NCBI RefSeq assembly: GCF_000203815.1
Contig: NW_004457624.1
Span: 124,001-188,000, forward strand
DNA length: 64,000 nt
Reading direction: 5' to 3'
Source: Cavenderia fasciculata
Taxonomy: Eukaryota > Evosea > Eumycetozoa > Acytosteliales > Cavenderiaceae
Of this stretch, positions 1 to 64,000 are shown one piece after another. Below the pieces are notes generated by a model. That model searched no databases, was not told where the DNA came from, and saw only the letters and a list, made by a program, of their open reading frames with translations. The position numbers were made by a program, and so were the translations under genes. How positions within the stretch are numbered: the first letter of the stretch is position 1; each line of letters starts with the position of its first letter.

Positions 1-423
1 ATTTTGATTATTATTAAAGTTGTTTGATAAAATATTTGATGTCCTTATATTAATCAATTCATTGTATAAATTATTTAAATTATTATTATTATTTGTTTCA
101 AATGGTGTATATGAACCAACTCCAACTCCTACTCCTACTCCACCACCACCAGCAGAGTTTGAAAGTGGAATAGAACATTGATGATAAGAAGTAGGAATAA
201 TGGGATCAGTTATTTTTGTTGGTTGTTGTTGATGATGATGGTGATGATGATGATTATGATGATCGAAATGAAAAGATTGTGTCTTTTTAGATTCAATAAT
301 AATTTCTTGTCCAAAGATGGATGGTCTATCACATAGTACAGGAGATGATAAAGGTGATGTTGGTCCACCAACACCACCGCCACCACCAACAACACATCCA
401 AGAACTGGTGAAATAGTTTGTGA

Positions 424-454
<31 letters not shown>

Positions 455-1197
455 GATCTTGTTGGAGGTGATATCACTAGACCAGTGACTACAGTATTAT
501 TATTATTAATATTGTTATTTTGATTATCATTAAATAGTTGAGATGAAGAAGAGGTCAATGAGACAGAACTACCACTAGATGATAGATGTTTGATATTAGT
601 GCCACTACCACTCTTTTTGAATCGTTTAGTTGGTTCCTTTTCATTATGAGAATTATTTGTCAAAGGCAGAGGAATGGCTGTGTTATGTTGGGTCGTTGCC
701 GTCGTCGTCGATGATGATGAAGATGATACAAATAGAGATGATGATTGCGTTGATAAACTACCAAATGAGTTATTAATCAATATAGATGGCAACGTGTATG
801 ACGATGATGGCAATAATGAATTATTAGTTGGAGAGGTTAATGAAGTGATTGAAGGAGATGATGAATTAGAATTGATTTGTTGACTCAACTGAGCCAGTTG
901 TGATATTAATAGTGGTGACTGTTGTGTTGTCGAAGAGGAGGAAGAAGAAGAAGATGATGGTGGCGGTGAAAGTGAACTTGGTTGCAAAGTAGTTGGAGAA
1001 TAAAGTTGCTCAAAATTACTTGCAAGTCTAGGACTTGATTGATTGATCAAACCATTTGTGTTATTATAGAATTGAGATTGTAGTTGTTGATATATTGTTT
1101 CATTTTGATGAAACTGTTGTTGTTGTTGTTGTTGTTGTTGAAAAGTGTATAGATGTTGTTGTTGTTGTTGTTGTTGCTGACTACCATTATCACCCAT
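1..1197 (-). CDS. Low-complexity Gln/Ser/Asn/His-rich protein (3' end beyond window)
   Basis: An open frame of 399 codons begins at the ATG at 1197 and stays open to base 1. No in-frame stop occurs, so the gene continues leftwards. The N-terminus reads MGDNGSQQ and then has two poly-Gln runs, a Ser/Pro/Thr-rich centre, a short basic patch (KRFKKSGSG, roughly residue 190) that could be a nuclear localisation signal, poly-Asn, a Gly run, a His run followed by Gln, and an alternating Gly-Val stretch. No folded domain is visible in this part. Composition of this kind is common in dictyostelid transcription regulators and kinases, whose conserved domain would then lie in the missing C-terminal part. 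It is divergent with the kelch-RhoGAP gene across a spacer of about 1 kb. Function unknown; the open frame is certain, exon structure beyond it is not. Confidence 0.7.
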
Positions 1198-2090
1198 TTA
1201 TTGTCTATTGCGTCAAAAGATTAGATAAAGATAGATTGGTGTGAGTGAGTAATGATTGAGCCAGTAGAAAAGGATATAGATCTAAAATACATACCCTATT
1301 ATCGATGACTTTAACTCTCTCTCTTAAATGTAAAATTAAAAAAAATAGGTAGCGGTACTATTATTTCTAACAACCAGCAAGCAGAAAAGAATCAAAAGAA
1401 TAATAATAATAATAATAAATATGGTTGGTATGATGATGGATGGTTAGTTTTGTTGTTATTAATTGCCAACCGCGATAATATAAATTTATTAGTCCACTTC
1501 AGAGTTGCAAAGAAAGCTGTCGATCTCAAGACGATATCAGTTTTTATTTTTAACGAAAACCATTAAATTCAAAGTTTGTCTCGATTTTAATCGAATGTCC
1601 TTATGCGCAGACGTCCCCCATTCCTTGCTAAAAGCAACACAAACGGAAAATGCAAAGCCTAAATGGCCAACATTCAATGTGGATGTTTCGACGAACGATG
1701 CAAATCTGCTTTGGCTATGGCTCTATCTATCTAGTCTATTTGTCTTTCATTCACATGTAGTTCGATGAATCTTTCTTTACATTCTCAACCCCCCCATCAT
1801 TTTGATTGTAGGTAACCCCCAACACACACACAAAATCCCCTCCTTTTTGATAAGTGTGATTGAGTGAGTGGGTAATCAGTGAGTGATGATTTAGAGAAAG
1901 GGGTTTTCATACACACACATAACATAACATACACACAGACAGGCATGAGTAATAATAACCGTACAATTTGTATATATCGCCTTTTTTTTCAATTTTTTTT
2001 TTTTGAAACCAAGATGAAAGAGAGGGAGGGAAGCAAATAAGCCAAGCCAAGCTTACGTAAATTATTTTAAATATATATTCAGTCAGTATT

Positions 2091-2125
<35 letters not shown>

Positions 2126-2219
2126 TATTTTAGTTTAAGTTTAGTTTGATTGATTGAATGATTTATCACTACGATAAATGATCAATCATCAACAACATCA
2201 AGAGAGAGTTTAGAAAAGA
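1198..2219. promoter_or_regulatory. Divergent intergenic region (about 1 kb)
   Basis: Spacer between the minus-strand gene starting at 1197 and the plus-strand gene starting at 2220; it must hold both promoters. It contains T/A tracts near 1985-2005, a TAT/ATT repeat at about 2095-2130, C-rich islets near 1790-1845 and a TGAGTGAGT-type motif at about 1860-1880 that recurs near 1240 and 35250. An 87-codon open frame at 1505-1768 sits in a slightly GC-richer patch but resembles nothing I recognise. Confidence 0.5.
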
Positions 2220-5200
2220 ATGAGTTGGAATTGTCACAAGTTATCAAACAAACAAGATGTTAACCTACCGTTACAGGGACACACAACAACACTATCAGGA
2301 GATAATATAGTTATATTTGGTGGATATGATCATCAAAATGAGAAACTTTCAAATGCAGTATATCTTTTAAATAATAGTATGATCAAATCAATCAATCAAT
2401 CAAATCAAACAAACAAATCAATCTTTATGGTTAAATCTAACAATGATGACATTATTATTATATCTGTCAATTTAAGTTCAACAACAATCAAATTTATTAA
2501 AGCCACATATTAGTGGTACCACGCCACCACCATGTCTAGGTCACACTGCAACACAAGTTGGTAGAAAAATGTTTGTTTTTGGAGGAACTCAACAATCGTC
2601 TTTAGCGTCATCGGATCAAGCAGCAATCGATCATCATCTATCACAGTCTAATGAAATGTATCAATTCAACACTGTCAATCATACATGGTCCAAACCAAAG
2701 ATCGTTGGAGACTTGCCACTCCCTCGAAGTGGCCATACTGCCTCTCTGATTGGAAGCAATTGTATTTTAATATTTGGTGGTATTTGTAAATCTCAACTAC
2801 TTGGCGATGTTCATATATTTCAAACAGAGCGTAATTGTTGGGCAAAGTTGGATGATAACCATGATGGTTATCATGATGATGATGATATTAAACAACAACA
2901 ACAACAACCGACTACTATGTCATCACCATCAACACGTGGAACAACATCAAACTCTATGATGAATCAATCACCAACAAATACATTTTTAGCACATTCATCA
3001 CCATCAATTGCAATGCCAACATCATTCTTTTCATCGCCAATATCTCGAGGTCGTTCAGCTACTATATCTCATGCATCACCTCTAATTGCAGGTAATGAGG
3101 TCATTACACCAACAAAGAATAGTCAATCTTCATCTTCATCATCACAATATCCATCATTACCACCACACATTAATTTATCTGTATATAATAATCCACAAAG
3201 TCCAACTCAATCCAATATCAACAACAAATTAAAACAAGTAAATATCTCTTCTACTACTACTACTACTATCACTTCTTCTTCATCACCACCACCACCAAGA
3301 TTTAATCATACTTGTAGTATAATTGGAAATAGAGCATTTATATTTGGTGGTTGTGGAGAAGGTATGGAACTATTAAATGATCTATATATCTTAAACACCA
3401 ATACAATGGAATGGACATTGGAAGATCATAAAGGTGATATTCCATCACCTAGAAGTGGTCATTCATCGGTAGTGATTGGTTTTAAAATATATATTTTTGG
3501 TGGTGTAGTGTCATTGGATCAACAACAACAACAAAATCAAGTACATCCTCTTATCTATAATAATAATAATAATACATCTGCAACATTTAGTAATGAACTC
3601 TATGTACTCGATACGGAAACAATGTCATGGTCATTGATTACTCAAAATCCACCTCAACTACCAGCACCAAGATTCAGACACTCTTGTATATCATTTTCAA
3701 GTAAAATCATTGTAGTTGGAGGTTTTGAGAGTGGTAAATCATCATCATCATCCAACTTGCTGCCATCAAGTCAACAACATTATTACGCATTGGAAACTCT
3801 TAGATTAGAGTTTAAAAGCTCAAGACAGCGAAGAAATACAGCATTTATATCAACCTCTTCTTTAAAAGTATCAATAGACAGCAACAATCAACCATTTAGA
3901 AAAACCGACGTCGATCTTCCAACCACACCGAAAAGTACTACTTCTATTGTTTCTTCTCCATTGGTAGTGTCAGAGTCTAGCGAAATGAAAGATGAAAGAG
4001 ATAAAAAGACCTCAAATTTAATTACCAATAATCGACCACCCATTGGTGGACAAAATGGTTCAACATCTCATCATCATCAGCATCAACACCAATCCAATAA
4101 TAATATGACTCTGGATACTTTTAAAATTGGAGAAAGTTGTTCATCATCTTGTAATTTAAAATATAATATACTTGCAAGTCATTACAAGGAATTGAAACAA
4201 CAATTAAAAGAAGAAGTTGAAAAGAGAAAAATTGTTGAAAAGGAATTGGAAGATTTGAAATCAAGTAGAGGAGGAGGAAACAATACCATCAACAATAATA
4301 ATAATCAAAACCTTGGCAGTAGCTCTGGTAATGTACAAATATCTAAAAATACAATGGATGTCATTGAAGAAATGATGAATGCATGGAATGCTTATGAAAA
4401 AAGACTTAGATGGAAAGAATTACTTGAAAAGGATACAAATACTCAATTGGATGAATTAAAACTTAAATTGGATCACTTTGCCGATATCTTTATGTTTACA
4501 TCTGATAGTGCAAGTGATTTTAGTGATGTTAAAAGTAGATCTTCAATGATGGACGATATGGAAGATCTAAGTGAAGCAAGTAATCACACAACAGATTCAA
4601 AGTCAACCTCGTCTCTAAATACATCACACTATAGATCATCTTCCTATCCATTACCAATATTTAATTTCAAGAAAAAGGAAAGAGAAAAGGAAAAGGAAAA
4701 GGATAAAGAAAGATCTCTTTCTTCAAGTTTGGAAAAGGAAACAAACAACAATACTGGTAGTAAAGAAAAATCAACAAACAATATTTTTAAATTTATGAAA
4801 TCTAAAAAAGTAAATCGTTCTTCAGCTCAATTTCAACCAATGAATGGAGTTGAAGAAGATATTAGTGGTAGTGATAATCAAATTTTACCAAGATCACCAT
4901 TAAAATCAAATACAGATTTATCCACCTCTATTTCATCAGCAAACTCTACACCAACCATTTCAACTGTAGGAATATTACAACAACAAACAAGCACAACCGA
5001 ATTAGGCAATGATAATAATTTAAGTAAAAGTAATGATAAATCAGAACAACAACAACAACAACAACAAACCGAAGATTTGGAAAAGAAATCAAAATCAAAG
5101 TTGAGTTCTAAATTTATGAACATTTTATCAAAAGAAAAGGATAAAGAAAAGGAAAAGGAAAAAGAAAAAGAAAAGGAAAAGGAAAAGAAACCAAAAAAGA

Positions 5201-5499
5201 TTAAAATATTTGGAAAGAGCAACAAGGAATCAGTTCCATTTAAAAGAGAAATTATCGAAAAGGTGATTGAACATTTGGAAAGTAGTGGATTAGAGACGGA
5301 AGGATTATTTAGACTGTCAGGAAATATTGATACAGTTAGAACAATAACAAAATCATTTACACATGGAGAAATTAATTTAAATTTTGAAATTCATAATGTT
5401 TCAAATGCTCTAAAACTTTACCTAAGATCTCTTGATCCTCCTTTAATTCCATATGAATATTTCTTACCTTTATTAGATTCTAGAAGTATGTAAAAAAAC

Positions 5500-5530
<31 letters not shown>

Positions 5531-5995
5531 TAGTAAAAGAACTAATATTTATTTACTTATTTTTAATTTTTAGAAAATGAAGATGTTGAAACAATTAGAA
5601 ATATGATTTGGAGAATTCCAAGTGATAATAGAGTTGTATTGGCAAGTTTAGTTCATCTTTTGGTCAAAGTTACAGAAAAGAGTGAAATCAACAAGATGAA
5701 TTCAAAGAATTTGAGTATTGTATTTGGACCAACCATATTAAAACCAAAGACACCAACCATGGACAGAATGGCACTAATGAGTGAAACTCAGTTACAGTGC
5801 GGTATCATGCAAACCTTTATCGAAGATTTTGATTTTATATTCTCAGAACACCCAACAACTCAACCCAAATCATTCCAACGATCAGATAGTGATGATGAAG
5901 GTGTAGATGAAGAACCAATATCACTCTCTGCATTATCAACTCCTTCTTCTCAATCACCAAGTCAACTTTCTCCTCTTCCTCCATCGACCCCATAA
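2220..5995 (+). CDS. Kelch-repeat RhoGAP protein
   Basis: Three exons: 2220-2376, 2477-5485, 5574-5995, giving about 1195 aa. The first intron is inferred because FGGY/GHT kelch motifs continue in another frame; a GTATGA donor and a TTTAAG acceptor join the frames exactly. Residues about 1-470 hold kelch blades (repeated FGG, PRSGH, W motifs) interrupted by Ser/Gln/Asn inserts, which would fold as a beta-propeller for protein binding. A coiled-coil segment lies near 620-650, a Lys-Glu-rich run near 940, and a RhoGAP domain at about 968-1145 with the arginine-finger motif EGLFRLSG and the later NSKNLSIVFGP block. RhoGAP domains speed GTP hydrolysis on Rho/Rac proteins, so a role in actin control is inferred; which GTPase is unknown. 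It converges on the TPC gene with 73 bp between stops. Confidence 0.9.
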
Positions 5996-6068
5996 ATCCA
6001 AAAATAAATAAATAAAATGTTACATATATAATATATAGTATAATAAATAATCATCAATCAACATTTTT

Positions 6069-9000
6069 TTATTTACTTTCTTGTTCATCTTCATCATATT
6101 CTTCAATTGTTGGTTCTTCTTCTTCAATATCAAATAATGATGATGATGATTTCATTGGTTGTGGAGAATTATCAAGTGATGGATTACCAGTGCTAGATGC
6201 CAAAGAAGGTCTTCTCCTAGAATTATTGATATTTGATTGATTTCTAGTAACATTTAATACATTGTCTTCCATAAAATCGCTTAAAGCTATTTCTTCTTGA
6301 TGTAGATTTGTCAGCTCCTTTGAAAACATTTGTTCTTCGATAAAGAGAGGTTTTTGAATTTGAATATCACGTTCCTCTAGTTCTTTGGCAAGAAATTCAT
6401 CAACGTCTTGATGTATACTATCGCCAACTTGAGAATGTTTACTATTGGTGGTTTGTGACATATTAGAAGTGGATCTGTTGAGTGAGATGGTATCTGGGTT
6501 GGTTAAATTTTGAGCATCTTGACTTCTCTTTAGATCATTTAATTGATCCAATAAATAATCTTGTGGACGTTCAACACTGTCTAGTAACGATGAATCACTA
6601 GTATTGTTATGAATACTATTATGGTGATGGTGTTCTTCAACACCAACACCTCTAAAGAATTCTTTTTTACCATAATTTAATATTCTTCTTCTACGACTAC
6701 CAGAACGATGTGCATGAGAACTATGTTTTTTCTTGCTATTGTGGTGATGTCTTGGTTGGTAATAAAAGTTGCTTGTAAAATTGACAGCTTCAATGAGAAA
6801 GGCAACCACCAAATTGATAATGCAAACCACCGATATAAAATAAAATGTACAAAAGTAAATGATTGCCCAATTGTTGGTGACATCTACCACTGCAAAAAAG
6901 GTGACAAACCAATTGTTTAAAACCGTTAAATGAAATAGTGTAAACATGGCTGAATTAAAACTATTAAAATTGGCAAATCCATAATAATTGCCCAAATCAT
7001 AGGCAGTTCCAATCAGTGCCGGGTTTCCACGTACCAAATCTCCATTAAAACACCAAATACCAATCACTGCATAAAAATAATATAAAACAAATATAATTCC
7101 TGCAAAATTTAAAAAAATAAATACCAATTGAAACATTGATTGAATAAAATGTCTCATTCTAAAAAATAAAATAAAAGAAATATAAATAAAATATTAATAT
7201 TAATATTTCTTTTGTAATATTAGATTGTTTCAATTTTTTTGTTTACCTTCTAACAGATGCAAACAATCTAAAAATTCTAATAAATCTAAAAGCACAAGCC
7301 AATCTTAACATTTCAATTTCATTACCAACTCCTCTTAGAGCATATTCAATCAAAATTTTACCAAATAATGATATTGATAAAATTACTATACTGAACCTAG
7401 GTTTAATTTAATTTAAATAAATAAAAAGGTTAATAAAAAAGGATTCATTAATTTTTTTAATTTTTTTTAAATATTTACATTAACCAAAACTTTCTTACTG
7501 AACGATAAGCAATTCCTTTTAATAAAACTTCTAAAAATCCAAGACCAATTAATATATCATCAACTATAATTGTCCAAGAAGGATTATAAAGGTTTCGAGT
7601 TGTAACCATGACATGTGTAATGATAAATGCATTGAAATAAAGTAATAGAGAAACCATAACCTCGAAACTCCAATGTTTTGTAATTTTTTTCATCCTTCCA
7701 CTTTTTAAATAAGTTATTATTTTGTCTATCAATGTAGGTTTCTCTTCTATATCTGTATCGTCGATTCGAGTTGAAGGAGTACTTGTAGTTGTTTGATCTA
7801 GTTGTTTTTTCTTTTTTATGAAATCTAAAACTTCATCATCTAGATGAGGATTTGGTGGAAGAGTAAAATGATGATCTTGATGAGACAACTTTGGAGAAGG
7901 ACAAGGTGTAATGACTTTGATGTGAATTTTGTTTGATGGGGAAGATGTAGAAGACGAAGGAGACGAAGAAGAGTTGTTGGGAGGAGAATAGGGAGATTTT
8001 AATGCACTTTTAATAGTACTACCATTACTATCAATCATCCTATTTGTATTATCAATATGATCACCACTACTAAATAAATTTCGATTATTTAACATTTTTG
8101 TTACACTTGAAGCTTCATGTTTTTTGAATCGATTAAATTCATCCATCTCTGTTGCCTCTTCTTCTTCTTGCTCTATATCCTCTTTTACATTAGCTTTTGG
8201 AGCATGTAAATGAGATGAAATTTTTGGAATCACTTTTAAATCTGGTAGTGATGATAGATCTGAACAGACTTGTGAATCTAGACGAGGAATTCTTGATAAA
8301 TCTTTGGCCAATGGTAATGCACTAGTACCATGATCTTTGATTGAATCTGATAGAGATGATGAACTAGTCCCAGTCTCTGATTCTATTCTTTCTTTAATGA
8401 TTTTTCTTTTTGTTAGGATTTGTACAGTCTTTCTTTGAAGTAGGAAAACATCACACATGGCAAAGAATTCACGAATGTTGAGATATCCATTTGCATCTGT
8501 ATCGACCACTTCAAATGCAGCTTCAGCTTCTTGTGAACTTGATTTTGGTTTTAGCAATTTATAGATATGTTCCCATTGATCCAAACCAATGACACCAGTC
8601 TTGTCATAATCGAGAATGATAAAGGCAGCTAAAAGAGCACTTCTTCTAGTCCGGAAATTATTTCTTGTTTCATTGAGCACAGCCTTTCGAAAAGACTGAT
8701 GCACAAATGCAATGACAAAGTTGAGACCTAGCAACCAACCAAACGACAAATAGGCAATGAAAAAGGCAGAGTACCACCGATTCTTGTAATAGGCCGGCAA
8801 CATGATATCGGGAAAGTTGCACGTTGTAATGAGAATCATCATGTCCAAGAATGATCGTGCCGTCGAGTTGAAATATTCGGGGTCGGTCGTCTCGTCGTTT
8901 GAAAAGATTATTGAAAACAATACACTCGATAGGAATATATAGGAAAAGAGAACGACGGCCACTGGTATCATTCTAATGAGTGTGTAGGATACTTGTAGGA

Positions 9001-9845
9001 AGAGATCTCGCGTCAGCCGATCGAAGTCTATGAGATAGTAGACTCTAAACACCCTTGACACTCTCACACTTTGTATTCCATTGGCTGCCAGAATGAATGC
9101 AACCAACAAATCGATGAGGTTTGTCAGAAGAAAAACAAACTTTACAATATTCCATTTGTTTCGAATGGCATTGGGTCCATAAAAGTAGTATTTGGCAAAC
9201 AACTCGAAAAAGAGAACCAATACCAACGCCAATTCAATGTAGAGAGTGATAAACTTGTTACTCGGTAGATCGTCACTTGGATACTCGAAATAGGCCAACA
9301 ATAGGTCACAAATCGTTACGACAAACAGTAGAGTTCTCGTTATCGGACTGAAATAGATACCGTAAAAGTACAAGTGTCTTAGATTGAGTACATGATTGGG
9401 ATTACGATAGTGGATGGCATCTTTGATGAGATAGTAGGCTATATAGTTTCTTCTAAACTTTTCCTCTTCTGTCAGGTCCTCTGGTTGAATCGGTTTGTTT
9501 TTAGAATACTCTGCATAGGCATAGTCACCACGTGGACTAATCGTTGCCTTTTGGTGAATAAAGTCTTCATCCATCTCTTCAAGTGGACGCTTATGATGGC
9601 CACTAATCTCATCACGAAACTTTACAATCTTTAATGTACGTCTATGTTGTGCCGGTTGTTTTACTTGTGGAGGTGGTAAAGGTGGTGGAGACGGTGCTGC
9701 AAATGGTGGAGTCATTGGTGAGATCTCTATCTTTTCTTCATCATTTATACTTTTTCTTCTATGATGATGATGGGGATTAAATATTCTTTCTAATGATCCT
9801 TTTGGTTTACGTCGATTATTTATATTATTATTATTACTATTATTA

Positions 9846-9879
<34 letters not shown>

Positions 9880-10313
9880 TGTTATTGTTAATTCTTGATT
9901 GATTTCTTTTAATTGGTGATTCTAATTTGAATACTGAAGAGAATTGACTTGTAACAGTAGGTTCATTGTGATCATATTCATTGTCTTCTTCTTCTTCCTC
10001 TTCTTCATCATTACTGCTACTTGATTCATCATCACCATCATCCTCTCCATCACTATTCCGATAAGATCTAATTGGTTCGATTGTATATCTATATTGTTGA
10101 TCTGGATCCAGATCCAATGTATGTTCTACGACATGATCTTCAATTACTCTATTGATATTATTGTTATTGTTGTTATTGTTATTATTATTATTGTTATTAC
10201 TATCAGTATTTGAATATCGTATTCTTTTCATCTAACTAATTTGAAGAGATAAGAATTATAGAAATTTGAAGAAAAAAAAAAAAAGATAATAATAGATTTA
10301 CTTGTTCACCCAT
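6069..10313 (-). CDS. Two-pore calcium channel (TPC) protein
   Basis: Four exons on the minus strand: 10313-10302, 10231-7479, 7396-7247, 7158-6069, about 1334 aa. The first exon encodes only MGEQ; its GTAAAT donor and the TTAG acceptor at 10233-10232 lead in frame to MKRIRYS. Alternatively translation could start at 10231. The protein has Asn- and Asp/Glu-rich N-terminal stretches, a first six-helix channel domain (about residues 297-515), two EF-hand-like loops between the domains (DYDKTGVIGLDQWE near 540, DTDANGYLNIREF near 580), then a second channel domain from about 850. The S4 helix of domain II lies in exon 3 with spaced arginines (FRFIRIFRLF). Two six-TM repeats with linker EF-hands is the plant-type TPC1 layout; such channels conduct cations across vacuolar or endolysosomal membranes. 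Ion selectivity cannot be read here. The stop of the neighbouring recombinase-like gene is only 65 bp upstream. Confidence 0.9.
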
Positions 10314-10683
10314 TTAATATAATATAAATATATTAGTATTTTGAATTAATTTAATAAGAAATTTATTTATTTTATTATTTAGTTGTCATCTTCATCATCG
10401 TCATCACCATCGTCATATCCATCATCATCACCATCATCATCATCATCATCACTATCATGGTCATGTTGTGATCTAGAATGACATTGTCTTACAGACAATG
10501 GATCAAGTGTAGGTTTGACCACTTTCTTCTTCTTTTTTCTAACACCAATTGAGTAGTGGAAATGGCATTTACTCTTGTGGCGTGCATATACTACAATGCC
10601 ATTGCCACATAATTTTCCGTTATCTTGCTTTGCTTTGCACTTATTTTTGTGCAAGTATTGCAATTGTCCGGATCGCAAGATAC
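10280..10683. repeat. Segmental duplication, copy A
   Basis: This block is nearly identical to 14795-15194. It covers the upstream edge and first exon of the TPC gene, the spacer, and the last 100 codons of the recombinase-like gene. From the Asp-repeat outwards (10469-10683) I see only two substitutions against the other copy; similarity ends abruptly after GATCGCAAGATACA. Confidence 0.9.
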
Positions 10684-11136
10684 ATTCATCTGATGGCAGA
10701 GACAAGTACCTATACTTTTTCTCGACACTGAATGGCTCAATCATATGAAGCACTTGGATGCTATAGAAAGAATAAAGAATTAATAATTAGTTGGTTGGTT
10801 GGTTGGTAATATATATATATATATATGTATAATATTATATATTTACTCGTTCACTAGTCTTCTGTCACTTCTCAATACAGTGCAATCCGAGTTGCTATTA
10901 ATAGTCTTGTCATGATACTCATACTCGACGCGATGAATAGCGTTTTCTAGAATCGAGGAACCATCTGGTAGGATGATGTCATTGAACTTTATACGATCAG
11001 CAAGCATTCTTATGATATCACCAGCAGGCTCACTTTGAGTCCATGAAGGCTTGGTTCCTTGGTTGTTTTGGAGAATTCCGGCCATTTCCTCAGTGACGGG
11101 TCCAATTGGATAGGGATAATCATTGATATTGATGTC

Positions 11137-11190
<54 letters not shown>

Positions 11191-14136
11191 GGTGGGGTTT
11201 GTGTTTTCGAGATACACTCTCTTGTTTTTGAGTTTTGAGAGTACCTGAGCTTCAGTATCTATAGACCACACATACTTTACGAAATAACGAAAGAGACGAG
11301 CACGTTTGGCACTTTCGAGGAATATATGGAGGTTTTTATCGGTAACGACTGTTGGGAACCAGAACAGTGGAGAGAACGTGTTGAATGTCTTCTCTTCCTC
11401 GATGAAACGATCGATTTTCTCTGGGTTGTCTCCGATAGAGGCCATCATATATTCGACGTAGCATTCGAATACAAGAGGATGTTCTATGAGGAACGAGACT
11501 GGATGGGGTTCCAACCCACAATGCACTCGCATCAAGTTGGTATCACGTAGTAAATGTGCCAACAATAGTTTTTTACTCGCGAGTAAGACTACCAGTTCAG
11601 CTGGAGGAAACAGTGTCACAATTGTGCATTTGGCTTCTTTGGCGCGATGGTGTACTCTTTCCAGTATTCTTTCATCTCGAATAGCACGATCAATGCCAGT
11701 TAATACTATCATAAATGGTTGTCCATTGAATAGGATTCTATATTTGTTGATAGCAGACATGATAATTATTTCTATATAGAGCAGGTGATAGGTAGGAAGG
11801 AAGAAAGGATTGTGTGAATGTTAGTTTAATTATTATCTATATATAGAATCCTTAAGATCAAGATATGTATATATTTTTAGGCTTACCATTTTCCTCTGTA
11901 CTATTTTCATCACCAACTTCTTCTTCTGTCAATGTGGTTACGAGTTGAGGAGCATCCATGTCCACTGGAAGCGTGCTATCGGTTGATGGGGTTGGATTTT
12001 CACCATACATTGCGGCCTCGATTTCCTCCTCGTTTTGGTAAACTGGATGGGCTGGCATGCTCTTGCACACATAAGAATGTCTAGCTCCGGAAAAGGTGAG
12101 TGATCCTAGAACTTGATCATTGATACTGCTGCCACAATTATTATTACTAGCTGATGTCCTAGAGAAGAGAACGACATTGGGAATGTCCCCATAGATGGCT
12201 TTGATCGATTGGCGCCAAGACAGGTACCTAAACACATTCTCGATCATGTGTTTGGTCACTTGGTATCTGATGCGATAGAGGCCATGGTCAGCAGACAAGA
12301 AGTAGAATGTGTCTGATATCTCTACGATTCCATTGACGACAGTATCATAATCAACCACTTGATACCTTGTCGATCCATCTGGTAGGTAGACAACTCGAAA
12401 TCGATATAGTACGATCCCTTTGCCAGGGTCTCTGTGTGAAGATGGCAGAGGTGGACTTTGATGCCCAATTGACAGAATCGAGCGATCATATCTTTGACCT
12501 CGGTCGGGTGTCTTGACAGCCTTTCCATGCTAATGAGGATCAGCAAGTCATTGGGACTCATGCCAGACAAGAGATGTAGCAACTGAATTCTCATACTCTC
12601 GGGGAACCAATAGGTGCTTACAATCTCGATGATCAGCCTTAATTCATAATCTGGGGTTGAATCGAGCAGAGGTTGGGAGGAGATGATCATTGGCAACCAG
12701 GTGGTCGTTGACAAGTATTGAGAGAGTTGCCAGAAGCTTGGTGAGTTGCTTCTCGAGACCAGCGGAAACGGTGCCTCCGTCATCTCCATGACTCTGCCTT
12801 GCAAACATCCATACTCTTTCAATGTCATGGTAGTCATACATTTTGAATATATTTTGGATGCCCTCCAACGACAACAGTGATGAATCATTCTCGGCGGCCA
12901 ATTTATCGACGATCTTTTTGGGGGTCGTTTCTTTTCCCCCTCGCGACGTTCCTGCTCTTTGATTTGTCTCACTCCTTCAAGAACTATATCATCCAACATT
13001 GCACCGTTTGGCATAACGTCTCGCCCAATATTGAATAATGATTTTTTTCCATTCTGGCTCATTACAGAGTCAACCCATTCTTGTATCTCCACATAGTATA
13101 CTCTTGTTCCATCTACCTTTTGGAATCGAGTATTCATGATATCTAATATGTGCGGGTAAGGAAGGAAGGAAGGAAGGAAGGAAGGAAGGAAGGAAGGAAG
13201 GAAGGAAGTAGGTTAGTGGTGTTTGAATTTATCGTATCATATCAGATATCTAAGAATATACATACTTCCAATATCTTTGATATCTTTTGAGAATGATATG
13301 ATATAACAACCCGTTTTACTAGCGATTGAGGCATCTCTCACATCATATATCGCATCAATAGAATCTTTATACTCGTTGATTATATTGCAGGGAATCGCCA
13401 GATAGTGAGGACCTGGTTGCTTTCTCGTGATGAATCACCACTATCCATATTATAGCCGCCATCTCTGTCTCGAGGATGAATTGAAGAATGACTCGTCGTT
13501 GTAGTGGTGGTGGACGAGGAAGACGAGGATATTGGTCCAGATACATTGGTGGCGGGTGGAGCTTGGGTAATGGATCTTTGTGTTGGGATCTTTGATTGTA
13601 CCCATTTGAGAAGTGGTGCATTTCTTTCCAAGCCTGGATCATTCTTGACTACAATTGAATATTTGATTGATCGATACCACATAAATATACCTTGAGCAGA
13701 ATCGAATAATTTGACCGGCTCTGGGGTACGAACAATTACGGTCTCATGGAACCATGATAATGATGAGAACCCTTTGTAGTATTGTTGGTATACCCATCTC
13801 TGTATAGGAATAATAATTAATTGGTTAGTACTAACTAAATTTTGTTAGTGCTACTATATAATATTTTAACTTACCCTTTCCTGTATTATTCTTTACATAT
13901 ATAAGATTTGGAAGTGGATCTATGGTATATCCCTGGAAGTGGTTGTGACTGACTACTTTCTCGAATACATAGCCATTGAATCTTTTGTCTTGTAGTAGAT
14001 CCATTACTGTATCATAATGGTATGTGGCTATTTCCTCTCTCTCATCTACACGAGAACTTTCCTCTCTTGCCGATCTCTTGAATGTGCTTCTGTATCTTGT
14101 AGCTAGTCTGTTGGTTATATCAACTATAGAAGACAT
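10379..14136 (-). CDS. Multi-module serine-recombinase (resolvase)-like protein, possibly decaying
   Basis: Proposed exons: 14136-13897, 13799 to 13602 or 13545, 13419-13266, 13142 to about 12366, about 12313 (or earlier) to 11887, 11771-10857, 10760-10379. Three related modules follow one another. Module 2 (about 12830-12440) has a strand with FARQSHG and then GLEKQLTKLL, matching the resolvase Y-A-R-V-S...Q start, and later NDLLILISMERLSRH followed by an amphipathic helix and GIKVHL, matching the resolvase D-x-L-x-V...DRLGRD...GV block. Module 3 has VVLFSRTSA and GSSINDQV, then after an intron MIVLTGIDRAIRDE. Module 1 is degenerate: VIVRTPE and IPCNIINEYKD replace the Ser and the Arg pair. 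Between modules are repeats around LPDGS/MPNGA. The C-terminus has a C-x9-C-x13-C-x2-H zinc-like motif, a KKKKK patch and an Asp tail. Two frame changes (near 12920 and 12700) and one near 12440 are not cleanly explained by introns, so it may be a pseudogene. Homology is inferred by eye. Confidence 0.55.
13159..13208. repeat. GGAA tetranucleotide repeat inside an intron
   Basis: About twelve GGAA units. On the minus strand this is a long CCTT pyrimidine tract directly before the TATTAG acceptor of the recombinase-like gene exon that starts at 13142, so it may act as the polypyrimidine tract of that intron. Confidence 0.85.
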
Positions 14137-14888
14137 AATTTATATATGGATATATAAGTTTAACTTTGTTGGTGTATGTATAGAACTTGTAGAATACATA
14201 CCAATTACCAAGTTGATAGGGGAAGAATTATTGTTGATAGGGCACCACTGTTGTTCTGGCACTTGATAGATGTTAGAGTCTACAAGGAATCACTGGCTGA
14301 ATAGAGTAGTATTAGACACTTGTCATTGTTGATTGACTTGTTGTTCGGGCTGATTAGAGTTGTATTAGACACTTGTCATTGTTGAATGAATAGAGTTATT
14401 GCAACCGCTTGCTGAATATCACCTTGTTGTTCGGGCTGTATTAGGCTTGTCATTGTTGAATGAATAGAGTTGTTGCAACCACTATCACCTTTTTGTTCGG
14501 GCTGTATTAGACAGTTGTAATTGTTCAATAGAGCTGTATTTGACACTTGTCATAGATCAGACTTGTATTCACTGGATGTCTCTGTTGCCTTTAATTAATA
14601 TTTTTTTTTTTGGTGAACTTTTTTATTGTAGTACAACAGGAACAGATAGAGTAATTTATTATCATAAATCTTATTATTATTATTATTTTAAGTCCAATTG
14701 GAATTTATAGAGATTTAATTTAATAATAATAAATTATGATAGATTTATTTTATATCTGCTAATTCGAAGAGAAGAGTTCCACTACAGAAAAAAAAAAGTT
14801 AATAATAGATTTACTTGTTTCCCCCATTTAATATAATATAAATATATTAGTATTTTGAATTAATTTAATAAGAAATTTATTTTATTAT
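14137..14888. other. Gene-free stretch between the two recombinase-like loci
   Basis: Holds the possible 5' end of the recombinase-like gene (a minus-strand GTATGT donor at 14201 and a TATAG acceptor at 14122 would splice a short upstream exon in frame), the degenerate repeat at 14281-14580, and from about 14795 the duplicated TPC first-exon region, here reading ATGGGGGAAACAAG instead of ATGGGTGAACAAG and not followed by a channel gene. Confidence 0.5.
14281..14580. repeat. Degenerate 60-85 bp tandem repeat
   Basis: Four imperfect units share the blocks GTATTAGACACTTGTCATTG, TGAATAGAGTTGTTGCAACC and a unit end TTGTTCGGGCTG (positions near 14340, 14430, 14495). All frames contain stops, so it is not coding as it stands. 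Confidence 0.75.
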
Positions 14889-15194
14889 TTAGTTGTCATC
14901 TTCATCATCGTCATATCCATCATCATCACCATCATCATTACCATCATCATCATCATCATCACTATCATGGTCATGTTGTGATCTAGAATGACATTGTCTT
15001 ACAGACAATGGATCAAGTGTAGGTTTGACCACCTTCTTCTTCTTTTTTCTAACGCCAATTGAGTAGTGGAAATGGCATTTACTCTTGTGGCGTGCATATA
15101 CTACAATGCCATTGCCACATAATTTTCCGTTATCTTGCTTTGCTTTGCACTTATTTTTGTGCAAGTATTGCAATTGTCCGGATCGCAAGATACA
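14795..15194. repeat. Segmental duplication, copy B
   Basis: Partner of 10280-10683 in the same orientation, about 4.5 kb away. It carries the 3' end of the recombinase-like gene plus what is the first exon and donor of the TPC gene in copy A. Confidence 0.9.
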
Positions 15195-15393
15195 GGCAAC
15201 ACCACAATAAGGAGTTTCTCCTTCCCACGACGCTTTATCAATATTGGATACCAGTTTTCCACATACTCGTCCATCTTGGTATGTGTATTGACAGTATACT
15301 GGTCCACATTTTCTTCCAGACTCTCTTTCTCTTTTCTACTTCAGTCTTGGTTGGTTGCTTTTTGGCGACTGGTCTGGTTGGTACAACTTTACG

Positions 15394-15456
<63 letters not shown>

Positions 15457-15801
15457 GTTGTTGTTGTCGTAGTTGTTGCCATCATCGTCATCATCATGCT
15501 ATCTGTTGATGGGGTTGGACCTTCACCATACATTGCGGCCTCGATTTCCTCCTCGTTTTGGTAAACTGGATGGGCTGGCTTGCTCTTGCACATTCTTATG
15601 TGTAGCTCCGGAAAAGGTAAGTGATCCTCGTAGAATCTGATCATTGATACTGCTGCCACAATCTAGCCGATGTCCTAGAGAATATACATTGGGGATGTAC
15701 CTGTCTTGGCGCCAATCAATGGAGTACTGAATCTTTTGTCTTGTAGTAGATTTAGTACTTGCCAATCTTTTTTGTTGTAGCACAGACAGATAGAGAGACA
15801 T
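14889..15801 (-). pseudogene. Partial, rearranged paralogue of the recombinase-like gene
   Basis: Minus-strand blocks occur in the same order as in the intact neighbour: a piece like 13978-14003 (around 15731-15756), then a resolvase-start block matching 11990-12200 (GSSINDQI, then PVYQNEEEIEAAMYG), then a long ATT repeat that would code Asn, then a Cys-rich segment and the duplicated C-terminus ending at 14889. Several frame changes separate the blocks (for example in the GA-rich run near 15325) and the resolvase core with DRxxR is missing. The Cys-rich part has a second C-x9-C motif (CQYTYQDGRVC) just before the shared CKAKQDNGKLC motif. There is no single open frame; unannotated introns could rescue parts of it, but a decayed copy is the simplest reading. 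It ends 90 bp from the RACK1 stop. Confidence 0.6.
15397..15457. repeat. ATT trinucleotide repeat
   Basis: About twenty ATT units inside the paralogous fragment; on the minus strand one frame would be poly-Asn, which is how such tracts normally appear in coding exons of this genome. Confidence 0.85.
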
Positions 15802-15891
15802 TATAATAATAAATCCAATTATTATTATTTTGTGAGTAATTTGTCGATTTAATTTAATAATAATAAATTAATTTGATTTTATTATAATAAA

Positions 15892-16869
15892 TTAACAGGT
15901 GATGTTGTAAACACGGATGATGTTATCAGTGTAACCGGCATAGAGGGTAGTACCATCTGGAGCCCAGGCGAGGGAGATACATGAAGCTGGCTTGGTCTCT
16001 CTCTTCTTGGCTTCTGGGTTGGCAGACTTCTTTGGAAGAACGATTTCGAGGAGGATGGACTTGGAGAGGAGATCCCAGATGAGGATCTTGTCATCAGTGG
16101 CAGCACACAACCAATACTTGTTTGGTGAGAAAGCGAGGGCATTGATGGTACCACGGGCATCCAACTTGTACAATGGTTGACCCTTTTGGAGTTCCCAGAG
16201 ACAAGCCATTTGGTCCTTGCCACCAGAGGCACACAATGAACCATCTGGGGAGATCGTGACGGTGTTAATGTAACCAGTGTGACCTTCGAGGGTGAACTTG
16301 CAGGTGTAGGTCTTCATGTCCCAAACCTTGACGTTCTTGTCCCAACCACCAGAGACGACGATTTGTTCGTTTGGTGAGTAACGGACGCAAGATACCCATT
16401 CAGTGTGGCTTTGGTTTTGCTTCTCAGACAAGTCGTACTTGAGCTCACCGATGGTGTTCCAGACGCAAATTCTCTTGTCACGGGAACCAGAGATAATTTG
16501 ACGGTGGTCAAATGAGAAACAGACAGACATGACATCCTTGGTGTGTCCTTGGAAACGACGGGTGGTGAGACCAGAGTTGATGTCCCAGAGACGGAGGGTA
16601 CCATCCCATGAACCAGAGAGGGCAAATTGACCGTCGTGTGAGATGACGACATCTTGGACAAAGTGAGAGTGACCGTGGAGTGAACGCAATGGGTAACCAT
16701 AGTTGTCTTGTTCACGAACCAACTTCCAGACCATGACGGTGTGATCACGGGATGATGAAAGGATGGTATCTGGGTGTTCAGATGAGACGGCAATGGCGGT
16801 GACTTGACCGTTGTGTCCCTTTAACTCACCACGGAGTGAGTACTTGGCAGCTGGTACTTGTTGTTCCAT
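15892..16869 (-). CDS. gpbB: RACK1, G-protein beta-subunit-like WD40 scaffold
   Basis: Uninterrupted frame of 325 aa. Seven WD40 blades are visible, each with GH near the start and W-D or similar at the end (for example [37 protein letters not shown]), giving a single seven-bladed propeller. Length and blade sequences match RACK1, which sits on the 40S ribosomal subunit near the mRNA exit and also binds kinase C and other signalling proteins. Codons are biased to C/G-ending forms compared with neighbours, as expected of an abundantly expressed ribosomal gene. The symbol is that used for the Dictyostelium orthologue. It shares a 470 bp divergent promoter with the BAR/RhoGAP gene. Confidence 0.95.
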
Positions 16870-17339
16870 TTTTCTCTCTAATTTGTTATGATATAAGATC
16901 TGTAAAGAAGAGGGTCAAAAAAAAATATGATGATAATCGAGCGCGTGTGGCAGAGCATACCAAAAAAAAAAAAAAAAAAAAAATTTGCAATCGAAAAAAA
17001 TTAATCAAAAATCGATTAAAATATTCACTCTCATTGATTTTCTGCCCGTCCCCTCATTTCTATTCTCAGACCTCATCGACCCAATTCATATAATTTAATT
17101 TTTTATAAAACCACAACATCTCCCAATAATATATATTTTAGATTAAGATTAGATATTGTATTGTATTTATAAACACACCACCGCGGCCACATATATTTAT
17201 TTGTATTATTATTATTATTATTATTATTATTTATAACAAGCAAGTTCAAAGTAGTTTAGTTTAGTTTGTCAGTTTAAGTGTATCATATTTATCATCAAAA
17301 TTTAAAAAGAAAAGAAAAGAAAAGAAGAAAGACTATAAA
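16870..17339. promoter_or_regulatory. Divergent promoter, RACK1 / BAR-RhoGAP
   Basis: 470 bp with A- and T-tracts near 16960-16985, a TAT/ATT repeat near 17200-17232 and an AAAAG run just before the plus-strand start. No distinct operator could be recognised. Confidence 0.5.
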
Positions 17340-19903
17340 ATGAAGTCATTAAGGAAAAAGAATACTCCTTTGGATGATATGTATAGTGTATGAAGGATTG
17401 ATTGATTGATTGATTGATTTAGTTGATTGATATTAATATATTGATTTCTAGAAAATAACAGAAAATGCAGATTTAATGGATGATTTACAAAAGAATTTAG
17501 AGAAACAACAACAACATTTCTTTACAACATCACTTCATTCAAAACTTATTGCTGAATCCCTCAAAAAATATTCAGATACTACTTCAACTTATAATACTAG
17601 AATCCCTCTAAGTATGTTAATCAAAATTGATATATATATAGATATCTGTATTAGTATTTGTATTGATCAAAAAATTTGTTTACTTTTTAATTTTTAATTT
17701 TAGGTGATTGTATGCAAAGAGCATCAGAATGGCAAGCAATTGTAGGTGATGTATTTAGTCATCTTGGAAATGTATTATATGATAGAACAACTCAACCATT
17801 AAAAGAAACGGTTAGAATTCAATTGGAAATGGCAAAGGATGGAAAAAAGAGAGTTAAAAAGGCTGGTGGAGAGACATCGACAGATTCTAAATCTTCTTTT
17901 TCATCTTCTTCATCGTCATCATCATCATCATTTTCATCTGGACGTCCAAATGAATTTAAAAAGGAACAAGAAAGTTTTGAAAAGGTTTCAAAAGAAACTT
18001 TACAACTATACAATGATTCTGAATTTGCATTGGAAAATTCAGCTGTACAAACAGTTCTCTCTGCCTATGAAGCATACTATGATTTCTTTCAAAAAGGTGC
18101 TTTTCAAATGGCAAGAATTAAAGCAGATATTGATAATTATAGAAAAATCATTCTTGAAACTGTAAATATTAAAAAAAAAAAAAAAGAAAAAGAAAAAGAA
18201 AAAAAAAGAATCCTGATGATTAATTAATTATCCTTTCCTTTTTTAGAATAAAGTAGCAGCTAAATTAAGAAATTATATCCCAAGAAAAACATTTGGAATT
18301 AAATTGGAGGAAGTGTTTGCAAGAGAGGCACATAGACCCATTCCAATGTTTTTAGAGGAGATATTTAAATATTTGGAAAAGGTGTCACCAACAGTCGAGG
18401 GTATATTTCGTGTTAGTGCTGGTAAATCTGCTATCGATGCTCTTCAACAAAAGATTGAAACAAATCAACCTTTGGAACTACAAAATATTCCAGACCCTCA
18501 TGCAGTTTCAAGTGTACTCAAATCATTCTTTCGTTCTCTACCCGAACCTCTCATTTATCATTCAAATTATCAAAAATATCTTTCTCTTTCAAGTATGTTA
18601 AAATTATTAATAATAATTAATATAAATATACATTTATTAATTTTTTTTTTAATTTATTTATTTTTTAGGTCAAGAACAAAATAAACATATTCCAGAATTG
18701 AAAAGATTGATTTCATCATTACCAGTTAGTAATCAAGTTGTATTAAGAAATGTATTGGCACTTTGTAGTTTAATCAAACAACACAAAGAGGTTACAAAGA
18801 TGGATTCAAACAATCTAGCAGTGGTGATTGGACCAAATATCATGGAGTCAATCCCTGGTTTAAAGGCAGAGGATATCCAAAAAGCAGAGACATTTGCCGA
18901 ATTTAATTCATTGTTTATTTTACTCATTGAAAACTACCAATTCATCTTTCCATCTCAAAGTGGTGTTGACTTTGCTAGAAATCGTTCTCAAACTGAACCA
19001 AATATCCTCCCCAACAACAACAACAACAACCTTTCAACTGGTGGTACTGGTCATAGTTCTCCTTCTTCTTCATCGGGTCCACATGTAAAAGAAAAGCCAT
19101 TACCTCCACCACCCATCCCTACACCCATCCCCACACCAGTCGTCACCACCGCTACCACCACCACCACCACCACGACTACAGTCTCTTCATCACCTTCATC
19201 TAAACTTCCAACACCTCAACCAAATGAATTATCTCTTTCCTCTATTTCTCTATCTGACCCCAACGACATTCAAGAAACAAAAGATTTGGATGGTGGTCCC
19301 CAAGAGAATAACAATAACAATAACAATAACAATAACAATAACAATAACAATAACAATAACAATATCAACAATGAACCGATCAAGGAACCATCAACACAAC
19401 CACCAACCTCACCTCCTCTTCCACCAACAGGGTCATTGTCACCTCTTGCATTTGACCAACAACGAAAAAAGAGTGTATCAATTGTAATGGAGAGAGGAGA
19501 CTTGCTCAAGCCTATTGACATGGAGATACATTTTATTACCATTCATTCAAGTCTTGAAAAGTTAAAAAACATTGTAGTGGAGAACAAGTCAACAGAATTT
19601 GGAATAGAACTCATTAAATCATTCAAAAAGATATCAGAGATTTCAGTTTCCATACAAAAGATTACAAAGTTTACCTTTAATCGAGACAAGCCAGTTGTTG
19701 CCGTCGAGGATGACAAGATCACCAAGGTTCAAAAGACACTCGTTTATACCTATGAAAATAATGTCGACCTCCTTTTAGATGCCAAGCGACTGTACGAATC
19801 GTCAGAGGATAACATTGAATTGTCAAAAGAAATTGAAGACGCCATTTCAACTATGGATAGGGTTTTGGTTGAAGAGCTCACTTCCCTTCAAAATAAACAT
19901 TAA
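17340..19903 (+). CDS. BAR-like / RhoGAP domain protein
   Basis: Five exons: 17340-17387, 17452-17611, 17704-18161, 18247-18592, 18669-19903, about 748 aa. The short first exon (MKSLRKKNTPLDDMYS) is joined in frame by GTATGA and TTTCTAG. Residues about 1-220 are helical and rich in charged heptads, with the pattern seen before RhoGAP domains in BAR-RhoGAPs (segments such as EWQAIVGDVFSHLGNVL and NKVAAKLRNYIP). The RhoGAP domain runs from about 232 to 430, with the arginine-finger motif EGIFRVSAG near 272 and NNLAVVIGPNI later. A Pro/Thr/Asn-rich linker follows, then a helical C-terminal segment of about 130 aa. Predicted role: membrane-curvature-linked inactivation of a Rho GTPase. The BAR assignment is weaker than the RhoGAP one. 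Confidence 0.85.
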
Positions 19904-20023
19904 TTATGAGATTATTTCTTATTAATATATGAGTTTTCACTTTTTTGTTTTCAGCAAAACATAGTGGTGTTCAAAAAAAAATTTGATCATTTTTTTAATC
20001 TCAACTCAATAAAACAGATAGAC

Positions 20024-21012
20024 ATGTCAAATACAAATACAGATACAGATACGGATACAGATACAGATACAACAATGGACGAATTTGAGTTCAGGATGCA
20101 AATTCACGGTCCGTTTGACGATTTGCTCACAGGAACCGCATTAAATCAAGACCATCAAACACCGCCATTTGCTGACAAAGATATGTCCTTCACTCCTCAA
20201 TCAGATATGTTATTGGTCACCACACCCCTGGGATCATTAGATGTCAACCAACAAGGACCATTACCAAACGATCAGTTTATACCGGTTGGCATTTTCCCAC
20301 AGATATCAATAGACAACATTTATCAAGATAGTGGGATGGAACCAACCAGCGCTTATCAAGACAACCAAATGGCATTCGCTGGCTGCTATCAAGACTCCCG
20401 TTTGTTAGGCACCGATCTAGTTAGCCAAGCCCCATTGGCCCCTTACCAAGATAATGAAGTTCAGACCCCAGAAATTAAGGTTACAAAAGCATTAAGATGG
20501 TTTAAACTAATAGTGGATGCACAATGTTTTTATGGCATCGATCCAAATGAACAGTTTCCAAAACCCACTTTAGAGACGATCTGTTCCTTGATCAAGCAAT
20601 TTGAAGATTTCCAGCTTCTATTAGAATCCTCAAAAGCTTTTATTAGTGAGGAATCTTATAAAAGCAGAAAAACCAGAAATGAGAATATTCTTTTGGCCAA
20701 GATACTTGTTAATCTCAAGGCTCTCAAGCCAGCACCTCTTGACAGCCCAACCAGAGAGTCTATAAAAAAGGAATTGATAGAGCTGAGAGCCACCACCCCA
20801 CAATTGGCCACCACTGTTAAAAGGGAGATAGCCAAAAAATATAATATTTCTTTGAGTGTTGTTCTCAATTTATACAAGAATACCTTTAATACAAGCAGAA
20901 AAGTAAGTAAAATATTCATCTCAAGATTTACCTTTGGCCTTCACTAATAGTTCGTTTTGTTTAGGCCAATCCCCAAAATGCTCCGAAAGCCGTCAAAGTA
21001 TTGAATAAATAA
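20024..21012 (+). CDS. Unknown protein with YQD repeats and a helix-turn-helix-like C-terminus
   Basis: Two exons, 20024-20902 and 20965-21012, 308 aa. I chose the ATG at 20024 (MSNTNTDTD) because the frame upstream has no ATG. The N-terminal half is acidic, begins with a Thr-Asp dipeptide repeat and has four spaced Y-Q-D motifs (IYQDSG, AYQDNQ, CYQDSR, PYQDNE). The C-terminal half is basic and helical; LATTVKREIAKKYNISLSVV resembles a helix-turn-helix of the kind found in DNA-binding proteins. Codons are GC-richer than in the neighbours. I do not recognise a family. It starts 120 bp after the RhoGAP gene and converges on the next gene with 135 bp between stops. Confidence 0.75.
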
Positions 21013-21147
21013 CATTGTTTCCCATTGTGATTCAAGAACTTTTCTCCAATCATACTACCCACTATTAAAAAATACTATTTTGTACATTTGCAATGCTCTA
21101 GAATAAAATTTTTTTGCATATGAACAACCCAAATGGTGTTCTTAATT

Positions 21148-22419
21148 TTATTGAACAAGAGAAATGATATCATTAAATTTGAAGGCTAAAGCAAGTACCA
21201 ATAAAACAGCAACAATGGCGACAACGGTCTTGGTAGATGAAGAGGAAGATGATGATTGTTGGATTTGTTTGGAGCTGCTGGATTTCTTTTTGTTGTTGGA
21301 GGTCTGGGTAGTGGTGGCAGTAGCAGTGGTAGCAGGTTTGGATGTCTTTTTCTTTTTGATCTCTGGTTGTTCATTCTTTTTGGCAGGTTCAACGACTGGG
21401 GTTGCTTGTGCTTTTGGTGTTGGTACAGGTGCAACTGGCGTCTTTTCTTTTTGTTGTTTGGAGGCGGTGGCAGTTGATTGTTGTGGCTTGGTATCCTTTT
21501 GTTTGGATGGTTCGGCTTGTGGTTTTGGTTGTTGCTTGGTTTGGGCTGGAGCTGGAGCTGGAACTGGTGTTGGGGTTGGAGTTGGAGTTGATTGCTTTGG
21601 TGTTGATTTGTCATTCTTTTTCTTTTGTTGAGATGATTGAGTAGTTACTGCTGAAGAGGTGGAGGCCTTGACCTTCTCTTCATGATCGTCATCATCGAAT
21701 TTCAAGTTTGAATATTGATTGGTATGCAACAATGCCTTTTTCTTTTCGTGAGAAATTGGTGCTGATGCACTCTTTTTCTTTGTGGCAGCTCCTGAAGCAG
21801 TGGTGGTGTTGGTGTTGTTGTTGTTGTTGTTAATTGACGAGGTTGATTCTGTCTTTGTAGCTATATTCTTTGATGTAAGAGGTTGATAGAAGGTTGGAGC
21901 GGTTTGCTTTGCTTGGATCTTGAGTGGAGCAGACAAGGTTTCCTCGTGAGTATCCTTTTCTTCATTGTCGGCAGCATTTTGTGTTGCTATTTGTTCAGCT
22001 GGGAAGTTTTCTTCTTCCTCCTTCATTTCGAGCAACAATTCACTGAGCTTGAGATGTGCCTTGTTGGAAGGTGGCAATCTGTAGGTGGCTTGTTGTTGTT
22101 GTTGTACAACTTGTTGTTGTTGTTGTTGTTGATGGTGAGCAATAGCATTGCTGTTGTCTTCTTGGTAATCCAAACCCAATGATTGACTCTTCTTTCTCTC
22201 GAATGGATCGATACCCCAACCAGAGGTCAAATCTCCTTGGTTATCCCAACCAACAACATGAGACTTTGAGTTGTTTGCAAAGGAAGCTCCATCGTCATCG
22301 ATAAAGTTGGTAGTCTTTATGGCTGTTTTATAGGTTTCATCGTTTGCCTTTTCCTCTTCTTCTTCCCAAAATTGCTTGTTGTTGGTGTTGTTGGTGTTGG
22401 TTGCTGCTTTAATAGACAT
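21148..22419 (-). CDS. Tail-anchored low-complexity membrane protein
   Basis: Single coding exon of 423 aa from the ATG at 22419 (MSIKAATNTNN). The frame is open further upstream, but that part is T-rich non-coding-like sequence and includes a likely 5' UTR acceptor (ATCTGTAG near 22457), so the inner ATG is preferred. The body is hydrophilic with poly-Gln, poly-Asn, Lys clusters and Pro/Thr/Ala-Pro repeats. The last 26 residues form one hydrophobic helix (TVVAIVAVLLVLALAFKF) with only a few residues after it, which is the layout of a tail-anchored protein facing the cytosol. No enzymatic domain is visible; function unknown. Confidence 0.75.
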   Translation of the reverse strand: MSIKAATNTNNTNNKQFWEEEEEKANDETYKTAIKTTNFIDDDGASFANNSKSHVVGWDNQGDLTSGWGIDPFERKKSQSLGLDYQEDNSNAIAHHQQQQQQQVVQQQQQATYRLPPSNKAHLKLSELLLEMKEEEENFPAEQIATQNAADNEEKDTHEETLSAPLKIQAKQTAPTFYQPLTSKNIATKTESTSSINNNNNNTNTTTASGAATKKKSASAPISHEKKKALLHTNQYSNLKFDDDDHEEKVKASTSSAVTTQSSQQKKKNDKSTPKQSTPTPTPTPVPAPAPAQTKQQPKPQAEPSKQKDTKPQQSTATASKQQKEKTPVAPVPTPKAQATPVVEPAKKNEQPEIKKKKTSKPATTATATTTQTSNNKKKSSSSKQIQQSSSSSSSTKTVVAIVAVLLVLALAFKFNDIISLVQ

Positions 22420-22611
22420 TGTTGTAATACTACGACTCTCTCTTAGTTGATGATAATCTACAGATAAAAGAACAAGGAGATGAATTATATGATCAAAAAA
22501 GATGCAAGAAAAGGTTGCATGTGGTTTGACAAAGTTGGTTTTTTTAATTAAAAAAAAAGTTGGAAGTTCACATATGAAAGACTTTTGCAAAAGTCAACAC
22601 AAAAATAAAGT

Positions 22612-24589
22612 TTATTTTTTATGTGAGCGTTTGTTATTACTATTATTATTATTATTATTATTATTTTTTCTATGGCTATTATCATGATCATCATTAATAT
22701 TATCATTATTATTATTAATATTATTATTATTATTATTATTATTTTGTTTTGATTTTTGTTTTTTCTTTTTGGGTGGTTTTGGTAAAGGGTTTACAATGAG
22801 GGCTATAGACATGACAGTCATCAATGCCAATAGAATTATTTGTGATCTAGTCATTTGGCCGGTTTTATCCACTATCCAGAGATATGACTGCTTTATATAT
22901 TTGTTTTTGAGAAGAATTTGACTCCAAGACGGAGATGTTGGCCCAAGATTTTTAGATATGGTTTCTTCTTCCTCTTCTTCCTCTTGTTTTGTTACTTCAT
23001 TTTCTTTTTGTTTGAATTCTGATATCTGAGAATCACCATTTGGATGATAGTGACGGTGAACATCAAAGTCTGAGTTTTTAGTCAGTTCTTTGATAAATGT
23101 AATAGAGTTTGAGAGTTGGCGGAGAGTATTGATGAGTGCAATAATTTCATTTCTCTGTAGTGATGATTGATCTTCATCAAATAGGATCTTTAATGCAGTT
23201 CCCAATCCCAACGTTTGCATCTTTCCATATAGTTTACATTTTTCGCATGTTACGCAGTTCAAGATGGAACTAATATTTTGAAAATGACCTTTAAATTGTG
23301 TAATTAAATTCTCCTGTAAGATTAAATAAAGATATATTAGATTAGAGAATAAGATAGGGTAATCATTCTTAATAATCATAATTACCTTATCATATGTATC
23401 TTTAAATAATAAAGTTTCATCAAAACTTGGATTGCACAATAAATTTGTTTTGAGCAACTGTTGTACCAAGGCATATGTGGTTCCATCATCAACTTCGTGT
23501 CCAGTATTAAATTTATAATCTGTGAGGAATGGACCAATCTTACCAACAGCCCTGTTTTTGTTTGTTAGTAAGAAATATAACCTATTTGTTTTACAATCGA
23601 TAACTTACCTTAGAACAAAGAGAAAAGTAAAATATAAATTATCTATTCTGTCTGGATGGTTTTCAAATCTATTCTTGAATAGTATTGGATTGTTTTTCCA
23701 TTCTCCAGTCTTTTTATCTACTTCATAGTTGTGTGTGAGGTGGGTTGTAATCGAAGAATGTAAACCAGATATCAATTTGTAAAACACTCTTTCCTCAAAA
23801 CACATATCCTCCAAAGGTCCTTAAAGAAGAAGCAATGTTAATAATAATTGTAGTTTAGATTAATTAAAATTATGTTACAACATACTTGTAAAACAATTTT
23901 CATTATAAATAGATCTCCAAACAGAACTTCCATCATAACCTGTGAAAGATTCTGGAGTATCATCCAGATTAACATAACTTGTATCTGAGTCAGGTCCGTA
24001 AGGAATGACCCACATATCCTCTTTTCTGTCCTTCCATCTTGTGAAACCTTGTGGTGGAGGAGATAGATTGACACGATCACTAGAATGATCTTCGATTCTC
24101 CAAGGCAATGGTATTTCATTGTCGTCACATTCGCATACACCACATCCACCATCCATACCACATAATGTTGTTACTACCCAAAATGGACATTCTGCAAATA
24201 GATTTACTCTAAAATATTTAAAGAATCTTGTTTTCTTTATTATTGTATTAGTACTAGTGTAATGTTTTTTTAGAGTTGCAACAACTTACAACGACTTGAT
24301 TCAACACAGAGTTTAGATCCAAGTTTGCTTTGTCGATCATTGTTATTTCACAACAACAATCATCTACTGTTTCTGCATGATGTTCTTTAAACTATGAATA
24401 TGTAATATTAGTACTACTAGCTTGTTTGTTGAATCACTGATGATCATTTAAACATACCCCTGATAATACACTGATGGTTGATGGTAGAGCCGATGAAGAC
24501 AAAGGCGGTGCAGATACTACCAAGTTTGTAAACAACAACAACAACAACAATAGTGATATTATTGGTAACAACAAAATGTTTCTTTTCAT
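22612..24589 (-). CDS. ero1: ERO1, endoplasmic reticulum oxidoreductin
   Basis: Six exons: 24589-24458, 24391-24290, 24234-23886, 23819-23609, 23551-23386, 23313-22612, 553 aa. The N-terminus (MKRNILLLPIISLLLLL) is a signal peptide. The shuttle-cysteine region CGMDGGCGVCECD lies near residue 100, the ERO1 block CFEERVFYKLISGLHSSI near 200, and the flavin-side active-site motif CVTCEKCKLYGKMQTLGLG near 340. ERO1 oxidises protein disulfide isomerase in the ER lumen, passing electrons from its FAD to oxygen. Unlike animal ERO1, this protein has an acidic linker and then a hydrophobic helix near 471-492 followed by a Lys- and Asn-rich tail ending in KRSHKK, so it is probably a type I membrane protein with a cytosolic tail. 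Confidence 0.92.
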
Positions 24590-24986
24590 TTGTTTGTCTA
24601 AATAGAGATACTATTTATTCTAATATATATTCATTGAATGTGATTACTAATAGTCTATTAGTAAAATGAGATTATAAAATATGTAAAACTAGAAATTCAC
24701 AAACCGATTTTTATTTGCAGTGCTTTGTCATCACAATATACGTTTATGAAAGTAGAAGTAAGACGAATTGGCCTTTTCAACTTCTTTGCCGTTTATTTGA
24801 GATGTTTTGTCACCACTGATGGCTCCAAAGAGGCAGAATGAATAGAATTTTCAACTACTCTATTTTTTACTTAAATAAATAAGTCTAGTAACAGGAATGT
24901 TTATTAAATTAATTGCCCCAATGAAATTCGATATTCCCAGATACTTTAAGAACATCAGAATCGCCCCATCTCCAAATATAATCAAA
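24590..24986. promoter_or_regulatory. Upstream region of ERO1
   Basis: About 400 bp between the ERO1 start and the tiny hssA-like gene; AT-rich with A/T tracts. No other gene or RNA could be supported. Confidence 0.4.
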
Positions 24987-25187
24987 TCATTTTGTTGATT
25001 GATTCAATGCTTGCGATGAACCTTGAGAATGTTTTGAATTAATTAATTCATCCACTCGAACCATGGAAGTGGATGAAACTTGGATGCTTCCCATTTTTGA
25101 AAATGTTCCTTTAAAAAAGTAAGTATGGATTGTTAATAGAGAATTTAAAAAATATATCTATTCTATATATGTACCTATAATAGTCAT
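24987..25187 (-). CDS. Tiny two-exon protein of the dictyostelid hssA/2C type
   Basis: Exon 1 (25187-25175) encodes MTII plus one base; a GTACAT donor and a TTTTTTAAAG acceptor lead to exon 2 (25108-24987). The product is 44 aa, beginning MTIIGTFSKMGSIQVSSTS and ending LNQSTK. Dictyostelium hssA/2C-like genes typically start MTI/L, have an intron after about four codons, and continue with Ser-rich sequence, all of which is seen here. The usual Gly-rich tail is absent, so it may be a divergent or separate family. It lies between the ankyrin gene and ERO1 on the same strand. Many hssA genes are developmentally expressed; that is family knowledge, not visible here. Confidence 0.5.
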
Positions 25188-25397
25188 GTTAAATAAATAT
25201 TTATTTACCTATTTTTAATTAAAAAACAATGACAATACATTATTTCATTCCTTTGGTATCAAAAAATCCACTCTATCATGGGTAAACGTCGATATTATCT
25301 TAATAAAACACACACCCCACAATCGAATGATGATAATGATAATAGAATAAATCTAGATGAATGATTAATTATTTATTTATATTAATTGTCCATATTA

Positions 25398-25491
25398 TTA
25401 ATAATATATATGTACATATTGTATGCTATTGATCCATTCAAAAAAGTGATTTAAATTTTGACAATAATCCTTTTTTTTTTTTCTATTCCTC

Positions 25492-25522
<31 letters not shown>

Positions 25523-27632
25523 CTATACCATTATTATTATTATTACTTTCAATCGTATTAATATTAATCTTTTTTTGTTGTTGATGATTTGAAAAAATAA
25601 TTAAAGGATTATTATGATCTATTAAATCCATAATATGAAAATTACCATTTGAAAATGCAATCATTGTACAGTCGATTAGATTACATTCGTGTCTGAAATG
25701 ATCCAAAATATATTGTGAAGTTTGTTTGTGACCAGACCTAACTGCGCCCTGCAATGCATCGTCAGACATGAGGTCTGCAATAGTCCTGCTCGGTGTTTGT
25801 AGACACAACCTTGTATGTCTTTTGTGTAAAAAGTCCAACACTGCAAGACGGTTATTACCGCTAGCCCAATTAAAAGCCTGTTGTGTTGCACCCTCTGTCC
25901 TGTTTTGATCGAGAAAGTCTAAAATCTTGACATGGCCTCTTGAGCTGGCAAACGTCATGGCTCGCATGGTGCAACCTTCTGTTCGAGATTCGTGCAAAAA
26001 CATCAGTGTTTTGAAATGGGCGTGTGAAGCTGCAAAGTCCATGGCATTGGTTGAACAGCCCTTGTCAGAGTGTTTGTGCAGGTATTCTACAATTTGTTGG
26101 AAACCATTCGATGCAGCCCAGTCCATGGCATCGGTACTGCACCCCTCCTTTCTGTGTGACAGCAAAAACTCTACCACATGATAGTGACCGTTTGCAGAGG
26201 CATTGTCGACCGCTTCATAGGTCGCACCCTCTGTTCTATGCTGATGCAGATACATGACAACCGAGAGATGCCCGTGGGTCGCGGCAGAGTTGAGTGCTAG
26301 CGGTGACGCACTGTACCCACTCTCTGTGAGGAATTTGACAATTGCCAAACTACCATGTGCCGCGGCGCCATCGACCAACATGGACATGTTGAACGGTTGA
26401 ATACGTTGATGAAGGTATCGAACAATCTCTTCATGTCCGTGTTCGGCAGCCAACGCCATAGCATTGTCCGACAACTGACACCCATTGTCAACGAGATAGT
26501 TTAAAATGTCAAACATTCCCTTGGAGGCAGATACGGTCGATGCAGAGTGTGGTATAATAAACTCGGGCAGCACTCTACGAATTATATTAAATACCAACTG
26601 AACAATGGTCATTGATCCAGTTCTAACTGCCGAATCCATTGAATAATCTAGATGATTGTTTGGTGGTTGGTCGCTGGCCAATGCCTGGTCAATCAGATAT
26701 TGAATACATGCAATATTCTGACTAGAGATGGAGGAAGCAACCATACGCCACATATTGGGGGGTTGGGGGACCGATGCAACCAAGTATTCGAGTAATGACA
26801 GCTTGGCAGCGTGACAAGCATGTTCGTACAAATCAACGACCGACAATGTATTGGGAGCAGTATCATTCTTTTCAAACTTTGGTTTATAATACTCTAATAG
26901 ATACTTTAGTATATCCAAATATCCACCTTTGGCACACATATAATATGCCAATGAACTACATCCGTTATCCAATTTAATATTCTCTACTAAATATTCAACC
27001 ATTTCAAAGTATCCAGAGTTTGCTGCACTACAAGTAAAATAGTTAATAAGTATGATTATAGAGTATTTAATATATCTTTCTTTTGTTTACCTAGCAATAG
27101 TAGAAGGACCAATATCAATAAAGTTTTGAGGTTTTCTTGTATGTACTTCATTTGCTTTAGAGGTTAGATCTTTTAGATAGGCTGTTGATTTCTTGATCCA
27201 TAGTTGGTATGGTTGTGATGGTAGGATATCATTGAATATGTATTTAACAATATCCAATGAACCAGTTGACACTGCTCTGTCCATTAATAACCCGGTCGAA
27301 TAGATTGCCCGAGGGTCATGTTCAAGCACCCTTTTAAACCTATCGAGTGATGTATTATCAGCCATAAACAAAATAACTTCATCACGAGACAAATAGAAAT
27401 GAGGATCATTTCTAATCTTTTCATCAAAGATATGATACAATCTCTTATTGATCAACCATCTTGCATTGAGTTCACTGTATCTAAATATTCTTCTTCTACC
27501 CAATTCCAGATGTATCTTGTGTACTTGTTGTATAATACATTTAAATAAATAAGTATTATTAATTATTTGTTTTAATAATATTGTTGTTGTTGAAAGTGTT
27601 GTTGAAGATGATGAAGTTGTTACAACACTCAT
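25398..27632 (-). CDS. Ankyrin-repeat protein
   Basis: Two exons, 27632-27091 and 27027-25398, 723 aa, joined by GTAAAC and TTGTAG in frame. After a Ser/Thr-rich start and a helical N-terminal region (HKIHLELGRRRIFRYSEL), at least ten ankyrin-type helical pairs follow, with a repeat close to ATHGHLSVVMYLHQHRTEG and variants ASANGHYHVVEFLLSH, AASNGFQQIVEYLHKH. The C-terminus has Asn and Lys runs. This arrangement matches the large dictyostelid family of ankyrin proteins of unknown role; ankyrin arrays bind other proteins. No catalytic domain is present. Confidence 0.9.
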
Positions 27633-27843
27633 TATTATTCTTATTACTATAGTTAACTAATTGAAAACTAAACTAACATTCTTGATATCTCTATCTGTCT
27701 CTCTCTCTAGTTTCTAAATATTTAAAAAGAGGTGACTTAATGGTTTTACCGTGTCTTTGAAAGAAAAAAAATCAAAGAATTAGAAGAGAGAGATCGATTT
27801 CAGGAAATTAATTATTAATTATTTATTTGTTTATTATGTTTAT

Positions 27844-28489
27844 TTAACATGGTGGCCAGTTAAGTTGTCTACCACCTAAGATATGAATATGTAACCAACG
27901 AACCGATTGTTGACCGTGAATACCTTCATTGACAACAAGACGGTATCCAGAATGATCGATATCCTTGAGTTTAGCAATCTTTGGTACCTTTGTCATCAAT
28001 TTACCCAATACGGTAGCATGTTCTTCAGTGGCATCGTTGATACCTCCGATTGGATGCTTTGGAATCAATAGTACATGAACTGGTGCTTGTGGACTGATAT
28101 CATCAAATGCAAGACAATCATCATCTTCATACACCTTTTTACATGGAATACTACCTTCAACAATCTTTGCAAAGATTGTATCACGTGGATCTTGTTTAAC
28201 CTAAAACAGTAACAATAATCAATCAATCAATATTAAAGTATATGTATATATGATTGATTTGATGATAACATACAGCAGCTTCAGTTACACCTGGTTTAGA
28301 CATTTTAGTAGAGGAGTAATATGAAAGTTGTGAATACTTATTATTATTATTCTGATTATTATTGAATGTTGAAATAAATGATGTTGATGATGTTGTTAAT
28401 GCTACTTTACAACTACTACTACTAATATTGATTATTTGTTGTTTTGATGATAGATAGATTAAACTTCTTGTTCCTCTAACCAACAACAT
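27844..28489 (-). CDS. HIT-family (HINT-like) protein with altered triad and a possible mitochondrial leader
   Basis: Two exons, 28489-28274 and 28200-27844, 190 aa. The HIT domain begins DTIFAKIVEGSIPC and ends LHIHILGGRQLNWPP. In HINT1-type hydrolases the motif is H-x-H-x-H; here the residues are R-W-L-H-I-H, so the first histidine is replaced by tryptophan while the catalytic middle and the last histidine remain. HINT proteins hydrolyse AMP-lysine-type phosphoramidates. The first 60 residues (MLLVRGTRSLIYLSSK, then Ser/Asn-rich, arginine early, few acids) look like a mitochondrial presequence, and a second ATG (MSKPGV, about 28300) precedes the domain, so both mitochondrial and cytosolic forms are conceivable. 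Confidence 0.85.
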
Positions 28490-28985
<496 letters not shown>

Positions 28986-29882
28986 ATGGTTATTAAAATT
29001 TGTGAAACTATACAATCAATTAGAGATGAAATAAAGAATAGAAAAAGAAAAGATATAGATGCTTTGGTTACATTTGTACCTACGATGGGATACTTGCATC
29101 GTGGTCATATAACATTGGTAGATGTTGCAAAGAGAGATGGTCAGATTGTGGTAGTATCGATCTTTGTCAATCCAACTCAATTTGGACCTACCGAAGATTT
29201 GGCAGCTTACCCAAGAGACATTGAAAATGACGTAAGACTATTAAATGAAGCGTGTCCCAATGCCATCCTATTCCTACCATCATCTAAAGAGATGTATCCT
29301 AGCGGTGTAGTTAATCTATCCGATGCTACCACCGCCACCTATGTAGACGTTGGATCAATGACAACTGTAAGAGAGGGTATTGCAAGACCTGGTCATTTCA
29401 GAGGTGTAGCAACCGTCGTCACTAAACTAGTCAATATTGTACAACCAGATATAATGTATCTCGGTCAAAAGGATGCAATGCAATGTGTATGTCTCAAAAA
29501 ATGTTTCCAAGATTTAAATAATCCTACTCGAGTGGTCATTGTCGATACGGTCAGAGAACCAAGTGGTCTGGCAATGTCTAGTCGTAATAGTTATCTAACG
29601 GAATCTGAAAGATTGGATGCATCTCTTATCTACAGATCAATGAAAGAGGTTGCAAGTGTATATCGTACTCTATCGGTCGAACAACTTCAAGAACAACTCA
29701 CAACCAAGATAACAAGTAATCCAAAAATGGTGGTTGAATATATTTCTGTTGCCAACGGATCAACCGGGTCAGAATTATCACCATCTCTAGATTCTATACC
29801 TCCACAATCAATCATTTCATTGGCTGTGTTTTTTAATGGTCAAAATAGAAAAACTAGATTAATTGATGTATTAATATTATAA
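28986..29882 (+). CDS. panC: Pantothenate synthetase (pantoate-beta-alanine ligase)
   Basis: Single exon, 298 aa, full family length. The enzyme joins pantoate and beta-alanine with ATP to make pantothenate, the precursor of coenzyme A. Family signatures are present in order: TFVPTMGYLHRGHITLV (nucleotide-binding HxGH-type site), SIFVNPTQFGP, YPRD, PGHFRGVATVV, YLGQKDAMQ and MSSRNSYL. The usual E of the GEKD motif is Q here, a substitution also seen in active bacterial enzymes as far as I recall. No targeting peptide is obvious. Uninterrupted coding and no intron are compatible with old transfer from bacteria but do not prove it. Confidence 0.93.
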   Translation: MVIKICETIQSIRDEIKNRKRKDIDALVTFVPTMGYLHRGHITLVDVAKRDGQIVVVSIFVNPTQFGPTEDLAAYPRDIENDVRLLNEACPNAILFLPSSKEMYPSGVVNLSDATTATYVDVGSMTTVREGIARPGHFRGVATVVTKLVNIVQPDIMYLGQKDAMQCVCLKKCFQDLNNPTRVVIVDTVREPSGLAMSSRNSYLTESERLDASLIYRSMKEVASVYRTLSVEQLQEQLTTKITSNPKMVVEYISVANGSTGSELSPSLDSIPPQSIISLAVFFNGQNRKTRLIDVLIL

Positions 29883-29952
29883 AACAAATGTAAATTAAAT
29901 TAAATCAAATAAATTAAATAAATATTTTGATTAAATTAAATTGATTGATTTA

Positions 29953-32061
29953 TTAAACTGATTCCTTTTCCAATGGAGTAAAACTCCAATGAGGTGTTTG
30001 ATTAGCATGTGTATAATGAAGATATAATGGTTTATATATATTATTATTTTGATTATTATTATTTTGATTTTGATTTAATTGTTGTTGAGTTATAATACCA
30101 CCAAATAAAGAATCATTATCAACCAATAATACATTTAAATTGTTTTCATCTAATCTTTTAATATTAAATTGACAGTATCTAAATCCTGAAAAATAGATTG
30201 TAAAATCTTCAACATTGGTTTGATTGATGATTTCATCTAATCTAAAACTTAGTGATTCATAAGAATCATAATGTGCAAGTCTACAATATAGTTTGGTAAT
30301 ATTTGATGGTAAACGACTTGGTTGTGTTTGGTTAGGGTTGTTAAAGATTGAAAAGATTGAAATTGAATTAATTATTTCTTTTCTATGTATTATCATTGAT
30401 AGTGATGTGAGGGATGATGGGAAATCCAATAGATTATAGGATCCAACTAGATTTGAATAATCTATTGATTTTAAAGTTGATGGGTATTTTGGAGGAGGAT
30501 GGGTAATGAAGATATCTTCATTTTTAGATGACCAAGTTAATTTCTCTAAACCCTCTGGTAGGTTTAGTTGTAGTAAATGATCTGATACATCTCTACTCCA
30601 ATCTAAACTTTTTAATGACTCTGGAAAGTAATCAACTGGACCATCGTATTGTCCAATTACAAGATGTTTGACAGTCGATGGGAATGACCGAAGTGTCACA
30701 TCCTTTACAACCGGTCTACCTTTAATTATAATCTTGGTGACACCATTTGGAATTAAACCGATTGGTATAGGTAACTTGCAATCACGTAGTACTAGTTTCT
30801 TGAGTGTTGGTGCAAGTTGGCTACTATTACATTCTATCAACATCTTTTGTGATATTTCCAATTTAATCAATCGATTGGGTAAGAAACCATGATACCCAAT
30901 TAAATCCTCTTTAATGATTAAGTTGACCAATGATGACGACTGTGAAGATGGTAATAAAACTTTAAGGTTTGGATTAAAATGACCTGTTACATGTGTATTG
31001 TAATTAAATGTTTCTAGTTTGTCAAGTGCTTGTAAATCCAAAGTATCAACAACAATACCGTCGTTATCAAGACTGTCACAACTTGAAACAAGGTATAATG
31101 ACTTTAAAGACTTGCAAGTGAGGAAGAAATCAAATGGTGGATTTCTTTCGGCGTACTTTAATCTGATAAAAGTCAATGTGGTTGGTAACATTCCAGTGAC
31201 TAGGTTTGATACTGTCCCAACGTGTAAATAGGTGAGACTGGTGAGTCGGTTGAGATGAAGACGGTTCATTGGAATGATGTCCTTGTCATAGTGCCAAGTG
31301 ACAGTCAATGATTCTAACCCTCTCGGTAAACTATTGTCATTGTCACCTTCAAACACCTTTGATGATTGTAATTGAATTGATTTCAAAGTCTCTGGTAATA
31401 CACCAATTGGTATTTTTGTCTTGTAAAATGATATAACCAACATTTCTAGAAATGGTGGTATCAACGATGATGACGACGATGACGACGACAACGACGAAGA
31501 CGATGATTGTGTGATCAAACTATTCATTTGATGATACATTGAATCTATAAACAAAGTTTTAGTTGATGATGGTAAACATTTGATACAATCGAATGGGATG
31601 GTATTTGGAATGAGTAGAACTGATTGAATGGTATCTTGATTGACGAGACTATGATTTTGAATGATTGAACCATCACTATCAATAAGAACAACATTACTAC
31701 TCAATCGTAGTATAGTCGAATTATGATTACGTTTATCAATGACAATTAATTGATTCGATAGACTGTTGTTAAATATATTCCTAAAGGAACGTAAACTAAA
31801 ACAATCTAGTGTATCAAATAGTGGAGCGTACAGTGATAGATGATCATCTTGATCAATCGATCTAATATTATCTTTAAACCTGATATAGTTGTCATGTTGT
31901 ACTCTAATCTGAGAGAACATCTTTTTACAAGTCAATAGTAGACATAGTATATCTACATTGTCTTTAATCTCTTCTATTATCTTTAATATTATTATATTTG
32001 GTATATTTGTTAAATAACTTATAGATTGTTGATTATTATTATTATTATTATTATTATTCAT
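29953..32061 (-). CDS. FNIP/LRR-like repeat protein 1
   Basis: Single exon, 702 aa. Poly-Asn start, then an F-box-like helical segment (LTNIPNIIILKIIEEI, LLLTCKKMFSQI), then many 20-24 residue beta-type repeats with the pattern LP-x-x-L-x-x-L or FP-S-T-V-K-x-L (for example LNLPEGLEKLTWSS, YFPESLKSLDWSR). This is the dictyostelid FNIP-like leucine-rich family. If the F-box reading is right, it would be a substrate adaptor of an SCF ubiquitin ligase; that is inference. It is tandem with a diverged paralogue at 32768-35050. Confidence 0.8.
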   Translation of the reverse strand: MNNNNNNNNNQQSISYLTNIPNIIILKIIEEIKDNVDILCLLLTCKKMFSQIRVQHDNYIRFKDNIRSIDQDDHLSLYAPLFDTLDCFSLRSFRNIFNNSLSNQLIVIDKRNHNSTILRLSSNVVLIDSDGSIIQNHSLVNQDTIQSVLLIPNTIPFDCIKCLPSSTKTLFIDSMYHQMNSLITQSSSSSLSSSSSSSSLIPPFLEMLVISFYKTKIPIGVLPETLKSIQLQSSKVFEGDNDNSLPRGLESLTVTWHYDKDIIPMNRLHLNRLTSLTYLHVGTVSNLVTGMLPTTLTFIRLKYAERNPPFDFFLTCKSLKSLYLVSSCDSLDNDGIVVDTLDLQALDKLETFNYNTHVTGHFNPNLKVLLPSSQSSSLVNLIIKEDLIGYHGFLPNRLIKLEISQKMLIECNSSQLAPTLKKLVLRDCKLPIPIGLIPNGVTKIIIKGRPVVKDVTLRSFPSTVKHLVIGQYDGPVDYFPESLKSLDWSRDVSDHLLQLNLPEGLEKLTWSSKNEDIFITHPPPKYPSTLKSIDYSNLVGSYNLLDFPSSLTSLSMIIHRKEIINSISIFSIFNNPNQTQPSRLPSNITKLYCRLAHYDSYESLSFRLDEIINQTNVEDFTIYFSGFRYCQFNIKRLDENNLNVLLVDNDSLFGGIITQQQLNQNQNNNNQNNNIYKPLYLHYTHANQTPHWSFTPLEKESV

Positions 32062-32767
32062 CTTTCTTTCTTTCTTTCTTTCTTTCTTAACTACATTATA
32101 GATGTGATGAGAGGTTTTTAAAAGTGATTTAACAAATAATATTGTATACTTGCGTCAAAATATTTGACAGACTCTTTGAACTGAAGCTTGTTGGAAGGAA
32201 GATGGAAAATTTCTTTATCAATAAACTATTAACAATAAAATAGGTATGAAAAAGATAAAGAGATTTTCCATCAATATCTTGATACAAATAAAAGGCAAAG
32301 AGATCAAAACTAGTTTACCTATATATAGTAGAATGAAACAGATAGTAATATTATTTGATAGTTTTAATTACTGTTACCTGTTTGAATAGAAAATAATTAA
32401 AATTTCTAGAGAGGAAAATAATGATGAGTGATTTTGATGGGTTTGTGACAAAACTAATATAATTATAATAATCCAGCCAAGAAGAACATGAAGTATTTAT
32501 CACTTGTGAAAAGATTTAACAACATAAAATTGGGATCGCTAAGAATAGTGGTCGAACAAGCAAAGAAGAAATATTGGGAATGTTTGTATGTTTGTATGGT
32601 TGTTGTTTCAAACTTCAACAAAAACCCCATTTTATATCAGCAGCTCTAAAATGAATAAAAAAAAAAAATAAAAATTTTATCAAGGCATCCAACCATTCTT
32701 TTTTTCTTTTTTTTTAATTTGTTTGACTTTAATAATTATTTATATATATTTATTATATTATTTTTAT
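32062..32767. other. Intergenic region between FNIP-like genes
   Basis: About 700 bp, AT-rich. A TTTC tetranucleotide repeat lies at about 32063-32088 immediately upstream of the 32061 start, and a T-tract near 32700-32717. No gene or RNA recognised. Confidence 0.5.
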
Positions 32768-35050
32768 TTATTTATTTGTATTTGTATTTGTATTAACTTG
32801 ATACCAATCATATGGACCACCATACCAATAAGATTTATGATGAGAGAATATATAATCATGACCTCTATGTTCTTGATAGGAATCGATTATTTTAATGGAA
32901 CCAACTGGTATAAACTCTCTACTTCTAAGACTGGTAGTATTGAGTTTAATGACACGTACCGATGGTGGAAGTGATGATGGAGGTATCGGTTGATTATAGT
33001 CTAACCCAAACTCTATAAATTGACAATTCCTAGGTATATACTTGTGTGGTAGTATCTTTGTAAACTTGTTTCCAAATCGTATATGTGTCAGTGTCGATGG
33101 GAAATCTCCGCTCTCTGTTTCTTGATCCAATATCATCATTTTAATATTATTACTATTCATATGATTATTACTGTTACTACTATTGTTATTGTCATGACTT
33201 GTTGGATCACTTATACTATAATCAAAATACTTTATACCTTCTGGTAATATACCTTTAATTGAATATGGGTATCTACCTTCAATACCAATATATTTTAATG
33301 ATGATTTAATTCCAAGTGTATTTTGATTATTATTATTTTGTTGATTTTGTTGAGTTTGAAGATTAAATAAGATATCAGAAGTTAATTGAAATCTAATATC
33401 TTGAAGATAAAGTTGAGTTACTGAAGATGGGATATTGGTTGGTCGGAATAACCCTTTGAGGGATAGAGTTTCAATGGTTGGTGGTAGGACATCTGATACA
33501 TAGTCGACATGTAGACACAGATGTTTGACAGATGGTGGTATAAACGTTGATTGTCTTAGACATTCTCCAACTACTAATAGACGTGTAACTCTATCGGGTA
33601 CGACAACATCACATAAAACATTTTGTAGACACATTGTTTTAATGGATCTAGGTAGTGCATTAGAGTCGATGATTTTAAAGTTACCAACCAATCTGAGGTA
33701 CTCTAATGACCCCTCATCAGAGGGTAATGACCCAACACCTAAAATGACCGGTGTCGAAGTTGAATAAGATTCAACTGTCAGTCTCCTAACACTTGGTGGT
33801 ATCTTTGTATGTCCAGGTTTAAATATAACATCTACTCCCGATCTCCTACCATTTACACACAAGTATAAACTAGTCAATTGATTCATCATAGGTGGTATTT
33901 TAATTTCATTTCCTAGTGATAATGATGAAAAGAATAATGTATGTAATGACGCCAATATATCTTCATTATTATTATTAAAAGTAGAAGATGATGATTGTTG
34001 TTGATTTGTTGTTGTTATGGTTGTTGATGGAAAATTCCTTGACTCTTCATATCTAATATGAGTTAGAGAAAGTGGAAGTATATCATCAACCAATTGATCG
34101 ATATAATAACCAAAATAGAGATGAGTAAAGTGGTCTGGGATATCACCCTTGTTGAGTTGTCCATGATCAGACATTAAAAAGAGTCGAGTTGTATAGAGAG
34201 ATATCAAACCATCTGGATTCTCTTTAAAGTATTTCCACATTTTAATATTGTCAATACAGACTATATGGAATCTCTTTGGAATCAAATGTATCCGATTATC
34301 AACTTTATATCTCTCTATCGTTGAAATGGAAGGTAGTCTTGGAAACACCACCGAATACTTCCAATTCAATGCATCTTTACAAGTTGTCAGTAAATTCATT
34401 ATCGATAAATTACAATCTTCCATTTTAAATATTTCAATCAATGATATTCTAAGTAATGTATTATTGACTAAAAGATTGAAGGAAAGAAAGATAGAAAGAG
34501 AGAGAGAGAGAGAGAGGGAAACAATCGATAAAGTTAGTCCAAATTCAATGATTGCAATTAAATTAATAATGTATATTAATCAACACTTACAAAAATGATT
34601 TGTTGATTTAGTTGTATTACTACTACTTGGTAATTGTATTTTACTACTACTATTGTCATCTACTATATAGTCCCTACTAATATTAATATTACTACTACGA
34701 TGTTTATAATCATGTTGTTGAATACTAATACTATTAATATTATTATTATCATCATCATGATAATTACTATTAATATTAGATATAGTTGATTCTACACATT
34801 TAGAGTAATGTTCAATCAATAGAGTAGTTGTTGCAATACTATCTCGATGTGATTTGTTGTTATAGTCATTATGAAGTTGGTTACCACTACGACTAATAAC
34901 CTGTCTACAAATTAAACATTTATCGATACCATTCTCAGCTAATCTTTGAATTAATGATGGTGATAGCGGAGACGATGATAACTGTTGTTGTTGTTGTTGT
35001 GATACAGATAATTGCAATGGCAATGCTGGAACTTCATTTTCCAAAAGCAT
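32768..35050 (-). CDS. FNIP/LRR-like repeat protein 2 with an N-terminal zinc-finger-like motif
   Basis: Two exons, 35050-34591 and 34467-32768, 719 aa; the splice (GTAAGTG donor, TTTTAG acceptor) keeps frame. Near residue 40 is a CLICRQV motif followed about 18 residues later by His and by HYSKC, a C-x2-C...H...C arrangement that could bind zinc. A Ser/Asn-rich linker precedes the second exon, which starts with a helical region (LLTTCKDALNWKYS) and continues with FNIP-like beta repeats (IPPSVKHLCLHVDYV, LPPTIETLSLKGL, IPSSVTQLYLQDI). Its repeats resemble those of the neighbouring FNIP-like gene, so the pair is an old tandem duplication with different N-termini. Confidence 0.8.
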
Positions 35051-35500
35051 TTGTTTCTTTTTTTTCCAAAAGTAATTTAAATAAATAAATTAACTTAATT
35101 CTATTCTATTCTCTAGTTCAATACTTCTCCTTCCTTCTTTTAGTGTAGAATATATAATGTAATGTATGTCACTCAACAAATAATAATATAATGGTATCAT
35201 CATGCTTGCTCAACGATCATCAAAAGTATGATAATGATTGGGGGTTGAGTGAGTGGTAATCATTGTTGAACAAGGGTTGTTTGCTGCTCTCACCGTCATT
35301 AATCAAATTTCCCCCACCTTTATTAAATCTAATCTACTCACAATCAGTTTGATGATAATTAAGAGAGAGAGTGAGAGATAGAGTGAAGTGATATCTTTAG
35401 AATAGATTAGATTTAGTAAAAAGTCTTTTTTTACTTTATTTATTTATTTATTTTTATAGGAGTTGTTTTATAATAGAGATTAGGGGAGGAGAGTAGGTTG
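35051..35500. promoter_or_regulatory. Intergenic region upstream of FNIP-like protein 2
   Basis: 450 bp. Contains the motif TTGAGTGAGTGGTAATCATT near 35248, similar to one near 1870, and a GA-rich run near 35360-35390. No coding potential seen. Confidence 0.4.
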
Positions 35501-35878
35501 TTAATTGTGATGTTCAAATGCAGATTTACAATCGACAGAACATTTAAAATACTGAGTGTATTTCTCAATGTTGCATTGAATCAATGTAAATATGTTGGTG
35601 CCTATAAATTATGTAAGGGAGGGAGGGGAAAAAGAGAGAGATGGATTAATAATTATTTTGAAACTTCTTCCTTCTTCTTTTGAATTAGATTGAGTTGACT
35701 TACAAGGATAAAGTAGGTTAATGTGAGCTTCACAAGTGCTGACACATTCAGTTAATGGATCGGCTCTACTATATCTACTGTATCTATTGTTATATCTATT
35801 GTTATTACTACAATGAACCATTGAAATGGAAATGGCTAATACCAATAGAATGGAAATTAATTTATTCATCATCATCAT
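35501..35878 (-). CDS. Small secreted six-cysteine protein
   Basis: Two exons, 35878-35704 and 35601-35501, 91 aa; GTAAGT donor and TTATAG acceptor restore a Cys codon across the junction. Four ATGs in a row open the gene, followed by a clear signal peptide (NKLISILLVLAISISMVHC). The mature part starts SNNNRYNNRYSRYS and then has cysteines spaced C-x3-C-x9-C-x8-C-x10-C-x3-C, ending SAFEHHN. Symmetrical C-x3-C pairs suggest a disulfide-linked helical hairpin. I do not recognise the family; Dictyostelia secrete many small cysteine proteins during growth and development. Confidence rests on the good splice and signal peptide. Confidence 0.7.
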
Positions 35879-36480
35879 TCTAGATATCTCTATAGCAATT
35901 AATAAATAACTAAATAAATAATGGAAGGGTAATAATAATATTATTATATACTTGGTTTGTTGGCAAACATTAATGTACCATACCAACCTATCCTACCGAC
36001 CTACCTTTTTTCAATTTGATAATGATGTCAATTCTTCATATATATGTTCATTCTTTTATTACAATGTATGCTATGCTTTCTTTGATTGCATATGCAATGG
36101 TATATACCATTGTTACTTTGGAGAGGAGAGTGCAGATTTATGCATTCTCTCTCTCTCTCGAAGCACCCTTCTAAAATTGATAGTCGTCATACGATGTTTT
36201 GATCAAAGTTCATTGCCCATAAAAATGATAACAAAAATCAATGGTAATGTGTGGTTGAACTACTACAGTAGAGTAGTGGGTGTAGCTGTAGCTGTATTGG
36301 TATCTTATCATGTCAATCGATTGATCATCTTTGCTTGCTTGATTGTTGTTAGTTTGCTTGTCTGTTGAATTGTTCTTATTATCAATTATTATTATTATTA
36401 TTATTTTTTGTTTGTTGGAAATATTTTTTCTAATATTATTATTATTATTTATATTTATTATTTAGGTTTGATTAAAAAAG
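35879..36480. promoter_or_regulatory. Intergenic region upstream of the six-cysteine protein
   Basis: About 600 bp with overlapping perfect palindromes at 36086-36112, a CTCTCTCT run near 36145-36160 and ATT repeats near 36390-36440. A 138-codon plus-strand frame (35952-36368) is present but judged doubtful. Confidence 0.45.
36086..36112. promoter_or_regulatory. Overlapping perfect palindromes
   Basis: TTGCATATGCAA (36086-36097) and CAATGGTATATACCATTG (36095-36112) are each exactly self-complementary and overlap by three bases, about 210-230 bp upstream of the six-cysteine gene start. This is the form of a binding site for dimeric regulators; a chance hairpin is the alternative. Confidence 0.45.
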
Positions 36481-37802
36481 TTAATCTGTGAATATAAAAT
36501 TATTAACAATAAAATCAAACCATAATGATATGATTAACAATCTTAATGGAAAGTAAAGTAATCTTGCTAGGAATCCATTCCATCTATTCTTTTTAAATTG
36601 GTGTACAAATTTCTTTGGAAATGTCATGAGTTGTTCTTCATCGATATACGATACTCTATCAACCAATTTCTCTTGTAAATGTTTAAATGCATATTGATAA
36701 CAAATAAATTGTGTTTGAAATATATTTATATATTGTGTCATTGTTACTGCTATTATACCTTGAAAAATTAAAATTAAAATTAAATTAAATTAATTAATTA
36801 ATAAATATTAATATATTTAAATATCATACTTGAAAATAATAAAGGTAAAATAGGTGATCTATAAATTACATATTCAAATATATATTCAAAAATGTATCCT
36901 GCCAATGCTTGATTGCTAGTTATGCTTGATGGCATACTTGATCGTTTGAATAGTATTCGGTATTGTGATTGTTGTACATTACACACTACCAAAAACAATG
37001 GAATAAATAGTAGATGAAAGATGATACTTTCAATCAATGCCATCACTCTTTGTGATCCTATCATCTCTACGAATCGTTTAGGTAACATCCATCCATACAC
37101 TTGATCTAATCCATCTTTTAATACTGGTGTTTTATAAATACTATTATTATCTTGATCATCTTCATCCTTTTCCTTTTTCTTGTTTTTTGATGATGATGAT
37201 GGTTGTTGTTTACGTCTTGATTGATCATCTTGAAATTGTAATTTAATCTTTATCTCTTGAGTTTGATAAGTTATAAAGTAATTCAATATACCAATTATCA
37301 ATGATACTATAATCGTTTTGATAGAGAATGGACTGTTATTGGCAGGTGTAGATGACGATGACAATTGTCTAATGGATCTTGCACTGATGAGTTCTTGATA
37401 CGATCCACATGTCACCAAGATAACTACTAGTGTGTATAATAGAGTAGATATAATCTCTACAGCTACACCACGAATAAAGACAGACCATCCAAACTCATCT
37501 ATAAAACATTCTTCAGCATGATGTTTCTTTGCAAGTTTGGCACCTTGACTACCACCACTACCTCCACCACTTGAGGAGGTTCTCTGTTGTTGTAATGAAT
37601 AAAAGAAACTATTGAATCTCTTGATGATTGAGAATACCTGTCTTCTAACCCTCCACAATTCAATAGGGTATACTGCAAATGAAGATACTATACAACAAGG
37701 TATCAACACTACAACTATCATCCACACCGATAGTTGTTGTTGTGATTCCAACAGATGTTGTTGTGCTGCTAAATCTTTTTGAAAATTATTTCCTCCAAAC
37801 AT
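36481..37802 (-). CDS. Divergent mitochondrial-carrier-like membrane protein
   Basis: Two exons, 37802-36830 and 36758-36481, 416 aa. I start at MFGGNNF rather than at the upstream in-frame ATG (37901), which lies in T-rich sequence. Several membrane helices are present. Near residue 40 the motif YPIELWRVRRQV matches the carrier signature P-x-D/E-x-x-K/R-x-K/R-x-Q; later EFGWSVFIRGVAVEII resembles the G-rich second helix of a carrier repeat; TQEIKIKLQ could be the second degraded signature; RWNGFLARLLYFPLRLLI would close the third. This suggests a three-repeat carrier of the outer-membrane-like divergent class (SLC25A46 type), but the match is weak and a novel polytopic family is possible. 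Ser/Gly- and Lys/Asp-rich loops are inserted. Confidence 0.55.
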
Positions 37803-37953
37803 CCCTTCCTTCTTCCTTCTTCCTCTATCTCCTTCTTCTTCTATCTTTCTTATTAACAAATAATTTAAAAAAAAATAGATATAAATATTTGTGAAGTTCA
37901 CTCACTCTTCTGCTTAGTTTGTTTTTTTTTTTTCCATTTATTTATTAAGTTTT

Positions 37954-38623
37954 CTAAAAGGTTGAGTCACCTTGAATAGAAAAGTTTTGATTAAAGTATT
38001 GTTGAGCTTGAATGTTTGAATTCTTGTAGATTACATTAAAGAAATCGGGTAGATAGAGTTCGTGGTAGTTGGAGTGGGTGTTGCTAGATCTCCAAGTATG
38101 ACCTTTGTGTTCTTGCCAATCGGCGATGATAGGATCTTGACTAAAGTACATTACTTCAAACTCTGGTTTAATGACTTCAACCTCTTCATATTCCTCGTTG
38201 ACATCGGCCTCTTGGAATGTTTTGTGGTTGAGGTAGCAGATGTTGATCCACTTTGGTCCTTGGTCACTCAAATGTATGGGCATGACTAGACAATTGTTGT
38301 TCTTGTCGATAAAGACATCGTCACATGTCTCTTGCTTTTTAAACAACATTCCATATTCATTCTTTTGTATGCGTAGTTGTATTAAATCTCTTTTCCATCT
38401 AAAATAGATATAGGTCTGTGAAGTGTATGGTGCATTCAATATAACTAGATAGAAGAAAGAGATATGTGTTGATGGTTAGTAAGTACTGACACTAACCCAT
38501 GGGAATTGAATTTAATTTATTCTCTCTCTCTCTCATTGCTTAATGAAAGAACCACCACTTTCATTCATTACCACGACCTTCCACCCTCTTCAACACTTTT
38601 GGTGGTCTCTTACCATTATCCAT
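37954..38623 (-). CDS. Unknown protein of about 166 aa
   Basis: Main exon 38444-37954 (ending STF stop), joined to a short first exon starting at ATG 38623. Two donors fit the same phase: GTAAGA after MDN, or GTAATG about 35 bases later; I cannot decide. The main exon reads VILNAPYTSQTYIYFRWKRD and has a Trp/His/Tyr-rich end (IADWQEHKGHTW). No signal peptide or known domain is recognised. It lies 150 bp from the carrier-like gene and on the same strand. Confidence 0.6.
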
Positions 38624-39132
38624 TTTTAAATTTCTTTTGGTTTAACAATAACAATATTTAATATTTGTTGGTTTATATATCTCCATGTTGTTCAACGAAA
38701 TGACTATGTTCAAGAGATGAGTTTGGTGAGAGGGGTGGTGGGAACTGCAATGAGTGTGTCCAAAAAAGGAAATTATCTAAACTATTTTCGAAATTTAATA
38801 TATATTTAAATTTTTTTTTTAACAACAAAAATGTTTTTGAAAGAGTGACAATGATCATCAGCTTGAGAGAACATGCTCCACACATTTTGATCAAACTACG
38901 AGCTTCAATATATATATTCATATATTTAAAACTATACAGTACTGTACATACATTTTTACTACAAACAACATACATTTATATTTATATATATTTAAACTAT
39001 TACTTTTTCAAGTCTATAATTGCTTTTTTTTTTATTTATTTTACTTAAGTCATCAATTACATTTCATTACATCTCATTTCGTTCTCAGCTTTACTCAACT
39101 CGACTCTGTTGATCTAGATCAGTGTTTGTGAA
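38624..39132. promoter_or_regulatory. Intergenic region upstream of the RNF213-like gene
   Basis: About 500 bp between divergent starts; A/T-rich with a short minus-strand open frame (38673-38975) that I do not accept as a gene. Confidence 0.4.
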
Positions 39133-39374
39133 ATGGGAAAATCAAACAAGTTGCATCTTAAATTTAATGTTACTATTTCAGCTCAGTTTGGTAACTCTCC
39201 TATCAAGGAAGATGACTGGAACATTGAACTGAAACTAAAGAGTGGTGAAAGAAATAATGAACTAAAAGATGATACAAATAGATTGTTTTTTACAAACAAA
39301 AACAAACATGATATTAATTCATTTCATTTCACACCAAACAAGTTACATTCAATCGAGTAAGTACCTCTCCTATT

Positions 39375-39409
<35 letters not shown>

Positions 39410-42400
39410 CTTTTTGGGTAAAATTTAATGTTAACATAAATAATTATTAGAGTCACAATGTTAGGTACAGATTCAAAACTACATCAAATCAAATTGTGTT
39501 ATTCAACACCAAACTTTGCAAAAGGAGGGGACAATACACCCACCGATTTCACAGGATTTGTGTCACAATGTGAATCAATTACTCTTTTGGTCAAGGACAA
39601 AAAGGTCATCCCTTTTTTCGATGCTATGCTTTTGTTCAATCCTGAACTCAAGGGTATTTATGATTGTTATAATGCGTTTCAAAAGAAGGGTCCTCCTAAA
39701 GAACCGTCCAAGAGTTCCCTTGGATCACTTTTAAAGAGTGCTTACCACTCTGTCAAGGATGCTTTGGTTGGAAAATCATGGGATCTTGAGAGACTCCATG
39801 ACGTATTACTATTTATTCAAGAAAAGACCTCTATTAGTCATTTGGATTTAAAAACCATTCATCTTCCAATGGTAGCTGAGTCAAAAATCATTTTCCCAGA
39901 TGATGCCAAATTATACCAAGAGGATTTTATTAAAAAGGCAATTATATCTATTGCCGGAAAACACGATATGCTCGCAGTATATATTGTTATGAAATTGGAT
40001 TTGTATGTATCAATCAACAAAACATTTAAAAAATAAGATTGACAAAATCATTTAACATTTTTTTTTTTTTTATAATTTCTGTAGATATCAACCAATCGAT
40101 GCATTTAAAGTTTGTAATTTATTGGGAGACATTAAAAATGTAAAGCCTGCCTCTATTTCCAAACAATTCATGTACCAAGACTATGCAGACTCTGTCAAAG
40201 AATTATATTTCAAGTTTTTACAAAAGAATATGGAAAACGAAATGTTACTCGAGGATTACATCATTCCTTTTGTTTTCAAATCTTATCAGTTAGGGTTGGT
40301 ACCAGATGGAATAATGAACCATTTTTTCAAGATGGCTATTGGCATCAATTTGTTTCAAAACTCAAGATCAAATGTTTTGGATTCATTCAGCGACATGACA
40401 AACCCAAACAAATTAAAATTCCTTCAAGAATTAATCAAATCGACCAAATTTACAGTAGAAATGACTTTGGAGGAATTATCATATGGTTTGGATAATATAT
40501 ATGTTTTGATGAAAAAATATAGCAATCCAGATGCTTTATTAAATTTAATCAAATGTATGTATTCTCTTGTACTTGCAAATAATTAATTATTTATTAATTT
40601 CATTTTTTTTAAGCCGTTGATTTTACAACTGAGCAATTAGTTTGTATATATGGAAAAGTAAAAGATATTTCTCCTGAAGCAAAAAAGTATTTATTAGGTA
40701 TATTTTTAACCCAATATCCATCTTTATTGGTTGATATTCTCTTGGAACCAATCATCAAACAGAATGATGATAATACATCCTCATCGCAGAGTGACATTCA
40801 AACTACTAGTACATCTAGTACTAGTACAAGTACTACGACTACCACTACTAGTACGGCTACTACCACTTCGACCATGCAAAACAATGACAATAATGAGAAC
40901 ATTAAGAAAATTGGAAAAGAATTCTCATCTCTGTTGGTTTCATCGATTCAAAAGAATGGATTACTTAAATACAAAATGTAAGTATTTAATTTTATTTTAT
41001 CAAAACATTGTACGGTAATTTAACCTTTTTTGTACAATATATTAGTTTATTTGAAAACAATAGTATAAAACCATTTTTTGAAGGTGCAATGGCCTCAATT
41101 AAAGATTTGAAGCTCAAGGAAGAAGATATCAAATATCTATTTTCTCAACACACCGATTCTAGTTCAATTCTTGTACAACTCCAAAAAATTTATTTGAAAT
41201 CAACCGATGTGATGGATTTTGTAAAGTTGTCGCTATGTGTCCCAGAGTTTGATGACATCAATGTACAAACTGTAAGTTTATAAAAAAAAAGAAGTTTTCT
41301 TTATAGATTGTATATCTTATATATATTTTTTTTGTTTAGTGCATTACCAAAGCAAAATCATACAAAAAGACATATGATATATCAAATTATGAATTTGATT
41401 TTGTAAACAAATATCCAAATGTTAGACTGGATATAGATGGCTTTAAGAAATATTATGAAATTGTAAAAAAGATTCATGATTGGGAGGAATATGATATCAA
41501 AAATGCAGAGCCACCATACCCTCTGACTCTTATTTTTATAATGATATCAAATTATCGATTAAAAAAACAATTTGAGTCAAGAGATATGAAATACATCGAT
41601 ATTAGAGAACTTAAAAAGGGACTCTCCCTTTTGAACCAATCATATATCCCAACAAATAATCAAGGAAACAGTTTATCACAAATTCTTCAAGGTGGATTGT
41701 TGGACAACAATTTCAGACACTGGCCAGAAGAAACTCTTTCATACAAGGAATCTTCTAAAAAGGTAAATAGTCATACTATTATTAATTATCATCCAAAATA
41801 TATATATCTCTAATTTATTCAAATTTGTATAGATCCAAATCAAATGTGAAGAATATATCAAAGGATTTAGAGATTCATATGACCAAACCGATAAAAATAA
41901 TAATAATAATTATGTCGAACTTGTAAAGATTTGTAATGTGGTTTTTGGAACATCTTACTCGGATGAAACTCAATCAATTCTCCAAGAATCTTTAGATGTT
42001 CAACATAGTGTTAGTATGCTAAGAGTAGCAGTATCGGTATTAACAAAGAAATTTGGGTTTGAATTCTACCGAAACGATCCAACTGACCAGAGACTTGAAA
42101 CATTACGTCGTTTCAAAACAAAATTAATTGAACAAATACACACAAATAGTGGTAAAAAAGAAAATTACAAAGTCAAGGATGCTACAACAATCGAATTGAT
42201 TGGTACTTTTGGCAACAACAAATTCTTTGAAATTGTATTGGATCATTTTTTAGAGCCAAAACAAGTCCGTGAGAACCAATACCAATCAATCGACTCTATC
42301 ATCCAATTTGTTTTCAATTATTTGGAGCAAATAATGAAACAAGATTCAACCATCAAGATCAATACAATCTTTTCAAACATTTTGGAACTCAAAAAGTCAC

Positions 42401-45400
42401 AACCACTTGCATTCAATAATGATATCCGATCAATTTATCATCATTTCTTTAAAGATGACAAGATAATGGATAATAATAATAATATCCATTCAGTATTTGA
42501 ATTTTTGGACAAGGCTGCAACCATTTATGGTTTCAACAAAAACATCAATCATCTTTATACATTTTTCGAAGAAAATGATTATGTTGTTGTAAATGGATTG
42601 GATAAATTCAAAGATCACATCCAAGCTCTCTTGGCCAACAACAACAATGCCACCAATGATTTATCCAAAACAGCTGCATTATATGCTCAACTCTCACAAC
42701 TTACAGGTGGACTCAAATATGGCCAATTAGAGTTTTTTGGTTGTATCCACAAGGATGTAATCGAGTTTTATGCTGCTTTTGGTGATAAAAAGGCATTTGA
42801 TCAAAAGAATGGAATTATTACATCAAATCTTATTGATAATTCTGTCAGTTCAGATCTACACAGCAGGGTCATCAATGCCTATGACCATTTAGCTCCATTT
42901 ATTACATTATACCAAAAAAAGAATATTTCTTTTAACTCGCCAACTGATTTTTGTAGAGAGATTGGTAAATCAATTTCACTCTTGACAGATGCTAAATTAA
43001 AAAATATTATTGATATTATTATCAATGTTAAAGATAAAATTGATCCAATTAGAGGTAAGCAAAAAAAAAAAAGAGAGAAAAGAAATTAATAATAATATTT
43101 ATTTTATTTTATTTAAATTAATTTTTTTTTTTTTTTTTTTTTTTTTAGGATTATATACAGCAAATAGTGGAACATATAGTTCAGAATCAATTTTACCAAC
43201 TGTTTCATTGATATTAAAAGATTCAATATTTAAATCAAGATCATCAAAATGTGAATCTGGATCGATTGGTTGGGAAGTAGAATTACCAAATTCAAATACT
43301 ATATTTGGTTCCTCAAACATTGTCGATTTTGATCAAGGTTTATCATTTTTTGTCACTCAGAAACTTGACAAGGATAAAGAACTTACTATTGAATTGTTTA
43401 CGGATCTAGTTACTAGATTTAAAGAAATTCATGATCTTCATTTAGAATTGGATAGGTATGCAAAAAAAAAAAAAAAAAAGAAAAAGAAACAAATCAAAAT
43501 AATAATAATATTAATTAATTTTTTTTATTTATTTTAATTTTTAGAATTTATCATCCAGATTATTTTGATGGTAAAATTGAACAAGATATAAAAAATTATG
43601 TAGCCTATGATTTGGAAGAATTATTGGGTCGATTAACAAATGATTTCCATAACTGGAAGAGTTCAATCAATCGATTACCAAATGAACTCTTATTATTAAG
43701 AGCTCATGGGTTATCATCACTTATCCAAGTCTACAAGGATATTACATCGTATGATTATACAATCCCCAAGTTGGCCACTGCCATCTCTCCATACCTCATT
43801 TATTGTTTCCCAAAACTATCAACAAGTGCAATCATTCAAATCTTGGGTGCAAACGATCAAATTACTCGTGGTATGAACTATGAAGATTTCTTTGTCGCCT
43901 TTGTAGAGATGATTAAAGAAAAGGATTTCTCTGATGTTTTTGACTATGTTGGAAGTCGTTATGAAAGAGGTGTACAATACTTGTCGTTGGCCAATACCCC
44001 AGACCAATTATTTAATGTATTGTTACAATTAAATAATAATGTATTGCCACATCCATCACAAATCTTTTATGGATCACGATTCAGTCAAGATCACGAGTAC
44101 TTTAAGTCATTGGCCACCAAAGTACCAGAGTCTACCTTGTTTTTGGTTGGCATGCCAGATCAAATGTCCAAACTCATTCAATGGTTGTCTGACCATTACG
44201 AAGAACAAACAAATGATGGACTTGGTCGAGTTTACATCATATCGATGGAACAAAACGATGGTGGTGAACAATTCAACTTTTTGCCAACCTATGATCAAAA
44301 GTTGGACGGTTCTTGGACAAACTTTAAAAAGTCTTGGACCACCACACATACCGGTCCAAAGGGTATTAGTGGTGTAACCTCTTTAAACTTGGTATATGGT
44401 CATAGTGGTAGTGGAAAGACACACTATGTTCGTAAATGGGCATCTCGTGCAAGACCCGATCAACTCTGTACCCTTTACATGAGACCAAATTTCGAAACTA
44501 GTACTTTGATTGATTTCTTTCAATCTAGAATCGAGACTGGTCAAAAAACAGAGTCAATGTTACATATCAAACTATCACCATATTGTAATTTCTCTGATTT
44601 TTCTCAATTCATCTACCCAATCATTACACATGGATTCGTTATTGGTGATCAAGTTGGATCGATTGTCAATATTAGTGAAAACTTTTCACTTCATATTTTC
44701 GTCGAGATTGGTGATGCCAATACAGACTCTGATCTAAAGTTTAATGATTATTTGCCATATGTTCAGAATTCAATCCCACTCGTCTGGCAATTGGCTACCC
44801 ATCATGCACATAATCTAGAATGGGAGGTTGGAGTTGAAGAGGCCAAGTGTATTCGTTACTGCAATGCTCAAAACATGGCAACTCTCCTCCCCATTTTATC
44901 ACAAATTGCTCGTGGTGTTGGAGGTCAAAATTATACACCAGACTATCTGTCACACCCTGGATACTACTCTCAAATCAGAAACATGTTTTTGTTGTTGAAC
45001 GATCGAATCAACTATCATGAAAAGATTTATACTCCCTATTATGCAGAGTTGAGAGCTCAGTATCCAGCCGCTTGTAATAGTCTCTTGTCACCACAAGATC
45101 TTCTTAGAATATTCGTTTATGAAGCTGTCAAATTGTCAGACCCTCAATTCTCATCACTCAAGATGCTTTATGAAGCACCTCCCATCCTAACAAGTTTTTC
45201 CAAAGTCATGAACGAGTCAAATGCCGAAGAATTGAAAGCTCAAATTGAATTCTTGGACTTTACCAAACCATCTAGTCCTCTAGCTATGAATATCAAGCAT
45301 CTAGATGCTAGATTTGATCATGAAAAATGTGTTTCCGAGCCACACCATTTCCTAACTGCAATTGCAAATGCTTTTGATATTTCTTATGAAACTTCAATCA

Positions 45401-46327
45401 TTAATAATTTATGTCAACAAGTAAGTATAAAATAGAAACAAAAAATAAGAAAAAAAAGAAATAATAATATTAATTTTATTTATTTTTTAATTTTAGTTTA
45501 CATTTGTAATGACAGCAGATTTTGCATCAAGATTAATTATTTTACATCAAAAAGTAAAGAATCAATCTGGTATTATTCTATGTGGTGATACAGGTACTGG
45601 TAAATCCTATCTCTTGTTGTTTTATTCATTATTGGTCAATGCTAGAAACAATCAATTACCAGATATCCTATTTTCATTGGTCGAAAGAATCAATACTTTT
45701 ATTACAAGTTATAGTCGAACCACTGTCGACAAAATTCCAAAGGATAATATTACAAAGGAAATAATATTCTCTACATTGTTGGCATTGGAACAAGGAAACG
45801 CTGTACCAAGAGGTTTGGGTGACATGCAAAATCAAATGTTGCAACAACAAAATGAATTGGAAAAGACAAACCTGTACTCTTCCATTGAAGAGGAAATTAG
45901 AAAGTTGTTGAAAAAGTATGAATTGATTGAAATACCAGACAACAATAGTATACTTGCCAATATCAAGAAACAAGGAAAGAACATCATCGATAGAGATACT
46001 CTACTTGGAGCGGTCAAGGAACTTGCCAATGTCAAATTCTCGAGTCTCTACACTCGTACAGTCATGCATCAAAAATTCTCTAGTGATATGTTTATCAAAT
46101 TTGTAAACGATATTATAGATGAAGCAAAGAGATTGGCAAAGATTGATAAGAATCTCAAAAAGGTTGTCTTTATCGATGAATTCAATACTTGTCCAAGTGA
46201 TACCTTGTCTCTTATATCAGAGGTATTTTGTGAAAACAGTTTAGATGGTACTCCATTACCAAAGAATATATTCTTTGTTGGTGCCATGAATCCTAAGCAT
46301 ATTATTCGTCATCAAGACAACAACAAC

Positions 46328-46391
<64 letters not shown>

Positions 46392-49300
46392 TAGTTTATA
46401 AACCAATATTTGCTCCAAAAAGTCAACAACCTCTAGAACAATCACAACCAAAACAACAACAACCAAAGATTATAACATCAATTGATTTTACAGGACAATT
46501 AACAGTTACAAGTCATATGGATTTTGTTGTTAGTAATGAACCACCATCAATGACTAATCTTATTATGAATTTTGGTACATTCTCTGAAGAACAAGAACCA
46601 GAGTTTATTAGAAGCTTATTCCGACTCAAACCTATTGGTAATGATCAAGAATCACTCATTGAATTCTTGTTACTTGGTCAAAAGGAATTACGTGCTGTTG
46701 GTGAAATGCGTGTACATGTCTCTATTAGAGATATATTTAGAGCTATTGGTACATACCGATTTTTCATGTATGACCCGGCTGGTCAAGCCATCCTCAAGTG
46801 TGCCATCACCAAACCTAAAAACGACAAGGAGTTTGGTGATATGGAAGACACTGATGCTATTAGACATTGGATGGCAATTATTTGTAGCATGTCTATGAAC
46901 TATTTGTTTAGAGTCGGTCCGAGCAAGAGACAAAGAATGTTGCTCGCCTTTAACGCTTTTATCAAGAAAAAGGTGGGTCAAGATATTAAATGTGATTCCA
47001 TGTTTAAACATATCTATAACAATTTTTGTATCAGTTCAACGTTGCCTGTTGGTATTGCTCTGACAGATGCATTACAACTCAACATGTTTTTCATGGTTGT
47101 TTGTCTATGCTGTAATATACCCACTTGTATTGTCGGTCCGCCAGGTTGCTCAAAGACTCTTTCATTTAGTTTGGTTGTTGACAATATGACTATTAGCAAC
47201 AAGCATGCCTCTGACGACGCTTCTCCTTGGACGAAAATGCCAAATATCCAACCATTCCGTTCACAGTGCACCCAACATACCACCGATTCGGAAATTCAAA
47301 AGAGATTTGAACAAGCACTTCAAAGACAACGATCGTACAAGGCTAGTGGAAACACTAATCAAACCAAATGTTGTGCATTCTTTGATGAAGCTGGTCTCGT
47401 CGATGAATCATCAAAACCAATGAAAGTGATGCACGATTATTTGGATAAATATACCAGTTCCTCCTGTTCGTCTGAAAAGGATGAAGCCAGCATTGGTATT
47501 ATTATTCTAAGTAACAAAGTACTTGATGCTGCCAAGACCAACAGAATGATGCTGCTTATTCATCATGACCAAATCACAGCAGAAGATGAAAAGGCATTGG
47601 TCGCAGGTTGTTTGTACAACAATGAAAAGTTGTCGGCTAGTCGTGTAAAGATATGTGACGCACTGTGTCGCGGCTACCATCAAGTAAATGAATTTTCAAA
47701 GTCTACCAAAAACCAACTCTACCACCAAAGAGACTTTGTCTTCTTCCTTCGTCATTTGGCTCGTGGTATTGAAAAAGAAGGTCTCACTCCCAAGGTACTG
47801 TTAAAATCGTTGGAGAGACATTTCAATGGTGTGCCATTACCTGAATTCAAGAAATTGGCAACCATGTTCTTTACCGAGATGAGTAAAGAGGAATCTCATT
47901 TTGCAATCAACGCGACCACTATGGCATTGATTGAAAAGGACAATACCATTGCTCGAATCAAAGAATCATTGACCGAGAAATTTACAGTTGATGATGATCC
48001 AAGTACTTGTGTATTTAGATATATGATGTTGATTGATCCAACTGAAAATGAAGCATCATTATCTCTTCTCAAGGAAATGGGTATTAAACACAAGATTATT
48101 AGGGTTGGTGGTTTCGCTGAAGACGTTGATCCTGAATCTCTTGTAAAGGTGGTCACTCAAATCAAGAATGAAATGTCGGTTGGTGGTGTGGTTGTATTGG
48201 TCAATACACAATTGATTGATGCTTGTTTCTATGATGTCATCAATCGCTACTTTCAATCATCACCCAAAAACAATGGAGACAAAGAGTTTGTGGCAAATGT
48301 TAGTTTTGGTACACATGCAACACTTTGTAGTGTTCATCCAGACTTTAGAATCATTGTTCATATTCCACAATCACGTCTCTCTCAAACTCCTCTACCATGG
48401 TTTAATCGTTTTGAAAAGTATCAATTGTCAATCGACAATATGATGAATCATTATTTGGATGAACAAAATCATAAACCAAACAACTATACAGGTGATCTGT
48501 TAAAACTTGCGGCCAACCTCAAACAATCGGCCAATCATTTTGTCGATACATTCCACACTAAAAACTCCAATTCAACACTCTTGTCTGGTTTCTCAAACGA
48601 GACTGTATCATCATTGGTCTATACATTTATTAAAGAGGTGGTTGAAAAGGGTAGACCATACAATGTATTGCCGTATCGTACAGATGATCAAGATTTCTTG
48701 GTTAAGGAAAGATCAAGAGTATCGGCAGCCACTTATCGTGAATTAAATTGGAAACTATTACAAATTGCAAGACCTGAAATCATATTCCATTCTCCAAATC
48801 ATGGTATGGATATCAGTTATATGGAAGAATATATCAATAGACAGGAACATTTCAATACTCTACGTTTTCTTCATCATTTATTTGATCAATTTTCAAATAG
48901 AATAGAAATTGATAATGTACCTCAACCAATCGCACCAAATAACAAGTGGGTCATTTATACTCGTACCACCCAAACTCTTACACAAACCCTCAAAGATAGT
49001 ATCAATTTGGATAGATTAAAAGAAATTTTATTATATCCCATTCAAATTGATGCAAAGATTAAAAAGAGTTCAATGTTGGAAATTATTCAACTTGGTAGTT
49101 TCAAATCATCATTACAATGTAGTCAAATGGTTCAAGAGATGAAACAAAACACAAAGACAAAGATATTTATTGGTGTTGCTGATTGTTCAATTGTCAATCA
49201 ACATCAAATCAATTTCTTTATGGATCATTTCTCTGACTTGAAATCAGACAAGTTATTTGTACTATTATGTCACTATCCACCAGAATCATCTGTATCAAAT

Positions 49301-52300
49301 AGTAATAGATTGAACAGTATATTCTTGAATGGTTTTGAATATGTATACATTGACTCGCTGGGTATTAGAATTGATCGATCTCTATTGGAACACTCACCAA
49401 TGAAAGAATTAGAGACAGACTTTAGATCACTGATTTCAAAGTCTTATGGTTTGAATGTACCAATTGATCCAAATCATGTTGGTGAAATATTCAAAACTCT
49501 CTTTTTCAAACATCTTGCAAACTCTGCCACTCAAATGTTGACTGGTAACAATAATCTCAATATCAATCGTCTACCAACTAGAGAAGAGAGAGAATTTTAT
49601 CACAAAAAGTCAACTCGTTCAGACTATATTATTCAACTGTTTGAACGTCATCCAGATTGGTATAATCCCATCATTGCTATATTTATAGATAAATGGGATA
49701 GAGAGGATATATTTAAAGACATTATTTTAAATATTTCAAATTTAATAGCAACTGGTAAATTGGTAGCATCCTTTATTGATGCCATTCGTTCATCGATTGA
49801 TACATTCCTCTATCCAGTTGTATCACAAATTCTCAAGATTATTTTGAATCATCTTGCTTTTGGTACCGTCTATCATCACGTTGAACCAAAATCACCAACC
49901 GAAAAAATTGTTACTCTATTCTTACACTCTGTAAAGATCCCAAGTTTATCAAAGGATATTGAAGAGAGATTAGAACCAATTCAATTGACAATGACTGGTC
50001 CCAAATTTAAACCAAGTCAATTCCCACTGTTTGACTCTATTTGGTCAGTCTTGACATCGGCTTTTGATTTTGTCAATTCTGATAATCAAAAAGATCGTAC
50101 CCAAACAAATTTAATGGCTGAATATATGAAACATATTAAAGGTCATCAAATTGGAAAACTCGTAGATTATATCAACGATGATACGACCTTGTCAAGATCA
50201 TTCAAATCTGATTTTGTGACAAGAAGTTTAATGTTTGCACCAGAATGGACAGAGTTTATCATTGGTGTTATCGATCATCTTTCACCGATCCGAACAAACT
50301 CTATTTTGAAATATGTTACACTTAAACAATACCATTCTGATCTTTTGGTATTTTTAATGCACATGATTCAACCAATCACAAATCTTCAAGGCGTCGATAT
50401 CAACCAATTGATCAATTCTTTTATTGAAAAGTTTGATGAAAATCAAACACCAGAATTGGTAAAGACTGTAAATATCAAGAAAACAATCACTCAAACAAGT
50501 CTTGATATTTTAATGGAAGAGATTAGACAATTGTATAATAATGTTAATAGTCCAATGAGAACAACTCAAGATGATATTACTATTACGAGTCGTACAGTTG
50601 ATGATGAATTTTTAGATATCATGGTATCATGGTCATCAGTGGTAAAAGAAATTCTAAATAGAATTCATATTCAAGATATTATTAAAGAGAGTAGTGGTAG
50701 TACAGGTGGTGGTGTATTCAGAAAGAAAGTTGATAATAATAATAGTAATATTGCAAATGCTATTGTTATTCATATTCATTATCAATTATTTATGAATATT
50801 TCAATCAATGTCAAAGATATTGGTATTGTAAAGAAAATGTTGGCCATTATATTTTCACAAACCCCCATTCAATCAACTACATTGGCACCGATTTTTGAAT
50901 GGTTGGCAATTGTAAACGCAAGATTACACGAAAGAGAATTACCAATCATTCCAATCAATTGTATTTTGGATATTATTGAACCAGTGATTTCAAGTTCACA
51001 AAACAATACTATAGAGTTTATTCATCTATTGGCAGGAGATAAAAATAGATTCCCAAGATTAGATCATTTTATGATTCCATTTGGATGGTCTTGTGAAATG
51101 ATGAAACTTTTACTCGTTTCCAATACAACACAACTAATAGTTAAAACAACAACCAACCAACTATTGACCAATGGTAATGATTTTATCAACCCAACACTTG
51201 TTACAATGCATGATAAACCAAATACCAAGTTGGCAGAGTTTTACAAATTGACAAGAATCCCAGAGAATAATCAATTGTTTAATATTGTTTATTTTGGACT
51301 TTTGGCACAACCAATTGGAAAGAATCTTAAAAGAGATCAATTATTCCATACTCTTCGTAATCAACAAGATGTATACTCTAAAATCGAATATTTTGTAATG
51401 TCTAGACAATATCTCGATGAGATTCTCATCCCAATTCTCAATCAAGATCAACTTGAACTCATTGTTGAAACTCATCCTCAACTACCAATACTACAGTCCA
51501 TACTTTCAATACAAACTGGTACAGTTCACGGTGGTGAAAGAGAGATTTGCAATCGTCGTGCAAATCATGCATACCTCTTTAACAAAATTCAAAACGAACA
51601 AGTATTGACCAAGTTTTTAAAGTCGAATCATTGTTTGACTCTTCTGGGAATTAAAGAGTATCTTGTAAAGGATGATAATATATCAGTGAATCTTTCACAA
51701 TTTTCATTTGTAGTGGATAGAGAAACAACAGATGGACAATTCTATCAAACTTTGGAGAACATTGTCAAAACAAATGACGCTCCATCATTGGAAGGATTGG
51801 TTAATAGAATTTTGGCACACCAACATAGACCTCGATATATTGGTTTCTTTAGAATGTCATTGTTCCTCATTACCTATTCAGTCTATATTGAAGGAAATAC
51901 AAATGCACTAAAATTTGTAAAGATAATTTTATCAGACATTAATATAGTCAATGCCTTGGGATTCCAACCATATATTGTCTACTTTAATTTCATTCTCAAT
52001 GGCACCTTTAACAGAGTCAATAGAGATTTTGATAATATATTGGTTGCTAGAAACGACAAGTGTCTAGAGGATAGATCAGCAGCCCAAACATTGGTAAATG
52101 TTGCAGCCGTTGCCATTGGATGTTCACCCAACCATTACCTTTTTAATATAATGATCAATCCAGGAATGGTGTGCCTTCGTCCATACATTGCAAACGAGAC
52201 TATTTTCAAGGATTGTGGTATGAAATATAGAGACCACGACTCTCAGGAAATTATCCCAACAACAAATAGTATGGGAGGAAATATCCTCAACAAGTTTATT

Positions 52301-55300
52301 GTAACGACAACATCATGGGGTGCCATGGCATGGAGTACGATAAACCCAAATCATCTTGGAACCATACAACAAATCATGTCATATTATCGTGCAGATGATG
52401 TCTCTCCAAGAAATTTTGTCTCACTCCGAAGTCTCACATCCTTTGGTGAAATCGTCAAGAACCAAATGATTCAAAACCAACATATCGATGCTTCTCACTT
52501 GGTCAATGAATTCTTGTATCGAGTTTGGGATCAATCCTATGTTAATCCAAACGCTTCTATGAGATCGTCATTCCTTGAACCTCAGATTCGTCCATGTGAA
52601 GAATATTTAACCAGTATCATCAATGGAATCAATCAGCAATACCAACCACTCAAACAACATCGAATCGATTTGGTAAAGAATCAAGATTCGACCCTCAAAA
52701 GGATTCAATCGTTGAGAATGAAATACTCTCTCTATTTCAACTCACCATTCTTTGGTTTAGAGGACATTCACCATCTTATTAGTAGTGGACCACTGGACAA
52801 TTCAAATCCTCTCTTGTTGTTCTTCTCTGCCAACATTGCCCAACTATGTTTGTCATCGGATATACCAACATTGATCAACTTTTTAAATATTCTGTTCTCA
52901 AGTTTTAATAGAAGATTACCACAAGACTATGCAAATTACTCTATTCCTCAATGTATAGACTTTTTGGCAAAAGTAGAATCATTTGAAACGATTGCATCGA
53001 TACGATGTGCTTGGGACAATGTTAAACAAGCTTGGGTTCGCATTTTAAAGCATCTCAATACAATGGAAGGTGGATGTCAAGAAAGACCAGATTACGAAAA
53101 GATTATTCAAACCATTGACGATCAAACACCACTTCAAGCTTTAATCTATACAAAAGATAATGGTGATGGTATCATCATTACTCTTATTAGTAATTGGTTA
53201 GAACAATATCAATCCAAAACAATAGATCTTCGTAATCAAATGGTCAAAACCAAATTGTTTGGTGATATTATTCAACCATTGGTTCAGAGTCAATTAGATT
53301 CAAAGGTTCTAACAACAATTCCTTATGATTATGGTGAGAATTATTTATTGGTTGGTTCAAATCTCAAGGTTCAAGAATTTATCCAATTCTTGTCAAGTTC
53401 AGCTTCTCAATACCTCTGCTCTAGTGATAGAAACAAGTTTTCACCAGACTTTGGTTCCATTCAAAACAAATTGGTATGTCACTTTTTATGTGGCAAAACG
53501 GAACAATACTCTATGAATATGTATAGAATTGATTTCCCATTTATCCATACCGATGTACATCATCATCATATGTACAATAATAATGAAAAGTCAACTATTC
53601 CTTTGATTCATGATCCACTCAAGACTCAATCAATCAAGGATCTACAATTACTCAAAGATAAATTGGACAATACCTATTTTGGAGAGAGAATCAAAGAAGA
53701 TGTCAAGATTAAATTGATGACCTATTGTAAATCTAATCATATTGAACAAGTTGCAAGATATCTCATTTCAATTATCACATTGATTAAAAGTGACTCTAAG
53801 CAACAAAAAAAAGATTTATTCAAGAATAGTCTTGAATTACCAATATTTGGATATGGAGATATGAAGGGAATTAAATTGGTATTGGATGACAAGGCAAAAA
53901 AATTATTGGATTCAATAACAGTCTCACGTCTTATTAGCGTGATTGATATTGTGGTTGATGGATACTTTGGATGTGGTTATCTTTACTCGACTGTTGTCAA
54001 TGAACCACCAAAACCAGATCTTGTCATTATGGAATCACTCGGTCACATTAAAGATATTGTCTCTCAAAATGTTCAAGGTAATAATCTATTGGCAAAAGAT
54101 TGGCTCAACTATCTAAAGAGTGTATTGGATCAATTAAACTCTGTAGGATGTAGAAGAACCGTTTCAACCACCAAACCAAATGACCCATTATCACCATACA
54201 TCTTCCCATACGTTGAATCTATTCAACTACCAAATGGCCTTCATTCTTTTAAACAATTGGTACCGACAAACATGGTTATTTCATATTATCCCATCTTTAT
54301 GAGAACGATTCACGAGAATATTTCTCTTGTCTATATTTCATTACAAGAGATGCACAAGAACCAGAATCAATATCAAGAACCATTTGCTAGGGAAGAAGAT
54401 CAAAATTTAGACGATTTTGATATGAATTCATCATCATCGGACGACACAATTACAGCCCAGTTAACTTCTGATTCCGAATCTTTCCAAGATGATTATAGTT
54501 ATCAAGATGAATCATTTGGATCAGATACAGATGATGACTACGACGATGACTCTGACGACGAAACAAGTGATGACATGGATCAAGAGAACAGCTATGATGA
54601 CATGGACCACCAGATTAACCTTGTAACTATTCAATACCACGACGATACCAAACCTTTTGTTCCTCTTTTATGGACTTGGATTGGATTTAATAATAGTGTC
54701 ATCAATAATGTTTCAGGAACATACAACAAGGACAAACAAAAACTATGCAATCTACTTGGTCGATTCTACAAAAAGTCAACCCTATTTGGAAAGAGACATT
54801 GTCAACCAATCAATGTAGATGGTATAATGGGTGAACTTTGTAAAATAATCAACCCACAAATGTTAAATGATCCTTCCTCTTGTTTGACCGAGATCTTATT
54901 GAATATTGACAAGGAATCAAAAAATTTGATCTACAAAACAGAGTATTGTTGTCCAAAATGTCAATCCCCACTCTCTACTATCAGAAATGAATCAATTTTT
55001 GTCTATAATCAAGAAAGAGATACAAATGTCCTTTCAATCATTAAGCATTCAATTAAAGATTCTTTCTATTCTTTACCTGTTAAAACGTAAGATATCAAAC
55101 AAAACAAAACAAAATATAGAATAGCATATTAATATTTAATTAATTTAATTATTTATTTAGATGTAACAAATGTCAAAATGTCTCTATTCCAATGGTAAGA
55201 TTGGCTGAATTCCCAACTTATATTATTATTAGAGTCGAGAGAACACAAGATTATAGAGTAGAAGCATTTGATGTACAAGTAAACCTTGGTGAAATTTACA

Positions 55301-55648
55301 ATGATTCAAGAGACTTTATTTATGGTCTCAATTCTATAATGGTAACTATCGATTGAATCATCAAACATTCATAATGTTTATCTCTAACAAACACCTATAT
55401 TATTTTTTATGATTTAGTATCAAGATGGAAGTAGTTTAGAGATGATGTATGATGATACTGTATTTGGAAGAGTTCTTTCAAATGGATTCAAAACAAAAGT
55501 ATTATCACAAGACCAAGAAATCAACCAACAAGTCAAAGAGATGAATTCTCTCATGATGATATTCAAGCTACATACAAATAGACCAAGAATTCAAGAACCC
55601 TTGTTTGATTCTTCTATTCCATCATCAGACCCAATGAGTTCTGAATAA
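39133..55648 (+). CDS. RNF213/mysterin-like giant AAA+ ATPase with a C-terminal USP-like region
   Basis: Twelve exons: 39133-39356, 39451-40002, 40085-40554, 40614-40977, 41046-41271, 41340-41762, 41833-43054, 43149-43455, 43545-45420, 45497-55086, 55161-55341, 55418-55648; 5221 aa, close to human RNF213. The N-terminal 1500 residues are helical. P-loops follow: GHSGSGKT near 1548, GDTGTGKS near 1918 with Walker B VVFIDEFNTCP near 2113 and GAMNPK, and GPPGCSKT near 2435 with CCAFFDEAGLVDESSKP near 2517 and ILSNKVLDAAKTNR; the last block is diagnostic of the family. A poly-Asn insert lies near 2165. The E3 part of RNF213 should follow, but I find no RING or RZ cysteine cluster. An Asp/Ser-rich linker (about 4880-4940) leads to a C-terminal region with CPKC and CNKC pairs and FPTYIIIRVERTQ, resembling a USP fold without its catalytic Cys box. 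The family remodels lipid droplets and marks intracellular bacteria in animals; the role here is unknown. Confidence 0.88.
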
Positions 55649-56008
55649 TAAACTTTAATAATATATTAATTTAATTTAAATTTAATATAAATATCTTTCA
55701 AGAAATAAATTTATTGAAGAGTAATAAGAAGGAATAATGTGAAATTAAACCCGTGGTTGGACCAAATCTGAATAAAGAGAGTAGAAAGAGTAAACATAAT
55801 CTTGTTTCCTAAACTTGTGGTAAGGTATCTTTCATTATTAGGTATCATTGTGTGATACAGTTATTGTTATAGAGGGAGGTTTGATTATCTAAATTAAATA
55901 ATAATTTAGATTAATTTAGTTTTGATGCATCAACTAAAATTATGAATAACTTTTTAACTAGTTGTTGCTCACACATTCACCTTTTGTAGTCAACAACCAA
56001 ATTAATTA
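55649..56008. promoter_or_regulatory. Spacer between RNF213-like gene and serine racemase
   Basis: 360 bp, AT-rich; must hold the 3' end signals of the first gene (ATTTAATTTAAATTTAAT) and the serine racemase promoter. Nothing else seen. Confidence 0.45.
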
Positions 56009-56381
56009 ATGCAAGCAATAACATCAGTTAATAGTAGTAGTAGTAATCTTACAATCTACAATAGTAAGAATCTAGGAGTATCTTTTGATGATATCAAACA
56101 AGCCCATGATAGAATTAAACCACACATCCACAAAACACCCATCATGACTAGCTCTGTTATCAATGATATGTCTGGTTTTGAATTATACTTTAAATGGTAA
56201 AGAGAGTAAACCTATTTAATCAATCAACACCTCACTCATCTTTCAAATATATATCTATCTATCTAGTGAGAACCTTCAAAAAGTAGGAGCATTCAAATAT
56301 AGAGGAGCTTGCAATTCTATTCTAAAGCTTGATGAACAAGATGCAAAAAAGGGTGTTGTTACTCATAGCAGTATGTTAGAT

Positions 56382-56433
<52 letters not shown>

Positions 56434-57312
56434 GATATCAAACAAAAACAAAAAGGTTTCTAATCAACTAACTTTATTCATATGATTGAAGGTGGTAATC
56501 ATGGACAAGCAATAGCAAAAGCAGCACAACTAAGAGGTATACCTGCTTATATCGTAGTACCAAATAATGCACCAAAAGTAAAGTTGGATGCTATTAGAGG
56601 ATACGCTGGTGAATCAAATGTTGTCCTTTGTCAACCAAATTTACAATCTCGCGAGAGTACTTGCAACGACCTCATAACCAAGACTGGTTGTACATTGATT
56701 CATCCATTTGATAATGCTGATGTAATTGCTGGTCAAGGTACTGTTGCAATCGAATTATTATCTCAAGTTGATAATTTAGATGTTATTATTTGTCCAATTG
56801 GTGGTGGTGGTGTTGTATGTAATAATAATAATTATAAATATTTATTTAATTTAATTTATTTATTTTCTCTTTCTTTTTAATAGTTATCAGGAGTTTGTAT
56901 TGCAGCCAAAACATTAAATCCTGATATTAAGATTATTGGAGTAGAACCATTGGGAGCTGATGATGCAGCACGTTCATTGGAAGCAGGTGAAGCATTACCA
57001 CATCTTCCAGGTAAACCAAATACAATTGCTGATGGTTTACTGACATGTGTCGGCAAATTGAATTTCCCAATCGTTCAATCTTTGTGCGATGGTATCATTA
57101 CTGTTGATGATGAAGAGATCAAATATGCTCTCAAGACTATATGGGAGAGAATGAAGATTATTGTAGAACCTTCATCTGCAACCGTTCTAGCTGCAGTAAA
57201 TAGTCAACAATTTAAAAAGTATTCAAGTGGTGTCAAAAAGATTGGACTCATTGTCACTGGAGGTAATGTAGATATGGTTCAATGTGCAAGTTATTTTGCT
57301 TCTTCAAAGTAA
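56009..57312 (+). CDS. srr: Serine racemase (PLP-dependent, fold type II)
   Basis: Four exons: 56009-56196, 56267-56370, 56492-56814, 56884-57312, 347 aa. The PLP lysine is in GAFKYRGA (Lys 73); the substrate loop SGNHGQA is created across the second intron; the phosphate-binding glycine loop GGGG spans the third; EPLGADDAARS carries the acidic residues that bind divalent metal in serine racemases and activate them. The last part has IVEPSSATVLAA. The enzyme interconverts L- and D-serine and also dehydrates serine to pyruvate. Threonine dehydratase is the close alternative, but the length without a C-terminal ACT domain favours serine racemase. It converges on the CH-GAS2 gene with only 22 bp between stop codons. 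Confidence 0.92.
56384..56433. repeat. GATA tetranucleotide repeat in intron 2 of srr
   Basis: About twelve GATA units within the 121 bp intron. Likely polymorphic between strains. Confidence 0.9.
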
Positions 57313-57334
57313 ACATAAATAAAATTTATTATTA

Positions 57335-60300
57335 TTATTTCTTTAATGGAAGTAATGATGTTAATTTTGATTTAGTTGTTGAAGGTGAAGGTATTGTTGA
57401 TGATGATGGAGTAGTTGTTGTTGATGTTGATGATGATGATTTAGTAGGAGTTATAGGTGAAGGAGAAGATTTTGGTTTTGCTCCCAAAGTGAATGGTGCA
57501 GATACTGTAGCTGTTAATTTAGTTCCTGGTACTGGTGATTTGGTTGGTGTAGATGGTGCCGATTTTGTTGTTGTTGTTGGTAATTTAGAAGTATTTGATA
57601 ATGGCGTAGTTGATGATTTGGTTGGTGTTGTTGGAGCCGATGAGGTACTTGTAGTAGTAGTTGGTTTACTCGCAGATCTACTAACGGGAGTTGGTAATCT
57701 TGAAGGTGGTCTAGCTGGAATATTTGATTTGGTAGGAGTGACTTGTCTCAATGTACCACTAGCAACACTGGTTCGATGAGTACCCATTTTATATTGAATA
57801 TCACCTGCACCAATATCATCTTGTGGGTTTGGTGGAAGTGGAGTACCTGATCTTAGTTGTTGTTGCTGTTGTCTTGAACTAGTACTTCCAGGGAGTGGAG
57901 TACCTGCACGAAGTATAGTCTTGGTTGCCTTTATGACATTGGCATTACTACTGCCACTACGAAGATTTTGGGTGGTTTTAGAGACTCCAGAAGACTTGTC
58001 AGTGGCAGTAGTTTGAATTTGAAGTTTTTGCATTTCACCCGAGTGTTCAGAAGCAACATCACCAACCTTGTCTAGATCGGCAGCTTGAATAACCGAGTTG
58101 TAACGAATCAAAAAGTCTTTCAATGTCATCCATCCACCACCTACACGAACCACAATGATATTGTTGACACAACGCATATTGACTATAGTGTCACCCCATT
58201 TGTATTTGTTTGGTCCAACTCTTTCGATTCTGTCGGGCAATACAATCGATGGTGGAAGAATCTTTTTCATGGTGACATTGAGGAATTCGGCAAAGATACG
58301 ATCAGTAGTATCACTAACCACTGGTTTGTATGGTGGATGATTTTGAACGGTACGATAGGTTCTATGGAATGTATAATCCTTCTTTTGTGCTCTACTGTCA
58401 CTTCTATTCTCCAAGTTTTCATTTTCATGATTATTAATATTAACATCATTTGATAAATCCAAATCTACATCTACATCTTGAATGACAATATCCAATGGAT
58501 CCTGTTCAACATGATTTAATTTAATTGATCCAATAGGTGGCATTGGTAATGGTAATGGTTTTTGGTTCTTTGTTGGTGATGGTGAAGGTGGTGGTAAAAC
58601 TGTTGTTGCTTGTTGTTGTTCTTCTTGTTGATGAACAGTTATAATAGTTGTAACCTTTGTAATTACCTCAACCTTTTCATCGTATGATTTTGTTTCTCCT
58701 CCAGTTTTGATTGTTGGATAGTTGGTTTCAATCTTTTCCAATTTTAGAGGTGATCTTAATTTACTTTGACTTGGAGGTCTAGCAATTTGTGATACTCTAT
58801 CTTTGGATGGTGATGAGAATGGTGAATTTAATGGTGATCCTGATGGTGATGATACTGGTGTAATAACATGTGAGAATACTGTCTTTTCTATTGGTCTTTT
58901 TAATGATCCTTGAACCACTGTAGGTGATGATTTAATCTTTTGATTATTATTATTAAGTACCAATGTTGAACTGTCTGGTGAGATATTATTTTTATCTATT
59001 AAACTACTATCATTTAATGTTTGATTAATCTCGTTGATAGTTGTAACACTTTCTACTAATGTTATATTTTGTTCTGTCTTTTCAACTTTGTTGTTATTAT
59101 TTTGTAGTTGTTGTTCAGCCATGAATGATTTCTCCAAATTAATTCCAAATGTTTCTCCTCTTTTCTCTTGAACTGAACGATCTGAGTCAGTTGATATGAT
59201 TTCTGCAGTATTTGATGTATTGGATGTTGTTTCACCAAAAGATGGTTCCATTTCATCAATATCTGAAGATTCCAATGAACTGGTAGCTGATTCTAGTGAC
59301 TCTAGTGATTCATCCTCTTCCTCTTCCTCTTCTTGCTCTTTCTCTTCTTGATTTAATTGTTCAAGAATTAGATCAGTTTCATCAGAGGCAACAATAATAT
59401 CAGAATATTCTTCATCATGATGATTGTTTGATATCAAGTTCATAATATCCATAACTTGTGATTCCAATAATGATGGTGTTTCTATATCTTCTACATATTC
59501 ATATTCATCCTCATCTTCATCTTCATCTTGAATAGATGATTGTAGTTGTTGGTCAAGTTGTTGTTGTAATTGTAATTGTTCATCTGATTTGAATATATCT
59601 TCTGACAAACTACTTGGAATTTGTTGATCTAATGTTTGACTGCTAGTAGTTGTAGTTGTGGTGGTTTGGATGATATTATTATTATTTTGTTGTTGTTGTT
59701 GTTGTTGTTGATTATTTACAATATTTTGAAGTGATAATATATCATCCTTGGTAATAACTCCACTTTCCAAACTATTACTATTATTAAGATTATTATTTCT
59801 TCTAATATTTACTATATCTAGACTCTTTCTTTGATGAGAGAGAATAGATGATCTAGGTGATTGAGATTGCTTTTGAGATTCATCAAATTGATTCTTTGAT
59901 TTCAAAAATGATGTTATCGATACTCCTCTTGATTTTGGTGGTATTGAATCTGATTCTACATTGTTATTATTATTATCCTTTGAAGAAGGTGAAGATCTAT
60001 CTGCTATAGTAGTTGTAGTAGTTGTAGTTGTCTGATTATTATTTGATACTTGTTGTTTACTATCATTGATATTTATATTGTTGGTATTTAATGATTGAAT
60101 TTCATCAGCAGTTACCAAAACTGAACGTCTTTTACCAATTACAAATCTCGATCCAGATCCAGACCTAGTTCTATGTGCCGATACGAATTCTTGGCCTTGA
60201 ACTTTATCTGTAGAAGTAGTGGTGGTCGTGATCGTAGCTTCAACTACTACTGTCTGTGTCTCTTTTTGGACTATTTCTTCATTTGCTTGAGTTGATGACG

Positions 60301-62492
60301 ATTGTTTGACAGTACTACTGTCCTTTTCAATCATTAAGGAATTGAAGTGAACATTTTCAATATTAGAATCGAATTTTTTTTCTTGACTATAATTATTATT
60401 ATTATTTGATGAGCTGATAGTTGGGTTTTCATGTTTCATCGCTTCGTCAATTTGGATAAAAGTAGTTTCAACCACATTCACTTGAACTTGTTGTTGTTGT
60501 TGTTGTTGTTGTTCTTGGATAACAGTATTAGGATTGATCAGTTCTTTAGTGACTTGACTTGGCTTGACATTTTCAAGATGAATATCCGATTTAACAGACT
60601 CACTTGATAATTTGTCAATTTGACAAGGTATGGTTGTTTCACTATGGTTGATAGTGTGAATATTATTGTTGTTGGTATCATTTAAACTATTATCAATGTA
60701 GTTGTTGTTGTTGTTGTTGTTGTTGTTGTTGGTTGTTCCATCAATCAAAGGAATGGTTGTGGGGGTGGTGGTGGTGGTGGTAATATTTGATTCACCTTGT
60801 CTAATTGAAGTTAAGGCTTTGGTTGATTCTTCTACTTCTACTTCTCCTCCTTGCTCCTCGACTATAGTTGTAGACGATACAACAACTACAGACGATTCAA
60901 TTGTAGTAGTAGTAGTAGTAATTTCTTCAATCTCTTTTGCAATGACCTCATTTGAGATTGATAGTTGAGTTGATTGATCTTGATTGATAACCTTTTCCGG
61001 TAAAGATGAGATCAATGATGATGATGAATCATCTTTCTTTTCTTTAGGTACCTCTTTGAGAGGTTGTGAGGAGCCAGTACTATTAGTTGAATTATTATTA
61101 TTATTATTATTTACACTTGAACTATGGTTGGAGATAGTTTCATCAGTAGAAGAAGTTGTGGTGGTGTTGGTGGTGTTAGAGTTAGTGACGGTAGTATTGG
61201 TATTGGTATTGACAATGACAGTAGCTGTCATTTCCAAAGAGGATTCAGATGGTGTTGAAGGTGTTGGTGTAGTTGGTTGTGGTTGAGATTGCGGTTGAGA
61301 TTGTAATGGTCTCTGAGCAGCAGGTTTCTTCTTCTTTCTTCTCATCATTTTAAGTGGAGGTGGTAATGGGATATCTTCCAATGTTGCATAATTGGAATTA
61401 TTATTATTGGTATCATCGGTAGAAGATGAGGATGAGGATGATGAAGAAGAAGAAGAAGAAGAAGTAGAAGTTGATTGATTATTATTATTATTATTATTAT
61501 TACCAACACTCATAATATTGAATACAGTTGTACCTTCTTGAGGTGAAGATGATGAGGTACTTGATGATGATGAAGAAGAAGAAGAGGATGAAGATGAAGT
61601 ATTTGATGATGAAGACGGTCTAATTCTATCATGATTGAATAAAGTGATACATAATTTATGTTTTAGACCATGACATCTACCACCTTGAATTGATAGAGCC
61701 AATAGACAATAGATAACCTTTTTAAGATTCTTTCTCTCATATAGATCAGTTGGTAAAAAGAGATAATCTGATTTGACACCCAACTCTAAACATGCACACA
61801 AGAAGAAGTTTATATTCTCTAGTCTCATAAAAGGTGGTGAATTCTTTTTGTGAATTCTCTTGATGATACCTGGTTTTATCAAATTTGCTAGTTTACATAA
61901 CCATTGCTAAAAGGATGAGTTGGTTATTAATATACATATTTTTAGAGAGATATTTGATACATACACCATCCATTAAAGCTTGGAATAAATCTTCTTCTTC
62001 AAAAGGTTGTTCAAAACATTCTTCAAGCCAACCTCTAACTTCTTCTCGATTATACAAGAATGCATAATCATCCCATGCCTGTCTCTTTGCAGTCAATCTA
62101 TTCGTATTTACTTTTGGTCTAAATATAATTATATCTTCTTCTTCTTCTTCTACTTTACTAGTGTCATTATTACTACTACTATTATTATTATTATTTAATA
62201 ATGATGATAATTCAGGTGCTGATTGTTGCTGTTGATATATTGGTACAACTTTGTTTGATGGTGATTGAGATGGAGAAGGTTGTGATGATGGTTGTTTGTT
62301 CAAATGTTTAGTTAGATCAGTTTCAGAGTTTTGTTTGAGTACAACCTTGGTGACCATTGCAGTTGGTGGTGCCTCGGGTGGGAATTCCGAAAGACTCATC
62401 ATTGATCGATCATTCCTCATTCTTTCAAAGAAGCCAATCGGTGTAGCTGGCAGTGATGAGTCTTTAACTATTGCATCTGGTATTCTTGACAT
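57335..62492 (-). CDS. CH + GAS2 domain cytoskeletal linker protein
   Basis: Two exons, 62492-61965 and 61906-57335, 1699 aa; GTATGT donor and TTTTAG acceptor join in frame. A calponin-homology domain spans about 145-255 (REEVRGWLEECFEQPF, LFQALMDGV, ANLIKPGIIKRI, FLCACLELGV, LKKVIYCLLALS). A very long Ser/Thr/Asn/Gln-rich linker of about 1100 residues follows, with acidic stretches. Near 1395-1460 lies a GAS2-related domain: NKYKWGDTIVNMRCV and VRVGGGWMTLKDFLIRYN. The tail is basic, Pro/Ser/Thr-rich with TPTKS repeats. CH domains bind actin (or microtubules) and GAS2 domains bind microtubules, so it likely links the two networks, as GAS2-like proteins do in animals. A single CH domain makes actin binding uncertain. 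Confidence 0.88.
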
Positions 62493-62624
62493 TCTCTCTC
62501 TCTATATATATATCTCTATCTTCTAACTAAATATAATACAACAACTAGTATAGTATAGTATAGAATAGAGCTGATTAATAATTAATGTATCATTACTAAA
62601 CTTTTGTTTCAAATACAAACATTG

Positions 62625-62715
<91 letters not shown>

Positions 62716-63036
62716 GTTGATTATCAACAACGTTTATTCATCTTTATCAATAATGATAATGAGTGAATGATGATAGGTAGATAAGATGATAGGGACGGAG
62801 CAAACGATTATTGTTGTTTGACGGCAAAACCAAGCAACACACGACACCTCACTCTTTTCGGGACTACAGATAAAAGATTTGATTGGTTTGATTGGTTGAT
62901 TGATGAATGGGTGATATATTTAACAATACAATTTAGTTTATTTTAAGTTATAATTTGGTGGGGGGTGGAACTTCAAACCGTTGTTGTTATCTTTTTGATT
63001 TTACAAGTACAATAATAATAATATTATTATTTTGGT
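62493..63036. promoter_or_regulatory. Upstream region of the CH-GAS2 gene
   Basis: About 540 bp between the CH-GAS2 start and the choline-transporter-like stop. Contains the TGAT repeat, a short GTATA run near 62545-62560 and a G-rich patch (GGTGGGGGGTGG) near 62958. Confidence 0.5.
62625..62714. repeat. TGAT tetranucleotide repeat
   Basis: About 22 perfect units, 130 bp upstream of the CH-GAS2 start codon; TGAT repeats also occur in shorter form at several introns in the window (for example near 17398). Confidence 0.95.
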
Positions 63037-64000
63037 TTAACAACATGAACCAGTATATCCACCATCAACAAATTTCTTTAATCGTTTGGACATGAAATAG
63101 GGACGTTCAGCAGATCCATCATTCTTGCTACTATCTTCACAGAAACATAATAACATTGTATCAATTGTCATATCATATACTGACATGAATCCAGTTGCAA
63201 TTGCATATGCAATTACTCCAATTAACTAGATATTATAAACAAACAAAAATAGAATTAAGAATTAGAATTAATTTTAATTTTCTCTTTTCTCTATTTTCTA
63301 TTTTCTCTATTTTCTCTATTTTCTATTTTCTCTATTTTCTCTATTACTTACAATAACAGGAATAACATAAAAGGTTAAATCATCAACACGTTGAAGAGCA
63401 TAGAATGCAATACCAACAGTCATGACAGTGATTAATACACGACCAAGGAACAAGAGGAATCCAGATATCATATTGACGGCGGCGACTCTTAGGACGTTTG
63501 ATAGAATCAATTCAAAACCACGTTTGGCACCTTTACAGAATGAGTAACCATAGATTGATATCATAATATAGGCATTCTTGTCTAGGAATTTAATGAATTT
63601 TTCAAAACACCAAAATAGACATTGAAGACACTTTACAATGAATCGAGCCAAAAATGCTTCCTTGCCCTTGAACTTTTTCTCTACATATTGCAAAACGTAT
63701 CGGATGAATTTGATAATGGCCAAGATCAGCGAACCCAAAGCCAACGATCCCAAATGATAACGGAGTACACGTCCAAATGACTTCCAAACTGGGAAATAGG
63801 GTGTATCCTTTTTATCCATCACCCAATACCAAAGAGCTATCGATCCTGCAATAGTACATTGATTCACTGCCAAAATAAAAGTAATCGTCCACAATAAACC
63901 AAAAAAGTGATAGATTTGCATATATCTAATGGTATCATTTGCAATATATCCCAAAAATACTCCATTTTCATCATATTCTGGTGTTCCTGCTGTTCCCAAG
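63037..64000 (-). CDS. Choline-transporter-like (CTL/SLC44) protein, 5' end beyond window
   Basis: Exons 64000-63352 (open at the right edge) and 63225-63037; GTAAGT donor and ATCTAG acceptor in phase 0. The visible 279 residues are the C-terminal half of an SLC44 protein: helices in IYHFFGLLWTITFILAVNQ, the block FGRVLRYHLGSLALGSLIL, KNAYIMISIYGYSFCKGAKR, and after the intron GVIAYAIATGFMSVYDMTID then FCEDSSKNDGSAERPYFMSK. These are strong family signatures. SLC44 proteins are polytopic membrane proteins linked to choline or ethanolamine transport. The intron carries repeated CTATTTTCT units. Confidence 0.92.
63280..63346. repeat. TTTTCTCTA-type repeat in an intron
   Basis: Seven or so units of a 9-10 bp TTTTCTCTA/TTTTCTA repeat directly next to the donor site of the choline-transporter-like gene; in the minus direction it is A/G-rich. 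Confidence 0.8.

Follow-up and report, generated by a model that had tools for sequence, protein, structure and literature searches.

The window is a stretch of 64,000 nucleotides from the Cavenderia fasciculata genome (30,995,898 bases, 21 contigs), and the gene described here lies on its minus strand. It is flanked by an EF-hand ion channel gene (7475-10231) and by a WD40 gene resembling RACK1 (15892-16914). The channel gene encodes an Ion_trans domain together with EF-hands and is two-pore-channel-like by appearance. The gene of interest has four putative AT-rich GT...AG introns (13874-13800, 13265-13143, 11886-11772 and 10846-10761) that match the exon borders, and the donor of exon 1 is GTAAGT. 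Exon 1 (13875-14136, minus strand, as are all parts of the gene) was assigned from its open frame and from a paralog match at C21:137858-138136 (E 6.5e-13). It encodes an N-terminal conserved domain with a DPLPN motif common to the paralogs; neither this exon nor the N-terminal piece of the paralogous copy L024 matched anything in Pfam. A 42-nt unit is present four times directly upstream of the gene (14295-14563), the three further copies being 62-93% like the first, and intron 2 contains 12.8 perfect tandem copies of the tetranucleotide AAGG (13158-13208).

The remaining exons encode three successive modules, linkers and a Cys/His tail. Exon 2 (13266-13799) holds the start of module 1, and the first part of exon 3 (12871-13142) holds its end and a linker. 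Module 2 (12396-12870), a serine-recombinase catalytic core with a frame break inside, follows in the same exon with FARQS as the nucleophile strand, MRIQ carrying an R45-like Arg, and MERLSR corresponding to D67, R68 and R71 (numbering of gamma-delta resolvase). Between modules 2 and 3 is a linker domain that runs from YLPDGS onward (12179-12395) and is common to the copy L023 and to a copy in a fragment array on C4. The first half of module 3 (11887-12178) comprises the FSRTS nucleophile strand, SINDQ and an acidic loop that extends to intron 3, and the second half, in exon 4 (11480-11771), runs from TGIDRAIRDE to TIVTLFPP and past it. The remainder of exon 4 (10847-11479) contains a WFPTV region, a polyN stretch and an LPDGSSI region, and exon 5 (10379-10760) encodes the second half of the Cys/His tail and an acidic end. 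An earlier note on this DNA had quoted the peptides FARQSHG, NDLLILISMERLSRH, GIKVHL, LFSRTSA, SINDQ and TGIDRAIRDE, and all of them were found on the minus strand where it had placed them.

Exon-wise searches of the same genome detected relatives on C2, C3, C4, C12, C14, C17, C18, C20 and C21. When the window gene and a relic upstream of it are counted as one, the family has at least 15 loci: the window gene with its relic, C18:1803k (L020), C18:1035k (L023), C21:1728k (L021), C12:476k (L022), C12:490k, the fragment array at C4:634-649k, C17:100k, C2:945k, C20:105k, C3:1215k (L014), C4:922k (L206), and three known from match rows alone, C20:278k (C20:277897), C2:1163k (C2:1163393) and C14:1635k (C14:1635103). 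The least certain of these are C20:105k and C2:945k, whose matches are weak. L206 has an open frame of 834 aa (794 read) with modules 2 and 3 within one exon, and L014 has two long open exons; tandem cores, that is modules 2 and 3 together, are present in the window gene, L023 and L206. Among 12 pairs compared for dN/dS, three had saturated dS and eight others ranged from 0.13 to 1.14; the window gene and L020 gave 0.20 at a dS of 0.70 over 264 codons of exon 4, indicating old protein-level selection for that exon and not for every piece. Judged from these sequences, the family is dispersed and old, with protein-level selection on one exon pair. Outside this genome, searches of the viral_contigs set with the family profiles found no relatives, and tblastn of module 3 of the C12 copy against phages returned 8 records at E 3-10 only.

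Several family loci have particular surroundings. The array at C4:634-649k (L024 86-6630, L036/L067) consists of jumbled family fragments in both orientations, partly 81-98% alike, and looks like a local duplication hot spot. Immediately after the C12 family copy there is an open frame (L022 3909-5510) that is F-box/LRR-like by appearance only. L023 is flanked by genes for tRNA-Gln (L023 1342-1415) and tRNA-Asn (L023 6112-6187). Targeting of tRNA genes was considered for the family and rejected: among the 8 loci scanned, tRNA genes were near L023 only, and the window had none.

Just upstream of the window gene, and head to tail with it, is a shortened duplicate on the minus strand (14819-15759) with a complete Cys/His tail at 14889-15335. 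The duplicate shares repeat blocks with the gene at 95% (10348-10647/14858-15157) and 96% (11974-12069/15497-15592) identity, with shorter blocks at 85-92%; apart from a single block at 85%, identities fall within 91-96%. The earlier note had described one spliced gene; the four introns do fit that description, but the gene is not intact. Judged against the paralogs, its reading frame changes three times in exon 3 (13142-11887) and once in exon 2, near 13383-13434. In addition, a domain that precedes module 1 in L022, L024, C12:490k and the C17 copy is missing from the window copy, and of the zinc motif in its tail only the second half is left; the upstream relic has preserved the first half. 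The broken frames, the missing domain, the half-lost zinc motif and a duplicate with the full tail together indicate that the window gene is a decayed copy, one that by its sequence can hardly make an intact protein.

A profile search without a resolvase match was one of the outcomes that the earlier note had named as refuting its proposal, and this outcome did not occur: PF00239 came out on top in window module 2, in L022 module 3 and in L206, in every case below the curated cut-off of 23.3 bits (17.1, 20.8 and 20.6 bits, respectively, L022 module 3 being the best). For window module 2, PF00239 was the best Pfam match with an E of 0.019 for the exon and 0.006 when read through the frame break; for L206 the E was 5e-4. 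The PHROGs entry phrog_125, "DNA invertase", matched window module 2 at E 0.0012. PHROGs gave no recombinase match for four of the five module sequences or for the two L014 exons, NCBIfam gave none for any of the five module sequences, and sequence searches of the PDB matched no serine recombinase. The six-frame search of the whole genome with PF00239 returned no match at E <= 0.1 and no first-look candidate. Because the Pfam scores stayed under the cut-off and the Pfam search found no resolvase match in L023 module 2 or the L014 exons, we built a dedicated resolvase profile from 37 viral-contig sequences, hand-picked from 72 loci with near-identical loci left out. Large serine integrases were not used for comparison, as the sequences obtained were nearly identical among themselves.

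When the corresponding HMM was used to rank 933 six-frame segments of at least 50 aa (154,512 bases; the window and 22 loci), the top three were the module 2 exons of the window (E 2e-6), L014 (E 2.5e-4) and L206 (E 3.3e-4), and the fourth segment had an E of 0.51. Since the ranked loci came from family searches, this result tests the module and not its genome-wide rank. The match begins at the R45-like Arg and spans profile positions 39-106. In a profile-profile comparison with hhalign, the first module 2 profile matched the resolvases with a probability of 86.6% and an E of 4.5e-6 over 92 columns, and the alignment paired RxS with RxS, Gln with Gln, Arg with R45, and E-R-x-x-R with D67-R68-x-x-R71. 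The real score of 39.7 was reached by none of 150 column shuffles (best 24.5), and reversing the profile gave 14.7. After L014 and L206 had been included, the probability was 95.0% and the E 3.8e-8 over 62 columns that start at the R45-like Arg, and 0/200 shuffles were as good (best 19.8 vs 52.0).

The catalytic residues agree with these scores across the family. RxS is present in all five copies having that part of module 2 (window, L023, L024, L014 and L206), the RxS of L206 having been read by eye because the enlarged alignment places it outside the RxS columns. R-x-Q and ER-x-(S/T)-R are present in 4/4 copies having both halves, and in the hhalign alignment the Arg of R-x-Q sits in the resolvase R45 column. 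Two rows, L108 (a stop in the match) and L087 (stops), were left out of the counts. By sequence comparison, module 2 is homologous to the resolvase/invertase type of serine-recombinase catalytic core, and it has retained both the serine and the counterparts of arginines R8, R45, R68 and R71. The module 2 alignments stop at position 94-105 of the 153 in the profile; neither a long helix E nor a DNA-binding domain was seen beyond the core, and no helix-turn-helix family was matched in the Pfam searches.

Module 3 is also probably homologous to the serine-recombinase core. Module 3 of the C12 copy (L022), with its exons joined, matched PF00239 at E 4.3e-4 over profile positions 2-100. A profile of six module 3 sequences scored 29.2 against the resolvases with a probability of 35%, and the maximum among the shuffles was 17.3 (0/199 reached the real score); in two earlier profile tests, the second with the short C4 row left out, 0/150 shuffles reached the respective score each time. 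As single sequences, all six aligned in the expected register, each being weak alone (probability 1.2-5.1%). The window and L023 copies of module 3 gave no resolvase match in Pfam, lone module 3 exons were noise in the HMM test (L022 E 2.9, L023 E 5.3), and modules 2 and 3 matched each other weakly (probability 20.6%, and 1.8% in later profiles). RxS is found in four of the six copies (window, L023, L022 and the C4 copy), with RTT in L206 and, read by eye, FSNHS, which lacks the Arg, in L014. R-x-x-R is present in 5/6, being lost in L206, and in L022 S replaces D. Conservation of an Arg equivalent to R45 was not seen across the module 3 profile.

The serial recombinase-like modules that the earlier note saw in an intron-containing gene are thus borne out strongly for module 2 and moderately for module 3, but not for module 1. 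Module 1, which it had read as a resolvase relic, is conserved within the family, and as a third core it was rejected: hhalign scored it at 11.3 (E 0.4) against the resolvases and at 12.7 and 14.1 against modules 2 and 3. The interleaved LPDGS-type repeats proposed at the same time did not hold up either; no clear repeat was found, and the equivalents in L023, identified by eye, are LPNITEL, LNDSGMV and RPDGEFL, so the motif is not conserved as such.

Seven Cys of the tail are invariant in all six aligned copies, and the five copies that extend as far as the His position also have that His. The relic sequence used in this alignment has errors among its six leading letters, which touch none of the conserved columns. 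In the upstream relic the tail matched the primase-type zinc finger PF09329 at E 2.6e-5, with 24.4 bits against a cut-off of 28.8. The Cys/His spacing of PF09329 is like that of the second half of the family tail, whereas the family tail has a second Cys set before this PF09329-like part, and PF09329 was matched in two of the six copies. A further zinc-finger pair is present in L023 (zf-WRNIP1_ubi, 3e-4, below the cut-off).

From these features we consider it quite likely that the gene in the window is a decayed copy from a dictyostelid family with tandem serine-recombinase-type cores, an N-terminal domain and zinc fingers. Serine recombinases act as tetramers of four protomers; each catalytic serine attacks DNA and remains linked to the 5' phosphate, and rotation is followed by rejoining. 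A family protein would bind DNA via its zinc fingers, and attack by the serine would cut the DNA and leave a 5'-phosphoserine link, as in resolvases. The two cores of one chain may act as a pre-joined pair of protomers, which suggests that two chains could supply the four protomers of the tetramer. Module 2 would be the main catalytic core, because two divergent open copies lose parts of the module 3 motif and not those of module 2; in these copies, L206 and L014, module 2 is likely to be the active one. Serine-recombinase-type cores are otherwise found mostly in bacteria and bacterial mobile DNA, and the family probably originated by capture of a prokaryote-type enzyme that was then used as a transposase or domesticated as a DNA-rearranging or DNA-binding protein. 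That dictyostelids have a eukaryote-specific class combining two catalytic protomers in a single spliced zinc-finger protein, and that the open copies L206, L014 and L022 still recombine DNA, as an unrecognised type of transposase or a programmed rearrangement enzyme, is a further proposal that we regard as rather unlikely.

Two other accounts can be given little weight. One is that the frame breaks of the window gene are assembly errors and that an intact gene is expressed there. In its favour, long stretches of exon 3 are open in two frames, but the losses of the domain before module 1 and of half the zinc motif are deletions and not single-base errors, and L023 also has frame damage, so that we find this account improbable. 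The other is that an unrelated alpha/beta domain resembles the resolvases by chance or convergence. Every curated cut-off was missed and module 3 is weak alone; against this, no shuffle reached the real score for module 2 (0/150 and 0/200) or module 3 (0/150 twice and 0/199), and three members and two modules match one and the same Pfam family. A fortuitous or convergent likeness is very improbable.

The recombinase cores may have become a dimerising scaffold in a domesticated, non-catalytic DNA-binding family in which the zinc fingers do the work, a possibility we entertain with some reserve. The loss of module 3 motifs in L206 and L014 fits such a role, and serine-less copies also occur among the serine recombinases acquired by the yeast S. 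kluyveri (PMC2715888); however, RxS, R-x-Q and ERx(S/T)R are all intact in module 2 of the 4/4 copies having both halves, and a scaffold would not need them. We hold just as tentatively the possibility that the family is a decayed serine transposase, a eukaryotic DNA transposon without terminal repeats that now consists mostly of fragments. Copies lie across nine contigs, several of them broken or shortened, and the C4 array is jumbled. Among the 25 longest of the 46 inverted pairs in 10200-14300, none joins both ends of the gene, and one AT-rich 25-nt pair was seen in 9000-18000. This would be consistent with a transposon of that kind; IS607-family elements are described as having no terminal inverted repeats or target duplications (PMC6188088). 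On the other hand, the copies at different loci are old, as the dS between the window gene and L020 indicates, and the recent duplications seen are local. A decayed member of a family with tandem serine-recombinase-type cores remains our preferred description of the gene.

In its core the family resembles the Tn3/gamma-delta resolvases (PF00239), and the RxS nucleophile, the Gln, the R45-like Arg and (D/E)R-x-x-R match in both order and register, with E instead of D67 in module 2. Unlike those resolvases, it has two cores per chain encoded by a spliced eukaryotic gene, and zinc fingers instead of a long helix and helix-turn-helix, which were not seen after the core. To our knowledge, eukaryotic serine recombinases are otherwise known only as single-core IS607-type enzymes. 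We found no such dictyostelid protein in the literature searched, in which subscription papers are mostly not included. If the reading is correct, the two-core family would be a natural fused-protomer recombinase and could help in understanding strand exchange and in engineering it. According to a review, Dictyostelium discoideum has DNA transposases unlike any that are known (PMC5633606), so that a serine-type enzyme in a relative would be a testable lead. The closest parallel is in Saccharomyces kluyveri, for which six acquired copies of IS607-family TnpA are described (PMC2715888); like the present family, these are eukaryotic nuclear genes of prokaryote type that are duplicated and in some copies serine-less. 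The dN/dS values are low in both cases, 0.19 on average for S. kluyveri TnpA (PMC2715888) and 0.20 for one exon pair of the family. IS607-type elements are likewise described from Acanthamoeba and giant viruses (PMC3627910). IS607 TnpA consists of an N-terminal DNA-binding domain and one catalytic domain (PMC2715888), whereas the present family, with its 15 or more divergent loci, has tandem modules, introns and a zinc tail.
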